The translations under genes were made by a program, and so were the position numbers. Shown here in pieces: positions 1 to 55,812 of a stretch of DNA of 55,812 bases. The DNA is from an uncultured Oscillospiraceae bacterium (GTDB lineage: Bacteria > Bacillota > Clostridia > Oscillospirales > Oscillospiraceae): positions 1-55,812 of the forward strand of contig CAMNOL010000002.1 in assembly GCA_946546815.1 (NCBI GenBank). Direction: 5' to 3'. The notes beneath the pieces are model-generated. The model was not told where the DNA came from and did no database searches. It saw only the letters and a program-made list of their open reading frames with translations. Position 1 is the first letter of the stretch, and each line of letters begins with the position of its first letter.

Positions 1-1011
<1,011 letters not shown>

Positions 1012-1053
1012 CCCGGAAAATCCTGTTTTTTCTGCAAGCGGCCCAATTTGCTC

Positions 1054-1082
1054 TTGCACATTGTGTCACTTCCCGCTATAAT
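1054..1082 (+). promoter_or_regulatory. Vegetative promoter for the aminotransferase gene
   Basis: TTGCAC at 1054-1059 and a perfect TATAAT at 1077-1082 are separated by 17 bp. This places transcription start near 1089, inside what would otherwise look like an upstream extension of the next reading frame, and so supports the internal TTG start at 1144. Confidence 0.75.
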
Positions 1083-1143
1083 AAATGCAAATATCGTCTT
1101 CTTATCGAAGGGGATCAGCAACCTCAAAAGGTGTGACATAGTT

Positions 1144-2313
1144 TTGAAACTTGAATTTGCATCCAGAATGCAGCAGTTCCAGCCCGGCATTTTTAACGTG
1201 CTGGACGATAAAAAGAGGGAACTGCAGGCTCAGGGTCGCAAGGTATGGAATCTGTCGGTGGGCACCCCGGATTTTCATCCGGATCAGAACGTGCTGGACG
1301 CGGCGGCCAAAGCCATTGCGGATCCCAACAACTTTAAGTATTCACTGGGCAACCTGCCTGAGCTGGTGGAGGCGGTCCAGAGCTGGTATCGGCGCCGCTA
1401 CGGCGTAGAGCTGGCGGCGGACGAAATCACATCCGTCAACGGCTCTCAGGAGGGCCTGGCCCACATCGGCTGGGCGCTGTGCGATCCCGGTGACATCGTT
1501 CTTTGCCCGAATCCGGGTTACCCGATTTTTGAGATCGGCCCCTGGCTCACGGGTGCAGAGATTCTGTACTATGAGCTGCTGCCGGAAAACGACTTTCTGC
1601 CGGATCTCAACGCCATCCCTGAGGAAACGGCAAAGAAAGCCAAGGCGATTGTGGTTTCCTACCCGGCCAACCCTGTGGCAAAAGCCGCCCCCCGCAGCTT
1701 CTACGAGGAACTGGTGGCGTGGGCAAAGAAGTACAATGTCATTGTGCTCCACGACAACGCCTATTCCGAGATTATCTTTGACGGCCGGAAGGGGATTTCC
1801 TTCCTGTCTGTTCCCGGAGCCATGGAGGTGGGCGTGGAGTTCAATTCCCTGTCCAAGACCTACTGCCTCACCGGCGGACGGATTTCCTTCGTGATGGGCA
1901 ACCGGGATATCATCAAAAAGTTTGCAACGCTCCGCTCCCAGATCGACTACGGTATCTTCCTGCCGGTGCAGTACGCTGCCATCGAGGCGCTGAACGGACC
2001 TCAGGACGGCGTTGAGCGCCGCCGGGCCATGTATCAGCAGCGCCGGGACGCGCTGTGCGGCGGCTTCCGCTCTATCGGCTGGAACGTCCCCGACAGTGAG
2101 GGCAGTATGTTCGTCTGGGCCCCGCTGCCGGAAGGCTACACGGACTCCGTGGAATTCTGCTTTGAGCTGCTGGAAAAGAGCGGCGTGCTGTGCACCCCGG
2201 GCAGCGCCTTCGGCTCCCTGGGTGCGGACCATGTGCGTTTCGCGCTGACCATGCCCCCGGAACAGATTGCCGAGGCCGTGGAGGCAGTCAGAAACAGCGG
2301 GATGATCCGCTGA
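1144..2313 (+). CDS. Class I/II PLP-dependent aminotransferase
   Basis: A fold-type I aminotransferase of about 389 residues. Family landmarks are the substrate-loop motif NPGYPIFEIG, the aspartate in VIVLHDNAYSE, and the PLP-binding lysine in NSLSKTYCLTGGR. The N-terminal portion resembles LL-diaminopimelate and alanine-type aminotransferases, but substrate cannot be fixed from sequence. The frame extends further upstream, but that part overlaps a strong promoter (1054-1082). TTG at 1144, about 10 bases after AAGGTG, is the likely start, and ATG at 1168 is the alternative. The his operon in this window lacks hisC, but nothing here singles this enzyme out as HisC. Confidence 0.88.
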   Translation: MKLEFASRMQQFQPGIFNVLDDKKRELQAQGRKVWNLSVGTPDFHPDQNVLDAAAKAIADPNNFKYSLGNLPELVEAVQSWYRRRYGVELAADEITSVNGSQEGLAHIGWALCDPGDIVLCPNPGYPIFEIGPWLTGAEILYYELLPENDFLPDLNAIPEETAKKAKAIVVSYPANPVAKAAPRSFYEELVAWAKKYNVIVLHDNAYSEIIFDGRKGISFLSVPGAMEVGVEFNSLSKTYCLTGGRISFVMGNRDIIKKFATLRSQIDYGIFLPVQYAAIEALNGPQDGVERRRAMYQQRRDALCGGFRSIGWNVPDSEGSMFVWAPLPEGYTDSVEFCFELLEKSGVLCTPGSAFGSLGADHVRFALTMPPEQIAEAVEAVRNSGMIR

Positions 2314-2392
2314 ACTGCTATTGTTTTGCAGATTGAATCAATTCACCCGGGTATTACGCCCGTTTGAAACCAATAGAGGAGGAATTTGCAGT

Positions 2393-3247
2393 ATGTACAA
2401 GATTGTCCGCAAGGAAGTGCTGAATCCGACCATCACACTTCTGGAAATCGAAGCGCCGTTTGTGGCAAAAAAGGCGCAGCCTGGTCAGTTCATCATTCTG
2501 CGCATCGACGAAAAAGGTGAGCGTCTGCCCCTGACCATCGGCGGCTTTGACCGGGAGAAGGGCACCGTCACCATCATCTTCCAGCTGGTTGGTCTGACCA
2601 CCAAGGCGCTGGCCAAGATGAACGAGGGCGACTATCTGCTGGACTTTGTCGGCCCGCTGGGCATGCCCACCGAGATGGAAGGCGTCAAGTCCGCCTGTGT
2701 CATCGGCGGCGGCCTGGGCACCGCCATCGCTTATCCCGTTGCCAAGGGCTTCCATGACGCCGGCGTGAGAACCGACGTGATCGTGGGCTTCCGCAACAAG
2801 GATCTGGTCATTCTGGAAAAGGACTTTGAGGACGCCTGCGACAACCTGTACGTCATGACCGACGACGGTTCCTACAAGGAAAAAGGCTTCACCACCACCA
2901 AGCTGCAGCAGCTGCTGGAGGCAGGGGAGAAGTACGACGTCATCATCGCCATCGGCCCGGTTCCCATGATGAAGTTCGTGGTCAAGACCGCTGAGCCCTT
3001 CGGTGTGCCCTGCCGGGTGTCCCTGAACCCCATTATGATCGACGGCACCGGTATGTGCGGCGGCTGCCGCGTCAGCGTGGGCGGCAAGATGAAGTTTGCC
3101 TGCGTGGACGGCCCTGAATTCGACGGCTATCAGGTGGACTTTGACGATTTAATGAACCGCAACGCCACTTACCGTGCCCAGGAGGCCCAGATGACCAAGG
3201 ATCATATGTGCCGCTTTGACAAGCTGGGCCAGGATCTGATTCAGTAA
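2393..3247 (+). CDS. nfnA: NfnA-type FAD/NAD-binding [2Fe-2S] subunit (sulfide/dihydroorotate dehydrogenase-like)
   Basis: A 284-residue ferredoxin-NADP reductase-fold protein. The flavin-binding part carries RLPLTIGGFD, the nucleotide-binding part GGGLGTAIAYPVAKG, and the C-terminus a [2Fe-2S] cysteine cluster (MCGGCRVSV ... FACVDGPEFDG). It is followed 15 bases later by the glutamate-synthase-like partner. That pairing is the hallmark of NADH-dependent reduced ferredoxin:NADP+ oxidoreductase (Nfn), which bifurcates electrons from NADPH to NAD+ and ferredoxin in anaerobes. The start at 2393 is set by GAGGAGG 8-10 bases upstream; the longer frame from 2321 has no such site. The pair is often annotated as glutamate synthase accessory genes, but no large glutamate synthase subunit is present. 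Confidence 0.88.
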   Translation: MYKIVRKEVLNPTITLLEIEAPFVAKKAQPGQFIILRIDEKGERLPLTIGGFDREKGTVTIIFQLVGLTTKALAKMNEGDYLLDFVGPLGMPTEMEGVKSACVIGGGLGTAIAYPVAKGFHDAGVRTDVIVGFRNKDLVILEKDFEDACDNLYVMTDDGSYKEKGFTTTKLQQLLEAGEKYDVIIAIGPVPMMKFVVKTAEPFGVPCRVSLNPIMIDGTGMCGGCRVSVGGKMKFACVDGPEFDGYQVDFDDLMNRNATYRAQEAQMTKDHMCRFDKLGQDLIQ

Positions 3248-3262
3248 GGAGGAGAAATTATC

Positions 3263-4672
3263 ATGCCGAATATGAGCCCGATTAAGACTCCGATGCCTTC
3301 TCAGGAGCCTGACGTCCGCAATAAGAACTTTCTGGAAGTCGCCACCGGCTACACCGTGGAAATGGCCAAGGGCGAAGCGGAGCGCTGCCTGAACTGCAAG
3401 CACCGTCCCTGTGTTTCCGGCTGCCCGGTGAACGTTCAGATCCCCGACTTCATTAAGAAGATCGTGGAGGGCGACTTTGAGGCCGCCTATCAGGTCATCA
3501 CTTCCACCAACGCCCTGCCCGCAATCTCCGGCCGTGTCTGCCCCCAGGAGAGCCAGTGCGAATCCAAGTGTGTCCGCGGCATCAAGACCGAGCCTGTGGG
3601 CATTGGCCGCCTGGAGCGCTTCGTCGCCGACTGGCACCGTGAGCACGTGGAGGAGAAGGTAGAAAAGCCCGCTTCCAATGGTCATAAGGTGGCTGTGGTG
3701 GGTTCCGGTCCCTCCGGCCTGACCTGCGCCGCTGACCTGGCCAAGCTGGGCTATCAGGTTTCCATTTTTGAGGCATTCCACACCGCCGGCGGCGTGCTGG
3801 TGTACGGCATCCCCGAGTTCCGTCTGCCCAAGGCCATCGTGGGCGGCGAGGTGGATAAGCTGCGTGCGCTGGGCGTTGAGGTCATGACCGATATGGTCAT
3901 GGGCAAGGTCCTGTCCATTGACGAGCTGATGGACGACATGGGCTACGAGGCCGTGTTCATTGGCACCGGCGCCGGCCTGCCCCGTTTCATGAATATCCCC
4001 GGCGAGGGTCTGGCCGGTGTCTGCTCCGCCAATGAGTACCTGACCCGCATTAACCTGATGAAGGGCTATCTGGAAGAGTATGACACCCCCGTGCTGCAGT
4101 CCAAGGCTGTGGCAGTCGTGGGCGGCGGCAACGTGGCGATGGACGCCTGCCGCTGCGCCAAGCGCATGGGTGCAGAGAAGGTCTACATCGTTTACCGCCG
4201 CGGTGAGGCTGAGATGCCCGCCCGCAACGAGGAGATCGAACACGCCAAGGAAGAGGGCATTGAGTTCAAGAACCTGTGCAACCCGGTGGAGATCATCGGC
4301 GGCGTAGGCGAGGACGGCAAGCCCACCGGCCGCGTGGCAGCCATCAAGTGCATCCGTATGGAGCTGGGTGAACCGGACGCTTCCGGCCGCCGCCGTCCCA
4401 TTGAGGTGCCGGGCAGCGAGTTCATTCTGGAAGTCGACACTGTCATCATGGCGCTGGGCACCAGCCCCAACCCCCTGATTCGCTCCACCACTCCCGGTCT
4501 GGAGACCAACCGCCGCGGCTGCCTGATCGTGGGCGAGGACGGCGTCTCCACCACCCGCGAGGGCGTGTTCGCCGGCGGCGACGCTGTCACCGGTGCCGCA
4601 ACCGTCATCCTGGCCATGGGCGCGGGCAAGAAGGCCGCTGCAGCCATCGACAAGTACATTCAGAATAAGTAA
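3263..4672 (+). CDS. nfnB: NfnB / GltD-like NADPH-binding iron-sulfur flavoprotein
   Basis: A 469-residue protein often annotated gltA, an NADPH-dependent glutamate synthase-type subunit. The N-terminal region binds two [4Fe-4S] clusters: cysteines at about 42, 45, 50 and 54 (CLNCKHRPCVSGCPV) and a second set including CPQESQCESKC. It continues with an FAD-binding GSGPSGLTCAADLA motif and an NADPH-binding GGGNVAMDACRCAK motif. It follows nfnA with an AAGGAGGAG ribosome-binding site. Together they form the cytoplasmic Nfn complex that balances NADPH, NADH and reduced ferredoxin. Strongly biased codons suggest high expression. Confidence 0.9.
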   Translation: MPNMSPIKTPMPSQEPDVRNKNFLEVATGYTVEMAKGEAERCLNCKHRPCVSGCPVNVQIPDFIKKIVEGDFEAAYQVITSTNALPAISGRVCPQESQCESKCVRGIKTEPVGIGRLERFVADWHREHVEEKVEKPASNGHKVAVVGSGPSGLTCAADLAKLGYQVSIFEAFHTAGGVLVYGIPEFRLPKAIVGGEVDKLRALGVEVMTDMVMGKVLSIDELMDDMGYEAVFIGTGAGLPRFMNIPGEGLAGVCSANEYLTRINLMKGYLEEYDTPVLQSKAVAVVGGGNVAMDACRCAKRMGAEKVYIVYRRGEAEMPARNEEIEHAKEEGIEFKNLCNPVEIIGGVGEDGKPTGRVAAIKCIRMELGEPDASGRRRPIEVPGSEFILEVDTVIMALGTSPNPLIRSTTPGLETNRRGCLIVGEDGVSTTREGVFAGGDAVTGAATVILAMGAGKKAAAAIDKYIQNK

Positions 4673-4706
4673 TCTGCTTCATCGCTGATTTGGCAGGAAC
4701 CGAAAG

Positions 4707-4743
4707 GCAGGGAAGGACGTTTGTCTGACCCTGCTTTTTCTTT
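4707..4743 (+). terminator. Probable rho-independent terminator after nfnB
   Basis: GCAGGG (4707-4712) pairs with CCCTGC (4729-4734) and is followed by a T-rich run to 4743. The stem is only 6 bp with a 16-base loop, so the call is moderate. Confidence 0.5.
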
Positions 4744-4765
4744 TTCCGAAAACAGGAAAACAAGG

Positions 4766-4794
4766 TGGAAACAAGGATGGTTCTGTGGTAAAAT
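4766..4794 (+). promoter_or_regulatory. Candidate promoter for pepT
   Basis: TGGAAA (4766-4771) and TAAAAT (4789-4794) with a 17-bp spacer lie just after the presumed nfnB terminator. The -35 matches 4 of 6 consensus bases and the -10 matches 5 of 6. Confidence 0.45.
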
Positions 4795-4812
4795 AATTCC
4801 AGTCAAAACCAA

Positions 4813-4862
4813 GTCATCCGGCGGACTGCGCCCCTTCGGCAGCTGCCCGTCAGCCGGATGAC
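4813..4862 (+). other. Long hairpin in the pepT 5' leader
   Basis: GTCATCCGGC (4813-4822) is the perfect reverse complement of GCCGGATGAC (4853-4862), with a GC-rich 30-base apical region that can fold further (CTGC/GCAG). It ends 11 bases before the AAGGAG ribosome-binding site and has no T tract, so it is a leader structure and not a classical terminator. Function unknown. Confidence 0.55.
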
Positions 4863-4889
4863 AGACATACTTGAAGGAGCATGAAACCA

Positions 4890-6131
4890 ATGGACGTAAT
4901 GGAACGATTTCTGGACTACGTGTCCTATGACACCCAGTCCAGCGAGACAACCGGAACCACACCCAGCACCGAAAAACAGCTGGTGCTGGCGGACCACATC
5001 TGTGAGGATCTGAAAAAATGCGGCGTCACCGACGTGCGCCGGGACAGGTTCGGCTGCGTTTACGGCAGAATACCCGCAACCCCCGGCATGGAGTCGGCCA
5101 CGCCTATGGGGCTCATTGCGCATATGGACACGTCTCCGGATGCGCCGGGCGCCGGCGTAAAGCCGAGGATCGTGACCTTTGACGGTGAGGATATTGTGCT
5201 CAATAAAGAGAAGAATATTGTCCTGTCTCCGAAGGACTTTCCGTCACTCAATCGCTATGTTGGTCAGGAACTGATCGTCACTGACGGAACCACCCTGCTG
5301 GGAGCGGATGATAAGGCAGGAGTTGCAGAAATTGTCTCTGCTGTCGAGTATTTAGCACATCATCCTGAGTTAAAACACGGTGAACTGTGGATTGCCTTTA
5401 CACCTGATGAAGAGATTGGAGAGGGTGCAGACCACTTCGATTTGGAACAATTCGGAGCAAAATACGCCTACACCGTGGACGGCGGAGCGCTGGGCGAGCT
5501 GGAGTATGAGAACTTCAACGCCGCCGCTGCCCAGATCCGGTTCCACGGCCAGATGATTCACCCCGGAGAGGCCAAAAACAAAATGGTCAATGCGGTGCTG
5601 TTGGCTGCGGAGTACATAAATATGATGCCCCAAGCGGAAACACCTGCCCACACAGAGGGATATGAGGGCTTCTTCCATGTGAACTACCTGCATGGCAACG
5701 AGGGCGAAGCGGAACTACGGATGATCATCCGAGATCACGACCGTACAAGATTTGAAGAGCGCAAGCAGCTCCTTCACGTGCTGGCGGAACCCATTCGCGG
5801 GAAATACGGAGCGGAACGGGTGGAAGTCAGCATCCAGGACAGCTACTACAACATGAGGGAACAGATTGAGCCTCATATGGAGCTGATCGTACAGGCACAC
5901 GCTGCCTTTGAGGCGGCAGGGGTGGAATCGGTCACCCTTCCCATTCGCGGAGGAACCGACGGCGCCCGGCTCAGCTATATGGGGCTGCCCTGCCCAAATC
6001 TGTCCACAGGCGGGCTGAACTACCACAGCGTGTACGAGTACATTCCCGTGAAGTCCCTCCAGACCATGGTGGAGGTGCTGGTCAACCTGTGCACCAGCGG
6101 CCTGATCCTGAACTCAGAGAAGTCCAACTGA
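4890..6131 (+). CDS. pepT: Peptidase T (tripeptide aminopeptidase, M20B metallopeptidase)
   Basis: A cytoplasmic di-zinc exopeptidase releasing N-terminal residues from tripeptides; 413 residues, close to the roughly 408 of E. coli PepT. Metal-site landmarks appear in order: GLIAHMDTSPDAPG, LGADDKAGVAEIV, the catalytic glutamate pair in FTPDEEIGEGADHFD, YTVDGGALGELEYE, and GGTDGARLSYMGLPCPN near the C-terminus. Two in-frame ATGs exist. The one at 4881 is only one base after AAGGAG (4874-4879), while the one at 4890 is 10 bases away and is preferred. Bases of about 5190-5460 are visibly more AT-rich than the rest of the gene. Confidence 0.93.
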   Translation: MDVMERFLDYVSYDTQSSETTGTTPSTEKQLVLADHICEDLKKCGVTDVRRDRFGCVYGRIPATPGMESATPMGLIAHMDTSPDAPGAGVKPRIVTFDGEDIVLNKEKNIVLSPKDFPSLNRYVGQELIVTDGTTLLGADDKAGVAEIVSAVEYLAHHPELKHGELWIAFTPDEEIGEGADHFDLEQFGAKYAYTVDGGALGELEYENFNAAAAQIRFHGQMIHPGEAKNKMVNAVLLAAEYINMMPQAETPAHTEGYEGFFHVNYLHGNEGEAELRMIIRDHDRTRFEERKQLLHVLAEPIRGKYGAERVEVSIQDSYYNMREQIEPHMELIVQAHAAFEAAGVESVTLPIRGGTDGARLSYMGLPCPNLSTGGLNYHSVYEYIPVKSLQTMVEVLVNLCTSGLILNSEKSN

Positions 6132-6274
6132 GGCGCCGACTGCCGACTGCAGCAAGATTGTGAAAAAAGCTGCTGTTTCATTAAAAAATCACAACTTTTT
6201 CGGAAAAAGAAACGGCACTTGCGGCGGCGGTGGGATTTTCCTCCAAAACGGAAAAAGAAATTTCTGTAACCCTC

Positions 6275-6303
6275 TTTCCAAAATGGGGAAAATAAGGTAA
6301 AAT
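6275..6303 (+). promoter_or_regulatory. Candidate promoter for pyrH-frr
   Basis: TTTCCA (6275-6280), a 17-bp spacer and TAAAAT (6298-6303) lie about 95 bases upstream of the pyrH start in an AT-rich gap after pepT. Confidence 0.5.
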
Positions 6304-6398
6304 AACCATGTACGCGAGCAGGGAAAGAGGCGGTGCCCATTCCGGCGCCGCAAAGCGTGTCTTTCCAGAAATTAGATTACCAAGGAGCTGGTCTGAAA

Positions 6399-7118
6399 AT
6401 GGCAACACCTAAATATAAAAGAGTCCTGCTGAAAATCAGCGGTGAGGCCCTGGCGGGGGACAAAAAGAGAGGCTACGACTTTGATGTCGTTGGCTCCGTC
6501 TGTGATGCGATCAAGGAATGCGTCAAGATGGGCGTTCAGGTTGGCGTCGTCGTGGGCGGCGGCAACTTCTGGCGCGGTCTGAAGGACGGCGCAGAGAATA
6601 TGCAGCGGGTTCGTGCAGACCATATGGGAATGCTGGCAACGGTTATGAACGCGCTGGCTGTCTCCGATGTGCTGGAGCAGAAGGGCGTGGACGTCCGTGT
6701 GCAGACCGCCATTGAAATGCGTGGCGTGGCAGAGCCCTATGTCCGTGCTGAGGCCGTGCGTCATCTGGAGGCCGGCCGGGTGGTGATCTTCGGCTGCGGC
6801 ACCGGCAACCCCTATTTCTCCACCGACACGGCGGCTGCGCTGCGGGCTGTGGAAATTGATGCAGATGTGATTCTGCTGGCCAAGAATATCGACGGTGTTT
6901 ACAGCGCGGACCCGCTGAAGGACCCCGCTGCCGTCAAGTACGACCGCATTTCTTACGAAGAGGTGCTGGCGAAGCGGCTCCAGGTGATGGACTCCACTGC
7001 AACCAGTCTGTCCATGGACAACAACGTTCCGGTGCTGGTTTTTGCACTGAAGGATCCCCAGAACATCGTCCGCGCCGTGATGGGGGAGACCATCGGCACG
7101 GTGGTCGGCGAGCAGTAA
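6399..7118 (+). CDS. pyrH: UMP kinase
   Basis: A 239-residue member of the amino-acid kinase family that phosphorylates UMP to UDP in pyrimidine nucleotide synthesis. The N-terminus [13 protein letters not shown], the glycine-rich [12 protein letters not shown] and the acceptor/ATP-site [19 protein letters not shown] are diagnostic of bacterial PyrH. The start at 6399 has AAGGAG 11 bases upstream; the frame is open further upstream but overlaps the promoter. It is followed by frr, the usual Firmicute order, although rpsB and tsf, which commonly precede pyrH, are replaced here by pepT. Confidence 0.96.
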
Positions 7119-7137
7119 CCCCTCAGCGCGCCATTTG

Positions 7138-7171
7138 GCTGCCTGTCGGAGTGGCAGCGCCCCTCAGGGGC
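7138..7171 (+). other. Two tandem hairpins between pyrH and frr
   Basis: GCTGCC (7138-7143) pairs with GGCAGC (7153-7158), and directly adjacent GCCCC (7159-7163) pairs with GGGGC (7167-7171) over a three-base loop. There is no T run, so these look like intercistronic structures (processing or expression tuning). Confidence 0.45.
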
Positions 7172-7226
7172 TGTGCATCAGAAGGAAATGCATTGATGAT
7201 TCAATTAACTATAAGGAGGAAGATTT

Positions 7227-7781
7227 ATGAACGATTTTGTCAAGGGTTATGACGCAAAAATGGAAAAAACCATTACTGCCGTCAGAGCAGATTTCGCCTC
7301 TGTCCGGGCGGGCCGCGCCAATGCACAGGTTCTGGACCGCATCAGCGTTGAGTACTACGGTTCTCCCACTCCGCTGAATCAGGTCGCGTCTATTTCTTCT
7401 CCGGATCCCCGTCAGCTGGTGATTCAGCCCTGGGACCGCACCCTGCTCAAGGCCATTGAGAAAGCCATCAATATGTCCGATCTGGGCATCAACCCCCAGA
7501 ACGACGGCCGGGTCATCCGTCTGAGCTTCCCCCAACTGACGGAGGAACGCCGTAAGGACCTGATTAAGCAGGTCCGCAAGTACGGCGAGTCCGGCAAGGT
7601 CGCCGTCCGCAACATCCGCCGGGACGCTATGGACAAGGTCAAGGCCATGAAGAAAAAGTCTGAGATCACCGAGGACGATGTGAAGGACTACGAAAAGGAT
7701 CTGCAGAACATCACCGACAAGCGGTGCAAAGAAATTGATAAAATGACCGCCGATAAGGAAAAAGAACTGATGACCGTGTAA
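7227..7781 (+). CDS. frr: Ribosome recycling factor
   Basis: A 184-residue protein with full family length and the conserved segments SVRAGRANAQVLDRI, YYGSPTPLNQVA and LTEERRKDLIKQVRKYGE. With EF-G it splits post-termination ribosomes. An AAGGAGG site sits 7 bases before the ATG. It lies 108 bases after pyrH and 79 bases before uppS, as in most Firmicutes. Confidence 0.97.
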   Translation: MNDFVKGYDAKMEKTITAVRADFASVRAGRANAQVLDRISVEYYGSPTPLNQVASISSPDPRQLVIQPWDRTLLKAIEKAINMSDLGINPQNDGRVIRLSFPQLTEERRKDLIKQVRKYGESGKVAVRNIRRDAMDKVKAMKKKSEITEDDVKDYEKDLQNITDKRCKEIDKMTADKEKELMTV

Positions 7782-7814
7782 CTTTTTCCGAAAAGTGGAA
7801 ATATAGAATGATAA

Positions 7815-7848
7815 CGGCAGAGAGGTTTTGTCGGCCTCTCTGCCGCTT
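7815..7848 (+). terminator. Strong hairpin between frr and uppS (terminator or attenuator)
   Basis: An 11-bp perfect stem, CGGCAGAGAGG (7815-7825) with CCTCTCTGCCG (7835-7845), is followed by only CTTT, so termination is probably partial. It directly precedes the weak TGGAG ribosome-binding site of uppS and may separate pyrH-frr from the envelope genes. Confidence 0.5.
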
Positions 7849-7860
7849 TGGAGTACAACT

Positions 7861-8604
7861 ATGGCTATCTTTTCAAGTAAAACCAGAGAACCGCAGGTGG
7901 ATTTTTCCCATCTGCCCCGGCACGTTGCCATCATCATGGACGGCAACGGACGCTGGGCAAGAAAACGGGGGCTGCCCCGCACCGCCGGACACGCAGTGGG
8001 CGCGGAGACCTTCCGCACCATTGCCACTTATGCCAAGGAAATCGGGCTGGAATACCTGACGGTTTACGCATTCTCTACTGAAAACTGGAAGCGCTCCCAG
8101 GAAGAGGTCCAGTCCATTATGGGACTGCTGAAAAAATACCTGCTGGAGGCCATTGGCCAGATGGAACGGGACAAGGTCAAAATGGAATTTTTCGGTGATC
8201 TGTCCCGCCTGAGCCCGGAGCTTCAGGAGCTTTGCCAGCACGCCCGGGAGATCTCCAGTCGCTATGACGGCTGTCAGGTGAACATTTGCCTGAACTACGG
8301 CGGCCGAGACGAAATCATTCGGGGCATCAAAGCGTGGCAGGCAGACTGCGCTGCCGGAAAGGCGAACCCTGAGGCGCTGACCGAGGCAGGCTTCTCTGAC
8401 TACCTGTTTTCCAAAGGGGTTCCGGACCCGGATCTGATCATTCGGCCAAGCGGAGAAGTGCGGACGTCCAATTTCCTGCTCTGGCAGTCCGCTTATTCTG
8501 AGTATTACTTTACAGATGTGCTCTGGCCTGACTTTTCCAAAACGAACCTGCTGGAAGCCATTGAGGCGTTCCAGAAGCGTTCCCGCAGATATGGAGGTGT
8601 CTGA
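7861..8604 (+). CDS. uppS: Undecaprenyl diphosphate synthase (cis-prenyltransferase)
   Basis: A 247-residue enzyme that condenses isopentenyl diphosphate onto farnesyl diphosphate to make the C55 carrier lipid for peptidoglycan. The signature HVAIIMDGNGRWARKRG contains the catalytic Asp27, and the C-terminal region has RPSGEVRTSNFLLWQ and a YSEYYFTDVLWPDF motif. The ATG at 7861 is chosen by alignment to the family, since the frame is open upstream through the frr-uppS hairpin. Its stop overlaps the cdsA start by one base, indicating translational coupling. Confidence 0.96.
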   Translation: MAIFSSKTREPQVDFSHLPRHVAIIMDGNGRWARKRGLPRTAGHAVGAETFRTIATYAKEIGLEYLTVYAFSTENWKRSQEEVQSIMGLLKKYLLEAIGQMERDKVKMEFFGDLSRLSPELQELCQHAREISSRYDGCQVNICLNYGGRDEIIRGIKAWQADCAAGKANPEALTEAGFSDYLFSKGVPDPDLIIRPSGEVRTSNFLLWQSAYSEYYFTDVLWPDFSKTNLLEAIEAFQKRSRRYGGV

Positions 8605-9419
8605 TGCTGACCCGAGTCATCGTTGGTGTTCTGGGAATCCCGTTGCTGCTGTTTGTGCTGCTGGTGCTGCCTCCGGTGTGTCTGCCGGTGATTCTCGCCG
8701 CGCTCTGCTGCATCGCCGCCCATGAGTGTATGTACGCCACCGGAGAGGTGCGACACAAGGGGCTTGTGGGGCTGAGCATGGCCATGGCAATCCTGGTGCC
8801 CTTCTGGTACTACTTTGGATTGGACCATCTGGCCGGGTTCGCCGGGGTCTTTGCCTTTTTCCTGGGGATGTCGATTCTGGCAATCAGCAGCCATCAGACC
8901 ATCAAGTTCGGTCAGATGGGCATCGCCCTCTTTGCGGGACTGCTGATCCCGGGGATGCTCTCCGTGTTTGTGCTGCTCTCCGACCTGGAGCATGGGAAGC
9001 TCTTCATTCTGCTGCCCTTTGTCTCCGCCTTTTCCAGCGACGCCTTCGCGCTCTTTGCGGGCATGGCTTTCGGAAAGCACAAGCTGGCGCCCAAGCTGTC
9101 CCCCAAAAAGACCATCGAGGGCAGCGTGGGCGGATTCCTGGCCTCTGCAGTGATGTGCGCCCTCTATGGCGTCATTGTCGGACGGTTCTGGGGACACAGC
9201 GCCAATTATCCCGCCCTGGTGATTTACGGCATGTTGGCCAGCGTCGTCTCCCAGCTGGGAGATCTGAGCTTTTCCTACATCAAACGGGAAGCCGGCATCA
9301 AAGACTACGGTCGATTTCTGCCGGGACATGGCGGGGTGCTGGATCGCTTTGACAGTGTCATCTTCTGCGCTCCCTTCACCTATATTGTGGTGATGCTGCT
9401 TCCGCTTTTCCGCTTTTAA
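8604..9419 (+). CDS. cdsA: Phosphatidate cytidylyltransferase
   Basis: A 271-residue polytopic membrane enzyme making CDP-diacylglycerol from phosphatidate and CTP, the entry to phospholipid synthesis. Several hydrophobic segments fill the N-terminal two thirds. The C-terminal CDP-alcohol signature is complete: SYIKREAGIKDYGRFLPGHG followed by GVLDRFDS. It shares one base with the uppS stop codon (TGATG). Confidence 0.95.
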   Translation: MLTRVIVGVLGIPLLLFVLLVLPPVCLPVILAALCCIAAHECMYATGEVRHKGLVGLSMAMAILVPFWYYFGLDHLAGFAGVFAFFLGMSILAISSHQTIKFGQMGIALFAGLLIPGMLSVFVLLSDLEHGKLFILLPFVSAFSSDAFALFAGMAFGKHKLAPKLSPKKTIEGSVGGFLASAVMCALYGVIVGRFWGHSANYPALVIYGMLASVVSQLGDLSFSYIKREAGIKDYGRFLPGHGGVLDRFDSVIFCAPFTYIVVMLLPLFRF

Positions 9420-9493
9420 TGGATCATTCAACTGAAAAGTAAATAAACTTTACAGCGATACAATGTTTTGAAATTTAGAAATTAGGTGACAGT

Positions 9494-10636
9494 ATGAGAA
9501 CAATTTCTTTATTGGGCTCCACTGGTTCCATTGGGCGGCAGTCTCTTGATGTGATTGCCGCCTGCGGAGCTTCTGTGGCTGCCATCACTGCAAACAGCAG
9601 CGTGGAGCTGCTGGAGCAGCAGGCAAGACAATTCCATCCAAAGCTGGTGGTCTGCTATGACCCTGCCGCTGCGTCCGATATCAGGACACGACTGGCGGAC
9701 ACGGATATCCGCGTTGCCTCCGGAATGGAGGGACTCATTGAGGCGGCGACCATCCCAGAGGCGGACACCGTTATCACCGCTGTGGTGGGGAATGTAGGAC
9801 TGCGCCCCACGCTGGCCGCAATCAAGGCAAAAAAGCGCATTGCTCTGGCCAACAAAGAGACACTGGTCTGCGCCGGCGAGCTGGTCATGCGCACCGCCAA
9901 GGAGTACGGCGCAGAGATTATCCCGGTGGACAGTGAGCACTCCGCTCTGTTTCAGTGCATTCAGGGCAGTGCCGACCACGGAGAGATCAAAAAGCTGATC
10001 CTGACCTGTTCCGGCGGCCCCTTCTTCGGCAAGACCCGTGACGAGCTGAAGAATTACACCCGGGCCGATGCGCTGAAGCATCCCACCTGGAAAATGGGCG
10101 CAAAAATCACCATTGATTGCGCTACACTCATGAACAAAGGGCTGGAGTTCATTGAGGCGATGCGTCTGTACCAGGTCACCCCGGACCAGGTGGACATTGC
10201 CATTCATCGCCAGAGCATCGTTCACTCCCTGGTGGAGTTCCGGGACAACGCGATTCTGGCTCAGCTGGGCGTTCCAGATATGCGCCTGCCCATCCAGTAT
10301 GCGCTGACTTATCCCAAGCGTCTGCCCAGTGTTGTGGAGCCGCTGGATCTGTTCAGCTGCCCGCCGCTGAGCTTCCAGCGGCCTGACACCGAGACCTTCC
10401 AGTGCCTGAAACTGGCGCTGGACTGCGCCCGCAAGCCCGGCGTTGCCTGTGCGGTGCTGAACGGAGCCAATGAGGCTGCTGTGGGACTGTTCCTGAAGGA
10501 TCAGATTCGATTCCTGGAAATCGGAGAGCTGGTGGCCAAAGCGCTGGAAGTTGTTCCTGATGGACCGGCGGATACACTGGAACAGATTCTCGACGCGGAC
10601 CGTGCGGCCAGAGAAGCTGTGTACGCTGCGCGTTAA
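9494..10636 (+). CDS. dxr: 1-deoxy-D-xylulose 5-phosphate reductoisomerase
   Basis: A 380-residue enzyme converting DXP to MEP with NADPH, the first committed step of the MEP isoprenoid pathway. The N-terminal GSTGSIGRQSLDVI motif binds NADPH, LANKETLVCAGELV is family-typical, and the metal site includes the acidic PVDSEHSALFQ segment. The ATG at 9494 has AGGTG 8 bases upstream. A 74-base AT-rich gap separates it from cdsA; I could not fix a convincing promoter there. Confidence 0.96.
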   Translation: MRTISLLGSTGSIGRQSLDVIAACGASVAAITANSSVELLEQQARQFHPKLVVCYDPAAASDIRTRLADTDIRVASGMEGLIEAATIPEADTVITAVVGNVGLRPTLAAIKAKKRIALANKETLVCAGELVMRTAKEYGAEIIPVDSEHSALFQCIQGSADHGEIKKLILTCSGGPFFGKTRDELKNYTRADALKHPTWKMGAKITIDCATLMNKGLEFIEAMRLYQVTPDQVDIAIHRQSIVHSLVEFRDNAILAQLGVPDMRLPIQYALTYPKRLPSVVEPLDLFSCPPLSFQRPDTETFQCLKLALDCARKPGVACAVLNGANEAAVGLFLKDQIRFLEIGELVAKALEVVPDGPADTLEQILDADRAAREAVYAAR

Positions 10637-10669
10637 AACATCATCATCGGATTTGGGAGGGAATCGCCT

Positions 10670-11731
10670 TTGTATATCATCTTAGCAATCCTGATCTTCG
10701 GCCTGCTGATCGCCGTACACGAATTTGGTCACTTTTCCGTGGCAAAGCTGTGCGGCATTCAGGTCAATGAGTTCTCCATCGGCATGGGACCGCTGCTGCT
10801 GCACAAACAGGGACGGGAGACCCTATACTCTCTGCGGCTGCTGCCCATCGGCGGATACTGCGCCATGGAAGGGGAGGATGAGGACAGCGACAATCCCCGG
10901 GCGTTTGGAAACGCTGCCGGATGGAAGCGCTTTTTGGTGCTGATTGCCGGCTCTGGGTTCAACTTTCTCGCGGGACTTGTGATTCTGCTGTTCCTGTATT
11001 CCGGGATGACTGCTTATGCGACCACAACCATCACAGGATTTGCGGAGGGATTCCCCTGCCAGGGTGAAACGATGCTGATGGAGGGGGATCAAATTCTCTC
11101 TATTAACCGTAAAGCGGTTTTGCTTTCCAGTGATGTGACCACCATTTTAAGTTTGAATAACGGCGAGAATTCCGATATTATTGTAAGGCGAAATGGCAAA
11201 AAGGTACAGGTCAATGACCTGCCGCTGATTCCCAGGGAGTACGAGGAAAACGGCAAAAAGGTGTTTCGATACGGGCTGAACTTCGGCGTGGAGCAGGCAA
11301 CTGTTCCCGCCAGGCTGCGCTTTGGACTTTACAACGCCGTTGATTTTGTCCGTATGGTCTGGTGGAGTTTGGAGCAGCTGCTCTCCGGCGGTGCCAGCGT
11401 GAAGGATCTCAGCGGCCCCATCGGGATCGTGGACACCATGAACGAGGTTGGCGAGTCATCTGCCTCCGTTTGGGATGCGGTGATGAACCTGCTCTACTTC
11501 GGGGCCTTCATTGCCATCAACCTGAGTGTGATGAATCTGCTCCCCATTCCGGCATTAGACGGCGGCAGAGTGCTGTTTCTGCTGGTAAACGGCGTGCTGC
11601 TCCTGCTGTTCCGGCGTCAGATCCCGGCAAAGTACGAACAGTATGTCCATGCCGCCGGAATGATCCTGCTTCTGGGATTGATGGCCTTTGTCGCTCTGCA
11701 GGATGTTTTCAAACTTTTCGGAAGCCAATAA
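10670..11731 (+). CDS. rseP: RseP-family site-2 zinc metalloprotease (M50)
   Basis: A 353-residue intramembrane protease. The first transmembrane segment carries the zinc-binding HEFGH (His17, Glu18, His21), a PDZ-like domain occupies roughly residues 115-190, and the C-terminal membrane region has NLLPIPALDGGR with the third metal ligand. The start is TTG at 10670, placed 9 bases after GGGAGG; no ATG or GTG would preserve the first membrane helix. It sits between dxr and ispG, as is usual in Clostridia. The substrate is probably an anti-sigma factor or signal-peptide remnant, which is inference. Confidence 0.94.
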   Translation: MYIILAILIFGLLIAVHEFGHFSVAKLCGIQVNEFSIGMGPLLLHKQGRETLYSLRLLPIGGYCAMEGEDEDSDNPRAFGNAAGWKRFLVLIAGSGFNFLAGLVILLFLYSGMTAYATTTITGFAEGFPCQGETMLMEGDQILSINRKAVLLSSDVTTILSLNNGENSDIIVRRNGKKVQVNDLPLIPREYEENGKKVFRYGLNFGVEQATVPARLRFGLYNAVDFVRMVWWSLEQLLSGGASVKDLSGPIGIVDTMNEVGESSASVWDAVMNLLYFGAFIAINLSVMNLLPIPALDGGRVLFLLVNGVLLLLFRRQIPAKYEQYVHAAGMILLLGLMAFVALQDVFKLFGSQ

Positions 11732-11769
11732 CCCCATTATCACGATAAGAAACTGTTTCTAACAATGCT

Positions 11770-11811
11770 TTTCAGGGAGCGATGCATCATTGAATTCGCC
11801 GCTCCCTGAAA
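11770..11811 (+). other. Perfect 12-bp hairpin between rseP and ispG
   Basis: TTTCAGGGAGCG (11770-11781) is the exact reverse complement of CGCTCCCTGAAA (11800-11811), with an 18-base loop. It is not directly followed by a T run, so it may be a processing or attenuation element. The ispG ribosome-binding site lies 25-30 bases downstream. Confidence 0.6.
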
Positions 11812-11850
11812 GCAACCGATTGTTTTGTTTTACTGAAGGAGATTACAGAT

Positions 11851-12891
11851 ATGACCAAACAGATTATGGTGGGCAATGTCCCTGTGGGCGGCGGAGCCCC
11901 TGTGGCAATTCAGTCCATGTGCTCCACCCACACCGACGATGTAGAAGCTACCGTCCTGCAGATTCGCCGTCTGGCGGCTGCAGGCTGCGAGATCATCCGT
12001 GTGGCGGTGCCGAATATGGCCGCTGCACACGCCATTGGCAAGATCAAAGAACAGATCGACATCCCCCTGGTGGTGGATATTCATTTTGACTACCGCCTTG
12101 CGCTGGAAGCCATTGCAGCCGGCGCGGATAAGGTTCGCATTAACCCGGGCAATATCGGCGGAGAGGATCGGGTGAAGGCTGTGGCGGATGCCTGCCGTCA
12201 GAAGAATATTCCCATTCGCATTGGCGTCAACGGCGGCAGCCTGGAGAAGGATCTGCTGGCCAAATACGGAAAGGTCTGCCCTGAGGCACTGGTGGAATCT
12301 GCCTTTGGTCACATCAAACTGCTGAATAAGTTTGATTTTGACGATATTTGCGTGTCTTTAAAGTCCTCCAGCGTACCTCTGACCATGGCTGCCTACAAGC
12401 TGATGCACGAGAAAAGCAATTATCCTTTACATCTTGGAGTCACTGAGGCAGGCACTCCGGCCATGGGAATTATCAAGTCTGCCATCGGAATCGGCGGCTT
12501 GCTGGCCCAGGGGATCGGCGATACGCTGCGGGTGACGCTGACCGCAGACCCGGCGGAGGAAATTGTGGCCGCCAAGCAGATTCTGCAGGCAGCCGGACTG
12601 CGGCAGGACGGCCCCAACCTGATTTCCTGCCCCACCTGCGGCCGCACGAACATTGACCTGATACCCCTTGCCAACGAGGTGGAGCGGCGGCTGAAGGACG
12701 TGAAAAAGCCCATCACTGTGGCGGTCATGGGCTGCATCGTCAACGGACCCGGGGAGGCCAGCGCAGCTGACGTGGGCATTGCCGGCGGCAGCGGCAACGG
12801 AATCCTGTTTGCCCACGGTGAGGTCATCAAGACCGGTGTTCCTGAGAATCAGCTGGTGGATGAGCTCTTCCGGCAGATCGAAAAGCTTTGA
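11851..12891 (+). CDS. ispG: 4-hydroxy-3-methylbut-2-enyl diphosphate synthase (IspG/GcpE)
   Basis: A 346-residue [4Fe-4S] enzyme that converts MEcPP to HMBPP in the MEP pathway. The three cluster cysteines are visible at 260 and 263 (SCPTCGRTN) and 295 (GCIVNGPGE), with the fourth ligand glutamate in that last motif. The N-terminal TIM-barrel part contains MCSTHTDDVEAT and DIHFDYRLA. AAGGAGA precedes the ATG. Placement between rseP and polC is typical of Clostridia; proS, found there in Bacillus, is absent. Confidence 0.96.
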   Translation: MTKQIMVGNVPVGGGAPVAIQSMCSTHTDDVEATVLQIRRLAAAGCEIIRVAVPNMAAAHAIGKIKEQIDIPLVVDIHFDYRLALEAIAAGADKVRINPGNIGGEDRVKAVADACRQKNIPIRIGVNGGSLEKDLLAKYGKVCPEALVESAFGHIKLLNKFDFDDICVSLKSSSVPLTMAAYKLMHEKSNYPLHLGVTEAGTPAMGIIKSAIGIGGLLAQGIGDTLRVTLTADPAEEIVAAKQILQAAGLRQDGPNLISCPTCGRTNIDLIPLANEVERRLKDVKKPITVAVMGCIVNGPGEASAADVGIAGGSGNGILFAHGEVIKTGVPENQLVDELFRQIEKL

Positions 12892-12929
12892 TTGGAACGG
12901 ATGATTCTAGATAGAAAGGGGGCGGAACC

Positions 12930-15900
12930 TTGCATTCCGGCGATACGATTACATTGCTGAAAATGTTTCCCCGCTGCAGCGTGCAGGGGAGACTGTACGA
13001 TGCCGCTGCGTGCTGTGTGGTTCAGCACGCGGTCATCAGCCCCGCACGCAGAGCCATTGAACTGGAGGTTTCCTTTTCTGTTCCCCAGAGTCCGGAAATC
13101 TGTGAACGGTTGGAGCGGGTCCTGCGCCGGGACTACGATCTGACCTGCGTTGAATTGAAACTGGTGGATCTTGCCCAGGTGACCCAGGCCATTGCTCAGC
13201 TGGAGCTGGAGCAGGACGCAGCGGAAAAGGATTGGCCCCCTGTGCCTGCGGAGGTGTCGTCGCAGCCGGAGCCGGAAGAATCAGCGCCGCCTCCTGCTGA
13301 GGCCGCTGTGCCTGCTATGGCGTCGGCTCAGGATCTCTTTGCCAGAACCAAGGCCATGCGGGCCAGGCGTATGAAATCTGTTCCGAAAATTGCTCCTCCC
13401 GCCGGGAAACGGCCCAAGTCGTATCACCTTGTGGCGGTGCCCTCCGATGAGATGCTGTTCGGAAGGCGTATTCGAGGGCACTCTATCCCCATGAGCGACC
13501 TGGATCTGAACCTGCGGACCGTGTGCGTCACCGGCCGCATCTTTTCCGACAACAGCAGGGAGCTGAAAAAGCGCAACGCCTGGGTGGTGAGCTTTAACAT
13601 CACCGACAACACCAACTCTGTCACGGTCTCCAAGTTTATGGAGAAGAAAGAGGCAGAGCCTCTGATGAAGGCGCTGAAAAAAGGAACCTATGTCACGGTG
13701 GAGGGCAAGCTGAGCCTTTCGCGTTATTCCAATGACATGGAGTTGAACCCGTTTGCCATTGCCAAAGCGGACCCTCCGGCAGAGCGACAGGATACCGCGC
13801 CGGAGAAGCGGGTAGAGCTGCATCTCCACACCCGCTTCTCCACCATGGATGCCCTCACCGAGGTGAAGGATGCGGTAAAACGGGCCATCAAGTGGGGGCA
13901 TAAGGCCATTGCCATCACGGACCACGGTGTGGCCCAGGCTTTTCCCGACGCCTGTGCGGCGGCGGGAGACAAAATTAAGGTGATTTACGGCACCGAGGCC
14001 TATTTCATCAACGATGTGGACGAGCGCGTGGTGGTCCGCGGCGAGACCAGCGCACAGTTTGACGACGAGATCGTCTGTTTTGACCTGGAGACCACAGGAC
14101 TGAATAACCGCACGGATCAGATCATTGAAATCGGCGCGGTTCTGCTGAAGGGAAGCGAAATCGTCGACCGATTCGATACCTTTGTGGACCCCGGGTTCCC
14201 GATCCCGAGGAAAATTGTCGAGCTGACCAGCATCACCGATGAGATGGTGGCCGGCGCGCCCTCCCAGGAGGAAGCGCTGAATCAGTTCCTCGATTGGGCA
14301 GGGGATCGTCTGCTGGCTGCACACAATGCAGATTTTGACATGGGCTTCCTGACTGAGGGCTGCAAGCGCATTGGACGCCCCTTCCAGAACCCGTCACTGG
14401 ACACGCTGACGCTGTCTCAGTACCTGCTGCCGGACCTGGGCAAGTACACGCTGGACTCAGTGTCCACCCGCCTGGGTCTGCAGGACTTTCATCACCACCG
14501 GGCCTGTGATGACGCGGCAATGGTGGGCTATATGCTGGTTCCCTTCTGGAAGATGCTCCGGGATATGGGTGTCCACCAGATCTCCCAGATCAATCAGAAG
14601 ATGGTCACGCTGCGCAACGGCAGCAGGCGCCGCCAGAAACGCCGCCATCTGATTGTGCTGGCGAAGAACCAGAACGGACTGCGGAACCTGTACAAGCTGA
14701 TCTCGCTGGCCCACCTGGAGCACTTCCAGCGGCGGCCTGTGATGCCAAAAAGCCTGATCGACGAGAATCGGGAAGGGCTTATCATCGGCTCCGCCTGTGA
14801 GGCCGGTGAGCTGTACCAGGCGGTGGCGGCCCGTCGGGATTGGAAGGAATTGCTGCGGATCGCCAAGTGGTATGATTTCCTGGAAATTCAGCCGCTGTGC
14901 AACAATCACTTTATGATCGCGGATGGCACCGCCAGGGACGAGGAGGAGCTGCGGGAGTTCAACCGCACCATTGTCCGGCTGGGCAAGGCACTGAACAAAC
15001 CCGTCTGTGCCACCGGTGACGTTCATTTTTTGGACCCTGAACAGGAGATCTTCCGCCACATCCTGCTGGCGTTCAACGGCTTTGACAGTGCGGACGATGA
15101 ACTGCCCATCTATTTCAAGACAACCGATGAAATGCTGGAGGAATTTGCCTATCTGGGGGAGGAGGACTGCCATAAGGTGGTGGTGGAGGATCCCAACCGC
15201 ATTGCAAAGTGGTGCGATCCCATCAAGCCGCTGCCCAAGGGTCTGTTTGCGCCGAAGCTGAAGGATTCGGACAAGGAACTGGAGTTTCTGGTGTACGACA
15301 AAGCCCACAAGCTCTACGGAGAGCAGTTACCTCAGATTGTCCAGGACCGAATCGACCTGGAGCTGCCCGGCATTATCCAGCGCAAGTATGACGTTATTTA
15401 TATGTCCGCCCAGAAGCTGGTGCACAACTCCCTGGAGCACGGTTATCTGGTTGGCTCCCGAGGCAGTGTGGGCTCTTCCATTGTGGCTTTTTTGTCCGGT
15501 ATTACCGAGGTCAACAGCCTGCCGCCTCACTACCGCTGTCCCAAGTGCAAGTTCTCCGACTTCCAGGTGGATCAAAAGCAATACGGCTGCGGAGCGGACC
15601 TGCCCGACCGGACCTGCCCGGTCTGCGGTGCGAAGCTGGACAAGGACGGCTTCAACATCCCCTTTGAAACCTTTTTGGGCTACGGCGGCACCAAGGTCCC
15701 GGATATTGACCTGAACTTTTCCGGCGAGTACCAGGCCAAGGCCCACCGCTACACCTTTGAGCTGTTCGGCGAGGGCCACGTGTTCAAGGCCGGCACTGTG
15801 GGTACCGTGGCGGAAAAAACCGCTTACGGCTTTGTGCTCAAGTACCTGGAACAGCGGGAAAAGAAGGTGTCCCGGGCGGAAGAAGAACGGCTGGCGCTGG

Positions 15901-17150
15901 GCTGTACCAATGTCAAGCGCACCACCGGACAGCATCCCGGCGGCATGGTGGTCATCCCCGGCGACAAGGAAATCTATGATTTCTGCCCGGTGCAGCACCC
16001 TGCTGACGACCCCAACTCGGACATCGTCACCACCCATTTTGAATATCATTCCATGGAGTCCAACCTGCTGAAGCTGGATATGCTGGGCCACGATGACCCC
16101 AGCATGATCCGAATGCTGCAGGATCTGACCGGCGTGGATCCCCGCACTATTCCCCTGGACGACAAGGACACCATGTCCCTGTTCTGCAGTTCTAAAGCGC
16201 TGGGCTTTGAGGACGATCCGGTGCTGGGACCCACGGGTGCTGTGGCGATTCCGGAATTTGGAACGCCCTTTACCCGGCAGATGCTGGTGGACACACAGCC
16301 GAAAAACTTCAACACCCTGCTGCGCCTGTCCGGCTTCTCTCACGGCACGGACGTGTGGCTGGGCAACGCAAAGGATCTGATCCTGAGCAAAACCGCCTCT
16401 GTTGAGGAGGCCATCGGCTGCCGTGACGACATTATGCTGTACCTGATCTCTATGGGCTGCGATCCGCTGCACAGCTTTAAATTTATGGAGGCGGTCCGAA
16501 AGGGCGTCATCCACAAGGGCAAGAGCTGGCCGGAAGGCATCGAAGAGGAGATGAAGGCCCACAACATCCCTCAGTGGTACATCGAATCCTGCCGGAAAAT
16601 CAAATATCTGTTCCCTAAGGCCCACGCAGTTGCCTATGTTATGATGGCCTTCCGCATCGCGTATTTTAAGGTACACGATCCGCTGGCCTTCTACGCCACC
16701 TATTTCTCCATTCGGGCGAAGGCGGTGGATGCAACCTGTATGTTCCTGGGGATGCAGACGGTACAGGACAAGATGAAGGAGCTCAAGGCCAAAGAAAAAA
16801 CCACCGACGTGGAGGATAAGATGTACACCACGCTGGAGGTCTGCTATGAGATGTACCTTCGGGGGTATACCTTTAAAAAGATGAATCTGATGGAGGTACA
16901 GGCCACCCGATTTGGCGTGGACCGGGAGCATAACGCGCTGATTCCCTGCCTGACCTCTATTCCCGGACTGGGCGAGGCGGCGGCAGAAGCCACCGTTGAA
17001 GCCATCAAAGACCGGAACGGAAAACCCTTTATCTCGGTGGAAGAGGTTTCCGCCTGCTGCTCCAAGCTCTCCGAGGCACACCTGAAGGCGCTGCGGTTTA
17101 TGGGTGCACTGGACGGTCTGCCGGAAACCAGTCAGATTACATTGTTCTGA
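12930..17150 (+). CDS. polC: DNA polymerase III alpha subunit, PolC type
   Basis: The 1406-residue Gram-positive replicative polymerase with built-in proofreading. In order: a variable proline/alanine-rich N-terminal region (to about 190), an OB fold beginning near TVCVTGRIF, the first PHP half at HLHTRFS (His298), a DEDDh exonuclease inserted in PHP starting at FDLETTG (Asp385), the second PHP half, a zinc-binding stretch (YRCPKCKFSDF ... RTCPVCGAKL, about 869-910), the catalytic DIDLNFS (Asp925, Asp927) and the usual C-terminus ending in ITLF. The start is TTG at 12930, 7 bases after AAAGGGGG. Its stop codon is the first triplet of a palindromic repeat. Confidence 0.97.
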   Translation: MHSGDTITLLKMFPRCSVQGRLYDAAACCVVQHAVISPARRAIELEVSFSVPQSPEICERLERVLRRDYDLTCVELKLVDLAQVTQAIAQLELEQDAAEKDWPPVPAEVSSQPEPEESAPPPAEAAVPAMASAQDLFARTKAMRARRMKSVPKIAPPAGKRPKSYHLVAVPSDEMLFGRRIRGHSIPMSDLDLNLRTVCVTGRIFSDNSRELKKRNAWVVSFNITDNTNSVTVSKFMEKKEAEPLMKALKKGTYVTVEGKLSLSRYSNDMELNPFAIAKADPPAERQDTAPEKRVELHLHTRFSTMDALTEVKDAVKRAIKWGHKAIAITDHGVAQAFPDACAAAGDKIKVIYGTEAYFINDVDERVVVRGETSAQFDDEIVCFDLETTGLNNRTDQIIEIGAVLLKGSEIVDRFDTFVDPGFPIPRKIVELTSITDEMVAGAPSQEEALNQFLDWAGDRLLAAHNADFDMGFLTEGCKRIGRPFQNPSLDTLTLSQYLLPDLGKYTLDSVSTRLGLQDFHHHRACDDAAMVGYMLVPFWKMLRDMGVHQISQINQKMVTLRNGSRRRQKRRHLIVLAKNQNGLRNLYKLISLAHLEHFQRRPVMPKSLIDENREGLIIGSACEAGELYQAVAARRDWKELLRIAKWYDFLEIQPLCNNHFMIADGTARDEEELREFNRTIVRLGKALNKPVCATGDVHFLDPEQEIFRHILLAFNGFDSADDELPIYFKTTDEMLEEFAYLGEEDCHKVVVEDPNRIAKWCDPIKPLPKGLFAPKLKDSDKELEFLVYDKAHKLYGEQLPQIVQDRIDLELPGIIQRKYDVIYMSAQKLVHNSLEHGYLVGSRGSVGSSIVAFLSGITEVNSLPPHYRCPKCKFSDFQVDQKQYGCGADLPDRTCPVCGAKLDKDGFNIPFETFLGYGGTKVPDIDLNFSGEYQAKAHRYTFELFGEGHVFKAGTVGTVAEKTAYGFVLKYLEQREKKVSRAEEERLALGCTNVKRTTGQHPGGMVVIPGDKEIYDFCPVQHPADDPNSDIVTTHFEYHSMESNLLKLDMLGHDDPSMIRMLQDLTGVDPRTIPLDDKDTMSLFCSSKALGFEDDPVLGPTGAVAIPEFGTPFTRQMLVDTQPKNFNTLLRLSGFSHGTDVWLGNAKDLILSKTASVEEAIGCRDDIMLYLISMGCDPLHSFKFMEAVRKGVIHKGKSWPEGIEEEMKAHNIPQWYIESCRKIKYLFPKAHAVAYVMMAFRIAYFKVHDPLAFYATYFSIRAKAVDATCMFLGMQTVQDKMKELKAKEKTTDVEDKMYTTLEVCYEMYLRGYTFKKMNLMEVQATRFGVDREHNALIPCLTSIPGLGEAAAEATVEAIKDRNGKPFISVEEVSACCSKLSEAHLKALRFMGALDGLPETSQITLF

Positions 17151-17280
17151 GGAAGCGCTGATTCCATCCGTCTGCGACGTCTGAGCGGTAGCTTTCCCCA
17201 ATCCGATGTCAGGATTTGAACGGCGGCTGGCAAAGAAATCCTAGACCAGCTATCCGAGAGATGAAATCAGTCCTTCCTCA
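17148..17280 (+). repeat. Palindromic intergenic repeat, copy A
   Basis: The 133-bp element has terminal inverted repeats: 17151-17168 against 17260-17277 (15 of 18 positions pair), extended outward by TGAGGAAG and CTTCCTCA, so the first triplet is the polC stop codon. The right 40 bases closely match copy B (CATCCGAGAGAT ... ATCAGTCCTTCC). Copy A has about 45 extra interior bases relative to B. No reading frame is evident, which suggests a MITE/REP-like element. Confidence 0.75.
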
Positions 17281-17382
17281 ATCAAACCGCTGTTATGGCG
17301 ATCAGCCGCCGACGTTTTGTCCCTGTACGCATTTTTTCCGGGGAGAGGGCATCGGCGTGCTGCAGCGCCGGAAAGAAGGATT

Positions 17383-18009
17383 ATGAGTCAGAAAAAGCCA
17401 AACATCCTGGAGTGGGCAAAGGAGCTTCAGGCCATGAGCACCGCCGGACGGTTTTACACCAAAGATGTGTTCGACCGGGAGCGGTACGACCGCATACTGG
17501 AAATTGCGGCAGAAATGACCGCCGTCAGCTCTGATGAGCCTTACGAATCCATCAAGGCTGTTTTTTCACAGGAAACCATTTACCAGACGCCGAAAATCGA
17601 CAGCCGCGCCATCCTGTTCAACGAGCGGAATGAGGTGCTGCTGGTGGAGGAGTTGGACCACACCTGGGCGCCTCCCGGGGGCTGGTGTGAGTACAATCTG
17701 ACGCCGGCGGCCAACGCGGTGAAAGAGGCCAGGGAAGAGGCCGGTGTGGATGTGGAGGTCTGCCGGTTGGTGGCGGTCCATGACCAGCACAAGTGGAACG
17801 AGCCCTTCGAGTTCTTCACCGTGCAGCGGTTTCTCTACCTCTGCCGACTGAAAGGTGGAGCGTTTCAGCAGAACATTGAGACCCTGGGCAGCGGCTGGTT
17901 TTCCCTGGATCAGCTGCCGAAGCTGCATCCGCGTAAAATCGCTCCGGAACAGCTGCGCCTTTGCCTGCAGGCAAGTCAGGCAGATGTGTGGGAGACCCGG
18001 TTTGACTAA
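17383..18009 (+). CDS. NUDIX hydrolase with N-terminal NUDIX-associated domain (YjhB-like)
   Basis: A 208-residue protein. The first 65 residues form a helical domain of the kind found before YjhB-like NUDIX domains, and the remainder is a NUDIX fold. The Nudix box starts near residue 99 (GGWCEYNLTPAA ... KEAREEAGV). The core REEAGV glutamates are intact, but the first box glutamate is Leu and the first arginine is Lys, as in several relatives of this subfamily. Such enzymes cleave nucleoside diphosphates linked to other groups (ADP-ribose or sugar nucleotides); the substrate is unknown. GAAGGA sits just ahead of the ATG at 17383. The gene stands alone between polC and the his operon, bracketed by palindromic repeats, with no obvious promoter. 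Confidence 0.88.
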   Translation: MSQKKPNILEWAKELQAMSTAGRFYTKDVFDRERYDRILEIAAEMTAVSSDEPYESIKAVFSQETIYQTPKIDSRAILFNERNEVLLVEELDHTWAPPGGWCEYNLTPAANAVKEAREEAGVDVEVCRLVAVHDQHKWNEPFEFFTVQRFLYLCRLKGGAFQQNIETLGSGWFSLDQLPKLHPRKIAPEQLRLCLQASQADVWETRFD

Positions 18010-18094
18010 GGAAACACTGATTCAATCAAGCTACGGCGTCTGGACGAAAATATCCTCGTCCAGCCATCCGAGAGATTGAATCAGTCCTTCCCTA
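18007..18094 (+). repeat. Palindromic intergenic repeat, copy B
   Basis: An 88-bp element beginning with the NUDIX gene stop codon TAA. The left arm GGAAACACTGATTCAATC (18010-18027) pairs with GATTGAATCAGTCCTTCC (18074-18091), 16 of 18 positions. Inside, CTGGACGA pairs with TCGTCCAG (8 bp). It can form a long branched hairpin on either strand, and it ends 26 bases before the hisZ promoter. Confidence 0.8.
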
Positions 18095-18120
18095 AAGGGT
18101 GAGATCCGTCAGATTCGCGG

Positions 18121-18149
18121 TTGACAAAACGTTGAATGTGTGTTAATGT
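18121..18149 (+). promoter_or_regulatory. Promoter of the histidine operon
   Basis: A perfect TTGACA (18121-18126), a 17-bp spacer and TAATGT (18144-18149). The transcript would have a leader of about 115 bases before hisZ. Confidence 0.75.
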
Positions 18150-18172
18150 ATTAGCGAATTAAAGTATGCGGA

Positions 18173-18230
18173 GACGCCGCACAATGGCTGCTGCTGTTGT
18201 GCGGAGTTTCCTGTTCTGCGGACGCGGCGC
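18173..18230 (+). other. Structured his-operon leader with alternative pairings
   Basis: CCGCACAA (18177-18184) pairs perfectly with TTGTGCGG (18197-18204) around a CTG-repeat loop. The same upstream CGCCGC can instead pair with GCGGCG a little further downstream, so two mutually exclusive folds are possible. No T-box motif and no histidine-rich leader peptide is visible, so any control mechanism is unknown. Confidence 0.4.
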
Positions 18231-18271
18231 AAATCAGCGCTGGTACAGGAAAGATATAGGAGTTCCATGGT

Positions 18272-19447
18272 ATGAAGTATATTCCCAACACGCCGGAAGG
18301 CACCCGTGACCGCCTGTTTGGAGAGTGTGCGGAGCGCCGTCAGGTGCAGAACCGGCTGACCCAGCTCTTTGATCAGCGGGGGTACACTGAAATTATGACG
18401 CCGGACGTGGAGTTTTACGATGTGTTCACCCTGGCCGGAAACAGCATTCCCCAGGAATCCATGCTGAAACTGGTAGACAAGAGCGGAAAGCTGCTGGTCA
18501 TGCGTCCGGACAGCACCACCCCCATCGCCCGCGTGGCGGCGACCAAGCTCAAGGATATGGTGTTGCCCCGCCGGTTCTACTACAGCCAGTGCAAATACCG
18601 ATCCAGCTCCGGCAACAAGGGGGAAAACGGTGAAATGCCCCAGGTGGGCGTGGAGCTCATCGGCGCCTCCGGCAAAAAGGCAGATCTGGAGATGATCGTC
18701 GCAGCAGTGGACGCGATCCGCTGCTGCCAGGTGGAGAAGTTCCATGTGGAAATCGGCCACGCCAGCATTTTCGCTTCCTTTATGCAGGGGCTTCAGCTGG
18801 ACGAGGATACTGTGGAGACCATCCGGTCGCTGATCGAGGGCAAAAATTTTGCCGCGCTGAACGATGTGCTGGAAAAGTGGGCGGATAGCCCGGAGACCAG
18901 CGCAGTGAAGCGGCTGGCTTACCTGTTTGGCGGCGCAGAGGTGCTGGATGAGGCGGAGCAGCTGCTGGGCCGGAAGGATGAGGCCGTCGAGTATCTGCGG
19001 GAGCTGTACGAGATTCTCAATGCCGCCGGCTACGGGGACTATGTCCGATTCGATCTGGGCATGGTACATCAGATTGACTACTACACCGGCGTGATTTTCC
19101 GGGGCTATGTGGAGGGGGCAGGCACAGCCGTTCTCTCCGGCGGACGGTATGACAACCTGTGCGCCGCCTTTGGCCGTCCTGCTGAAGCCATTGGCTTTGC
19201 CGTGGACGTGGACGCGGTGGCCGCCTGCCTGCCGGCGGTGGAGCTGCCTCAGGTGCAGACGGTGATCCATTACGAGCCCTCTCAGCTGGCAAAGGCGCTG
19301 GAAATTGTGGACTCTCTGCCCCAGGGCAGCAGCGAGCTGTCCCCGTGCAGCCGTCTGGAGAGCACAATGAATCTGGCCCGGGAAAAGGGCATCAAAACTG
19401 TTGTTGTACTGGATAAAAACGGACAGCGGGAGTGCGCGGTTGTCTGA
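18272..19447 (+). CDS. hisZ: ATP phosphoribosyltransferase regulatory subunit HisZ
   Basis: A 391-residue paralogue of histidyl-tRNA synthetase that lacks aminoacylation activity and forms the complex with short-form HisG. Class II synthetase-like segments are visible: TPEGTRDRLFGE at the N-terminus, MRPDSTTPIAR, YYSQCKYRSSS, and the motif-like GGRYDNLCAAFGRP near residue 290. The C-terminus lacks the full anticodon-binding domain of HisS. AGGAG is 9 bases before the ATG at 18272; an ATG at 18267 is out of frame and opens only a two-codon frame. First gene of the his operon. Confidence 0.93.
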   Translation: MKYIPNTPEGTRDRLFGECAERRQVQNRLTQLFDQRGYTEIMTPDVEFYDVFTLAGNSIPQESMLKLVDKSGKLLVMRPDSTTPIARVAATKLKDMVLPRRFYYSQCKYRSSSGNKGENGEMPQVGVELIGASGKKADLEMIVAAVDAIRCCQVEKFHVEIGHASIFASFMQGLQLDEDTVETIRSLIEGKNFAALNDVLEKWADSPETSAVKRLAYLFGGAEVLDEAEQLLGRKDEAVEYLRELYEILNAAGYGDYVRFDLGMVHQIDYYTGVIFRGYVEGAGTAVLSGGRYDNLCAAFGRPAEAIGFAVDVDAVAACLPAVELPQVQTVIHYEPSQLAKALEIVDSLPQGSSELSPCSRLESTMNLAREKGIKTVVVLDKNGQRECAVV

Positions 19448-19556
19448 CCCGGCAGGGAAGGGACAGAGCATCCCCATGAGTCTGATAGAGGATAGATCGC
19501 TGCGGTTCCATCTCCGGAAAAGGAAACCGGCGCAGCGGAAAGGAATGATCAAAAGT

Positions 19557-20204
19557 ATGAGCAATCGCCTGCGTATCGCGCTGACCAAGGGCCGCCTGCA
19601 GGACCAATCTGTGGCGCTGTTTGAACGCTCAGGTATGGACTGTACTCCTATCAAGCATCCCGGCCGCCGGCTGGTCCACTCGATTCCCAATTATCCGCTG
19701 GACGCGGTGCTGTCCAAAGCGCCGGACGTGATTACCTATGTGGAGCACGGAACCTGCGATCTGGGGATTGTAGGCAAGGACACCATCATGGAAAAGGGCG
19801 GTTCCTTCTACGAGGTCATGGATCTGGGGTTTGGCAGATGCCGCTTTGCACTGGCGGTTCCGAAGGGCGCGGATTTTTACGGCACCTACAAAACACGGGT
19901 CATCGCTTCCAAATACCCCAACGTTGCCAAGGCGTTTTTCGTTGCCAAGGGCATGGACGTGGACATCATCAAAATCGAGGGCAGTGTGGAGCTCGCTCCC
20001 ATTCTGGGACTGGCCGACGGCATTGTGGACATTGTGGAGACCGGTGCCACGCTGAAGGCCAACGGGTTGGTGCCCATTGAGACTGTGGCGCCCATTTCTG
20101 CCCGGCTCATCGTCAACACCGCCAGCATGAAGCTGTATAAAAACGAAATTCTGGATTTCATCTCCAGATGCGAAAAGGAACTGAAGGAGGCGCAGGAGGG
20201 ATGA
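19557..20204 (+). CDS. hisG: ATP phosphoribosyltransferase catalytic subunit, short form
   Basis: A 215-residue enzyme joining ATP and PRPP, the first and feedback-controlled step of histidine synthesis. The length fits the short HisG class, which needs HisZ, present just upstream. Landmarks are RIALTKGRL at the N-terminus, DLGIVGKD, and the PRPP loop region GIVDIVETGATLKANGL. Several in-frame ATGs precede the family start; 19557 is chosen because AAAGGA lies 12 bases before it and the protein then begins MSNRLRIALTK. Its stop overlaps the hisD start (ATGA). Confidence 0.94.
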   Translation: MSNRLRIALTKGRLQDQSVALFERSGMDCTPIKHPGRRLVHSIPNYPLDAVLSKAPDVITYVEHGTCDLGIVGKDTIMEKGGSFYEVMDLGFGRCRFALAVPKGADFYGTYKTRVIASKYPNVAKAFFVAKGMDVDIIKIEGSVELAPILGLADGIVDIVETGATLKANGLVPIETVAPISARLIVNTASMKLYKNEILDFISRCEKELKEAQEG

Positions 20205-21487
20205 TCCCCATTATAAAAGCAGACGGGACCGCAGAGCTGCAGCTGATTGACAACCTGCGCACCCGGGCCGCTCAGGCCAATGAAACCATTGTCAAAACTG
20301 CCGCCGCTGTCATGGAGGATGTGCGTGTCCGGGGCTTCGAGGCCGTCCGGGAGTACTCTTTGAGATTTGACGGGGCGGAGCCGAGAGAGTTTGCGGCAGA
20401 GGAGCTGCAGGCCGCTTACGATGCCTGTGATCCGCTGCTGATTCAGGCGATGGAGCACGCAGCCGCCAACATCCGGGACTACAACGAGCATCTGCTGACC
20501 AAAACCACCGAGTGGACCAGCCCGGACGGGGGCAGAGTGGGCCGCATTGTGCGTGGGCTGACCCGGGTTGGCATCTACGTGCCCGGCGGTACCGCCGCAT
20601 ATCCGTCCTCTGTGCTGATGAATGCGGTCCCGGCCAAGGTCGCCGGGGTGGAGGAGATCATTATGGTCACACCGCCCACGGAAAACCTAAATCAGGCAGT
20701 GCTGGCCGCCGCAAAAATTGCCGGAGTGGACCGCGTCATCGGTGTGGGCGGAACTCAGGCCGTTGCCGCGCTGACCTACGGCGCAGGCTTTATTCCCAGA
20801 GTGGACAAGCTGGTGGGACCGGGCAACGCCTATGTGGCCGCCGCCAAGCGCATGGCCTACGGCACGCTGGACATCGACATGGTCGCCGGCCCCAGTGAAG
20901 TGCTGGTCATTGCAGATGACACCGCCAATCCCAAATATGTGGCCGCAGACCTGATGAGTCAGGCGGAGCACGACCCCATGGCCTCCGCTATGCTGATTAC
21001 CACCAGTCTGGAGCTTGCCCAGGCGGTGGATAGGGAAATTGTGCGGCAGATGGGCTATCTGACCCGGAGCGAGATCATGGAGGAATCGTTCCGCAATTTT
21101 GGTGCCGCCATTGTCTGTGATACCCTGGAGCGGGCGGCGGAGCTTGCCAACATTGAGGCGCCGGAGCACCTGGAGATCTGCACGGAGCATCCCCGGGAGG
21201 TGCTAAAGAACATAAAAAATGCCGGTGCGGTGTTTCTGGGCAGCTATGCTCCGGAACCGTTGGGAGATTATCTGGCCGGTCCGGACCATGTGCTGCCCAC
21301 CAGCGGCACGGCACGGTTTTTCTCTCCGCTCTCTGTGGACAGCTTCCTGAAGACCATGAGTGTGCTGGAATTTGACCGGGACACACTGAAAAAGCTGCAC
21401 AAAGAGGTGGAGTGCTTTGCAGAAACCGAACATCTGACAGCCCACGCCAATTCCATCAAAGTGCGGTTTGAGGACGACGAGGAGTAA
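20201..21487 (+). CDS. hisD: Histidinol dehydrogenase
   Basis: A 428-residue zinc enzyme performing the last two oxidations, histidinol to histidine. The family pattern is clear: YVPGGTAAYPSSVLMN, GNAYVAAAKRMAYG, DMVAGPSEVLVIAD and the metal/catalytic segment DLMSQAEHDPMA. It starts within the hisG stop (ATGA overlap) after GGAGG. Confidence 0.97.
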   Translation: MIPIIKADGTAELQLIDNLRTRAAQANETIVKTAAAVMEDVRVRGFEAVREYSLRFDGAEPREFAAEELQAAYDACDPLLIQAMEHAAANIRDYNEHLLTKTTEWTSPDGGRVGRIVRGLTRVGIYVPGGTAAYPSSVLMNAVPAKVAGVEEIIMVTPPTENLNQAVLAAAKIAGVDRVIGVGGTQAVAALTYGAGFIPRVDKLVGPGNAYVAAAKRMAYGTLDIDMVAGPSEVLVIADDTANPKYVAADLMSQAEHDPMASAMLITTSLELAQAVDREIVRQMGYLTRSEIMEESFRNFGAAIVCDTLERAAELANIEAPEHLEICTEHPREVLKNIKNAGAVFLGSYAPEPLGDYLAGPDHVLPTSGTARFFSPLSVDSFLKTMSVLEFDRDTLKKLHKEVECFAETEHLTAHANSIKVRFEDDEE

Positions 21488-21490
21488 CTT

Positions 21491-22099
21491 ATGGGATATA
21501 TTGCAGTGGTTGACTACGATGTGGGCAACCTGATGAGTGTCAACAACGGAATGAAATACCTGGGTTTTTCCACCAAAGTGACCGCTGACCCGAAGGAGCT
21601 GGAGCTGGCGGACGCCATCATCCTGCCCGGCGTGGGAGCGTTTCCCGACGCGGCGGCAAAGCTGGAACAGAGCGGCCTGATGGAGGCCCTGCGGAAGCAG
21701 AGTCAGAAAAAGCCCATGCTGGGTATCTGCCTGGGGATGCAGCTGCTCTTTGAAAAGGGCTACGAGGTCCGGGAGGCCAACGGCCTGGGGCTGGTTCCGG
21801 GAACGGTGGAGTACATCCAGACCCCGTATAAACTGCCTCACATTGGCTGGAACAGCCTGAAATTCCCAAATTCCTCTCCGCTGTTCGCCGGACTGGAGGA
21901 GGACTGCTACGTCTACTTTGTCCACTCCTTCCGGGGGCTGCCTGCCAATCCGTCCAATGTCATCGCCACCACGGACTACGGCACGGAGATCACTGCGGCA
22001 GTGCAGAACGGAGCGGTTTTCGGCACTCAGTTCCACCCGGAAAAATCCGGTGAGGTGGGACTGCAAATGCTGCATAATTTTGGAGGGATGAACAGATGA
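21491..22099 (+). CDS. hisH: Imidazole glycerol phosphate synthase glutamine amidotransferase subunit
   Basis: A 202-residue class I amidotransferase that delivers ammonia to HisF. The catalytic cysteine lies in GICLGMQLLFEKG and the His/Glu pair in GTQFHPEKSG. The N-terminus VVDYDVGNLMSVNNG is typical. It overlaps hisA by four bases (ATGA). Confidence 0.96.
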   Translation: MGYIAVVDYDVGNLMSVNNGMKYLGFSTKVTADPKELELADAIILPGVGAFPDAAAKLEQSGLMEALRKQSQKKPMLGICLGMQLLFEKGYEVREANGLGLVPGTVEYIQTPYKLPHIGWNSLKFPNSSPLFAGLEEDCYVYFVHSFRGLPANPSNVIATTDYGTEITAAVQNGAVFGTQFHPEKSGEVGLQMLHNFGGMNR

Positions 22100-22824
22100 T
22101 TATCGAACCGGCCATTGATTTAAAGGATCAGAAGGTTGTTCGCCTCCACAAGGGTGATTTTGACACGGTGCACCAGGTGGCCGACGACCCTGTTGCGGTG
22201 GCGAAGGAATTTGCCGCTGCCGGAGCCAGAGTGATTCACATGGTGGATCTGGACGGCGCCAGAAGCGGAAAGCGAATCAACGCTGACATCGTTCGCCGGG
22301 TGATCGCGGAGACCGGCATGAAAGTTGAAATGGGCGGCGGCATCCGCTCCATGGAGGATCTGAAGGCCGTGGATGAAATGGGCGTGTGGCGCTTTGTCAT
22401 TGGCTCCGCTGCGGTGTCCGACCCGGAGTTTGTCGCCGAGGCAGTCAAGGTCTACGGCGAGCGCATTGCCGTGGGCGTAGACGCTAAAAACGGCGAAGTC
22501 AAAACCTCCGGCTGGGAGGAAGGCAGCGGTGTGCATTTTCTGGATTTTGCCAGAAAAATGCAGGATTTAGGGGTCAAAACCCTGATTTTCACCGACATCG
22601 ACACAGATGGGATGCTCTCCGGCCCCAGCTTTGACAGCCTGAAGCAGCTGCAGCAGGCCGTTTCCTGCCAGATTGTGGCCTCCGGCGGCGTGTCCGACAA
22701 TCAGGACATTGCTGCGCTGAACGCAATGGGACTGTACGGCGCCATCATCGGAAAGGCGTACTACGCCGGAACCATCGACCTGAAAGCGGCGGTACAGACC
22801 GGCGGAAGTCAGGAGAATCCGTAA
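22096..22824 (+). CDS. hisA: ProFAR isomerase
   Basis: A 242-residue TIM-barrel isomerase opening the ProFAR ring. Catalytic Asp8 is in PAIDLKDQKVVRL, and phosphate-binding motifs are EMGGGIRSMEDL and VASGGVSDNQD, with the second catalytic aspartate in FTDIDTDGMLSGP. It resembles HisF, as expected for the paired half-barrel families; identity as HisA rests on LHKGDFDTVHQV and the DGMLSGP loop. Confidence 0.95.
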   Translation: MIIEPAIDLKDQKVVRLHKGDFDTVHQVADDPVAVAKEFAAAGARVIHMVDLDGARSGKRINADIVRRVIAETGMKVEMGGGIRSMEDLKAVDEMGVWRFVIGSAAVSDPEFVAEAVKVYGERIAVGVDAKNGEVKTSGWEEGSGVHFLDFARKMQDLGVKTLIFTDIDTDGMLSGPSFDSLKQLQQAVSCQIVASGGVSDNQDIAALNAMGLYGAIIGKAYYAGTIDLKAAVQTGGSQENP

Positions 22825-22848
22825 CCGGCAGGGGAGAGGAGTACAGTT

Positions 22849-23610
22849 ATGTTAGCAAAGAGAATCATACCCTGTCTGGATGTGCGGGACGGAAGAGTGG
22901 TCAAAGGCGTGAATTTTGTCAACATCCGGGACGCAGGCGACCCGGTGGAGCTGGCGACCTACTACTCCAGACAGGGGGCGGACGAGATCGTATTCCTGGA
23001 CATCACCGCCACCCACGAGGCTCGAAAAACCGTAGAGGATGTGGTCCGCCGCACGGTGGAGCAGGTTTATGTCCCGGTCACTGTGGGCGGCGGCATCCGC
23101 ACAGTAGAGGATTTTCAGCGGCTGCTGCGCTCCGGCGCGGACAAGATCAGCGTCAACTCCGCCGCGGTCAAGGACCCGTCCCTGATCTCCAAAGCCGCGG
23201 AGCGGTTTGGCAGCCAGTGCGTGGTACTGGCCATCGATGCGCGCAAGTGGCCGGACGGCCGGGACGGCTGGGAAGTTGTCGTGGCCGGAGGACGGATCCC
23301 CACCGGAAAAGATTTGATCGAATGGGCCAAAGAGGGAGAGCGGCTGGGCGCGGGAGAAATCCTGCTGACCAGCATGGACGCCGATGGCACCAAACAGGGC
23401 TTTGATCTGCCCATGACAAAAGCGGTCACCGATGCGGTGAACATTCCGGTCATCGCCTCCGGCGGCTGCGGCAGTCTGGCCCATTTTGCTGAGGTGTTTC
23501 AGCAGGCCAATGCGGACGCGGCGCTGGCGGCGTCCCTGTTCCACTTCGGTGAGCTGACCGTGCCCCAGGTCAAGGAGTATCTGAAGCAGCAACACATCCC
23601 GGTCCGCTGA
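22849..23610 (+). CDS. hisF: Imidazole glycerol phosphate synthase cyclase subunit
   Basis: A 253-residue TIM barrel forming imidazole glycerol phosphate and AICAR from PRFAR and ammonia. The catalytic aspartates lie in [17 protein letters not shown] and [15 protein letters not shown], with phosphate loops [11 protein letters not shown] and [12 protein letters not shown]. It is preceded by GGGGAGAGGAG and lies 24 bases after hisA. It pairs with HisH. Confidence 0.97.
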
Positions 23611-23637
23611 ACCACTGTGAAAAAAGAGGATAACACC

Positions 23638-23970
23638 ATGATGGAAACAAAGGATTTATTCCAGAAATCGGAGCTGATTCCGGTGATCATTCAGGATCGT
23701 GCAACCAAGGACATTCTGATGCTGGGTTTTACCAATGAGGAAGCCTATCTGAAAACCCTGGAAACAAAAACCGCGTGGTTCTGGAGCCGCAGCCGTCAGA
23801 AGCTGTGGAACAAGGGAGAGAGCAGCGGCAACTTCCTGTTTGTGCGAAAGATCATTACCGACTGCGACACGGATACGCTGCTGTACATCTGCGACCCCAA
23901 AGGCCCCACCTGTCACACCGGAAAACGGAGCTGCTTCTTCAACGTTATCTGGGAGGAGGGGCAGCCATGA
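23638..23970 (+). CDS. hisI: Phosphoribosyl-AMP cyclohydrolase
   Basis: A 110-residue zinc enzyme opening the adenine ring of PR-AMP, encoded alone and not fused to HisE. Landmarks are TAWFWSRSRQKLWNKGESSG, the metal-binding aspartates and cysteine in DCDTDTLLY, and the zinc cysteines in GPTCHTG and RSCFF. The ATG at 23638 follows AGAGGA by 6 bases; a GTG at 23617 is possible but lacks a site. Its stop overlaps the following start (ATGATG). Confidence 0.95.
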   Translation: MMETKDLFQKSELIPVIIQDRATKDILMLGFTNEEAYLKTLETKTAWFWSRSRQKLWNKGESSGNFLFVRKIITDCDTDTLLYICDPKGPTCHTGKRSCFFNVIWEEGQP

Positions 23971-24587
23971 TGCACGCACAGTCCGGAATCCAGGAGCAGT
24001 ACAACGTGGCGCTGGACCGCAAGCTCCACCCGGCAGGGGAGAAGTCCTACACCAATTATCTCTACAATCAGGGATTGGATACCATCCTGAAAAAGTGCGG
24101 GGAAGAGGCGTTTGAAACGGTGGTGGCGGCAAAAAACGATGATCCTGATGAAATAGTCGGTGAGATCAACGACCTGCTGTACAATGTCACCGTGCTGCTG
24201 TGCCATCAGGACGTGACGCTGGAATCCGTCATGGAAGAGCTGAACACCCGCTGTGCCGCCCGAGAAAAGGAAATCGACGAGCTGTTTGAGGTCGTCCTTC
24301 AGCGCAGAGACGCGGGGGACGGCAAGTCCTACACCGCCTATCTGTTTGAGAAGGGACTGGATAAAATCCTGAAAAAGGTGGGGGAGGCTGCCACCATGCT
24401 GCTCATCGCCGGAAAGGGACAGGATTCAACCGCCATTGCTTACGAGACAGCTGACCTGCTGTACCACATCATGGTAATGATGGCGGCGAAACAGGTTTCC
24501 ATGGAGGCGGTTGCCGATGAAATGGACCGCCGGCTGGGTAAGCCAGGAAACCTCAAGACCTTTCACACAACTGACTTGAATACCTGA
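23967..24587 (+). CDS. hisE: Tandem-duplicated phosphoribosyl-ATP pyrophosphatase (two HisE domains)
   Basis: A 206-residue protein about twice the length of HisE, made of two HisE/MazG-type domains offset by 94 residues. Copy 1 has KSYTNYL (from Lys26), GEEAFE (Glu46, Glu47, Glu50) and EINDLLYN: all metal-binding acids are present. Copy 2 has KSYTAYL (from Lys120), GEAATM (Glu140 kept, the next two acids replaced by Ala141 and Met144) and ETADLLYH. So copy 1 looks catalytic and copy 2 degenerate or regulatory. HisE hydrolyses PR-ATP to PR-AMP, the second pathway step. It is the last gene of the operon, translationally coupled to hisI and followed by a terminator. Confidence 0.92.
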   Translation: MMHAQSGIQEQYNVALDRKLHPAGEKSYTNYLYNQGLDTILKKCGEEAFETVVAAKNDDPDEIVGEINDLLYNVTVLLCHQDVTLESVMEELNTRCAAREKEIDELFEVVLQRRDAGDGKSYTAYLFEKGLDKILKKVGEAATMLLIAGKGQDSTAIAYETADLLYHIMVMMAAKQVSMEAVADEMDRRLGKPGNLKTFHTTDLNT

Positions 24588-24593
24588 CAGATG

Positions 24594-24622
24594 AAGCCGG
24601 TGCGTTCAGCCCCGGCTTTTTT
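24594..24622 (+). terminator. Rho-independent terminator of the his operon
   Basis: AAGCCGG (24594-24600) pairs with CCGGCTT (24612-24618) and runs into six Ts. Confidence 0.85.
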
Positions 24623-24644
24623 CTGAACAATGCCGGAAAAAGAC

Positions 24645-24673
24645 TTGACAACTGGGGAGGCATCCGCTATAAT
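24645..24673 (+). promoter_or_regulatory. Consensus promoter for the glutathione peroxidase gene
   Basis: Perfect TTGACA (24645-24650) and TATAAT (24668-24673) with the ideal 17-bp spacer. Strong constitutive expression is expected unless repressed. Confidence 0.88.
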
Positions 24674-24731
24674 ACTGTCATAAATTAATTGCATACAATC
24701 AAATTTGAAAAAATTTAAGGAGAACTGGCTT

Positions 24732-25274
24732 ATGTCAATTTATGATTACAGCTTTAACACCCGGAAGGGCGCAGAAATCTCCATGGCAGACTACAAGGGC
24801 AAGGTGCTGCTGATTGTCAACACCGCAACCGGTTGCGGGTTTACTCCCCAGTACAAGGAGCTGCAGGAGATTTATGACAAGCACCACGACGACGGACTGG
24901 AGATCCTGGATTTCCCCTGCAACCAGTTCGGCAATCAGGCCCCCGGTACCGACGAGGAGATCCACACCTTCTGCACCGGCCGATTCGGCATCACCTTCCC
25001 TCAGTTTGCAAAGGTGGACGTCAACGGCGAAAACGCCCTGCCCCTGTTCCGGTATCTGACGGCCAATACCAAGTTTGAAGGCTTCGGAAAATCCCCCATG
25101 GCCCTGGTCATGAGCGGTGTGGCCAAAAAAATGGATAAGGACTACAAAAATAACAGCAACATCAAATGGAACTTCACCAAATTCCTTGTGGACCGGGAGG
25201 GCAACATCGTCGCCCGTATGGAACCCACAATGGATATGAAGAAGGTCATGGAAAAAGTTGAGGAGGTTCTTTAA
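24732..25274 (+). CDS. Glutathione peroxidase family thiol peroxidase (cysteine type)
   Basis: A 180-residue thioredoxin-fold peroxidase. The peroxidatic residue is Cys35 in NTATGCGFTPQY, where selenocysteine occurs in some relatives; the motif FPCNQFGNQ and the Trp-Asn segment NIKWNFTKFLVD complete the active site. Bacterial members usually take electrons from thioredoxin, not glutathione. The ATG at 24732 follows AAGGAGA. It is directly followed, two bases later, by the TSCPD gene and then a flavodoxin, suggesting a redox-defence unit in an anaerobe. Confidence 0.92.
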   Translation: MSIYDYSFNTRKGAEISMADYKGKVLLIVNTATGCGFTPQYKELQEIYDKHHDDGLEILDFPCNQFGNQAPGTDEEIHTFCTGRFGITFPQFAKVDVNGENALPLFRYLTANTKFEGFGKSPMALVMSGVAKKMDKDYKNNSNIKWNFTKFLVDREGNIVARMEPTMDMKKVMEKVEEVL

Positions 25275-25275
25275 T

Positions 25276-25527
25276 ATGCGTTATAATTATAAGACTCAGT
25301 ACACCTGTTCCACCAACATCAGCTTCGATCTGGACGGCAACGTGGTCAGCAACGTCCAGTTCACCGGTGGGTGCAACGGCAATCTGAAGGCCATCTCCAA
25401 GCTGGTGGACGGCATGACGGTGGAGCAGATTGAGAGCAAGCTGCTGGGCAACACCTGCGGCCGCCGTCCCACCTCCTGTGCTGACCAGCTGGCTAAGGCT
25501 GTCCGCGCCGCCTATGAAGCAAAGTAA
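25276..25527 (+). CDS. TSCPD-domain small protein (TIGR03905 type)
   Basis: An 83-residue protein matching the small TSCPD domain seen at the C-terminus of class II ribonucleotide reductases and as free-standing proteins in Clostridia. It has GGCNGNLKAISKLVDGM and a C-terminal cysteine set, TCGRRPTSCADQLA. Conserved cysteines suggest metal or redox function, but none is established. It begins two bases after the peroxidase stop, with AGGAGG inside that gene's end, so it is translationally coupled. Confidence 0.85.
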   Translation: MRYNYKTQYTCSTNISFDLDGNVVSNVQFTGGCNGNLKAISKLVDGMTVEQIESKLLGNTCGRRPTSCADQLAKAVRAAYEAK

Positions 25528-25603
25528 ACAGCTGAGTTCGAACACCTGATTCCCCGCCCTGCGTCGGCGGGAAATCCCTACACTGAGAAGGGAAGCGTAT
25601 CCC

Positions 25604-26011
25604 ATGAAAGTTGCAGTTCGTTATTATACCAGAAGCGGCAACACCAGAAAGCTGGCAGAGGCCATCGCCGAAGCGGTGGGGGTCACTGCCCAGCCGGTTT
25701 CCGTGGATCTGGATGAACAGACCGAGATCCTGTTTTTGGGCAGCAGTGTCTATGCTGCCGGAATGGATATTGCTGTGAAGCACTTTGTCGAGGATAACCA
25801 GAACAAAATCGGCACAATCTATAATTTCAGCACGGCAGCGCTGCTGTCCTCCACCTATAAGCAGATGAAGAAGCTGGCAGAGGAGTGCGGTGTGGAGCTG
25901 TCCCCCCGGGAGTTCCACTGCCGCGGCTCCTTCGGTCCCCTCCATAAGGGCCGCCCCAACGAGGCGGACCTGGCCGCTGCCCGGATGTTTGCCCAGGACA
26001 TCTGCCGCTGA
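25604..26011 (+). CDS. Flavodoxin-like protein
   Basis: A 135-residue single-domain flavodoxin fold. The N-terminal FMN phosphate loop reads YYTRSGNTRKLAEAIAE, followed by FLGSSVYAAGMD and FSTAALLSSTYKQ in the expected later loops. It probably carries one or two electrons for a partner enzyme, perhaps the upstream peroxidase system; that is inference from position 76 bases downstream. A short GC hairpin (CCCGCC/GGCGGG) lies in the gap. Confidence 0.85.
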   Translation: MKVAVRYYTRSGNTRKLAEAIAEAVGVTAQPVSVDLDEQTEILFLGSSVYAAGMDIAVKHFVEDNQNKIGTIYNFSTAALLSSTYKQMKKLAEECGVELSPREFHCRGSFGPLHKGRPNEADLAAARMFAQDICR

Positions 26012-26043
26012 GCAGAAACACGTCGTTTTCTGTTGAAAAGAGA

Positions 26044-26072
26044 TTGAGCTGGAAGAATCAGTGTGATACAAT
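26044..26072 (+). promoter_or_regulatory. Promoter of the marR-type gene with overlapping inverted repeat
   Basis: TTGAGC (26044-26049), a 17-bp spacer and TACAAT (26067-26072). GAATCAG (26055-26061) and CTGATTC (26074-26080) form an inverted repeat enclosing the -10, a natural position for autorepression by the MarR protein encoded next. Confidence 0.65.
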
Positions 26073-26117
26073 GCTGATTCAGAAAATGAAAGAAATACCG
26101 CACCGGCAAGGAGAAAC

Positions 26118-26558
26118 ATGATGGAAGACCGTTGCTATGATGCACTGAAGCTGAAAAATCAGATCTGTTTTCCTCTCTACGCCTGCTCCAGAGAGATCAT
26201 CAAGCAGTATAAGCCCTTTTTGGATGAGATCGACCTGACCTACACCCAGTACATCGCCATGATGGTTCTTTGGGAAAAGAAATCTCTGACGGTAAAGGAG
26301 CTGGGGCACTGCCTGTTTCTGGACTCCGGCACGCTGACTCCGCTGCTGAAAAAGATGGAAGGCAAGGGCCTGATCACCCGGAAGCGTTCTGAGACAGATG
26401 AGCGCAACCTGATCGTCACCATTACGGAAAAGGGAGAACAGCTGAAGGAAAAGGCAGTCAAAATCCCCCAGCAGATCGCCCGCTGCTGTCATCTGGAACC
26501 GGAGGAAGCAATGACGCTGTACCGTATCCTCTACAAAATGATGGGCAAAATGGAATAA
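26118..26558 (+). CDS. MarR-family transcriptional regulator
   Basis: A 146-residue winged-helix repressor. The central SLTVKELGHCLFLDSGTLTP is the recognition-helix region and the wing reads KRSETDERNLIVTITEKG, a strong MarR/SlyA/OhrR signature. Cysteines near the N-terminus (RCYDALKLKNQICFPLYAC) resemble the redox-sensing cysteine of OhrR regulators, whose motif is LxNQLCFxLYA. It is therefore likely a peroxide or oxidant sensor for the peroxidase/flavodoxin genes upstream. ATG 26118 or 26121 could start, both after AAGGAG. Confidence 0.9.
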   Translation: MMEDRCYDALKLKNQICFPLYACSREIIKQYKPFLDEIDLTYTQYIAMMVLWEKKSLTVKELGHCLFLDSGTLTPLLKKMEGKGLITRKRSETDERNLIVTITEKGEQLKEKAVKIPQQIARCCHLEPEEAMTLYRILYKMMGKME

Positions 26559-26562
26559 CTGC

Positions 26563-26598
26563 AACAACCGGAGGGCAAAATGCCTTCCGGTTGTTTTT
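26563..26598 (+). terminator. Rho-independent terminator after the marR-type gene
   Basis: AACAACCGGAGGGCA (26563-26577) pairs with TGCCTTCCGGTTGTT (26581-26595) over a three-base loop, and the T run continues to 26598. Very strong. Confidence 0.93.
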
Positions 26599-26771
26599 GT
26601 TTCCTTCAGGCATCACCGCACAATGAGACTTCGGCGCTGGACGGCTATTTTCCGCCAACTTTTCGTTGCAAAAACTTGAAATCCGGCAAGGATTACTGCG
26701 TTTTCGCGCCTCAATTTGACGAGAAATCACTCGCCCACCGCTCTCGTCCCATTATACGGTGAAGCCTTCAT

Positions 26772-27155
26772 TCATTTTTTGCCCAACGTTCCATCATAGC
26801 TCATGTCCAGCAAAAACTGCATCAGCTCGCAGCTCACGGTGCCATCCAGCAGCACGGTGATCCAGCTTCCTTTCTTCATATGATAAGCGGGCAGAATGCC
26901 CGGTTGGGTGAGCAGCGAGCCGATCATCAGCGGATCGCATTTGACGTCCATGAGATCGACTTTTCCCGCTCCCTCTAACCCGAGGTTTTCCCCCTTCACA
27001 TCCATCAGCACAGCGAACCATTTCCTGTTCTCACTGTGGCGCAGAACTGCATAGTTGGGATAGCGCCTCCACAGGTATTCCGGTTCGGTTCCGTAGTGCT
27101 CCCCAGCGTAGTCAAGGACAGCCTGTCTGCTGGCCCCTGTATGATTGGATGTCAT
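26772..27155 (-). CDS. MmcQ/YjbR-family protein
   Basis: A 127-residue alpha/beta protein with YLWRRYPNYAVLRH, KWFAVLMDV and the characteristic LMIGSLLTQPGILPAYHMKK, typical of the YjbR domain (CyaY-like fold), sometimes labelled DNA-binding. No biochemical role can be stated. The ATG at 27155 has GGAGGT 7 bases upstream; a longer frame starting at 27251 lacks a site. The 170-base gap between the marR terminator and this gene's 3' end holds no gene I can recognise. Confidence 0.82.
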   Translation of the reverse strand: MTSNHTGASRQAVLDYAGEHYGTEPEYLWRRYPNYAVLRHSENRKWFAVLMDVKGENLGLEGAGKVDLMDVKCDPLMIGSLLTQPGILPAYHMKKGSWITVLLDGTVSCELMQFLLDMSYDGTLGKK

Positions 27156-27338
27156 CGTGAGTACCTCCGTTCCTTTGCTTTTTGCTGTCAGCAGTCCATT
27201 TGCCTGGACAGCAGGTTTGTTTGATTGCTCCGCCAACGGTCTGAAACGCAAAACGTTTTACAAATACTGAATTGCCGGAGTAAATTCTCTGTTTTCTGGG
27301 CTGTTTTTCCTTGCTTGGCTGGCTGGAGCCACACTGCA

Positions 27339-27367
27339 TTGCTTCTTTTGCTCAAATCAGGTATAAT
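27339..27367 (+). promoter_or_regulatory. Promoter of sbcD
   Basis: TTGCTT (27339-27344), 17-bp spacer, TATAAT (27362-27367). The ATG follows 30 bases later, after CGGAGGA. Confidence 0.75.
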
Positions 27368-27396
27368 ATGACAAAAATAAAGCGGAGGAAAACGCT

Positions 27397-28515
27397 ATGA
27401 AGCTTGTCCATCTGGCGGACCTTCATCTGGGGAAGCGGGTCAACGGCTTTTCCATGCTGGAGGACCAGAACCATATCCTGAACCAGATTATAGAACTGAT
27501 CGGAGCAGAGCAGCCCCAGGCGGTGCTGATTTCTGGCGACGTGTATGACCGGGCCGTGCCCCCGGAGGAGGCAGTGGAGCTGTTCGACCGGTTCCTGGTC
27601 CGACTGTTTCGGGCGGGGATTGACGTGTACATCATCAGCGGAAACCACGATTCTGCGGAGCGGGTGGCCTTCGGAGGCCGCCTTATGAATGCGGCGGGAA
27701 TCCATCCGGCTCCGGTTTACAACGGAGAAATCCTTCCGCTGACGTTGGAGGATGAGTACGGAACGGTGGCCTTCTGGCTGATTCCTTTTTTAAAACCGGC
27801 CCATGTACGCCGTTTTTTCCCGGACGCCGAGATCTCCAGCTATACCGACGCCATGCAGACGGTGGTGGAGCAGCTGGGGCTTGACACAAACCAGCGGAAC
27901 GTGGCGCTGGTCCATCAGTTTCTCACCGGCGCCGCCACCTGCGATTCTGAGGAAAGCTCTGTGGGCGGCATTGACCAGGTGGACTGCTCCGTCTTTGATG
28001 AGTTTGATTATGTGGCGCTGGGACATCTCCATGGCCCCCAGTGGGTGGGCCGGGAAGCGGTGCGCTATGCCGGTTCTCCCCTCAAATACTCCTTCTCTGA
28101 GGTGCAGCAGCACAAGGCGCTCACTGTGGTGGAGCTGGGCGAAAAAGGGGAGGTGGGAATCCGCACCCTCCCGCTGAAGGCACTTCGGGATCTGCGAAGA
28201 ATCAGCGGCTCCTTTTCCGAGGTCATGGAGCGGACAGAGCACCTGGACGATTATTATGAGATCACCCTGACCGATGAGGAAGATGTGCCCAACGCCCTGG
28301 CCAGGCTGCGCTCCCGATACCCTGGACTGATGACGCTGAAGTACGACAACACCCGCACCCGCAGCGAGAGCACCGCACTCAACGGCGGGGACACCAGAGA
28401 AAAGTCTCCGCTGGAGCTGTTTGATGAGCTATACCTGCGCCAGAATGGGCAGCCGATGAACGAGGAACAGAAATCCTATGTCCAAGGGCTGATCGAAGAG
28501 ATCTGGAGCTCCTGA
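27397..28515 (+). CDS. sbcD: Exonuclease SbcCD, SbcD (Mre11-like) subunit
   Basis: A 372-residue manganese-dependent nuclease subunit that cleaves DNA hairpins and protein-blocked ends together with the ATPase SbcC. Calcineurin-like phosphodiesterase motifs appear in order: ADLHLGK (Asp8, His10), SGDVYDR, SGNHDSAER, VALVHQF and ALGHLHGPQ; the C-terminal capping region is full length. The expected sbcC gene is absent: a terminator and oppositely oriented genes follow directly. The partner must be elsewhere or the subunit acts differently. Confidence 0.92.
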   Translation: MKLVHLADLHLGKRVNGFSMLEDQNHILNQIIELIGAEQPQAVLISGDVYDRAVPPEEAVELFDRFLVRLFRAGIDVYIISGNHDSAERVAFGGRLMNAAGIHPAPVYNGEILPLTLEDEYGTVAFWLIPFLKPAHVRRFFPDAEISSYTDAMQTVVEQLGLDTNQRNVALVHQFLTGAATCDSEESSVGGIDQVDCSVFDEFDYVALGHLHGPQWVGREAVRYAGSPLKYSFSEVQQHKALTVVELGEKGEVGIRTLPLKALRDLRRISGSFSEVMERTEHLDDYYEITLTDEEDVPNALARLRSRYPGLMTLKYDNTRTRSESTALNGGDTREKSPLELFDELYLRQNGQPMNEEQKSYVQGLIEEIWSS

Positions 28516-28542
28516 AGGAATGGTTCCAGGCTGAAAGAAGAG

Positions 28543-28586
28543 AAACTCTGCTTCAACCGGAAAAACCGAGAAGCAGAGTTTTCTTT
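28543..28586 (+). terminator. Terminator after sbcD (possibly bidirectional)
   Basis: AAACTCTGCTTC (28543-28554) pairs perfectly with GAAGCAGAGTTT (28570-28581), followed by TTCTTTT. On the minus strand the stem is followed by a pyrimidine-rich stretch, so it may also stop transcription arriving from glf. Confidence 0.85.
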
Positions 28587-28601
28587 TGCGCTAGGGAGCG
28601 A

Positions 28602-29723
28602 TCAGCCCAGCTCCTTCTCGCAGCAGTCCAGCGCAGAGGCGATCACTGCGTCCATGTCGTAATACTTGTATTCTGCCAGGCGGCCGCCGAACAGAACATT
28701 GGGCTCCGCATCTGCCAGTTCTTTGTACTTGGCGTACAGCTCGCTGTTTTTCTGGTCATTCACCGGATAGTACGGCTCGTCACCCGGCTCCCACTCAGAG
28801 CTGTATTCCCGGCTGATCACGGTTTTGGGAAGGTCCTGTCCGTCTGCACCCTTGCCGAACTCAAACCATTTGTGCTCAATGATCCGGGTCCACGGCGTCT
28901 CCGAATCGGTATAGTTCACTGCGGCGTTGCCCTGGAAATTGGGCTGGTCCAGCGTCTCCGTCTCAAAGCGGACAGAGCGGTATTCCAGCGCACCCAGCCG
29001 ATAGTCGAAGTAGGCGTCAATGGGGCCGGTGTAAACCACCTTTTCCGCCAGTGCGTCCAGTTCTTCCTTGTGAGCCAGGTAATCTGTGTTCAGCCGCACC
29101 TCAATGCCTTCCAGCATATTGGCCACCATTTTGGTGTAGCCGCCCACCGGAATGCCCTGGTACAGGGCGTTGAAGTAATTGTTGTCGAAGGTCAGGCGGA
29201 CGGGCAGCCGCTTGATGATAAACGCGGGCAGCTGGTCACAGGGGCGGCCCCACTGCTTTTCCGTGTAGCCCTTGATGAGCTTTTCATAAATATCCGTGCC
29301 CACCAGAGAAATGGCCTGCTCTTCCAGATTTTTCGGTTCAGTGATGTCGGCGTCTGCCTTCTGTTCTTCAATCTTCGCTGCTGCTTCCTGGGGCGTTGAC
29401 ACACCCCACATCTGATTGAAGGTGTACATATTAAAGGGGAGGGAATAGAGCTCTCCCTTGTAATTGGCTACCGGTGAGTTGGTGAAGCGGTTGAATTCCG
29501 CAAACTGCTGAACATAATCCCAGACCTTTTTGTTGTTGGTGTGAAAGATATGAGCGCCGTACTGATGCACGTGGATGCCTTCTGTATCTTCTGTGTAGAC
29601 GTTTCCGGCAATGTGGGAGCGCTTGTCCACAACCAGAACGGTTTTTCCGGCTTTTTTTGCCTCGTGGGCAAAGATAGCGCCGAACAGACCGGAGCCAACT
29701 ACCAGATAATCGTATGGTTTCAT
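28602..29723 (-). CDS. glf: UDP-galactopyranose mutase
   Basis: A 373-residue flavoenzyme interconverting UDP-galactopyranose and UDP-galactofuranose, the donor for galactofuranose in surface glycans. The N-terminal FAD motif is VVGSGLFGAIFAHEA, followed by family segments VDKRSHIAGNVY and YGAHIFHTN, an internal YTEKQWGRP, and the C-terminal GRLAEYKYYDMD. It overlaps the preceding kinase gene by four bases (ATGA), so the two are translationally coupled. No glycan glycosyltransferases are nearby. Confidence 0.96.
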   Translation of the reverse strand: MKPYDYLVVGSGLFGAIFAHEAKKAGKTVLVVDKRSHIAGNVYTEDTEGIHVHQYGAHIFHTNNKKVWDYVQQFAEFNRFTNSPVANYKGELYSLPFNMYTFNQMWGVSTPQEAAAKIEEQKADADITEPKNLEEQAISLVGTDIYEKLIKGYTEKQWGRPCDQLPAFIIKRLPVRLTFDNNYFNALYQGIPVGGYTKMVANMLEGIEVRLNTDYLAHKEELDALAEKVVYTGPIDAYFDYRLGALEYRSVRFETETLDQPNFQGNAAVNYTDSETPWTRIIEHKWFEFGKGADGQDLPKTVISREYSSEWEPGDEPYYPVNDQKNSELYAKYKELADAEPNVLFGGRLAEYKYYDMDAVIASALDCCEKELG

Positions 29724-30415
29724 TCTTTTTCCTCCTGACAGGCAGACTCTTTCAGCGCGGATTCCACAGCCCCGCGAACGTCTGCCTGAATATCGTCTAT
29801 CGTTCTCATAGCCCCGTTGGCCGTGCAGGCAATGGTGCGCCAGCCCAGATGCTCCGCGCAGTACTCTGCGGCACGGCGGGAACGATTCTGGTAATCCAGG
29901 TTTCGCTCATGGATGTCTTTCTGCACCTCGTTGCCGTGGTAGCGCTGGCTCATCAGCTTCTGGCTGACTGCCGGATCCACCTGAAGGTACACCACCGCAT
30001 CCGGGGCGGGGATGCCCAGGAGGGTGTACTCAAAGTGGAACAGCCAGCGGAGAAACGAATCCCACTGATCCGGCTCCAGCTTGGAGCACTGATGCACCGC
30101 GTTGGAGGTGGTGTAACGGTCCGCAATGATTGTGCCGCCCTGATGATAAAAGGCGCCCCAATCCCTTTTGAAGCTTGCATAGCGGTCCACCGCGTAAAAA
30201 GAAGAGGCAGCATAGGCGTTCACATCGCCTGGCTCAGAGCCGAATTCCCCGCTCAGGTACATTTTCACCAGGGCAGAGGAGTCGCTCTCGTAATCCGGAA
30301 AGGAAATTTTCCTGACTGGACGGTTGCATTTCAGATAGTAGTCATACAAACGCTGGGTCTGTGTGGCTTTTCCGCTGCCATCCAGCCCCTCGATGACAAT
30401 CAGCTTTCCTTTCAA
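29720..30415 (-). CDS. tmk: Thymidylate kinase-family protein
   Basis: A 231-residue P-loop nucleoside monophosphate kinase. The Walker A is GLDGSGKATQTQ, with Ala where canonical dTMP kinases have Thr. The DRY-like motif is ADRYTTSNAVHQ, and the LID region (RYHGNEVQKDIHERN) is present. It probably phosphorylates dTMP to dTDP; a narrower deoxynucleotide role is possible because Clostridia often carry a second tmk beside holB. The start is TTG at 30415 with AGGAGG 7 bases ahead. Coupling to glf is unusual. Confidence 0.85.
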   Translation of the reverse strand: MKGKLIVIEGLDGSGKATQTQRLYDYYLKCNRPVRKISFPDYESDSSALVKMYLSGEFGSEPGDVNAYAASSFYAVDRYASFKRDWGAFYHQGGTIIADRYTTSNAVHQCSKLEPDQWDSFLRWLFHFEYTLLGIPAPDAVVYLQVDPAVSQKLMSQRYHGNEVQKDIHERNLDYQNRSRRAAEYCAEHLGWRTIACTANGAMRTIDDIQADVRGAVESALKESACQEEKE

Positions 30416-30484
30416 TGGACTTCCTCCTGACCAATCTGAGCATGAATCTCAGCTGCTTTCATGAACATGTCCGCAGCTCTCAAC

Positions 30485-30513
30485 AGAATACCACAAGCCA
30501 CAGCATTTTTCAA
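30485..30513 (-). promoter_or_regulatory. Promoter of tmk-glf
   Basis: On the minus strand, TTGAAA (30513-30508), a 17-bp spacer and TATTCT (30490-30485). It lies between the DtxR-gene terminator and the tmk start. Confidence 0.65.
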
Positions 30514-30526
30514 GTCCTGCACAGGC

Positions 30527-30573
30527 GCAAAAAACCGGCATCGGTTCCGCTGAGGAAAGACCGATGCCGGTTT
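30527..30573 (-). terminator. Terminator of the DtxR-type gene
   Basis: Reading the minus strand, AAACCGGCATCGGT (30573-30560) pairs with ACCGATGCCGGTTT (30545-30532), followed by a run of Ts to 30529. The stem is 14 bp. Confidence 0.9.
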
Positions 30574-30583
30574 CGCTGTTCTG

Positions 30584-30967
30584 TTAAAGCTTGTAGTTGG
30601 GGTGTTCTTCCAGAATATGGGACTTGATTTTCTCAAAGGTGATGTCGCTGATGTCGTGCTCAATTTTGCAGGCATCCGCCGCAGCAATCTCCGGATCCAC
30701 CCCCAGCATCACCAGCCACCTGGTAAACAGCTCGTGGCGTTCATAAATTCGTTCGGCAATTTCTCTGCCGGATTCTGTCAGATGGATCTGGCCGTCCGCA
30801 TCCATGATGATGTAGCCGTTGCTTTTCAGCAGGGTCATAGCACGGCTGACACTGGGCTTGGAGAAGTCAAGGTGGCGGGCTACGTCAATGGAACGGACAG
30901 AGCCTTTTTCCTTCTGGATCATCAGAATAGTCTCCAGGTAGTTTTCAGCAGACTCACGAATTTGCAT
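30584..30967 (-). CDS. DtxR/MntR-family metal-dependent regulator
   Basis: A 127-residue repressor comprising the winged helix (SIDVARHLDFSKPSVSRAM recognition region) and the metal-binding dimerisation domain, without the SH3-like third domain of DtxR. Metal-site residues by alignment are Asn9, Glu12, His78, Cys100, Glu103 and His104. Cys100 with Glu103-His104 corresponds to the Cys-x-x-Glu-His of DtxR/IdeR, whereas B. subtilis MntR has Glu at the Cys position and Asp at Asn9. This favours iron over manganese, though that is inference. ATG 30967 is preferred because GGAGG lies 5 bases ahead. No metal transporter is adjacent. Confidence 0.9.
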   Translation of the reverse strand: MQIRESAENYLETILMIQKEKGSVRSIDVARHLDFSKPSVSRAMTLLKSNGYIIMDADGQIHLTESGREIAERIYERHELFTRWLVMLGVDPEIAAADACKIEHDISDITFEKIKSHILEEHPNYKL

Positions 30968-31073
30968 AGAAACCTCCATTATATTACGCTTTTTCAGCGT
31001 TCAAAGAAAAGCAACGGAAAATGACAGTAAAAAAAGAATAAAAAGAAGCTGAGATGCCCCTCTATTTTTGGGC

Positions 31074-31102
31074 ATTATATCATATCTCACAGGAAATAGC
31101 AA
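31074..31102 (-). promoter_or_regulatory. Promoter of the DtxR-type gene
   Basis: Minus strand: TTGCTA (31102-31097), 17-bp spacer, TATAAT (31079-31074). The leader of about 100 bases holds GCCC/GGGC and ACGCT/AGCGT inverted repeats, the latter ending 9 bases before the ribosome-binding site. Confidence 0.7.
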
Positions 31103-31127
31103 TAGGATGAAACAAAGTGAGGGCATG

Positions 31128-31157
31128 AAAAATCCGGCGTGGGGAGCCACGCCGGAT
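31128..31157 (-). terminator. Terminator of the YabE-like gene
   Basis: Minus strand: ATCCGGCGTGG (31157-31147) pairs with CCACGCCGGAT (31142-31132), followed by TTTTC. An 11-bp stem with a four-base loop. Confidence 0.9.
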
Positions 31158-31174
31158 AAACTCAGGTCAGTTCG

Positions 31175-32257
31175 TCAGTTCAGGAAGTAGACTGTGATGC
31201 CCCGCCGTCCGAAGGAACGGCAGTGAGAGGCGGAGTTGAAATACAGGTCGATCAGATGACCGTGGACGCCGCAGTCGCCGGCAACGCAGACACCGTAAAC
31301 AATGCTGCCGCTGGTGATGTACATCCGGGTTCCGTAAGGAATGACAGAGGGATCGACAGCGACCACGCCGATCTGTGCAGCCCGTCCGGTAGAGGTCGTA
31401 CCGCCGCCGCTGTAAGCAGTTGCGGAGAAGCTGTCAGAAACGGAGCTATAGCCGTAGGTGCTGCCGTCGGACAGCGTGATCGTTCCCTGCTCCTTGTCGA
31501 TGTTGGTGATCACGTTCCGAGAAGCGCTCAGGCCGCTGGGGGAGGGGGAGTCCACCCGTGTGCCGTAGGCGGTAACTTCGGTCACCATCTCAGTGACTTC
31601 CTTCTTTACCTCAGTGATAATGGGCTCGCCGCCGTCGATCACTTTCTTTTCGTAGGTACGGACAACCTTGCCGGGAACGCCTTCCTGCTTGATATACTCC
31701 GTTCCGATATAGCTGTCAGGATCAGCGACACGCGCGGTGTCAAAATCAGAGGTCTTCACCTTATCAAAATAAGTGATCTCCACGCGGTTGATAACGATGG
31801 AATCACCGCCGTCAACCTTGTCGGACAGCTTCATGGAAACAATGTCATTTTCGCCCAGTTTGATGTTCAGACGATTGATGACATCCTTTACCGTGTCGCC
31901 CTCCTGCAGGAGAACGGAAGTTAGGGTGCCATCCACTGTCAGAGTGGCATACTGTGCGTGAGTGACGGACACCTTAACGGTGGCATCGGGATCACTCTCG
32001 TCCTCAGTTTCCTCCACATCAACCTTGTCGGTGGCGCTCAGCTCAACACCGGCCTCATCCAAGGCTTCGTCAACGGCAGAACTGCTGCCGTCGGCGGAGA
32101 AGGACTCGACCGTGTAAACGTTTGCATCGGCTTTAATGGTGTAAACGTTCTTTGCTTTCGCAGTATTGGCAAGAAGACAAGCCAGCGCCAGCACCATCGC
32201 AAACACCAGGACAAGGCGGCGCACCAGGCTTCCGGCCTTATTGGAATACTGTGTCAT
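31175..32257 (-). CDS. YabE/Rpf-like secreted cell-wall protein (DUF348, G5, 3D domains)
   Basis: A 360-residue exported protein. An N-terminal hydrophobic segment (LVLVFAMVLALACLLA) is a signal or anchor. Two DUF348 repeats follow (about 45-160, for example LTVDGTLTSVLLQEGDTVKD), then a G5 domain, and a C-terminal 3D domain with the three aspartates in VAVDPSVIP, VAGDCGVHG and LIDLYF. This architecture is that of B. subtilis YabE, related to resuscitation-promoting factors and MltA-like lytic transglycosylases, so peptidoglycan cleavage is likely. ATG 32257 follows GGAGGT; the longer upstream frame overlaps the promoter and is rejected. Confidence 0.9.
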   Translation of the reverse strand: MTQYSNKAGSLVRRLVLVFAMVLALACLLANTAKAKNVYTIKADANVYTVESFSADGSSSAVDEALDEAGVELSATDKVDVEETEDESDPDATVKVSVTHAQYATLTVDGTLTSVLLQEGDTVKDVINRLNIKLGENDIVSMKLSDKVDGGDSIVINRVEITYFDKVKTSDFDTARVADPDSYIGTEYIKQEGVPGKVVRTYEKKVIDGGEPIITEVKKEVTEMVTEVTAYGTRVDSPSPSGLSASRNVITNIDKEQGTITLSDGSTYGYSSVSDSFSATAYSGGGTTSTGRAAQIGVVAVDPSVIPYGTRMYITSGSIVYGVCVAGDCGVHGHLIDLYFNSASHCRSFGRRGITVYFLN

Positions 32258-32340
32258 AAATACCTCCAAAGGGGTTTCAAGATGTATGATTGTGACTGGT
32301 AACGGTTTGTAATTTTTGTTACTGTTCATCGAACACTGCA

Positions 32341-32369
32341 ATTATACACCAAACAGCCGAATCTGTCAA
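32341..32369 (-). promoter_or_regulatory. Consensus promoter of the YabE-like gene
   Basis: Minus strand: perfect TTGACA (32369-32364), 17-bp spacer, perfect TATAAT (32346-32341). The leader of about 77 bases contains GTAAC/GTTAC inverted half-sites. Confidence 0.88.
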
Positions 32370-32603
32370 GAAAAAGAAACAAATTCGGTGGAAATCAAAA
32401 AGTAAACAATTTTTGAACAATTAAAAAGTTCAAGAAATCAGCTGTGAGCCGTAAAAGAATCATAAGAGATGTAACATTTTGTAACGAATTTTTCTTTGAC
32501 AATCAGAATTATAAAATTGACATTTGGAAGATCGGCAGGAAAAAGCAGAGGATAAACAGAGAGAATGACGCCATGCAGGAATTCCTTCATTCACCAAACG
32601 GTA
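32370..32603. other. AT-rich intergenic region upstream of the YabE-like gene
   Basis: About 230 bases between the YabE-like promoter and the 3' end of the MocR-type gene. It is much more AT-rich than the surroundings and holds a direct repeat TGTAAC at 32470 and 32480. A plus-strand reading frame from 32444 runs into the antisense of the regulator gene and has no ribosome-binding site, so I do not call it. No clear terminator for the MocR-type gene was found. Confidence 0.5.
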
Positions 32604-34007
32604 CTATTTCCAAGCCAACACCAAACGGTGAACAGCGTCTGGAATGTTGTTTTCCTGCAAACGCGCATAACCCATTAAAAAGCACGGTTCGTCGAAGGAC
32701 GACTGCCCAGACCGATAGAAGCGGGAAAGTGAATATACCTGTATACTCTTTTCTGCGGCCGCCTGTTCCAACTGTTCTTCCGACGCTGTCCGGTGCACTT
32801 GAAGCAGCAGGTGCAGCCCTGCATCCCCGCCGGTGAAGGTTGCAAACTCCGTCAGCCCCTCCCGCTTTGCCGCTTCCAGCAGCGCATCCCTGCGCGCCTT
32901 ATACCGTCTCCTTGTGCGCCAGATGTGGCGTTCCAGGTGTCCGTGCTCCATGAACAGCGCCAGGGTATACTGTTCGAAGGAAGGCACAGTTGAGGAGTAG
33001 AAGAAGAACTCCTTCTGATACCTCCGGGCCAGCTTTGGAGGCAGCACCATATAACTGATACGCATGGAAGGGGCGAGGCTCTTGGTAAAGGTGTTCAGAT
33101 AGATCACCCGCTCCTGCCGGTCCATGCCCTGCAGTGCGGGAATCGGGCGTCCGGACAGGCGGAACTCACTGTCGTAGTCATCCTCAATAATATAACGGTC
33201 CGGCTGCTCCGCCGCCCAGTCCAGCAGGGCACTGCGGCGGGACACCGGCATCACCAGGCTCAGAGGGAAATGGTGGGACGGAGTCACGTGAACCACCCTT
33301 GCCCCGGAGGGTTCCAGCAGATCCACACGAAGACCCTGCTGATCCACCGGGATGGGAAGTACGTTTGCTCCGTTGTGGGAGAGGATCTGCTCCGTCTTTG
33401 GATAACCCGGGTCCTCTACGGCATAGCTGCCCTCCCGTCCCAGCAGCTGGACCACCAGGGAAATCAGATATTCCGAACCGGCGCCAACCACCACCTGCTC
33501 CGGCTGAACGCGGATTCCGCGAAAGTGATACAGATGATTGACGATTGCCTGACGCAGCTCCGGAACGCCCTGGGGATGAGCGGCGGAGAGCAGCGTGCTG
33601 TCCTTTCTGGAGAGCACAGCTCGAGTCAGTTTGGCCCAGGTGGAAAAGGGAAAAAACTCTGCATCCACCGCGTTGGTCGCAAAGTCGTACCGGCACTCTG
33701 TCTGCCGAACCTCGGGCAGGGGAGCGGGCTGCGGAGGGACAGCGGCGCTCTGCTCCGGGCGGGCTGCGGCCTTCTGAACAAAGAATCCCCGGCGGTTTTC
33801 ACTGCGAATGTATCCCTCCGCCACCAGCTGGCTGTAGGCGGTCTCCACCGTGACCACGCTCAGGCGGGCATCCATGGCCAAAGACCGCTTGGAGGGCAGC
33901 CGTTCATCTGCTGCCAGTCCCCCGGATTCAATTTCCTGCCGGAGAAACCGGTAAAGCTGTTCATACAGCGGCACTTTGGATTTGCTGTCAAAGGAAGGGG
34001 TCAGCAT
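32604..34007 (-). CDS. MocR/PdxR-type regulator (GntR winged helix fused to aminotransferase-like domain)
   Basis: A 467-residue fusion. Residues 1-75 are a GntR winged helix (PLYEQLYRFLRQEIESG, LPSKRSLAMDARLSVVTVE); a linker follows, then a fold-type I aminotransferase-like domain with YAVEDPGYPKTEQ, IIEDDYDSEFR and the PLP lysine in NTFTKSLAPSMR. Such proteins sense PLP or amino-acid adducts and commonly control pyridoxal synthesis or GABA use. No pdxST genes are adjacent; the divergent neighbour encodes a CYTH protein. Start 34007 is 7 bases after AGAAGG, while 34013 is too close to it. Confidence 0.92.
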   Translation of the reverse strand: MLTPSFDSKSKVPLYEQLYRFLRQEIESGGLAADERLPSKRSLAMDARLSVVTVETAYSQLVAEGYIRSENRRGFFVQKAAARPEQSAAVPPQPAPLPEVRQTECRYDFATNAVDAEFFPFSTWAKLTRAVLSRKDSTLLSAAHPQGVPELRQAIVNHLYHFRGIRVQPEQVVVGAGSEYLISLVVQLLGREGSYAVEDPGYPKTEQILSHNGANVLPIPVDQQGLRVDLLEPSGARVVHVTPSHHFPLSLVMPVSRRSALLDWAAEQPDRYIIEDDYDSEFRLSGRPIPALQGMDRQERVIYLNTFTKSLAPSMRISYMVLPPKLARRYQKEFFFYSSTVPSFEQYTLALFMEHGHLERHIWRTRRRYKARRDALLEAAKREGLTEFATFTGGDAGLHLLLQVHRTASEEQLEQAAAEKSIQVYSLSRFYRSGQSSFDEPCFLMGYARLQENNIPDAVHRLVLAWK

Positions 34008-34055
34008 TTTCATACCTTCTTTCTGATCTTATTGTTAGTTTGAAAAATTTTGATT

Positions 34056-34084
34056 ATTATAATGTCAGATCTGGTTTTCGTCAA
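34056..34084 (-). promoter_or_regulatory. Promoter of the MocR-type gene
   Basis: Minus strand: TTGACG (34084-34079), 17-bp spacer, TATAAT (34061-34056). The -35 lies inside one arm of the inverted repeat at 34075-34100. Confidence 0.8.
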
Positions 34085-34100
34085 TGCTACTTGACGAAAA
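34075..34100. promoter_or_regulatory. Inverted repeat carrying both divergent -35 elements (candidate operator)
   Basis: TTTTCGTCAA (34075-34084) and TTGACGAAAA (34091-34100) are perfect reverse complements around a 6-base centre. Each arm contains the TTGACG -35 of one of the two divergent promoters, so a protein bound here would affect both genes. The adjacent MocR regulator is the obvious candidate. Confidence 0.65.
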
Positions 34101-34119
34101 ACCTTTGGGGAAGTAAACT
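34091..34119 (+). promoter_or_regulatory. Divergent promoter toward the CYTH gene
   Basis: TTGACG (34091-34096), 17-bp spacer, TAAACT (34114-34119). The -10 is weaker than that of the opposing promoter. The leader is about 145 bases, with nothing recognised in it. Confidence 0.55.
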
Positions 34120-34271
34120 GTCTGTGGGATGAAGCAACAACAAGATTTCAAACCGTTTTGCTCGCCCCTCACGGGGCAATTGCAAAACATGGCGCTTTTT
34201 ACTCCGGCAACGGCCTGAAGCATAGAATCGCTATTTGCGGGAGTAATCAGTGTACAGAAAGGCAGAAACAC

Positions 34272-34775
34272 ATGGAAATTGAACGCAAATTCTGGATCAC
34301 GGATTTTCCCACTGAGTACCCTGAGCTGGTTCATTTGGAGACCGATCAGGGCTATCTGACCAACGTTCCGGTCACAGTCCGCATTCGCCGCAGCAAAAAT
34401 GTGACAACCGGAGCGTGCACTTATATTCTGTGCATCAAGAGCAAGGGAACGCTGTCCCGCCACGAGGTTGAGACGTCCATTGAGCCGGAGCAGTTTGACG
34501 AACTGGCCGGGCTGCTGGAGCACCCCATGGTACACAAGGACTACCATGCCTATCAGCTCCCGGACGGAAATGTACTGGAATGTTCGGTGGTGGACTATGG
34601 CGCGTTTTCTTATGCGGAGGTGGAGTTTGAGAACGAGGAGGCCGCAAACAGCTGGCAGCCGCCGGCTTTCCTGGGGCCGGAGCTCACCTATGACAAGCGG
34701 TTTACCATGGGATCTTATTACCTGAATCGCTGGGTGCCCAAGCCGGAGGATGTCGGAGACACTCACAGGCCATGA
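34272..34775 (+). CDS. CYTH-domain protein (triphosphate tunnel metalloenzyme)
   Basis: A 167-residue protein starting MEIERKFWI, the ExExK metal/triphosphate signature of CYTH proteins. Further conserved positions include VTVRIRRS, YILCIKSKG, EVETSIEPEQF and YAEVEFENEEAA, and these build the acidic/basic tunnel. Bacterial members hydrolyse inorganic triphosphate or related compounds; the substrate here is unknown. The ATG at 34272 is set by the motif, and the upstream AAAGG site is weak. A terminator follows at once. Confidence 0.9.
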   Translation: MEIERKFWITDFPTEYPELVHLETDQGYLTNVPVTVRIRRSKNVTTGACTYILCIKSKGTLSRHEVETSIEPEQFDELAGLLEHPMVHKDYHAYQLPDGNVLECSVVDYGAFSYAEVEFENEEAANSWQPPAFLGPELTYDKRFTMGSYYLNRWVPKPEDVGDTHRP

Positions 34776-34795
34776 TCCGACTTCCGTTGGAAAAA

Positions 34796-34821
34796 CCACC
34801 TGAACGGGTGGCTTTTCTTTT
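34796..34821 (+). terminator. Terminator after the CYTH gene
   Basis: CCACC (34796-34800) pairs with GGTGG (34807-34811) and is followed by CTTTTCTTTT. A short but typical intrinsic terminator. Confidence 0.7.
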
Positions 34822-34940
34822 CACATATGCCATCTGGTTGTGAAGAGAGGAAACCCGCTTCAGATGCAACTGATCGATAGAATTGTAAGGTTTGCCCCGT
34901 CAATGTGCATCTGTGGGACAGAAAGTTTACAGTTTATGCA

Positions 34941-34969
34941 TTGCTTTTTTCACCCCAATAGAGTAAAGT
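34941..34969 (+). promoter_or_regulatory. Promoter of the lipoprotein gene
   Basis: TTGCTT (34941-34946), 17-bp spacer, TAAAGT (34964-34969). It lies about 70 bases before the ATG at 35041, which has AAGGAGA just upstream. Confidence 0.6.
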
Positions 34970-35040
34970 GATACAGAATTGGCACACCGCCGTCCCCAGG
35001 CTGCGGGGGCTGGAAATCCAACAGAGATAAGGAGAAAACT

Positions 35041-36705
35041 ATGGGCAGACGTTTGATTTCACTGTTGCTCGCAATGGCATTTGCACTGTCTCTGACCGCC
35101 TGCGGACAGCAGAAGCGGCAGAGCGGCAGTTCAGAAGAAAAACAATACGCCAGCGACCATGGATTGAATCCCTTTGAAGCCATAGAGGCGATTCGAAACC
35201 TGAAGGATCTGACCTTTGATCTGCGGGTGAGTACGGTGAATCCGGAGACAGGGGAGACGGTCCGCACCAAATACACCGCAAGCGGAGCCTGGTACACCAG
35301 CACAAAGCAGGCGTCACTGACCGTTGCGCTGGAGGACCAGAGTGTACTGACCAGCGCTGTTCTGGACGGCGACAGGCTGTATACGGACGCGGCAACGGCG
35401 GCCAACACACTGTCAGAGCATTTTGCAGCGCTGGACGGTGAAGAATACCAGTATGACAGCCAGGAGATGAAAGAGGCGGCAGCGGCATTTTCCAAAGATT
35501 ATGTCAGCTTTCAGCTGAAGGAAGACCCCTGGACCGCATTGGAGAGCGGCGGCCTGTCCAAGACCAGGGCAGACCTGAAGGCGCTGTATGGAACGGTGGA
35601 AAAGGGCAATCGGAAACGGGTCTCCATGGGAGACCGGCTGGGCACTCTGAGCCTGGGGCTGGGCGACCTGCAGGGGACGTTGCTTGACATCACCGGCAAC
35701 TTACTGAAATACAAGTCTGATTATCAGACCGAGCTGGCAGGCGTTCTGAGCGGCGGCTTTGAGGCGGTGCTGAACGCCAGCGGCTGGGACGCTGAGGATC
35801 TGCTGGAAGAAAAGTGGACAGAGTACGAGGAAACCTATGAGACGCTGGCTGCGCTGCAGACCGCCGGAGATTACAACGGCTGGACGGCAAAGCTGGAAAC
35901 CTGCGGGGATGAGGAAAATGGCTATACCATTGATCTCACGCTGAATTTTGATGATCCGGTCAATTATTTCCTGAATGTCTACCCGGCCGAGGCCCAGCCT
36001 GTTGCTGTACCCGAAGAGAGTACCGACAACGGGGAAGTGGCAGATGAGGTGCTTGCACTGTACCGGGGCGCAAAGGAGTATTTTGCCGCGCTTTCCGATC
36101 TGAGTGACTCGGAAGGGGTTGAACTCACCGAGGACGAGGTGAAGGAAAACTTCGGCGACACCGACAGCTTCTCTGGGAAGGTGGAAACCGCTCCTGTGGA
36201 GGGCTACGATTCTCTGCTTGCCACAAACATGGTCACGGACGATGGGGTGAGCGTTACCGTTCCTTTGCTGGCTGTTTATGACGACCTGCAGGGCGAGTCC
36301 ATTGCGGAAGGCGTCAATGATGTGTTTGAAAGCTCCAACGGTTATGTAATGGAGTTTGTCAGCATGGAGAAGCGGGACATTGAACAAGCGGTGGGCAGCA
36401 ATGCGAAGATGTACGAAACAGAGTTCAAGGAAAGCTGGGGCTATGAGATCACCCAGACCCACAGCCAGACGTTTGTGTCCAAGGACCGTTCCGCAGCAGT
36501 GGCAGGCATGGGGTATTATGACTCGGATGAGAAGCAGGACGTCACTGTAATCACCGGCTGCATTGACGTTCCGGACAGCGAGTACATGCTCTGCTTTGAT
36601 CTGTTTACCTACAGCAAGAGCGTGACCAATCAGGAAATCAGCGCCATTCAGGACTTCCTGACTTATTTGGGCCTGGAGATGCCAATCACTGTGACGCAGA
36701 ATTAA
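35041..36705 (+). CDS. Putative lipoprotein of unknown function
   Basis: A 554-residue exported protein I do not recognise. Residues 1-20 are a signal peptide (basic RR, then a hydrophobic stretch), ending in the lipobox LTAC with Cys21 as the lipidated residue. The mature part is acidic, rich in Asp, Glu, Ser and Tyr, and has no membrane segments. Alternating strands in residues 60-130 and 290-320 suggest a beta-rich extracellular fold, and the last 200 residues form a separate acidic segment. It lies 37 bases before the L,D-transpeptidase gene with no terminator between them, so the two are probably cotranscribed and may act together at the wall. Confidence 0.8.
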   Translation: MGRRLISLLLAMAFALSLTACGQQKRQSGSSEEKQYASDHGLNPFEAIEAIRNLKDLTFDLRVSTVNPETGETVRTKYTASGAWYTSTKQASLTVALEDQSVLTSAVLDGDRLYTDAATAANTLSEHFAALDGEEYQYDSQEMKEAAAAFSKDYVSFQLKEDPWTALESGGLSKTRADLKALYGTVEKGNRKRVSMGDRLGTLSLGLGDLQGTLLDITGNLLKYKSDYQTELAGVLSGGFEAVLNASGWDAEDLLEEKWTEYEETYETLAALQTAGDYNGWTAKLETCGDEENGYTIDLTLNFDDPVNYFLNVYPAEAQPVAVPEESTDNGEVADEVLALYRGAKEYFAALSDLSDSEGVELTEDEVKENFGDTDSFSGKVETAPVEGYDSLLATNMVTDDGVSVTVPLLAVYDDLQGESIAEGVNDVFESSNGYVMEFVSMEKRDIEQAVGSNAKMYETEFKESWGYEITQTHSQTFVSKDRSAAVAGMGYYDSDEKQDVTVITGCIDVPDSEYMLCFDLFTYSKSVTNQEISAIQDFLTYLGLEMPITVTQN

Positions 36706-36742
36706 TCGCTTAACTTTATCGAAATAAAAGGAAATATGCACA

Positions 36743-38782
36743 ATGCCAAAGAATAGAAATGATGGAATACCTCCGATCATCTGGGCAATCACGCTTGTGA
36801 TCCTGACCATTGTCTGTCTGCTGGTTTTTGTTATCATCCGTCTGGCGATTACGATGAATGACAGCAGGACGTTTCTGGAGGGCACTACCGTGAACTCCGT
36901 TGACGTATCCGGGCTGACAGCCATGGAAGCGGAGGCAAAGCTGCGCAAGAAGGTGGAGGACTACCAGCTGGAAGTTGAGCTTGCAAAGGACAGCTGCTCC
37001 ATCAGCGGCGGGGAAATTGATTTGGAAGTCAGCCGCCATAACGGCCTGAAAAAACTGATCCGGACCCAGAGCCAGGACCATTCTGAGCCGGTCTCTGATA
37101 CGGAGCTGTCCCTGACGGATGAAAAACTGTTTACCTTCAATTCAACCAAGCTGAGCAAGCTGGTGGAGTCCTGGCCGGAGCTGACGGAGCTGGAAGACGT
37201 AAAGCCAAAGAATGCCCGACTGGTTTACAGCGAGGACATGGGCAAGTTCAAAGTGGAACCGGAAACCATCGGAGGAACGGTGGATGCCCAGGCGCTGAGC
37301 AATGTCATTGAGGAGAACCTGCTCACGCTGCCCAAGGTGCTGAACGCAGCAGACCAGGGTCTCTACGGTGGAATCCGCACAAAAGACAGCAGCGAAATGC
37401 AAAACGCACTGTCCGATGCAAACGAGAAACTGAAACTGAAGCTCACGTATGTGTATTCCGTCCCCAGCGCGGAAATCAACGGCACCGAGGAAATCAGCTA
37501 TGATTTGCTGAGCCAGTGGCTCTTTGTGGAGGATGACGGCATAACGGTGGGGGTCAACAGCGACAAGCTGCAGAATTATGTCATGCAGATGTACGATACC
37601 TACTCTGTCCACGGAAATTCTTCCTCCCGGTTTGTCACCTCCGGCGGAGGCTTTGTGGATGTGGACGTGCCGGCTTCCGATGAAACGGTGGACACCGATG
37701 CGCTGTTCAATGACATCGTAATGTGTGTGGATACCATGACCAGCGGGGAGCGGAAAGCGCCTTACGCCTCCACCTCTGCAGGGATCAGCGGCACCACAGA
37801 TCTGGGCGGCAGCTATGTGGAAGTGGATCTGGACAACCAGCACCTGTGGGTGTATAAGGATCATCAGCTGATGGCGGAAGGCGACATCTGCTCCGGCGAT
37901 GTGCCCACCGGCTGTTCCACACCGGACGGCCTGTACACCATCAAATCCATGGAAACAGACCGCTGGCTGAACGGTGCGGATTATCACGACTGGGTCAGCT
38001 ATTGGATGCCCTTTAATGGCGGCATCGGAATTCACGACGCAACCTGGCGCTCTGCCGATGAGTTCGGCGGCGAGGTTTATCTGACTGCCGGTTCACACGG
38101 ATGCATCAACACACCGCTGGAGCTGGCCAAACAGATCTTTGAAAACGTGGAGGAGGGCACCTATGTCATTCTGTACGGCGGCGTTGCCTCCACAGTGGAC
38201 CGGGTGCAGACCATTGTGGGAACCTCCAAGTACTCCAAGCACGTGGGAGACGGCGCCTTTCAGCTGGATGCAGAGTCCACCGGCGGCGGCAGCCTGACCT
38301 TTGCCTCCAGCAACACAAAGGTGGCAACTGTGGATTCCTTTGGCAAGGTGACCATAGTGGGTGCGGGCAGTGCGACGATCAAGGTTACCGCAGAAGCGAC
38401 AGACACCTATATGAAGGCGTCGAAGAACATCACCATCACCGTCAAAAAGCGGGAGGAGAAGAAAGAGAAGAACAAGAGCAAAAAGTCAGAGGACAAATCC
38501 AAGGACAAGTCCTCCAAGGAGAAAGATAAGAACAACGACAAGGATAAGGACGAAAGCAAGAAAGACGGAGATCAAAGCACCGACACAAAAAAGCCGGAGG
38601 AAGAAAAGAAGTCCGATGCCGGCTCTTCTGAAAAGGAACAGGAAGGCAAACAGGACTCTTCCGAGGATAAAAAGGACAAAGAAAAGTCAGACGACGGCAA
38701 AAAAGAGGAAGAGAAGCACGAGGAGGAGAAAAAAGAAGACAGCAAACCCTCCGGTGATTCCGGCAGTGACGGAAGCAATTGA
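36743..38782 (+). CDS. Membrane-anchored L,D-transpeptidase (YkuD) with Ig-like domain and charged tail
   Basis: A 679-residue wall enzyme. Residues 8-35 form one transmembrane segment with a short cytoplasmic N-terminus. Residues of about 55-330 contain PG_binding_4-type repeats (VNSVDVSGLTAMEAEAKL), and the YkuD domain follows with the catalytic motif SHGCINTP (His452, Cys454). A Big_2 immunoglobulin-like domain occupies about 500-565 (SSNTKVATVDSFGKVTI). From about 568 the last 112 residues are almost only Lys, Glu, Asp and Ser. The enzyme makes 3-3 peptidoglycan crosslinks or attaches proteins. The Big_2 domain and charged tail are unusual additions. Confidence 0.92.
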   Translation: MPKNRNDGIPPIIWAITLVILTIVCLLVFVIIRLAITMNDSRTFLEGTTVNSVDVSGLTAMEAEAKLRKKVEDYQLEVELAKDSCSISGGEIDLEVSRHNGLKKLIRTQSQDHSEPVSDTELSLTDEKLFTFNSTKLSKLVESWPELTELEDVKPKNARLVYSEDMGKFKVEPETIGGTVDAQALSNVIEENLLTLPKVLNAADQGLYGGIRTKDSSEMQNALSDANEKLKLKLTYVYSVPSAEINGTEEISYDLLSQWLFVEDDGITVGVNSDKLQNYVMQMYDTYSVHGNSSSRFVTSGGGFVDVDVPASDETVDTDALFNDIVMCVDTMTSGERKAPYASTSAGISGTTDLGGSYVEVDLDNQHLWVYKDHQLMAEGDICSGDVPTGCSTPDGLYTIKSMETDRWLNGADYHDWVSYWMPFNGGIGIHDATWRSADEFGGEVYLTAGSHGCINTPLELAKQIFENVEEGTYVILYGGVASTVDRVQTIVGTSKYSKHVGDGAFQLDAESTGGGSLTFASSNTKVATVDSFGKVTIVGAGSATIKVTAEATDTYMKASKNITITVKKREEKKEKNKSKKSEDKSKDKSSKEKDKNNDKDKDESKKDGDQSTDTKKPEEEKKSDAGSSEKEQEGKQDSSEDKKDKEKSDDGKKEEEKHEEEKKEDSKPSGDSGSDGSN

Positions 38783-38796
38783 TGGAATATAATAAC

Positions 38797-38832
38797 AATC
38801 CCCTGGTTCTGTGAACCGGGGGATTCCCTTTT
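38797..38832 (+). terminator. Terminator after the L,D-transpeptidase gene
   Basis: AATCCCC then TGGTTC (38797-38809) pairs with GAACC then GGGGATT (38813-38825) with a mismatch near the middle, followed by CCCTTTT. Strong stem, weak T tract. Confidence 0.75.
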
Positions 38833-38891
38833 CCGATGAGGTGACGTATATGAACGCCCATTCGATCAGGTGTGCTTGTGCCGGAGCAGGC

Positions 38892-38941
38892 AAAAAAGCT
38901 CCCCTTTCACAGAAGAACTGCGAAAGGGGAGGGGGTTAGTT
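38892..38941 (-). terminator. Terminator of pfp
   Basis: Minus strand: CTCCCCTTTC (38941-38932) pairs with GAAAGGGGAG (38908-38899), followed by CTTTTTT to 38892. Confidence 0.9.
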
Positions 38942-38964
38942 GGAAGATTCAAACTGGGCTGAAC

Positions 38965-40206
38965 TTACTTCGCGACGACCTTCTTCAGGTGGACGAAGCG
39001 AGGCAGGCTGTTCTCCTTCTTCATCTGGATCTCGCCCTGGATCAGAGGCAGAGCGTACTTGATGAACTCATCGGTGACATCGTTGCCGCGCTCGTTGATC
39101 CACTCCACGGGAACCTTCTTCTCGTAGTTGGCCACGGAGGACAGGTCCAGCAGATCGGGCTCGCACTTGTAGCCGTTCTCATCCCGGGTGCACTTGAAGC
39201 CCACCATCTTGTCGGTCACGCCGGCGACAGCTTCCTTGACAGCGGTCTGACCAGCCATAAAGGACTCGTCGGAGTCGGTCTGGGAGGCGCAGTGCTCAGC
39301 GCAGCGCTGCAGCAGGGACAGCTCGATGGGACGGACCTTCACGCCGTCAATGGCTTTCTTGACAACGTCAGCCAGCTTGGCAGCCAGGCCGCCCAGCTGA
39401 GCGTGGCCGAAGCCGTCGGTAGCGGAGGTCTCAGCCTCGGAGACGAAGCGGCCGTCGGCATAGTGGATGCCCTCGGAGACAGCCACCAGAACGTTGTGGT
39501 TCTCGTCCCAGATCTTCTTGACGTCCTCAATGAACTCGTCCATCTTGAAGTCCACCTCGGGCAGATAGATCAGGTCGGGGCCATAACCGGTGACCTTGGC
39601 CAGGGAAGCGGCGCCGGCCAGCCAGCCTGCGTGACGGCCCATAATCTCAACGATGGTGACCTGGCCCTTGTCATAGACGTGAGCGTCCTGATAAACCTCG
39701 ACCAGAGAAGTGGCGATGTACTTGGCGGCAGAGGCGAAGCCGGGGCAGTGGTCGGTGCCGAACAGGTCGTTGTCAATGGTCTTGGGAATACCCATAACGC
39801 GGCACTCATAGCCGACCTTGTTCATGTACTTGGAGATCTTATTGCAGGTATCCATGGAGTCGTTGCCGCCGTTGTAGAAGAAATAACGGACGTCATACTT
39901 CTTGAAGATCTCCAGGATGCGCTTGTAGTCCGTGTCGTCGACGTCGGGATCGGCGATCTTGTAGCGGCAGGAGCCCAGAGCGGAAGAGGGGGTGTACTTC
40001 ATGATTGCCAGCTCTTCGGGATCTTCCTCGTCCATGATGTACAGCTTGTCATTCAGAACACCGACAATGCCGTTGGCGGCGCCGTAGACCTTGGTGATGG
40101 CCTCGCTGTCCAGGCCGGCCTTGATGGCGCCGTAGCAGCTGGCGTTGATAACGGAAGAAGGACCACCGGACTGACCGATAATCATTGCGCCTTTCAGTTC
40201 ACTCAT
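38965..40206 (-). CDS. pfp: Pyrophosphate-type 6-phosphofructokinase
   Basis: A 413-residue phosphofructokinase. Phosphoryl-donor residues indicate PPi use: GGND in YNGGNDSMDT puts Asp where ATP enzymes have Gly, and PKTIDND has the Lys found in PPi-dependent enzymes (ATP-PFKs have PGTIDND). MGRHAGWLAG is the sugar-phosphate site. PPi-PFK is reversible, serving glycolysis and gluconeogenesis. The ATG at 40206 follows AGGAGG by 8 bases. Extreme codon bias implies very high expression and creates a 450-codon antisense open frame. Divergent from fba. Confidence 0.93.
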   Translation of the reverse strand: MSELKGAMIIGQSGGPSSVINASCYGAIKAGLDSEAITKVYGAANGIVGVLNDKLYIMDEEDPEELAIMKYTPSSALGSCRYKIADPDVDDTDYKRILEIFKKYDVRYFFYNGGNDSMDTCNKISKYMNKVGYECRVMGIPKTIDNDLFGTDHCPGFASAAKYIATSLVEVYQDAHVYDKGQVTIVEIMGRHAGWLAGAASLAKVTGYGPDLIYLPEVDFKMDEFIEDVKKIWDENHNVLVAVSEGIHYADGRFVSEAETSATDGFGHAQLGGLAAKLADVVKKAIDGVKVRPIELSLLQRCAEHCASQTDSDESFMAGQTAVKEAVAGVTDKMVGFKCTRDENGYKCEPDLLDLSSVANYEKKVPVEWINERGNDVTDEFIKYALPLIQGEIQMKKENSLPRFVHLKKVVAK

Positions 40207-40304
40207 TTTAAATTCCTCCTGTAAACGGTAGTTTGGGCGTGAAATCATACATGCGTTCCACATTACGCCCTGTGGTGAAATATCACTTGTGGAATTTCAT
40301 ATAA

Positions 40305-40333
40305 ATTATACCACACCCTCTTGCTTTTTTCAA
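40305..40333 (-). promoter_or_regulatory. Promoter of pfp
   Basis: Minus strand: TTGAAA (40333-40328), 17-bp spacer, TATAAT (40310-40305). Its -35 occupies the same base pairs as the -35 of the opposing fba promoter. Confidence 0.8.
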
Positions 40334-40355
40334 TTACTTCTGCTAAAATTATAAT
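40327..40355 (+). promoter_or_regulatory. Promoter of fba
   Basis: TTTTCA (40327-40332), 17-bp spacer, perfect TATAAT (40350-40355). The -35 is poor and overlaps the pfp -35 on the other strand. AAGGAG precedes the ATG at 40383 by 8 bases. Confidence 0.65.
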
Positions 40356-40382
40356 CGCAAAATTTGAAAAGGAGTTGATCCT

Positions 40383-41351
40383 ATGTCTCTTGTTACTACA
40401 AAGGAGATGTTCGCAAAGGCCTATAACGGCGGCTACGCCATTGGCGCCTTCAACGTCAACAACATGGAGATCGTCCAGGGCATCACTGAGGCCGCTGGCG
40501 AGCTGAAGAGCCCTGTTATCCTGCAGGTTTCCAAGGGCGCTCGTGCCTATGCCAACCATACCTATCTGGTGAAGCTGGTTGAGGCTGCTGTGATCGAGAA
40601 TCCCGAGATTCCTATCGCTCTGCACCTGGACCACGGCGACACCTTTGAGCTGTGCAAGTCCTGCATCGACGGCGGCTTTACCTCTGTTATGATCGACGCT
40701 TCCTCCAAGTCCTTCGAGGACAACATCGCTCTGACCAAGCAGGTCGTCGAGTATGCCCATGATCACGGTGTCGTGGTCGAGGCTGAGCTGGGCACCCTGG
40801 CCGGCGTCGAGGATGAAGTCGTTGTTGAGGCTGGCAAGGAGTCCTACACTCATCCTGAAGAGGTCGAAGAGTTTGTCTCCCGCACCGGCTGCGACTCTCT
40901 GGCAATCGCTATCGGCACCTCTCACGGCGCTTATAAGTTCACTCCCGCTCAGTGCACCCGCAATGCTGACGGCATCCTGGTTCCGCCTCCCCTGCGTTTC
41001 GACGTTCTGGAAGAGTGCATCAAGCGCCTGCCCGGCTTCCCCATCGTGCTGCATGGTTCTTCCTCCGTTCCTCAGGAGTTCGTGAAGATGGTCAACCAGT
41101 ACGGCGGCAATATGCCCGACGCCATCGGCATCCCCGAGGATCAGCTGCGTAAGGCTGCTAAGCTGGCTGTCTGCAAGATCAATATCGACTCCGATATCCG
41201 TCTGGCTATGACCGGCAACATCCGCAAGTACTTCGCTGAGCATCCCGATCACTTCGATCCTCGCCAGTACCTGAAGCCCGCTCGCCAGGCTGTCAAGGAC
41301 ATGGTCGCTCACAAGATCGTCCACGTTCTGGGCTCCGACGGCAAGGCTTAA
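40383..41351 (+). CDS. fba: Class II fructose-bisphosphate aldolase
   Basis: A 322-residue zinc aldolase cleaving fructose 1,6-bisphosphate to the two triose phosphates, the step after phosphofructokinase. Landmarks are GAFNVNNMEIVQGI, the zinc motif ALHLDHGDTFE, VEAELGTLAGVED with catalytic acid residues, GTSHGAYKF, VLHGSSSVPQEF and the C-terminal KINIDSDIRLAMT. Codon use is as biased as in pfp. A terminator follows at 41389. Confidence 0.96.
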   Translation: MSLVTTKEMFAKAYNGGYAIGAFNVNNMEIVQGITEAAGELKSPVILQVSKGARAYANHTYLVKLVEAAVIENPEIPIALHLDHGDTFELCKSCIDGGFTSVMIDASSKSFEDNIALTKQVVEYAHDHGVVVEAELGTLAGVEDEVVVEAGKESYTHPEEVEEFVSRTGCDSLAIAIGTSHGAYKFTPAQCTRNADGILVPPPLRFDVLEECIKRLPGFPIVLHGSSSVPQEFVKMVNQYGGNMPDAIGIPEDQLRKAAKLAVCKINIDSDIRLAMTGNIRKYFAEHPDHFDPRQYLKPARQAVKDMVAHKIVHVLGSDGKA

Positions 41352-41388
41352 TCGCTGTTTGCTGAACTGACGTAAGTCAAATTCTACC

Positions 41389-41422
41389 ATCCCGGCGAGG
41401 TCCTGCCCCGCCGGGATTTTTC
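41389..41422 (+). terminator. Terminator of fba
   Basis: ATCCCGGCG (41389-41397) pairs with CGCCGGGAT (41409-41417), with Ts to 41422. Confidence 0.9.
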
Positions 41423-41453
41423 CGCGTTTAACCTTTCATCCGGAGGAATGACC

Positions 41454-41819
41454 ATGAAGCGAATCGAACTGTCAGAAACCTGTGAGGTCCAGTGCATTCA
41501 TGAGGATGCGGTGGACAGAGTCCGCGCAAAAATGCCTGACGAGGATCCTGTCTACGATGTGGCTGAGCTGTTCAAGGTGCTGGGTGATTCCACCCGGACA
41601 AGGATCATCTGCGCTCTGTCCATTTCCGAGCTGTGCGTGTGTGACCTGAGCACTTTGTTGAATATGTCTCAGTCTGCCATTTCCCACCAGCTGCGCATCT
41701 TAAAGCAGGGCCGCATTGTGAAAAACCGCCGCGCCGGAAAGGCGGTCTACTACTCCCTGGACGATGAGCACATCAAAAGCCTGTTTTCCATCGCCTTCGA
41801 CCATGTGATGGAGGATTGA
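41454..41819 (+). CDS. ArsR/SmtB-family metal sensor, CadC type
   Basis: A 121-residue winged-helix repressor. Four cysteines sit at 10, 14 (SETCEVQCIH), 61 and 63 (ELCVCDLS), the same spacing as Cys7, 11, 58 and 60 of CadC, which bind Cd(II), Pb(II) or Zn(II). The recognition helix is NMSQSAISHQLRILKQG and the C-terminal helix has the DEHIKSLFSIAFDH segment of the second (zinc) site. No efflux ATPase gene is adjacent: a terminator follows and then sporulation genes. Start 41454 has GGAGG 7 bases ahead; 41448 is only one base from it. Confidence 0.9.
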   Translation: MKRIELSETCEVQCIHEDAVDRVRAKMPDEDPVYDVAELFKVLGDSTRTRIICALSISELCVCDLSTLLNMSQSAISHQLRILKQGRIVKNRRAGKAVYYSLDDEHIKSLFSIAFDHVMED

Positions 41820-41864
41820 ACTCTTTTTTCATCTGAATCATTGCTGTGCACCCTACCGATGCTG

Positions 41865-41897
41865 AAGCCTGTCCCCATTCCGCCGGGACAGGCTTTT
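41865..41897 (+). terminator. Terminator after the CadC-type gene
   Basis: AAGCCTGTCCC (41865-41875) pairs perfectly with GGGACAGGCTT (41885-41895), and the T run continues to 41897. Confidence 0.9.
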
Positions 41898-41995
41898 GTC
41901 ATGTTCTGGCTGACTCAGACGGATTTCCTCCCTCCGGTTCTGAAACTCTTTTTCCCGCATAAAGTAGGACAACTCTGAACAGAGGAGAGGAGCTC

Positions 41996-42337
41996 ATGAA
42001 CCAGAATCATGCCAGACGGCAGCCAAGAGGAGCCAATGCACCGCCGCGCCGAAAAGGGGACCCCATGCTGAGCCGCCTGATTGTTGCAATTGTCCTGTTT
42101 CTGCTCTGCTTTGTGGGGAAGACGAGCTTTCCCCACCAGACGGAAGCATATCGGCACCAGCTGGCCGCGCTGCTGTCCGGTTCCACCGATCTGCACAGCG
42201 CGTTTGCAGAGCTGGGAACCAAGCTGGAGCAGCGTGAGGAAGTGATGAACGCGGTGGGGGACTGGTGTGTCAGCGTGTTCGGTCCCGGTGAGCTGACCGT
42301 TCCACCGAAGAATTCCGAGGTGGCCGAACGGCATTGA
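41996..42337 (+). CDS. Small single-span membrane protein, possible reduced SpoIVFA-like partner
   Basis: A 113-residue protein with a basic N-terminus (RRQPRGANAPPRRK), one transmembrane helix at about 25-41 (LSRLIVAIVLFLLCFVG) and a short extracytoplasmic tail. I recognise no domain. It overlaps by four bases (TTGA) a SpoIVFB-like protease gene, exactly where spoIVFA sits in other sporeformers, but lacks the LytM/M23-like domain of SpoIVFA. A role as a minimal tether or inhibitor of the protease is inference. GGAGAGGAG precedes the ATG. Confidence 0.7.
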   Translation: MNQNHARRQPRGANAPPRRKGDPMLSRLIVAIVLFLLCFVGKTSFPHQTEAYRHQLAALLSGSTDLHSAFAELGTKLEQREEVMNAVGDWCVSVFGPGELTVPPKNSEVAERH

Positions 42338-42921
42338 ATGTCCGACTGACCAGAAACGGGCTGCTTGCGGGACCGATCTCCGCGTCGCCGGAGGTGCTCT
42401 TTGCCGGGGCGCTGCTCCTTTACCTGGGAACCGACCCGGTGCTGACGGCCTGTCTGGCTGCTGCAGCGGTCCACGAGAGCAGTCACCTGTTCGCATGTCG
42501 GATACTGGGAGTTCGCGTCCTGCATCTTCGTTTGACGCTACTGGGAGCGGTGCTGGAGACCGATTCCCGGTGCCGCAGCGGGGTGGAGGAGCTGCTGGTC
42601 GCACTGGCCGGTCCGCTGGTCAATCTGGCCTCTGTGCCGGTTTCCCTGGGCATCTCCCACTCAGAAGGGACGGCGCTTTTTGCCGGAGCCAGCCTGCTGC
42701 TGGGGCTGTTCAATCTGCTGCCGGTGGCGCCGCTGGACGGCAGCCGGGCGGTGCACGGCCTTTGTTCCGTTCGTGGTCCGCTGGAGCGCGCGGATGAACT
42801 CACGCACCGGATTTCCTTCGTCGGGCGGTGTATTCTGGCTGTGCCGGCCGCAGTGCTGGCGGTACTCGGCAACTGGTCACTTCTGCTGGTCACGGCGTGG
42901 ATGGCGCTTCAGCAGCGGTGA
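42334..42921 (+). CDS. SpoIVFB-like M50 intramembrane metalloprotease
   Basis: A 195-residue polytopic protease with HESSH (His47, Glu48, His51) in one helix and NLLPVAPLDGSR (Asp135) supplying the third zinc ligand. B. subtilis SpoIVFB, which cleaves pro-sigmaK, is about 288 residues and ends in a CBS domain; that domain is absent here. The start is TTG at 42334 overlapping the upstream stop. Position before spoIIIAF-AG-AH supports a sporulation role. Confidence 0.82.
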   Translation: MNVRLTRNGLLAGPISASPEVLFAGALLLYLGTDPVLTACLAAAAVHESSHLFACRILGVRVLHLRLTLLGAVLETDSRCRSGVEELLVALAGPLVNLASVPVSLGISHSEGTALFAGASLLLGLFNLLPVAPLDGSRAVHGLCSVRGPLERADELTHRISFVGRCILAVPAAVLAVLGNWSLLLVTAWMALQQR

Positions 42922-42990
42922 ATTCTGCGATGAGCGGACTGCCGCTGTACAGGAAGCTGATGGCATACCGAAGAGGAAACAGGAGGAACT

Positions 42991-43479
42991 ATGGAGACCA
43001 TTCAGCAATGGATTCTATCGGTGACCGCCATGTCTGTGCTGGCGGCGCTGAGTCAGATGCTGATGCCGGAGGGTCCGGCAAAGCAGGGGGGCAGACTGGT
43101 CTGTGCACTGCTGCTGTTTGTTGTCATTGTCCGTCCTGTGCTGAGAGGAAACGTGGAGGATTTTCTTTCTTCCCTGAACGACTATGATGCGCGCTACTCA
43201 GAGTACAGTGCGGAATTGCAGCGCACCGATCAATCGCTGACAGCAGACATCATAGCCCGGGAGACGGCGGCATATATTGAGGACAAGGCGGCGCAGTCCG
43301 GCTGTCGCTGCAGCGTATCGGTGCAGTGTGAGGAGCGGGACGGCGTTCCGATTCCATCAGCGCTGACCGTTTCTGGGGCGCTTTCTCAGGAGCAACAGAA
43401 CACGTTACTGGAGCTGGCGGAGCAGGAGCTGGGGCTGAGCAGAGAGAGAATCTCTTTTACAGAGGAGGGAGGGACATGA
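42991..43479 (+). CDS. spoIIIAF: Stage III sporulation protein AF
   Basis: A 162-residue protein with two N-terminal membrane helices separated by a short loop (about 7-26 and 33-50; IQQWILSVTAMSVLAAL, CALLLFVVIVRPVL), then a soluble ring-building-motif-like domain. This is the SpoIIIAF pattern, a part of the SpoIIIA-SpoIIQ channel between mother cell and forespore. It overlaps spoIIIAG by four bases. Confidence 0.88.
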   Translation: METIQQWILSVTAMSVLAALSQMLMPEGPAKQGGRLVCALLLFVVIVRPVLRGNVEDFLSSLNDYDARYSEYSAELQRTDQSLTADIIARETAAYIEDKAAQSGCRCSVSVQCEERDGVPIPSALTVSGALSQEQQNTLLELAEQELGLSRERISFTEEGGT

Positions 43480-44015
43480 ATGGGCCAAAGCTGAACCTTG
43501 ACTGGGGGAAACTGTCCGAAGGGGTCAAAAAATTCCAATATCCGCTGATTGTGCTGCTCATCGGGCTGGTGCTGCTGGCGTGGCCCTCGGGCGGACGGCA
43601 GCAGTCCGCTGCTGAGTCTGAGGCCGCTCCGGCGGCTGCGTCCCAAAAGGAAGAATATCAGCTGGATCGGCTGGAACAGCGGCTGGCGGACAGCCTTTCT
43701 TCCATTGCAGGGGTGGGGGAGGCTGAGGTGGTGCTCACTCTGTCCGCCGGAAGCCGGGACATCCTCGCCCAGGACGAGGAGCAGCGGGGAGAGGAGTTCA
43801 GCCGGAAAACGGTGATTCTGGACGGCAGCGACCGCCAGCAGACAACCGTGACCACGCAGGTCATCTATCCCACCTTTCAAGGGGCGCTGGTGGTCTGTGA
43901 CGGCGGAGGCAGCGCAGCCGTCCGGCTGAATGTGCTCCACGCGGTGGAGGCTCTGACCGGCCTGACAGCGGATCATATCACAGTCTGTGCGAGAACAGGA
44001 GGAACTCAATCGTGA
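43476..44015 (+). CDS. spoIIIAG: Stage III sporulation protein AG
   Basis: A 179-residue protein with one membrane helix at about 21-37 (FQYPLIVLLIGLVLLAW), an Ala/Glu-rich linker and a ring-building domain with LEQRLADSLSSIAGVGEAEV and FQGALVVCDGGGSAAVR, the clear SpoIIIAG signature. In B. subtilis it forms a large oligomeric ring in the mother-cell membrane channel. It overlaps spoIIIAH by four bases. Confidence 0.93.
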   Translation: MNGPKLNLDWGKLSEGVKKFQYPLIVLLIGLVLLAWPSGGRQQSAAESEAAPAAASQKEEYQLDRLEQRLADSLSSIAGVGEAEVVLTLSAGSRDILAQDEEQRGEEFSRKTVILDGSDRQQTTVTTQVIYPTFQGALVVCDGGGSAAVRLNVLHAVEALTGLTADHITVCARTGGTQS

Positions 44016-44689
44016 ACATCTGGAAACGAAATGCGGTAGTGGCGGCGGTGGTGCTGTTTGTCTGTGCGGCGGTGTATCTGAACTGGGCCTATGGCCGGTC
44101 AGATACCGCTATGGGGGACACTTCGGTGACCGCCGGGAAAACCCTGGGTGAGGCAGAGCTGGTGAACTCTGACACGGAGCTGAAGCTGGAACCGGACGAG
44201 AGCACTTCCGGCGCTGTATCGGAACCTGGGGCGGAGGGGAGTGCCTCTACAGAAGGTGAGGGCTCCTTTGCCCAGGACGCGCTGGGCCCGGAGGATTTGC
44301 AGTCCGAAGCCGCTGCCACGGCGGCGGACAAAGACAGCTATTTTGACACCGCCCGGCTGAACCGGGAGGAGGCCAGAGACAGCGCCATGTCCATTCTCCA
44401 GCAGACGGTCAAAGATCCGGAAGCGGATGAAAAGGCGGTCTCCGCCGCCTCAGACAGCATTACTGCCATGGCCGCTGCGACGCTGCGGGAATCGGAGATC
44501 GAAAACCTCATCACCGCAAAGGGATACACGGACTGCGTGGCCTTTATCGGGGAGAACAGCGTCAGCGTGGTGGTGGCAAGTCCCCACGGTGATCTGACGG
44601 CCAGTGACGTTGCCCGGGTGACGGACATTGTCTGCGGCGAAACAGATTTTTCCGCAGGCAGCGTAAAAGTGATCCAGGCGGCGGCGTAA
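44012..44689 (+). CDS. spoIIIAH: Stage III sporulation protein AH
   Basis: A 225-residue protein with an N-terminal membrane helix (AVVAAVVLFVCAAVYLNW), a long acidic Ser/Glu linker (about 40-105), then the conserved domain beginning NREEARDSAMSILQQ and ending SAGSVKVIQAA. SpoIIIAH spans the intermembrane space to bind SpoIIQ from the forespore. The start looks like GTG at 44012 within the spoIIIAG end. It is the last gene of the sporulation unit, with a terminator about 140 bases on. Confidence 0.92.
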   Translation: MNIWKRNAVVAAVVLFVCAAVYLNWAYGRSDTAMGDTSVTAGKTLGEAELVNSDTELKLEPDESTSGAVSEPGAEGSASTEGEGSFAQDALGPEDLQSEAAATAADKDSYFDTARLNREEARDSAMSILQQTVKDPEADEKAVSAASDSITAMAAATLRESEIENLITAKGYTDCVAFIGENSVSVVVASPHGDLTASDVARVTDIVCGETDFSAGSVKVIQAAA

Positions 44690-44827
44690 GAGCAGGGAAA
44701 GGAACAGAAAATGGAAACCGGGCGCAGAAACTGAGGTCCCCGGTCCGAATTTGTAGCATGACCGTTTCCGGACAAATCCTGCCGGAGGGCGGGATCAAAA
44801 GCGGAATATGTATCTCAATGACAAAAG

Positions 44828-44854
44828 CAGGCACTCCGGTGCCTGTCTTTTTTT
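44828..44854 (+). terminator. Terminator of the spoIIIAF-AG-AH unit
   Basis: CAGGCAC (44828-44834) pairs with GTGCCTG (44839-44845) over a TCCG tetraloop, followed by TCTTTTTTT. Confidence 0.92.
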
Positions 44855-44875
44855 CTGCCGGAACAGAAAAAGAGG

Positions 44876-44904
44876 TTCCATTTTTCAGTGGTATGCGGTA
44901 TAAT
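44876..44904 (+). promoter_or_regulatory. Promoter of the nusB unit
   Basis: TTCCAT (44876-44881), 17-bp spacer, TATAAT (44899-44904). Transcription would start near 44911, leaving a leader of about 175 bases. Confidence 0.7.
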
Positions 44905-44910
44905 AACAAC

Positions 44911-45087
44911 TACTGAATCAAATGCTATGCCGTTGATTCGCAGGTGCAAGCCTGTATATTTTTTCAGATTGATTCGACTTTCTGATCGGGAAAGGAATCA
45001 GCCATTGTACGATGTATGCTGGGGCGCTGCCCCTGGAACGCGGAATAGAGAATGGCACCAAATCGTGTTCACGGAGGAACAGAGTTT
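44911..45087 (+). other. Long 5' leader of nusB
   Basis: The leader contains GAATCAA (44915-44921) pairing with TTGATTC (44933-44939), and later GGGGC/GCCCC around GCT. No known riboswitch motif was recognised and no terminator is present. It occupies the gap where Asp23-family or biotin-carboxylase genes lie in Bacillus. Confidence 0.4.
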
Positions 45088-45537
45088 ATGACAAGAATTG
45101 TCGCACGAGAGATTGCGGTTCATCTGCTTTACGAGCTGGATTTTGCGAAGCTGAGTGCAGAGGAGCTGCTGGCGGACCAGCTGACAGAAGAGAATTTTGC
45201 GGCCCTTGCGAAGGACGAGCCCATGTACGAGGAGTACCCGGAGGAACCCCAGCTTGCCTACATTCGGACGGTGGTCACCGGTGTCAGCGAGCACCGGGCA
45301 GAGCTGGACCAGTATATTGAACAATATGCCGTCGGCTGGCGCCTGCGCCGGATTCCCAAGGTGGCGGCAGCGATTCTGCGGGTCGCCATGTTTGAGGTGC
45401 TGTATCTGCCGGAGGTGCCCGACAACGCTGCCATCAGTGCGGCGGTAGAACTGGCAAAACGCTACGAGGATCAGAAGGTGGTCTCCTTCCTCAACGGTAT
45501 TCTGGGTTCGTTTGTTCGCAACGAGGTTCAGAAATGA
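45088..45537 (+). CDS. nusB: Transcription antitermination factor NusB
   Basis: A 149-residue all-helical RNA-binding protein that binds boxA with S10 (NusE) in rRNA antitermination. Start TRIVAREIAVHLLYELDF and C-terminal VPDNAAISAAVELAKRYED, FLNGILGSFVR are diagnostic. There is an acidic insertion around residues 35-60. The ATG at 45088 follows GGAGG; the longer frame is less likely. It overlaps the next gene (ATGA). Confidence 0.94.
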   Translation: MTRIVAREIAVHLLYELDFAKLSAEELLADQLTEENFAALAKDEPMYEEYPEEPQLAYIRTVVTGVSEHRAELDQYIEQYAVGWRLRRIPKVAAAILRVAMFEVLYLPEVPDNAAISAAVELAKRYEDQKVVSFLNGILGSFVRNEVQK

Positions 45538-46460
45538 GCTGTCTGGGGGTTGACACCAGCAACTACACAACCTCCGCCGCTGTGTACCGTCCGGATGGAA
45601 CCGGCCGCAACGAAAGCCGCCTGCTCACCGTCAAAGAGGGAGAGCTGGGTCTGCGCCAGAGCGATGCACTGTTTCAGCACGTCAGGCGGCTGCCGGAGCG
45701 GTTTGCCCTGCTGGAGGAATCCGGCTGGCTGACGGACATCGAGGCCGTTGGAGCCAGCACCCGCCCCCGGGCAGTAGAGGGCTCCTATATGCCCTGTTTT
45801 CTTGCCGGTGCCTCTCAGGGGCAGGTTGTCGCCTGTACGCTGGGCGTGCCTTTTTTTGCTTTTTCTCATCAGCAGGGGCACATCGCTGCCGCCTGCTGGT
45901 CTGCCGGGCATCTGGAGCTGATGGATCAGCCCATGCTGGCCTGGCACCTCTCCGGCGGCACCACGGAGCTGCTTCTGGTCACTCCGGAGGGCAGCAATGT
46001 GACCGCCCGGTGCATCGGCGGCACCACGGACATTTCCGCCGGTCAGCTCATTGACCGCACCGGACAGAAGCTGCATTTGAACTTCCCTGCGGGCAAGGCT
46101 CTGGACGCGCTGGCAGCCCGGTCTGACAGCAGCGAACGCTTCAAAGTGAAGCTGAATGGGCTGCAGTTTTCTCTTTCCGGCATGGAAAACAAGGTGCAGC
46201 AGCTGATTGAGAGGGGGACCGCCCCGGAGGATGTAGCAAAGTTTACGCTGAACACGCTGGCTTCCGCCATTGTCCGGGCCACCGATGCCGCTCACGAGAA
46301 GTATCCCGGACTTCCGGTGCTGTGCTCCGGGGGCGTGGCGTCCAACAGCCTGCTGCGGCGGCGGATGACACAAGCCGTATTTGCCCAGCCGGCTTTTTCC
46401 ACTGACAACGCCATGGGCGTTGCCATTCTCACGGACCGCAGACTGCGGAATGGAATGTGA
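45534..46460 (+). CDS. Kae1/TsaD-like (peptidase M22) paralogue
   Basis: A 308-residue ASKHA-fold protein. The HxxxH metal motif is SHQQGHIAAA, with an ATP-loop-like HLSGGTTELLLV and a C-terminal CSGGVASNSLLRRRM and STDNAMGVAIL. These match the TsaD superfamily, but the sequence is shorter and more diverged than TsaD, which makes t6A in tRNA. The genuine tsaD is presumably elsewhere. Clostridia often carry this second copy in the nusB-xseA region; its role is unknown. It overlaps genes on both sides by four bases. Confidence 0.85.
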   Translation: MSCLGVDTSNYTTSAAVYRPDGTGRNESRLLTVKEGELGLRQSDALFQHVRRLPERFALLEESGWLTDIEAVGASTRPRAVEGSYMPCFLAGASQGQVVACTLGVPFFAFSHQQGHIAAACWSAGHLELMDQPMLAWHLSGGTTELLLVTPEGSNVTARCIGGTTDISAGQLIDRTGQKLHLNFPAGKALDALAARSDSSERFKVKLNGLQFSLSGMENKVQQLIERGTAPEDVAKFTLNTLASAIVRATDAAHEKYPGLPVLCSGGVASNSLLRRRMTQAVFAQPAFSTDNAMGVAILTDRRLRNGM

Positions 46461-47671
46461 CAATGACAGCATCTCAACAGAACATCTACACCGTCACCCA
46501 GGTGAACACCTATATCAAGGGTTTGCTGGACGGCGACAGCGCCCTGAACCGCATCTATGTCCGGGGCGAGATTTCCAACTACAAAAAATACCCCTCCGGT
46601 CATCATTATTTCTCCCTGAAGGATGAGCAGGGGGCGCTGCGGTGCGTCATGTTTCGCAGCGCTGCTTCCCGGCTGCGCTTTCGCCCGGAAAACGGCATGA
46701 AGGTCATCGCCTTCGGGCGCATCACCGTGTTTCCCCGGGACGGAGGCTATCAGCTCTATGTGGATGCCATGACACCTGACGGAGTGGGCGAGCTGTACAT
46801 CGCCTTTGAGCAGCTGAAAGCGAAGCTTGGGGGGGAAGGGCTGTTTGATCCGGCCCACAAAAAGCCCATTCCAAGAACTCCGGAGACGGTGGGCATCATC
46901 ACCAGCTCTGCCGGAGCGGCGGTTCACGATATGCTGCGGATCCTCAAGGCCCGCTGGCCCATGACACAGGTAAAGCTGCTGCCCGTGCGGGTGCAGGGGG
47001 CGGAGGCGCCGCCGGAGATTGCCGGGGCCATCGCCTATGCAAACCGCTGGAGGGTAGCGGATGTGCTGATCGTAGGCCGTGGCGGCGGCAGCATGGAGGA
47101 TCTTTGGGCGTTCAACGATGAACGGGTGGCTCGGGCCATTTACGCCTCGGAGATCCCGGTGATCTCTGCTGTGGGGCACGAACCGGATGTGACCATTTCC
47201 GATTATGTGGCGGATCTCCGGGCGGCAACGCCCTCCAACGCGGCGGAGCTGGCCGTGCCGGATCAGAACGACGTGTACGGCGCTCTGAAGAGCCTGCAGG
47301 AGCGGCTGAACCAGAATCAGCTGGCCCGGATCCACCAGTTCCGCGTCAGGATGGAACGCTGCGCCCGCTCCCGGGTGCTGACGGATCCCATGGCGCCGGT
47401 GAACGACAAGCGCATGGCGCTGGATTATACCACTCAGCGGATGAATGCTGCGGTGGAGCGAACGCTGTATGCACAGCGTCAGCGGTTTGCCGCGCTGACC
47501 GCTGGACTGGATGCCATGAGCCCGCTGAAGGTTCTGGCCAGGGGCTATGCCGTGGTGGAAAAAGAGGGGAAGATCGTGTCCTCTGTCAGACAGGCAGAGC
47601 TGTTTGACCAGCTTCACGTCCGGTTCTCAGACGGTACGCTCATCTGTACTGTGAACGAAATAAAGGAGTAA
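46457..47671 (+). CDS. xseA: Exodeoxyribonuclease VII large subunit
   Basis: A 404-residue single-strand exonuclease subunit. It has an N-terminal OB fold (YVRGEISNYKKYPSGHHYF), the catalytic domain with GRGGGSMEDLWAFNDE and GHEPDVTISDYVADLRAATP, then a coiled-coil stalk and the short C-terminal MSPLKVLARGYAVV. GTG 46457 (overlapping the upstream stop) or ATG 46463 may start it. The small subunit follows two bases later. Confidence 0.96.
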   Translation: MTMTASQQNIYTVTQVNTYIKGLLDGDSALNRIYVRGEISNYKKYPSGHHYFSLKDEQGALRCVMFRSAASRLRFRPENGMKVIAFGRITVFPRDGGYQLYVDAMTPDGVGELYIAFEQLKAKLGGEGLFDPAHKKPIPRTPETVGIITSSAGAAVHDMLRILKARWPMTQVKLLPVRVQGAEAPPEIAGAIAYANRWRVADVLIVGRGGGSMEDLWAFNDERVARAIYASEIPVISAVGHEPDVTISDYVADLRAATPSNAAELAVPDQNDVYGALKSLQERLNQNQLARIHQFRVRMERCARSRVLTDPMAPVNDKRMALDYTTQRMNAAVERTLYAQRQRFAALTAGLDAMSPLKVLARGYAVVEKEGKIVSSVRQAELFDQLHVRFSDGTLICTVNEIKE

Positions 47672-47673
47672 CT

Positions 47674-47901
47674 ATGGCTGCGAAAAAGAAATCATTCGAG
47701 GAATCCATGCTCCGGCTGGAAGAAATCGTCGCCAGACTGGAACAGGGAGAGGTCTCTCTGGAGGAGTCCATGACTCTGTTTGAGGAGGGGACGAAGCTGG
47801 CTGCCGCCTGCGGAAAACAGCTGGATACCGCGGAACAGAAGGTCTGGAAGCTGACAAAAGGGGCAGACGGAGCACCTGTGGCCCAGCCCATGGAGGAATA
47901 A
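47674..47901 (+). CDS. xseB: Exodeoxyribonuclease VII small subunit
   Basis: A 75-residue helical hairpin protein with the family core FEESMLRLEEIVARLEQG and SLEESMTLFEEGTKLA. It pairs with XseA. AAGGAG lies at the end of xseA, so the two are coupled. Confidence 0.96.
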   Translation: MAAKKKSFEESMLRLEEIVARLEQGEVSLEESMTLFEEGTKLAAACGKQLDTAEQKVWKLTKGADGAPVAQPMEE

Positions 47902-47902
47902 T

Positions 47903-48784
47903 ATGGAATTCAGAGAAGAGCTGACACAGCGCCAGAGCCAGATTGAAGCTGCGCTGAACGAATATTTTACAGAAAACCTGCCCCAGAAAAAACTGCTGGA
48001 TTCCATGCGGTACAGCCTGCTGGCCGGGGGCAAGCGCATCCGCCCGGTGCTGACGCTGAGCTTCTGTCAGGCCGCCGGCGGCGTTCCGGCACAGGCGATG
48101 CCCGTTGCCTGTGCGGTGGAGATGCTGCACACCTATTCGCTGATTCATGACGACCTGCCCTGCATGGACAATGACGATCTGCGCCGTGGACGGCCCACCA
48201 ACCACAAGGTTTATGGGGAGTGTACCGCAACTCTGGCCGGTGATGCGCTGCAGTGCGCGGCCTTCCAGAGCATTCTCAGCGCGGAGCTTCCCGCTGAGAT
48301 CCGCTCGGCAGCGGCGCTGGAGCTGGCAAATGCCGCCGGTCAGGACGGTATGTGCGGCGGTCAGCAGCTGGATATGGAAGGGGAGGATCGGAGCCTCTCT
48401 CTGGAGGAGATTTCTCACATGAACGCGCTGAAAACCGGCTGCCTGCTGCGCGCTGCCTGCGTCATGGGTGTGCTGGCGGCGGGAAAAACCGCTGAGAGCA
48501 CTCAGGCGAGAGCGGCCGCCCAGTACGCGGCAGACATCGGCCTGGCTTTCCAGATCCGGGACGATATGCTGAACGTGACCAGCACAGAGGAGGATATGGG
48601 CAAGCCGGTGGGCAACGATGCGGAGAGCTGCAAATCCACCTTTGTTTCCCATCTGGGGCTGGAGGAGTGCCAGCGTGTCGTAGAAGAAAAAACTGCCCAC
48701 GCCAAATCTGCCATTCAGGACGTTTTCCCGGACACTGCATTTCTGAACGAGCTGGCGGACTATCTGGCGGGCAGAAAGAACTGA
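47903..48784 (+). CDS. ispA: Farnesyl (geranyl) diphosphate synthase
   Basis: A 293-residue trans-prenyltransferase condensing IPP with DMAPP and GPP to farnesyl diphosphate, the primer for UppS. The first aspartate-rich motif is HDDLPCMDNDDLRRG (DDxxxxD bacterial type), the second FQIRDDMLNVTS ... DMGKPVGND. GGKRIRPVLTL and CGGQQLDMEGE are also typical. It starts one base after xseB, the standard Firmicute order. Confidence 0.96.
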   Translation: MEFREELTQRQSQIEAALNEYFTENLPQKKLLDSMRYSLLAGGKRIRPVLTLSFCQAAGGVPAQAMPVACAVEMLHTYSLIHDDLPCMDNDDLRRGRPTNHKVYGECTATLAGDALQCAAFQSILSAELPAEIRSAAALELANAAGQDGMCGGQQLDMEGEDRSLSLEEISHMNALKTGCLLRAACVMGVLAAGKTAESTQARAAAQYAADIGLAFQIRDDMLNVTSTEEDMGKPVGNDAESCKSTFVSHLGLEECQRVVEEKTAHAKSAIQDVFPDTAFLNELADYLAGRKN

Positions 48785-48833
48785 ACAGATCTCGGAGGAA
48801 CACACTCACTTCTCTTGGGAAGGAGGAAACGAT

Positions 48834-49280
48834 TTGAGATACGGCAATGTTATTTTGCTGTTGAGCATTTTAAGCTGGTTTTTGGCACAGATGGCAAAGG
48901 GAATCATCCAGCTGATCACAGAAGGCAGAATCACCCTCGCCCAGGTGCTTGCCAGCGGCGGAATGCCAAGCTCCCACTCGGCGCTGGTGACCTGCTGCGC
49001 CATGACCGTAGGGTTTCTGTACGGTTTTGATTCCGGAATGTTCGCGGTTGCGGCGGTGGTCGCAATTGTCGTGATGTACGATGCCTGCAACGTGCGCCGG
49101 CAGTCCGGCGAGCAGGCTAAGGTCATCAATCTGATCCTGCAGAACTGGGATGATCTGACCCCGGAGCTGATTGGCCTGCAGGTGAAAGTTTTGCTGGGCC
49201 ACACACCGCTGCAGGTCTTTTTCGGTTCCATGCTGGGGCTGCTGGTCAGTGTTGTGTTTGCGGTGACCCAGCTCAAATAA
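48834..49280 (+). CDS. YuiD-type membrane protein, divergent PAP2 family (DUF212)
   Basis: A 148-residue membrane protein with three to four helices. The motif GGMPSSHSALVTCCA near residue 43 and the later MYDACNVRRQSGEQA are the DUF212 signature, distantly related to acid-phosphatase/haloperoxidase folds. It may be a lipid phosphatase acting on an isoprenoid diphosphate, which would suit its place between ispA and dxs; that is inference. The start is TTG at 48834, 7 bases after AAGGAGG. Confidence 0.88.
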   Translation: MRYGNVILLLSILSWFLAQMAKGIIQLITEGRITLAQVLASGGMPSSHSALVTCCAMTVGFLYGFDSGMFAVAAVVAIVVMYDACNVRRQSGEQAKVINLILQNWDDLTPELIGLQVKVLLGHTPLQVFFGSMLGLLVSVVFAVTQLK

Positions 49281-49341
49281 CAAAAAGATCTTTCATTGAC
49301 TTGCCAATTGATCGATCAGATATAGATATGAGGTTTGGAAT

Positions 49342-51183
49342 ATGCATCCAACAGAAAACACTAAAATCAATTGGGCAGAACTGAGTGATGAAGAGGGCGT
49401 TCTCCTGTGTCAGAAGCTTCGTGAGGATCTGATTCAGGATGTGTCCAGAACCGGCGGCCACCTGGCCTCCAATCTGGGCGTGGTGGAGCTGACGGTGGCG
49501 CTGCACCGGGTCTATGACACCGCAACAGACCGGCTGGTCTTTGACGTGGGACATCAGTGCTACTGCCACAAAATGCTCACCGGACGGGCGGACCTCATGG
49601 ATACGCTGCGAAAGTTCGGCGGACTGTCCGGCTTTCCGAAGCCCAACGAAAGCGATCATGACGCCTTTGTGGCTGGTCACGCCTCCAACTCTGTCTCTGT
49701 AGCCCTGGGCATGGCCCGTGCCAGAACGCAGCTGAACCAGGATTATGATGTGGTCGCCGTCATCGGTGACGGCGCGCTGACGGGCGGACTTGCCTATGAG
49801 GGCCTTTGCAACGCTGGCCAGAGCGGAGAAAACCTGGTGGTGATCATCAACGACAACGGCATGTCCATCCGCAAAAATGTGGGCGGCATGGCAAAGCTGC
49901 TGGAGCGCCACCATCTGCGTCCCCAGTACCTCACCCTGAAGCAGTTTTATCGGGAGACTGCAAAAAAAATCCCCGGTGGAAAGCGGCTGTTTGACGCCTC
50001 TGTCCGGGTAAAAAAAGTGGTCAAGGGCGCACTGCTCCCCAGCAGTATGTTCGAGGACATGGGATTTTCCTATCTCGGTCCTGTGGACGGTCATGATCTG
50101 TCCGAACTGACCCGGATCCTCCATTGGGCAAAGGAAATGGAAGGTCCCGTGATTGTCCATGTACGCACAAAAAAGGGAAAGGGATTTGCTCCGGCAGAGA
50201 AAAAGCCCCACCGTTACCACGGAGTCTCTCCTTTTGATCCCCAAACCGGGCAGCCACTGAAAGAGCCGGAAACGGACTTTTCCGAGGTGTTCGGGCAGAC
50301 ACTGACGGAGCTGGCAGATCAGGACAAACGAATCTGTGCGGTCACCGCCGCCATGCAGCCGGGAACCGGATTGGATGGTTTTGCCAGCGCTCATCCGGAC
50401 CGCTGCTTTGATGTGGGCATCGCCGAGGGCCACGCAGTGGCCATGTGCGGCGGCATGGCGAAGCAGGGAGCCGTGCCGGTGTTTGCTGTTTATTCCACGT
50501 TTCTGCAGCGGGGCTATGATATGCTGATTCACGATGTGGCACTGTGCAGGCTCCATGCAGTTTTTGGCGTCGACCGCGCCGGACTGGTGGGAGCGGACGG
50601 TGAAACCCATCAGGGCGTGTTTGATCTGGCGTTTCTGTCCACAGTACCCGGAATGACGGTGCTGGCTCCGGCCAGCTTTGCCGAGTTGCGAACCATGCTT
50701 CGCTGGGCGGTGGAGGAGTGCCACGGTCCGGTGTCTGTGCGATACCCCCGGGGCGGGGAGAACGGCTACTCCGCAGACTGCGGACGGATGCCCGCTTCCG
50801 TGCTGAGAGAGGGCGCAGACCTGACCATTGTCACCCATGGAATTCTCACCGGTTCCGTGCTGAAAGCGGCAAAGCTGCTGGAGGAATCCGGCGTCTCTGC
50901 AGAAGTGATCAAGCTGAACCGGGTACATCCGGTTGACCCGATGCCGGTCATTGAGTCTGTCCGCAAGACCGGCCGGCTGCTGGTGGCGGAAGAGGTCATC
51001 CGTCAGGGCTGTGCGGGAATGGTCCTCACGGCAGCGCTGATGGAGCGCGGGGTGCCGGTGAAGAAATGCACGCTGCTGAACTGCGGAGACCATTTTATTC
51101 CCCATGGTTCTGTGGAGCAGCTGCGGAAGCTGCTGGGACTGACCCCAGAGCAGATTGCTGAAATTGGAAAGAATATGCTGTAA
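49342..51183 (+). CDS. dxs: 1-deoxy-D-xylulose-5-phosphate synthase
   Basis: A 613-residue thiamine-diphosphate enzyme joining pyruvate and glyceraldehyde 3-phosphate, the first MEP-pathway step. Landmarks are GGHLASNLGVVELTVALH, DVGHQCYCHKMLTGR, the ThDP motif VIGDGALTGGLAYEG ... INDNGMSI, and the transketolase-like middle with CDVGIAEGHA-type DVGIAEGHAVAMCGG and GLVGADGETHQGVFD. Length and order are normal, with ispA nearby upstream. A weak TTGACT element at 49296 might add a promoter, but its -10 is poor. Confidence 0.96.
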   Translation: MHPTENTKINWAELSDEEGVLLCQKLREDLIQDVSRTGGHLASNLGVVELTVALHRVYDTATDRLVFDVGHQCYCHKMLTGRADLMDTLRKFGGLSGFPKPNESDHDAFVAGHASNSVSVALGMARARTQLNQDYDVVAVIGDGALTGGLAYEGLCNAGQSGENLVVIINDNGMSIRKNVGGMAKLLERHHLRPQYLTLKQFYRETAKKIPGGKRLFDASVRVKKVVKGALLPSSMFEDMGFSYLGPVDGHDLSELTRILHWAKEMEGPVIVHVRTKKGKGFAPAEKKPHRYHGVSPFDPQTGQPLKEPETDFSEVFGQTLTELADQDKRICAVTAAMQPGTGLDGFASAHPDRCFDVGIAEGHAVAMCGGMAKQGAVPVFAVYSTFLQRGYDMLIHDVALCRLHAVFGVDRAGLVGADGETHQGVFDLAFLSTVPGMTVLAPASFAELRTMLRWAVEECHGPVSVRYPRGGENGYSADCGRMPASVLREGADLTIVTHGILTGSVLKAAKLLEESGVSAEVIKLNRVHPVDPMPVIESVRKTGRLLVAEEVIRQGCAGMVLTAALMERGVPVKKCTLLNCGDHFIPHGSVEQLRKLLGLTPEQIAEIGKNML

Positions 51184-51205
51184 ATAGTTCTGATTTGGAG
51201 TTGTA

Positions 51206-52012
51206 ATGAGTAAAAAACGTCTTGATGTTCGGATGACGGAGCTGGGACTGGCAGAGAGCCGGCAGAAGGCGCAGGCCATGATTTCCGGCGGACAGGTCTT
51301 TGTGGACGGAAAGTCTGTCACCAAGTCCGGCGCCGGGATTGCAGAGACCGCTCAGATCGAGGTTCGCGGAAAAACGCTGCAGTACGTGAGCCGGGGCGGG
51401 TTAAAGCTGGAAAAAGCCCTGAATACCTGGCCCATTTCCCTGGACGGTGTGACCGCCATGGACTGCGGCGCCTCCACCGGCGGTTTCACGGATTGTATGC
51501 TGCAGAGCGGCGCCCGGAAGGTCTACGCGGTAGACGTGGGCTGCGGTCAGCTCGCTCAGAAGCTGCGGGAGGACAGTCGGGTGGTGAATCTGGAACACAC
51601 CAACGCACGCTATCTCACCGGAGAACAGATTCCCGAGGCACTGGACTTTGTATCCGTTGACGTCTCTTTTATTTCGCTGGGACTGATCCTGCCTGTGCTG
51701 CGGCAGCTGATGTCGGAGCAGAGCCAGCTGGTGTGCCTCATTAAGCCTCAGTTTGAGGCGGGCAGGGGCAATGTGGGGAAAAACGGCGTGGTACGGGACC
51801 CGGCGGTTCATCTTCGGGTGCTGAGGCAGTTTTTGACACAGGCCCATGAGAGCCGTTTTACCGTCAGAGGGATTACCTTTTCCCCTATCCGAGGGCCAGA
51901 GGGCAACATTGAATATCTGGGCTGGCTGGCTGCCGAGCCGGGAGAGGACCGAATTCCGGATCTGGCAGAGCTGGTCCGGGCATCTCATCAGACATTGGAG
52001 AGAATGACATGA
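51206..52012 (+). CDS. tlyA: TlyA-family rRNA 2'-O-methyltransferase
   Basis: A 268-residue protein with an N-terminal S4 RNA-binding domain (RLDVRMTELGLAESRQKAQ, GQVFVDGKSV) and a C-terminal RrmJ/FtsJ-like SAM domain whose binding loop is DCGASTGGFTDCML, with catalytic-site motifs VSVDVSFISLGLILP and LIKPQFEAGRGNVGK. TlyA proteins methylate ribose in 16S and 23S rRNA. It overlaps nadK by four bases. Confidence 0.94.
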   Translation: MSKKRLDVRMTELGLAESRQKAQAMISGGQVFVDGKSVTKSGAGIAETAQIEVRGKTLQYVSRGGLKLEKALNTWPISLDGVTAMDCGASTGGFTDCMLQSGARKVYAVDVGCGQLAQKLREDSRVVNLEHTNARYLTGEQIPEALDFVSVDVSFISLGLILPVLRQLMSEQSQLVCLIKPQFEAGRGNVGKNGVVRDPAVHLRVLRQFLTQAHESRFTVRGITFSPIRGPEGNIEYLGWLAAEPGEDRIPDLAELVRASHQTLERMT

Positions 52013-52869
52013 AAATTGTGCTCAGTCCCAACCCCTACCGGGACAAAAACCTGGCAGCAGTCCGGGAGGCAGAACGAATTCTGCAGGATAACGGCGTGGA
52101 GACCTGCATGTGCCTGCCGTTTCGGCTGGATCACTCCATGGAGTTTCCCAAAGGGCTGCATTTAAAGGACATCCATACAGAGATCAAGAATGCAGATATG
52201 CTGATCTGTTTCGGCGGCGACGGCACCCTTCTTCACTCTGCCCGCATGGCCCGTACTTACAATATTCCGGTGCTGGGCGTCAATATGGGCAGCGTGGGCT
52301 TTATGGCGGAGCTGGAGGTGGGGGAGCTGTCTCTGCTGAGCCGTCTGCCCAAGGGCGAGTATACGTTGGAACCCCGCATGATGCTGGATATGCGGGTGCT
52401 GCGGGGAGAGCGGTGCATTTTCCACGACTCCGCGTTGAATGATGTGGTAATCTCCAACGGCGCCATCGCCCGGGTCATTGACATGACGGTCTACGGCGAC
52501 AAAGACGTCATCATGGAGTTTTCCGGAGACGGCGTCATCGTCAGCACTCCCACCGGCTCCACAGCCTATTCCATGTCCGCAGGCGGCCCCATCGTGGAAC
52601 CGTCAGCAGAAAACATCATCGTCACGCCCATCTGCCCCCACGACCTGCTGACCAAATCCATTGTGCTGGGCAAGGATCGGGTGGTTGATGTGAAGGTGGG
52701 ACAGCTGTCCCACAAGAGCGCCTATCTGTCTGCAGACGGAGGCCGCTCCTTCCGGCTGACGGGGGGCGACACGGTGGAGCTGCGCTGCTCCCGCCACAGA
52801 ATCAATCTGGTCAAGCTGACGGGCAGGAGCTTTTACGATATTCTGAATCATAAGCTGGGAAGAAAGTAA
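52009..52869 (+). CDS. nadK: NAD kinase
   Basis: A 286-residue enzyme phosphorylating NAD+ to NADP+. The GGDGT motif (CFGGDGTLLHSARM, around residue 69), NMGSVGFMAELE, ALNDVVISNG and STPTGSTAYSMSAGGPIV are diagnostic. It lies between tlyA and argR, an arrangement common in Clostridia but not in B. subtilis. Confidence 0.96.
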   Translation: MKIVLSPNPYRDKNLAAVREAERILQDNGVETCMCLPFRLDHSMEFPKGLHLKDIHTEIKNADMLICFGGDGTLLHSARMARTYNIPVLGVNMGSVGFMAELEVGELSLLSRLPKGEYTLEPRMMLDMRVLRGERCIFHDSALNDVVISNGAIARVIDMTVYGDKDVIMEFSGDGVIVSTPTGSTAYSMSAGGPIVEPSAENIIVTPICPHDLLTKSIVLGKDRVVDVKVGQLSHKSAYLSADGGRSFRLTGGDTVELRCSRHRINLVKLTGRSFYDILNHKLGRK

Positions 52870-52882
52870 TCAGGAGAGGGAA

Positions 52883-53335
52883 ATGAAAGAAAAGAGGCAG
52901 ATGGCAATTCTGGAAATCGTCCGGAATGAGGAAATTGAAACGCAGGAACAGCTGCTGCTGGCGCTGCAGAAACGGGGAATCCGCTGCACCCAGGCGACGA
53001 TCTCCCGGGATATCAAAGAGCTGCGTCTGGTCAAAGAGCTGACCCGCAGCGGAACCTATCGGTACGCCAGCTCCCGGCAGAACAAGCGCAGCGACCTCTC
53101 CGGCAGATTGCTGACAATTTTTCGGGAGGGTGTGACCTCCTTCGATCACGCTCAGAACCTGGTGGTGCTGAAGACAATGCCTGGCCTCGCCAACGCGGCG
53201 GCGGCGGCGCTGGACGGCATGGATCTTCCCGACATGGTGGGCTCGCTGGCGGGAGACGACACCGCCATTCTCATCATGCGCACCAATCAGGATGCTGAAA
53301 ACTTCTGCGATGATCTGCAGGCTATGATGAAGTAA
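52883..53335 (+). CDS. argR: Arginine repressor ArgR/AhrC
   Basis: A 150-residue regulator with an N-terminal winged helix (QEQLLLALQKRGIRCTQATISRDIKELRLVK, split here: recognition helix TQATISRDIKEL) and a C-terminal hexamerisation/arginine-binding domain with LPDMVGSLAGDDTAILIM. It represses arginine synthesis genes when arginine is plentiful. It follows nadK by 13 bases after AGGAGAGG. No ARG-box was identified in the window. Confidence 0.95.
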   Translation: MKEKRQMAILEIVRNEEIETQEQLLLALQKRGIRCTQATISRDIKELRLVKELTRSGTYRYASSRQNKRSDLSGRLLTIFREGVTSFDHAQNLVVLKTMPGLANAAAAALDGMDLPDMVGSLAGDDTAILIMRTNQDAENFCDDLQAMMK

Positions 53336-53368
53336 TCAAACGACAGTTCTAAAAAAATCAAGTTGATA

Positions 53369-53397
53369 TTGACAAAGCCATCGAACAGTGGTACTAT
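53369..53397 (+). promoter_or_regulatory. Promoter of recN
   Basis: Perfect TTGACA (53369-53374), 17-bp spacer, TACTAT (53392-53397). A LexA-like palindrome follows at the expected transcription start, and a partial one (CGAAC at 53382) lies in the spacer. Confidence 0.78.
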
Positions 53398-53414
53398 GAA
53401 ACAAAGGTTTCAGA

Positions 53415-53426
53415 GAACTGCTGTTC
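53415..53426 (+). promoter_or_regulatory. LexA (SOS) box candidate upstream of recN
   Basis: GAAC (53415-53418), four bases, then GTTC (53423-53426), extended on the right by G, matches the Firmicute LexA core GAAC-N4-GTTC. It lies just downstream of the recN -10, where repressor binding would block transcription. recN is an SOS gene in many bacteria. Confidence 0.65.
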
Positions 53427-53448
53427 GTTTTTTTGTGAGGTGATAGGG

Positions 53449-55173
53449 ATGCTGTCTCTGCTTCATATCGAGAATATTGCGGTCATTGAGTCGGCAGATA
53501 TTCAGTTTGACCAGGGCTTCAATGTGCTGACCGGTGAAACCGGTGCAGGCAAATCCATTGTGGTGGATGCCATCGGAGCGGTGTTGGGCGGCCGGACTTC
53601 GCGTGACCTGATCCGCACAGGGGCAAAATCCGCGCTGGTCAGCGCAAGCTTTCAGGATGTGCCTGCGCTGGACTGGTTTCAGGATAACGGCATGGGCCCT
53701 GACGAAGACGGCGCGCTGCTGCTCCAGCGGGAGATCCGCAGGGACGGAAAGAACCTCTGCCGCCTGAACGGCCGACCCATTACCCTGGCCCAGCTGCGGG
53801 AGCTTGGACGCCAGCTTCTGAACATCCACGGCCAGCACGACGGACAGCAGCTGTTGGATCCTGCCTGCCATCTGACCTATCTGGACAAGTATGGGGAACT
53901 GGAGGCGGCAGCGGCAGATTATTCCCAGGCGTTCCGAAAAGCCGCGGCACTGAAGCATCAGATCAACGGTCTGAGAATGGACGAGGCAGAGAAGGCCAGA
54001 CGCATCGATGCTCTGACTTATCAGATCGAGGAGCTGGAACGGGCCAATCTGCATCCCGGCGAGGACGAGGAGCTGGCGGAGCGCAGAACGCTGCTGCGCA
54101 ACGCGGGCAAACTGATGGCATCCATTGAAACGGCCTTTGTTTCTCTTTACGGAACGGAGGAGACGGACGGCGCTATCTCCATGGTGGAGCAGGCGGAGTC
54201 GGCGTTGGCCCACGGCGGACAGTACAGCGACGAGCTGGGAGAGCTGGGGGACAAGCTGACAGAACTGCGCTTTCTGCTGTCCGATGTTGCGGAGCGGGTA
54301 CAGGACAAGCGGGAGGGGCTGGACGTCACTCCCGACGAGCTGGATCAGCTGGAAAGCCGCCTTGACCTGATCTACCGTCTGCGAAAGAAGTACGGCTCCA
54401 CGGTGGAGGAGATGCTGGACTATCTGGCAAAGTGCAAGGCGGAGCTGGAGGAGATCCAGTGCTCCAGCGACCGGATTGAGCAGCTGACCCAAATGCTGGT
54501 GGGCGCGCTGCGGGAGGCCGCCGCACGGGGCAAGAAGCTGTCTCAGCTGCGCAAGCAGTGCGCCAGATCTTTGGAAACCCGGATCCAGAAGGAGCTGTCT
54601 GATCTGGATATGCCCAAGGTGCGGTTCCATGTAGAGTTTGCCCCCAAGCCCGGGGCCTTTCATATGGATGAGACGGGAATGGACGATGTGCAGTTCCTGA
54701 TGTCCGCCAACGTGGGCGAAGCACTGAAGCCCATCCACAAGATCGCTTCCGGCGGTGAGCTGGCCCGCATCATGCTGGCGCTGAAAAACGTGCTGGCAGA
54801 AAACGAGCTGATCACCACCCTGGTCTTTGACGAGGTGGACACCGGCGTGTCGGGCCGGGCGGCCTCTAAGGTTGCCAGAAAAATGGCGGATGTGGCCCGC
54901 CGCAAGCAGGTGCTCACCGTCACCCACCTTCCCCAGATTGCGGCGATGGCAGACGCTCACTTTTCCGTGGAAAAAGGGGAGAAGGACGGCCGCACCTTCA
55001 CTGTGGTGGAGCGGCTTTCCGTGGAGCGCCGGAAGGAGGAGCTGGCAAGGCTCACCGGCGGCAGCGTGGTGACCGCGGCCACATTGGAGAGCGCCGGGGA
55101 GCTGCTGCGGGAGTCCGAGGCGTATCGGAGCGGTCCGCGGCTGACAGAGGAACTGCTGAAAAAAGGTGCTTGA
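53449..55173 (+). CDS. recN: DNA repair protein RecN
   Basis: A 574-residue SMC-like ATPase acting early in double-strand break repair. Walker A is TGETGAGKS (about residues 28-36), a long central coiled coil follows, the ABC signature region is ASGGELARIMLALK, and Walker B is LVFDEVDTGVSG with the D-loop after it. ATG 53449 is preferred over GTG 53440 because it follows GAGG at usable distance and matches the family N-terminus. In B. subtilis spoIVB and spo0A follow; here a T-box and tyrS do. Confidence 0.96.
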   Translation: MLSLLHIENIAVIESADIQFDQGFNVLTGETGAGKSIVVDAIGAVLGGRTSRDLIRTGAKSALVSASFQDVPALDWFQDNGMGPDEDGALLLQREIRRDGKNLCRLNGRPITLAQLRELGRQLLNIHGQHDGQQLLDPACHLTYLDKYGELEAAAADYSQAFRKAAALKHQINGLRMDEAEKARRIDALTYQIEELERANLHPGEDEELAERRTLLRNAGKLMASIETAFVSLYGTEETDGAISMVEQAESALAHGGQYSDELGELGDKLTELRFLLSDVAERVQDKREGLDVTPDELDQLESRLDLIYRLRKKYGSTVEEMLDYLAKCKAELEEIQCSSDRIEQLTQMLVGALREAAARGKKLSQLRKQCARSLETRIQKELSDLDMPKVRFHVEFAPKPGAFHMDETGMDDVQFLMSANVGEALKPIHKIASGGELARIMLALKNVLAENELITTLVFDEVDTGVSGRAASKVARKMADVARRKQVLTVTHLPQIAAMADAHFSVEKGEKDGRTFTVVERLSVERRKEELARLTGGSVVTAATLESAGELLRESEAYRSGPRLTEELLKKGA

Positions 55174-55198
55174 CTTTTTTTCCCCTTTTCTTTATGAT
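55170..55198 (+). promoter_or_regulatory. Promoter of the tyrS T-box leader
   Basis: TTGACT (55170-55175), a pyrimidine-only 17-bp spacer and TATGAT (55193-55198). The -35 overlaps the recN stop codon. Confidence 0.75.
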
Positions 55199-55204
55199 AA
55201 GGTT

Positions 55205-55476
55205 CAGTGAAACAAATGCGAGGACGGAGAAGAGTAACAAAGCAAGCGGTCTCTCAGAGAGCTTCCGGTTGGTGCAAGGAAGCAGACGGTCTTTGTGAAT
55301 ACACTCCTGAGCAGCTGCCTGAAAGGAACACCGAGTAGGCGCAGCCGGGTTGCGGCCGTTATCCCGCCGGAGTCCCTGACTCCCTGAGGTTCGCTCCGCG
55401 AGGAGCCGACGCATCAGAGGTGGTACCGCGTAAACAGTTTGCGCCCTCTGTCCGTTTTCGGACAGGGGGCTTTTTT
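55205..55476 (+). promoter_or_regulatory. Tyrosine-type T-box riboswitch
   Basis: A complete T-box leader. Stem I contains the AGAGAGCTTCCGGTTGGTGC region, and the specifier loop shows GAATACACTC with a UAC tyrosine codon at 55300-55302. The T-box sequence AGAGGTGGTACCGCG is at 55416-55430, and the terminator stem GCCCTCTGTCCG (55443-55454) pairs with CGGACAGGGGGC (55459-55470, with one mismatch) before six Ts. Uncharged tRNA-Tyr binding would favour the antiterminator and let tyrS be transcribed. Confidence 0.95.
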
Positions 55477-55527
55477 GAGCGCTGCCTCCTGTCAGAACCA
55501 AAAATCAATTTGATAGGAGACAAAACA

Positions 55528-55812
55528 ATGGGAATTTATGAAGAACTTCAGGCCAGAGGCCTGATCGCTCAGGTCACCGACGAAGAGAAAGTCCGTGAAA
55601 TGCTCAACAACGGCAAGGCCACCTTCTACATCGGCTTTGACCCCACCGCCGACTCTCTGCATGTGGGACATTTCATGGCGCTGTGCCTGATGCGCCGCCT
55701 GCAGAAGGCCGGCAACCGCCCCATCGCCCTGCTGGGCGGCGGCACCGGCATGGTCGGCGACCCCTCCGGCAAGTCCGATATGCCTAAAATGCTGACAGTG
55801 GAGCCCATTCAG
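55528..55812 (+). CDS. tyrS: Tyrosyl-tRNA synthetase, N-terminal part (3' end cut by window)
   Basis: The first 95 residues of a class I synthetase. [19 protein letters not shown] contains the HIGH-type motif (HVGH) and the tyrosine-binding region, followed by [23 protein letters not shown] lies 9 bases before the ATG. Tyrosine identity agrees with the UAC specifier of the T-box immediately upstream. Confidence 0.96.

Follow-up and report, generated by a model that had tools for sequence, protein, structure and literature searches.

The last gene of the histidine cluster in the window (the whole 55,812-nucleotide stretch analysed, from an uncultured Oscillospiraceae bacterium) encodes two consecutive HisE domains in a single chain, a tandem HisE that is real, is conserved in one group of gut bacteria and has a near precedent within its own superfamily. 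The reading that we favour, and hold with somewhat better than even confidence, is that one chain amounts to a HisE dimer whose only working site lies in copy 1, with copy 2 as a scaffold and the gene elongated in place. Coordinates are given in Table 1.

Table 1. The tandem hisE gene, its parts and the other his genes of the cluster, in window coordinates.
Feature	Positions	Strand	Remarks
hisZ, ATP phosphoribosyltransferase regulatory subunit	18272..19447	+	
hisG (short form)	19551..20204	+	
hisD	20168..21487	+	scanned from 20201
hisH	21491..22099	+	
hisA	22096..22824	+	
hisF	22849..23610	+	
hisI (PRA-CH), separate gene, immediately 5' of tandem hisE	23617..23970	+	Pfam
Tandem hisE, 206 aa + stop	23967..24587	+	one open frame; PRA-PH twice
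Copy 1, residues 8-95, PRA-PH with complete putative metal centre	23988..24251	+	Pfam, alignment
Copy 1 EExxE (E46, E47, E50)	24102..24116	+	
Copy 1 ExxD (E66, D69)	24162..24173	+	
Copy 2, residues 103-189, PRA-PH pseudo-domain	24273..24533	+	Pfam, alignment
Copy 2 counterpart of EExxE (E140, A141, M144)	24384..24398	+	second and fifth Glu gone
Copy 2 ExxD (E160, D163)	24444..24455	+	retained in the window protein
C-terminal tail 3' of copy 2, ending ...GNLKTFHTTDLNT	24534..24584	+	low pLDDT in the model

The tandem hisE is the last of a one-strand series, hisZ-hisG-hisD-hisH-hisA-hisF-hisI-hisE, and its ATG overlaps the stop codon of hisI (ATGA). A perfect sigma-70-type consensus, TTGACA-17-TATAAT, separates the tandem hisE from a glutathione peroxidase-like gene (24705-25274); its position at 24645-24673 suggests hisE as the end of the his run. 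Just past the hisE stop, at 24595-24622, a short G+C-rich inverted repeat with a T run behind it appears terminator-like by eye, and was missed by our scan because its loop exceeds the limit of 8. That promoter and terminator scan (positions 17900-24900) returned no his promoter above shuffled sequences, and nothing was matched in an Rfam scan of positions 17000-25500. The hisB gene (IGPD) was located on a different contig (G000:C41:10937-11368, L162), and not between hisD and hisH. The his run is preceded by an ORF of 230 aa (17317-18009) that gave no match with NCBIfam models at 1e-10 and carries what we take to be a Nudix box.

The preliminary description of this DNA had placed two HisE domains at an offset of 94 residues, and this was borne out by the pairs S27/S121 and E46/E140, as well as by the detection of PRA-PH (PF01503) in each half scanned separately, with 66.0 bits for copy 1 and 55.3 bits for copy 2 (Pfam cut-off, 21.3 bits). 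The KSYT, GLDxILKK and DLLY motifs are present in both halves as claimed, and the translation confirmed Glu46, Glu47 and Glu50 in copy 1 and Glu140, Ala141 and Met144 in copy 2. In the window protein, both copies share 43% identity over 89 columns (BLASTP E-value of 1e-21), with a half-versus-half local score of 168, compared to a mean of 25.8 (sd 4.8, maximum 60) for 1000 shuffles, and the identity of the halves within each of the tandem proteins described below ranges from 33 to 43%. The PRA-PH profile matches 27 out of 27 tandems (E-values up to 0.001). A Pfam search on the tandem at E-values up to 0.1 recovered PRA-PH, MazG and a weak DUF, with the dUTPase family absent; the MazG match was a weak one to copy 1, copy 2 being unmatched. 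The window protein also passes the three NCBI models for HisE (TIGR03188, NF001611, NF001613), so automatic annotation would presumably label it an ordinary phosphoribosyl-ATP diphosphatase. When the contigs of the draft genome (145 contigs, 93.62% complete) were searched with the PRA-PH profile, the two tandem halves and one partial match on contig G000:C8 were found (29.7 bits, above the cut-off, profile positions 32-84), the latter taken as MazG-like from its partial coverage, and no clear further HisE was detected.

With the window protein as query, 225 of 300 genomes of the family were matched, and in eight of the 300, its own included, the match was essentially full-length (six from its own genus and one each from two other genera). 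A profile built from nine tandems was used on the 32 genomes of the genus, and it revealed a full tandem in 25 of them and a single-domain HisE in five, the two unmatched genomes being 61% and 76% complete. Beyond the family, 313 of 394 genomes of an order sample were matched, with four tandems among the matches listed, all from the genus of the window, and 197 of 249 in a phylum sample, where the own genome provided the sole tandem among the matches listed; the family, order and phylum samples overlap. As the listed matches were sorted by score, tandems of this type would come first, while a tandem of separate origin, with the profile covering one half only, could escape these searches. After removal of duplicates, 27 distinct tandem proteins were obtained. 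The search for other proteins with two PRA-PH domains, proposed in the preliminary description, was thus successful, and the tandem form withstood the frameshift or assembly error that had been named as its possible undoing: although the window comes from a draft of 145 contigs, such an artefact has a practically negligible probability and is already refuted for the group, since the full-length tandem is encoded in a stop-free frame in 26 other genomes, it occurs in 25 of 32 genomes within the genus as well as in two from other genera, and contig CACZUK010000067.1 ("Ruminococcaceae bacterium isolate RUG12962", L034) encodes a tandem protein identical to that of genome G321.

The fate of the metal centre was followed in a domain alignment of 27 copy 1, 27 copy 2 and 119 single-domain HisE sequences (5 from the genus, 35 from the family and 79 others), from whose counts L001 and L002 (both with the gene of L004), L034 (protein identical to that of L139), L140 (gene identical to that of L011), L124 (domain identical to that of L121), L003 (the partial C8 match) and L125 (without HisE) were left out. 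All five metal-motif residues are present in 119/119 singles, a uniformity biased upward by their selection for similarity to the window protein (P0001), tail included. Likewise, E46, E47, E50, E66 and D69 of copy 1 are each present in 27/27 tandems. In copy 2, the first Glu (E140) is retained in 27/27, and Glu is found in 0/27 both at the second place (Ala in 21, Ser in 6) and at the fifth (Leu in 25, Met in 1, Ser in 1); the Glu of ExxD is kept in 20/27, its Asp in 17/27 and both in 16/27. By the EExxE plus ExxD metal motifs of HisE, copy 1 qualifies and copy 2 does not.

In the plant enzyme MtHISN2, a HisIE-type fusion, metal sites are described with Glu214, Glu217, Glu220, Glu234 and Asp237, the site thought relevant being that of Glu214, Glu234 and Asp237, and AMP is contacted by Arg183, Ser195, Trp196, Thr197, Tyr240 and Arg263 (PMC8102479); in the M. 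tuberculosis MazG, the Mg2+ ligands are Glu119, Glu122, Glu138 and Asp141 (PMC10014863). On the basis of motif spacing and of where a single structural alignment begins and ends (residues 170-264 of 7bgn_A against 5-96 of the model), these residues can be provisionally equated with R18/R113, S27/S121, T29/T123, E47, E50, E66, D69, Y72/Y166 and R95/R189. The putative AMP-contact equivalents of copy 2 are highly conserved (R113, S121, T123 and R189 in 27/27, Y166 in 26/27), and, with the metal ligands gone, this suggests that in copy 2 the nucleotide side of the site has survived and the metal side has not. In copy 1, the R95 equivalent is Arg in 25/27, with Leu in L147 and L148 only. A GNLK tail follows copy 2 in 27/27 tandems and copy 1 in 0/27, and it is present in 115/119 singles.

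Between tandems, copy 1 is on average 71% identical and copy 2 61%, and the median dN/dS is 0.158 and 0.235, respectively, for the 94 of 351 tandem pairs that passed the dS filter, pairs that are non-independent and whose dS is doubtful when distant. Judged from these sequence comparisons, copy 2 is under purifying selection and not freely decaying. In eight tandems (L011, L141-L145, L147, L148), the linker between the copies is six residues longer, and the Asp of the copy 2 ExxD is replaced by Gly in all eight. Four residues of copy 1 are unusual for single-domain HisE (F49, T75 and C96 in 27/27, C79 in 26/27), perhaps for packing against copy 2.

Phylogenetic analysis of the halves grouped the copies separately. 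In a tree of 62 domains, the two sets of rows fell into separate clades, that of copy 1 with a support of 100/100 and that of copy 2 with 100/99, and in a tree of 114 domains, the respective clades had SH-aLRT values of 100 and 98, as expected from a single duplication that preceded the spread of the group. The larger tree included one in four of the 79 other singles (20), whereas the smaller took 8 of them, along with 15 of the other 29 family singles, and left out 10 near-identical tandems as well as L015, L021, L117, L120, L122 and L126. Clade constraints gave p-AU values of 0.313 for copy 1 with copy 2, 0.484 for both with the genus singles, 0.252 for copy 2 with the genus singles, and 0.434 for copy 1 with the genus singles. 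The phylogeny of the halves proposed in the preliminary description recovered each copy as a clade, but 92 columns are too few to separate an internal duplication from the fusion of two different hisE genes, and on this short alignment either half may be the newcomer. The origin of the five genus singles by deletion of one copy was considered and is not supported, as they fall outside both the copy 1 and the copy 2 clades and present EExxE in 5/5.

The surroundings of the gene are shared by both forms. The hisF and hisI genes were found upstream in 26/27 tandems, directly in 24 and, in L011 and L144, at a distance of around 650 bases, whereas the stretch of the 27th, L145, contains neither; in the genus singles, both genes are directly upstream in 5/5. 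This common hisF-hisI neighbourhood indicates that the exchange took place in place. In a HisF+HisI tree (without L145, which lacks both genes in its stretch, L012, L015, L017, L021, L117, L120, L122, L126, L127, L128 and the 79 other singles), tandem rows were scattered, the best tree required three changes, and no bootstrap tree had only one. Nevertheless, the tandems as one clade were not rejected (p-AU 0.208), which leaves room for loss or transfer within the genus, and a clade of the tandems plus the genus singles was no worse a fit than the unconstrained tree (p-AU 0.542).

Structure prediction, also proposed beforehand, yielded confident AlphaFold models for two divergent tandems (pTM 0.88 and 0.87), and in both the full chain aligns to a single protomer of dimeric dUTPases. 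Foldseek, used by itself, found no PDB entry at E < 0.001; its top matches were HisE chains covering half of the model, and there was no dUTPase among the best 50. The PRA-PH dimer is reported to have a bundle common to its two chains, whose short helices alpha4 and alpha8 overlap (PMC8102479), and for dimeric dUTPases, a duplication, a fusion and the loss of the C-terminal centre have been hypothesised (PMC12524310; PMC2954211). As in the tandem HisE, one chain of these dUTPases (C. jejuni 1w2y/2cic, staphylococcal phage 5myd/5myf) holds two modules and one metal centre, although sequence, substrate and context are different. The proposed covalent pseudo-dimer, degenerate at one of its two sites, is well supported by the 27 tandems, the two models and the matches with dUTPase protomers. 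Of the two consequences suggested for it, a change of assembly by the fusion is likely, and allosteric control may apply as one of several readings. To our knowledge, the second module of the dUTPases can no longer be identified from its sequence, in contrast to the halves of the tandem HisE, which still share a third or more of their residues (33-43%).

According to the favoured reading, an ancestral single-domain hisE in a hisF-hisI-hisE cluster would have been duplicated and fused in place, with both halves, we infer, coming from the native gene. One chain would then fold as a HisE dimer, a four-helix bundle normally built from two subunits, a prediction to which the dUTPase matches of the models speak indirectly. 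The sole catalytic centre would be in copy 1, where Mg2+ bound by E47, E50, E66 and D69 would serve the hydrolysis of PR-ATP to PR-AMP and pyrophosphate, an activity predicted from the sequence. Copy 2 would be a pseudoenzyme half whose role is to complete the bundle as well as the oligomer face, the oligomeric state of the tandem being itself presumed. In addition, the copy 1 site probably receives the C-terminal helix (R189) and the GNLK tail from copy 2, and would be completed by them across the pseudo-dimer interface. The presence of the sole tail on copy 2 and of the sole intact metal centre on copy 1, together with the invariance of the Arg263 equivalent in copy 2, argues that the C-terminal elements act across this interface. 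A similar division of labour is offered by the C. jejuni dUTPase, in which pyrophosphate recognition involves the near-C-terminal Lys175, Arg182, Tyr187, Lys194 and Asn202 (PMC2954211). The case for a contribution in trans is weakened by the invariance of SYT in both copies and by the MtHISN2 contacts with AMP, which are given with no sign of a partner chain (PMC8102479). The architecture hypothesised for dimeric dUTPases would have been reached separately here, and recently enough for both halves to stay plain HisE.

A serious contender, to which we give a fair part of our belief although less than even, is that nothing changed in function: a single active site would suffice for a dimer, and the fusion is hard to reverse, a case of constructive neutral evolution. 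It is compatible with the favoured explanation and differs from it about benefit only. The five relatives with an ordinary single-domain HisE at the same locus point in this direction, as they show that the genus can do without the fused form, and so does the ordinary appearance of the rest of the his run. Against it, the tandem is kept in 25 of the 32 genomes of the genus and occurs in two other genera, and copy 2 is still constrained, though the scaffold role alone would explain the constraint.

It is rather unlikely that copy 2 is a regulatory nucleotide site, which would not hydrolyse but sense AMP, PR-AMP or PR-ATP and tune copy 1. This possibility agrees with the loss of metal ligands and the retention of putative AMP contacts in copy 2, and AMP is reported to act on the plant ATP phosphoribosyltransferase and on the PRA-CH domain (PMC8102479). 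However, the same residues would persist if they served copy 1 or the fold alone, and their equivalence comes from motif spacing and the ends of a single structural alignment. More doubtful still is the combined proposal that the tandem is a living intermediate of the route by which all-alpha NTP pyrophosphohydrolases duplicate, fuse and lose the C-terminal centre, its dead half being also a nucleotide sensor; if true, the second step of histidine synthesis would be regulated in these bacteria. Finally, it is highly improbable that copy 2 is an active pyrophosphohydrolase using other ligands. The constancy of E140 and the 16 tandems with a whole ExxD could be cited in its favour, along with the 20-40% of activity left in M. 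tuberculosis MazG after single changes of three of its four Mg2+ ligands (PMC10014863), but both metal-ligand Glu of EExxE are absent from copy 2 throughout, the ExxD Asp is missing in 10/27, and MazG E119A, by spacing the first of these two Glu, had the lowest activity in the same report.

The favoured reading can be set against other known systems. Both halves of the tandem are HisE by sequence (PRA-PH, NF001611; B. cereus 1yvw), copy 1 with the full motif set, and the position in a his operon is common, but HisE is a single-domain homo-oligomer, whereas the tandem carries two domains per chain and one intact catalytic centre. HisIE/HISN2 proteins (6j22, 7bgm) likewise link HisE covalently to a pathway domain, which in their case is HisI and in the tandem a second HisE, the PRA-CH staying in the separate hisI gene. 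The two-domain MazG proteins (E. coli 3cra; M. tuberculosis) belong to the same superfamily and, as is described for that of M. tuberculosis, also have their domains in tandem in one chain. Unlike the tandem HisE, MazG proteins are house-cleaning NTP pyrophosphohydrolases with longer chains and without his context. One domain of the E. coli MazG is inactive. The portions of the literature returned by our search contained no paper or statement on that inactive domain. Within the same pathway, the elongation behind HisA/HisF also fused two paralogous modules (PMC1963479), but it is very ancient, universal and concerns a TIM barrel, while the HisE tandem was found in one clade only.

The fusions of his genes named in a review, as far as the consulted portion extends, are hisA/hisF, hisIE, hisHF, hisNB and hisIED (PMC1963479), and no HisE-HisE protein was found in the retrieved parts of the open-access literature on tandem or duplicated HisE, HisE structure, PRA-PH domains and Oscillospiraceae HisE. 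The earlier statement that the tandem form is not a described class agrees with this literature on HisE tandems and his fusions, but the type of change itself has a precedent, absent from the preliminary description, in dimeric dUTPases.

In conclusion, the elongation of hisE by a second hisE extends the list of his fusions given in that review. With one metal centre and one tail per chain, the tandem provides a clean route to the HisE residues that act across the dimer interface. The hypothesis for the origin of dUTPases concerns an old event, and the tandem HisE presents the same three steps within one genus, so that it looks like a traceable replay of the presumed origin of dimeric dUTPases. 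As five close relatives conserve an unfused hisE at the same locus, the order of these steps and their cost or gain can be tested with real sequences.
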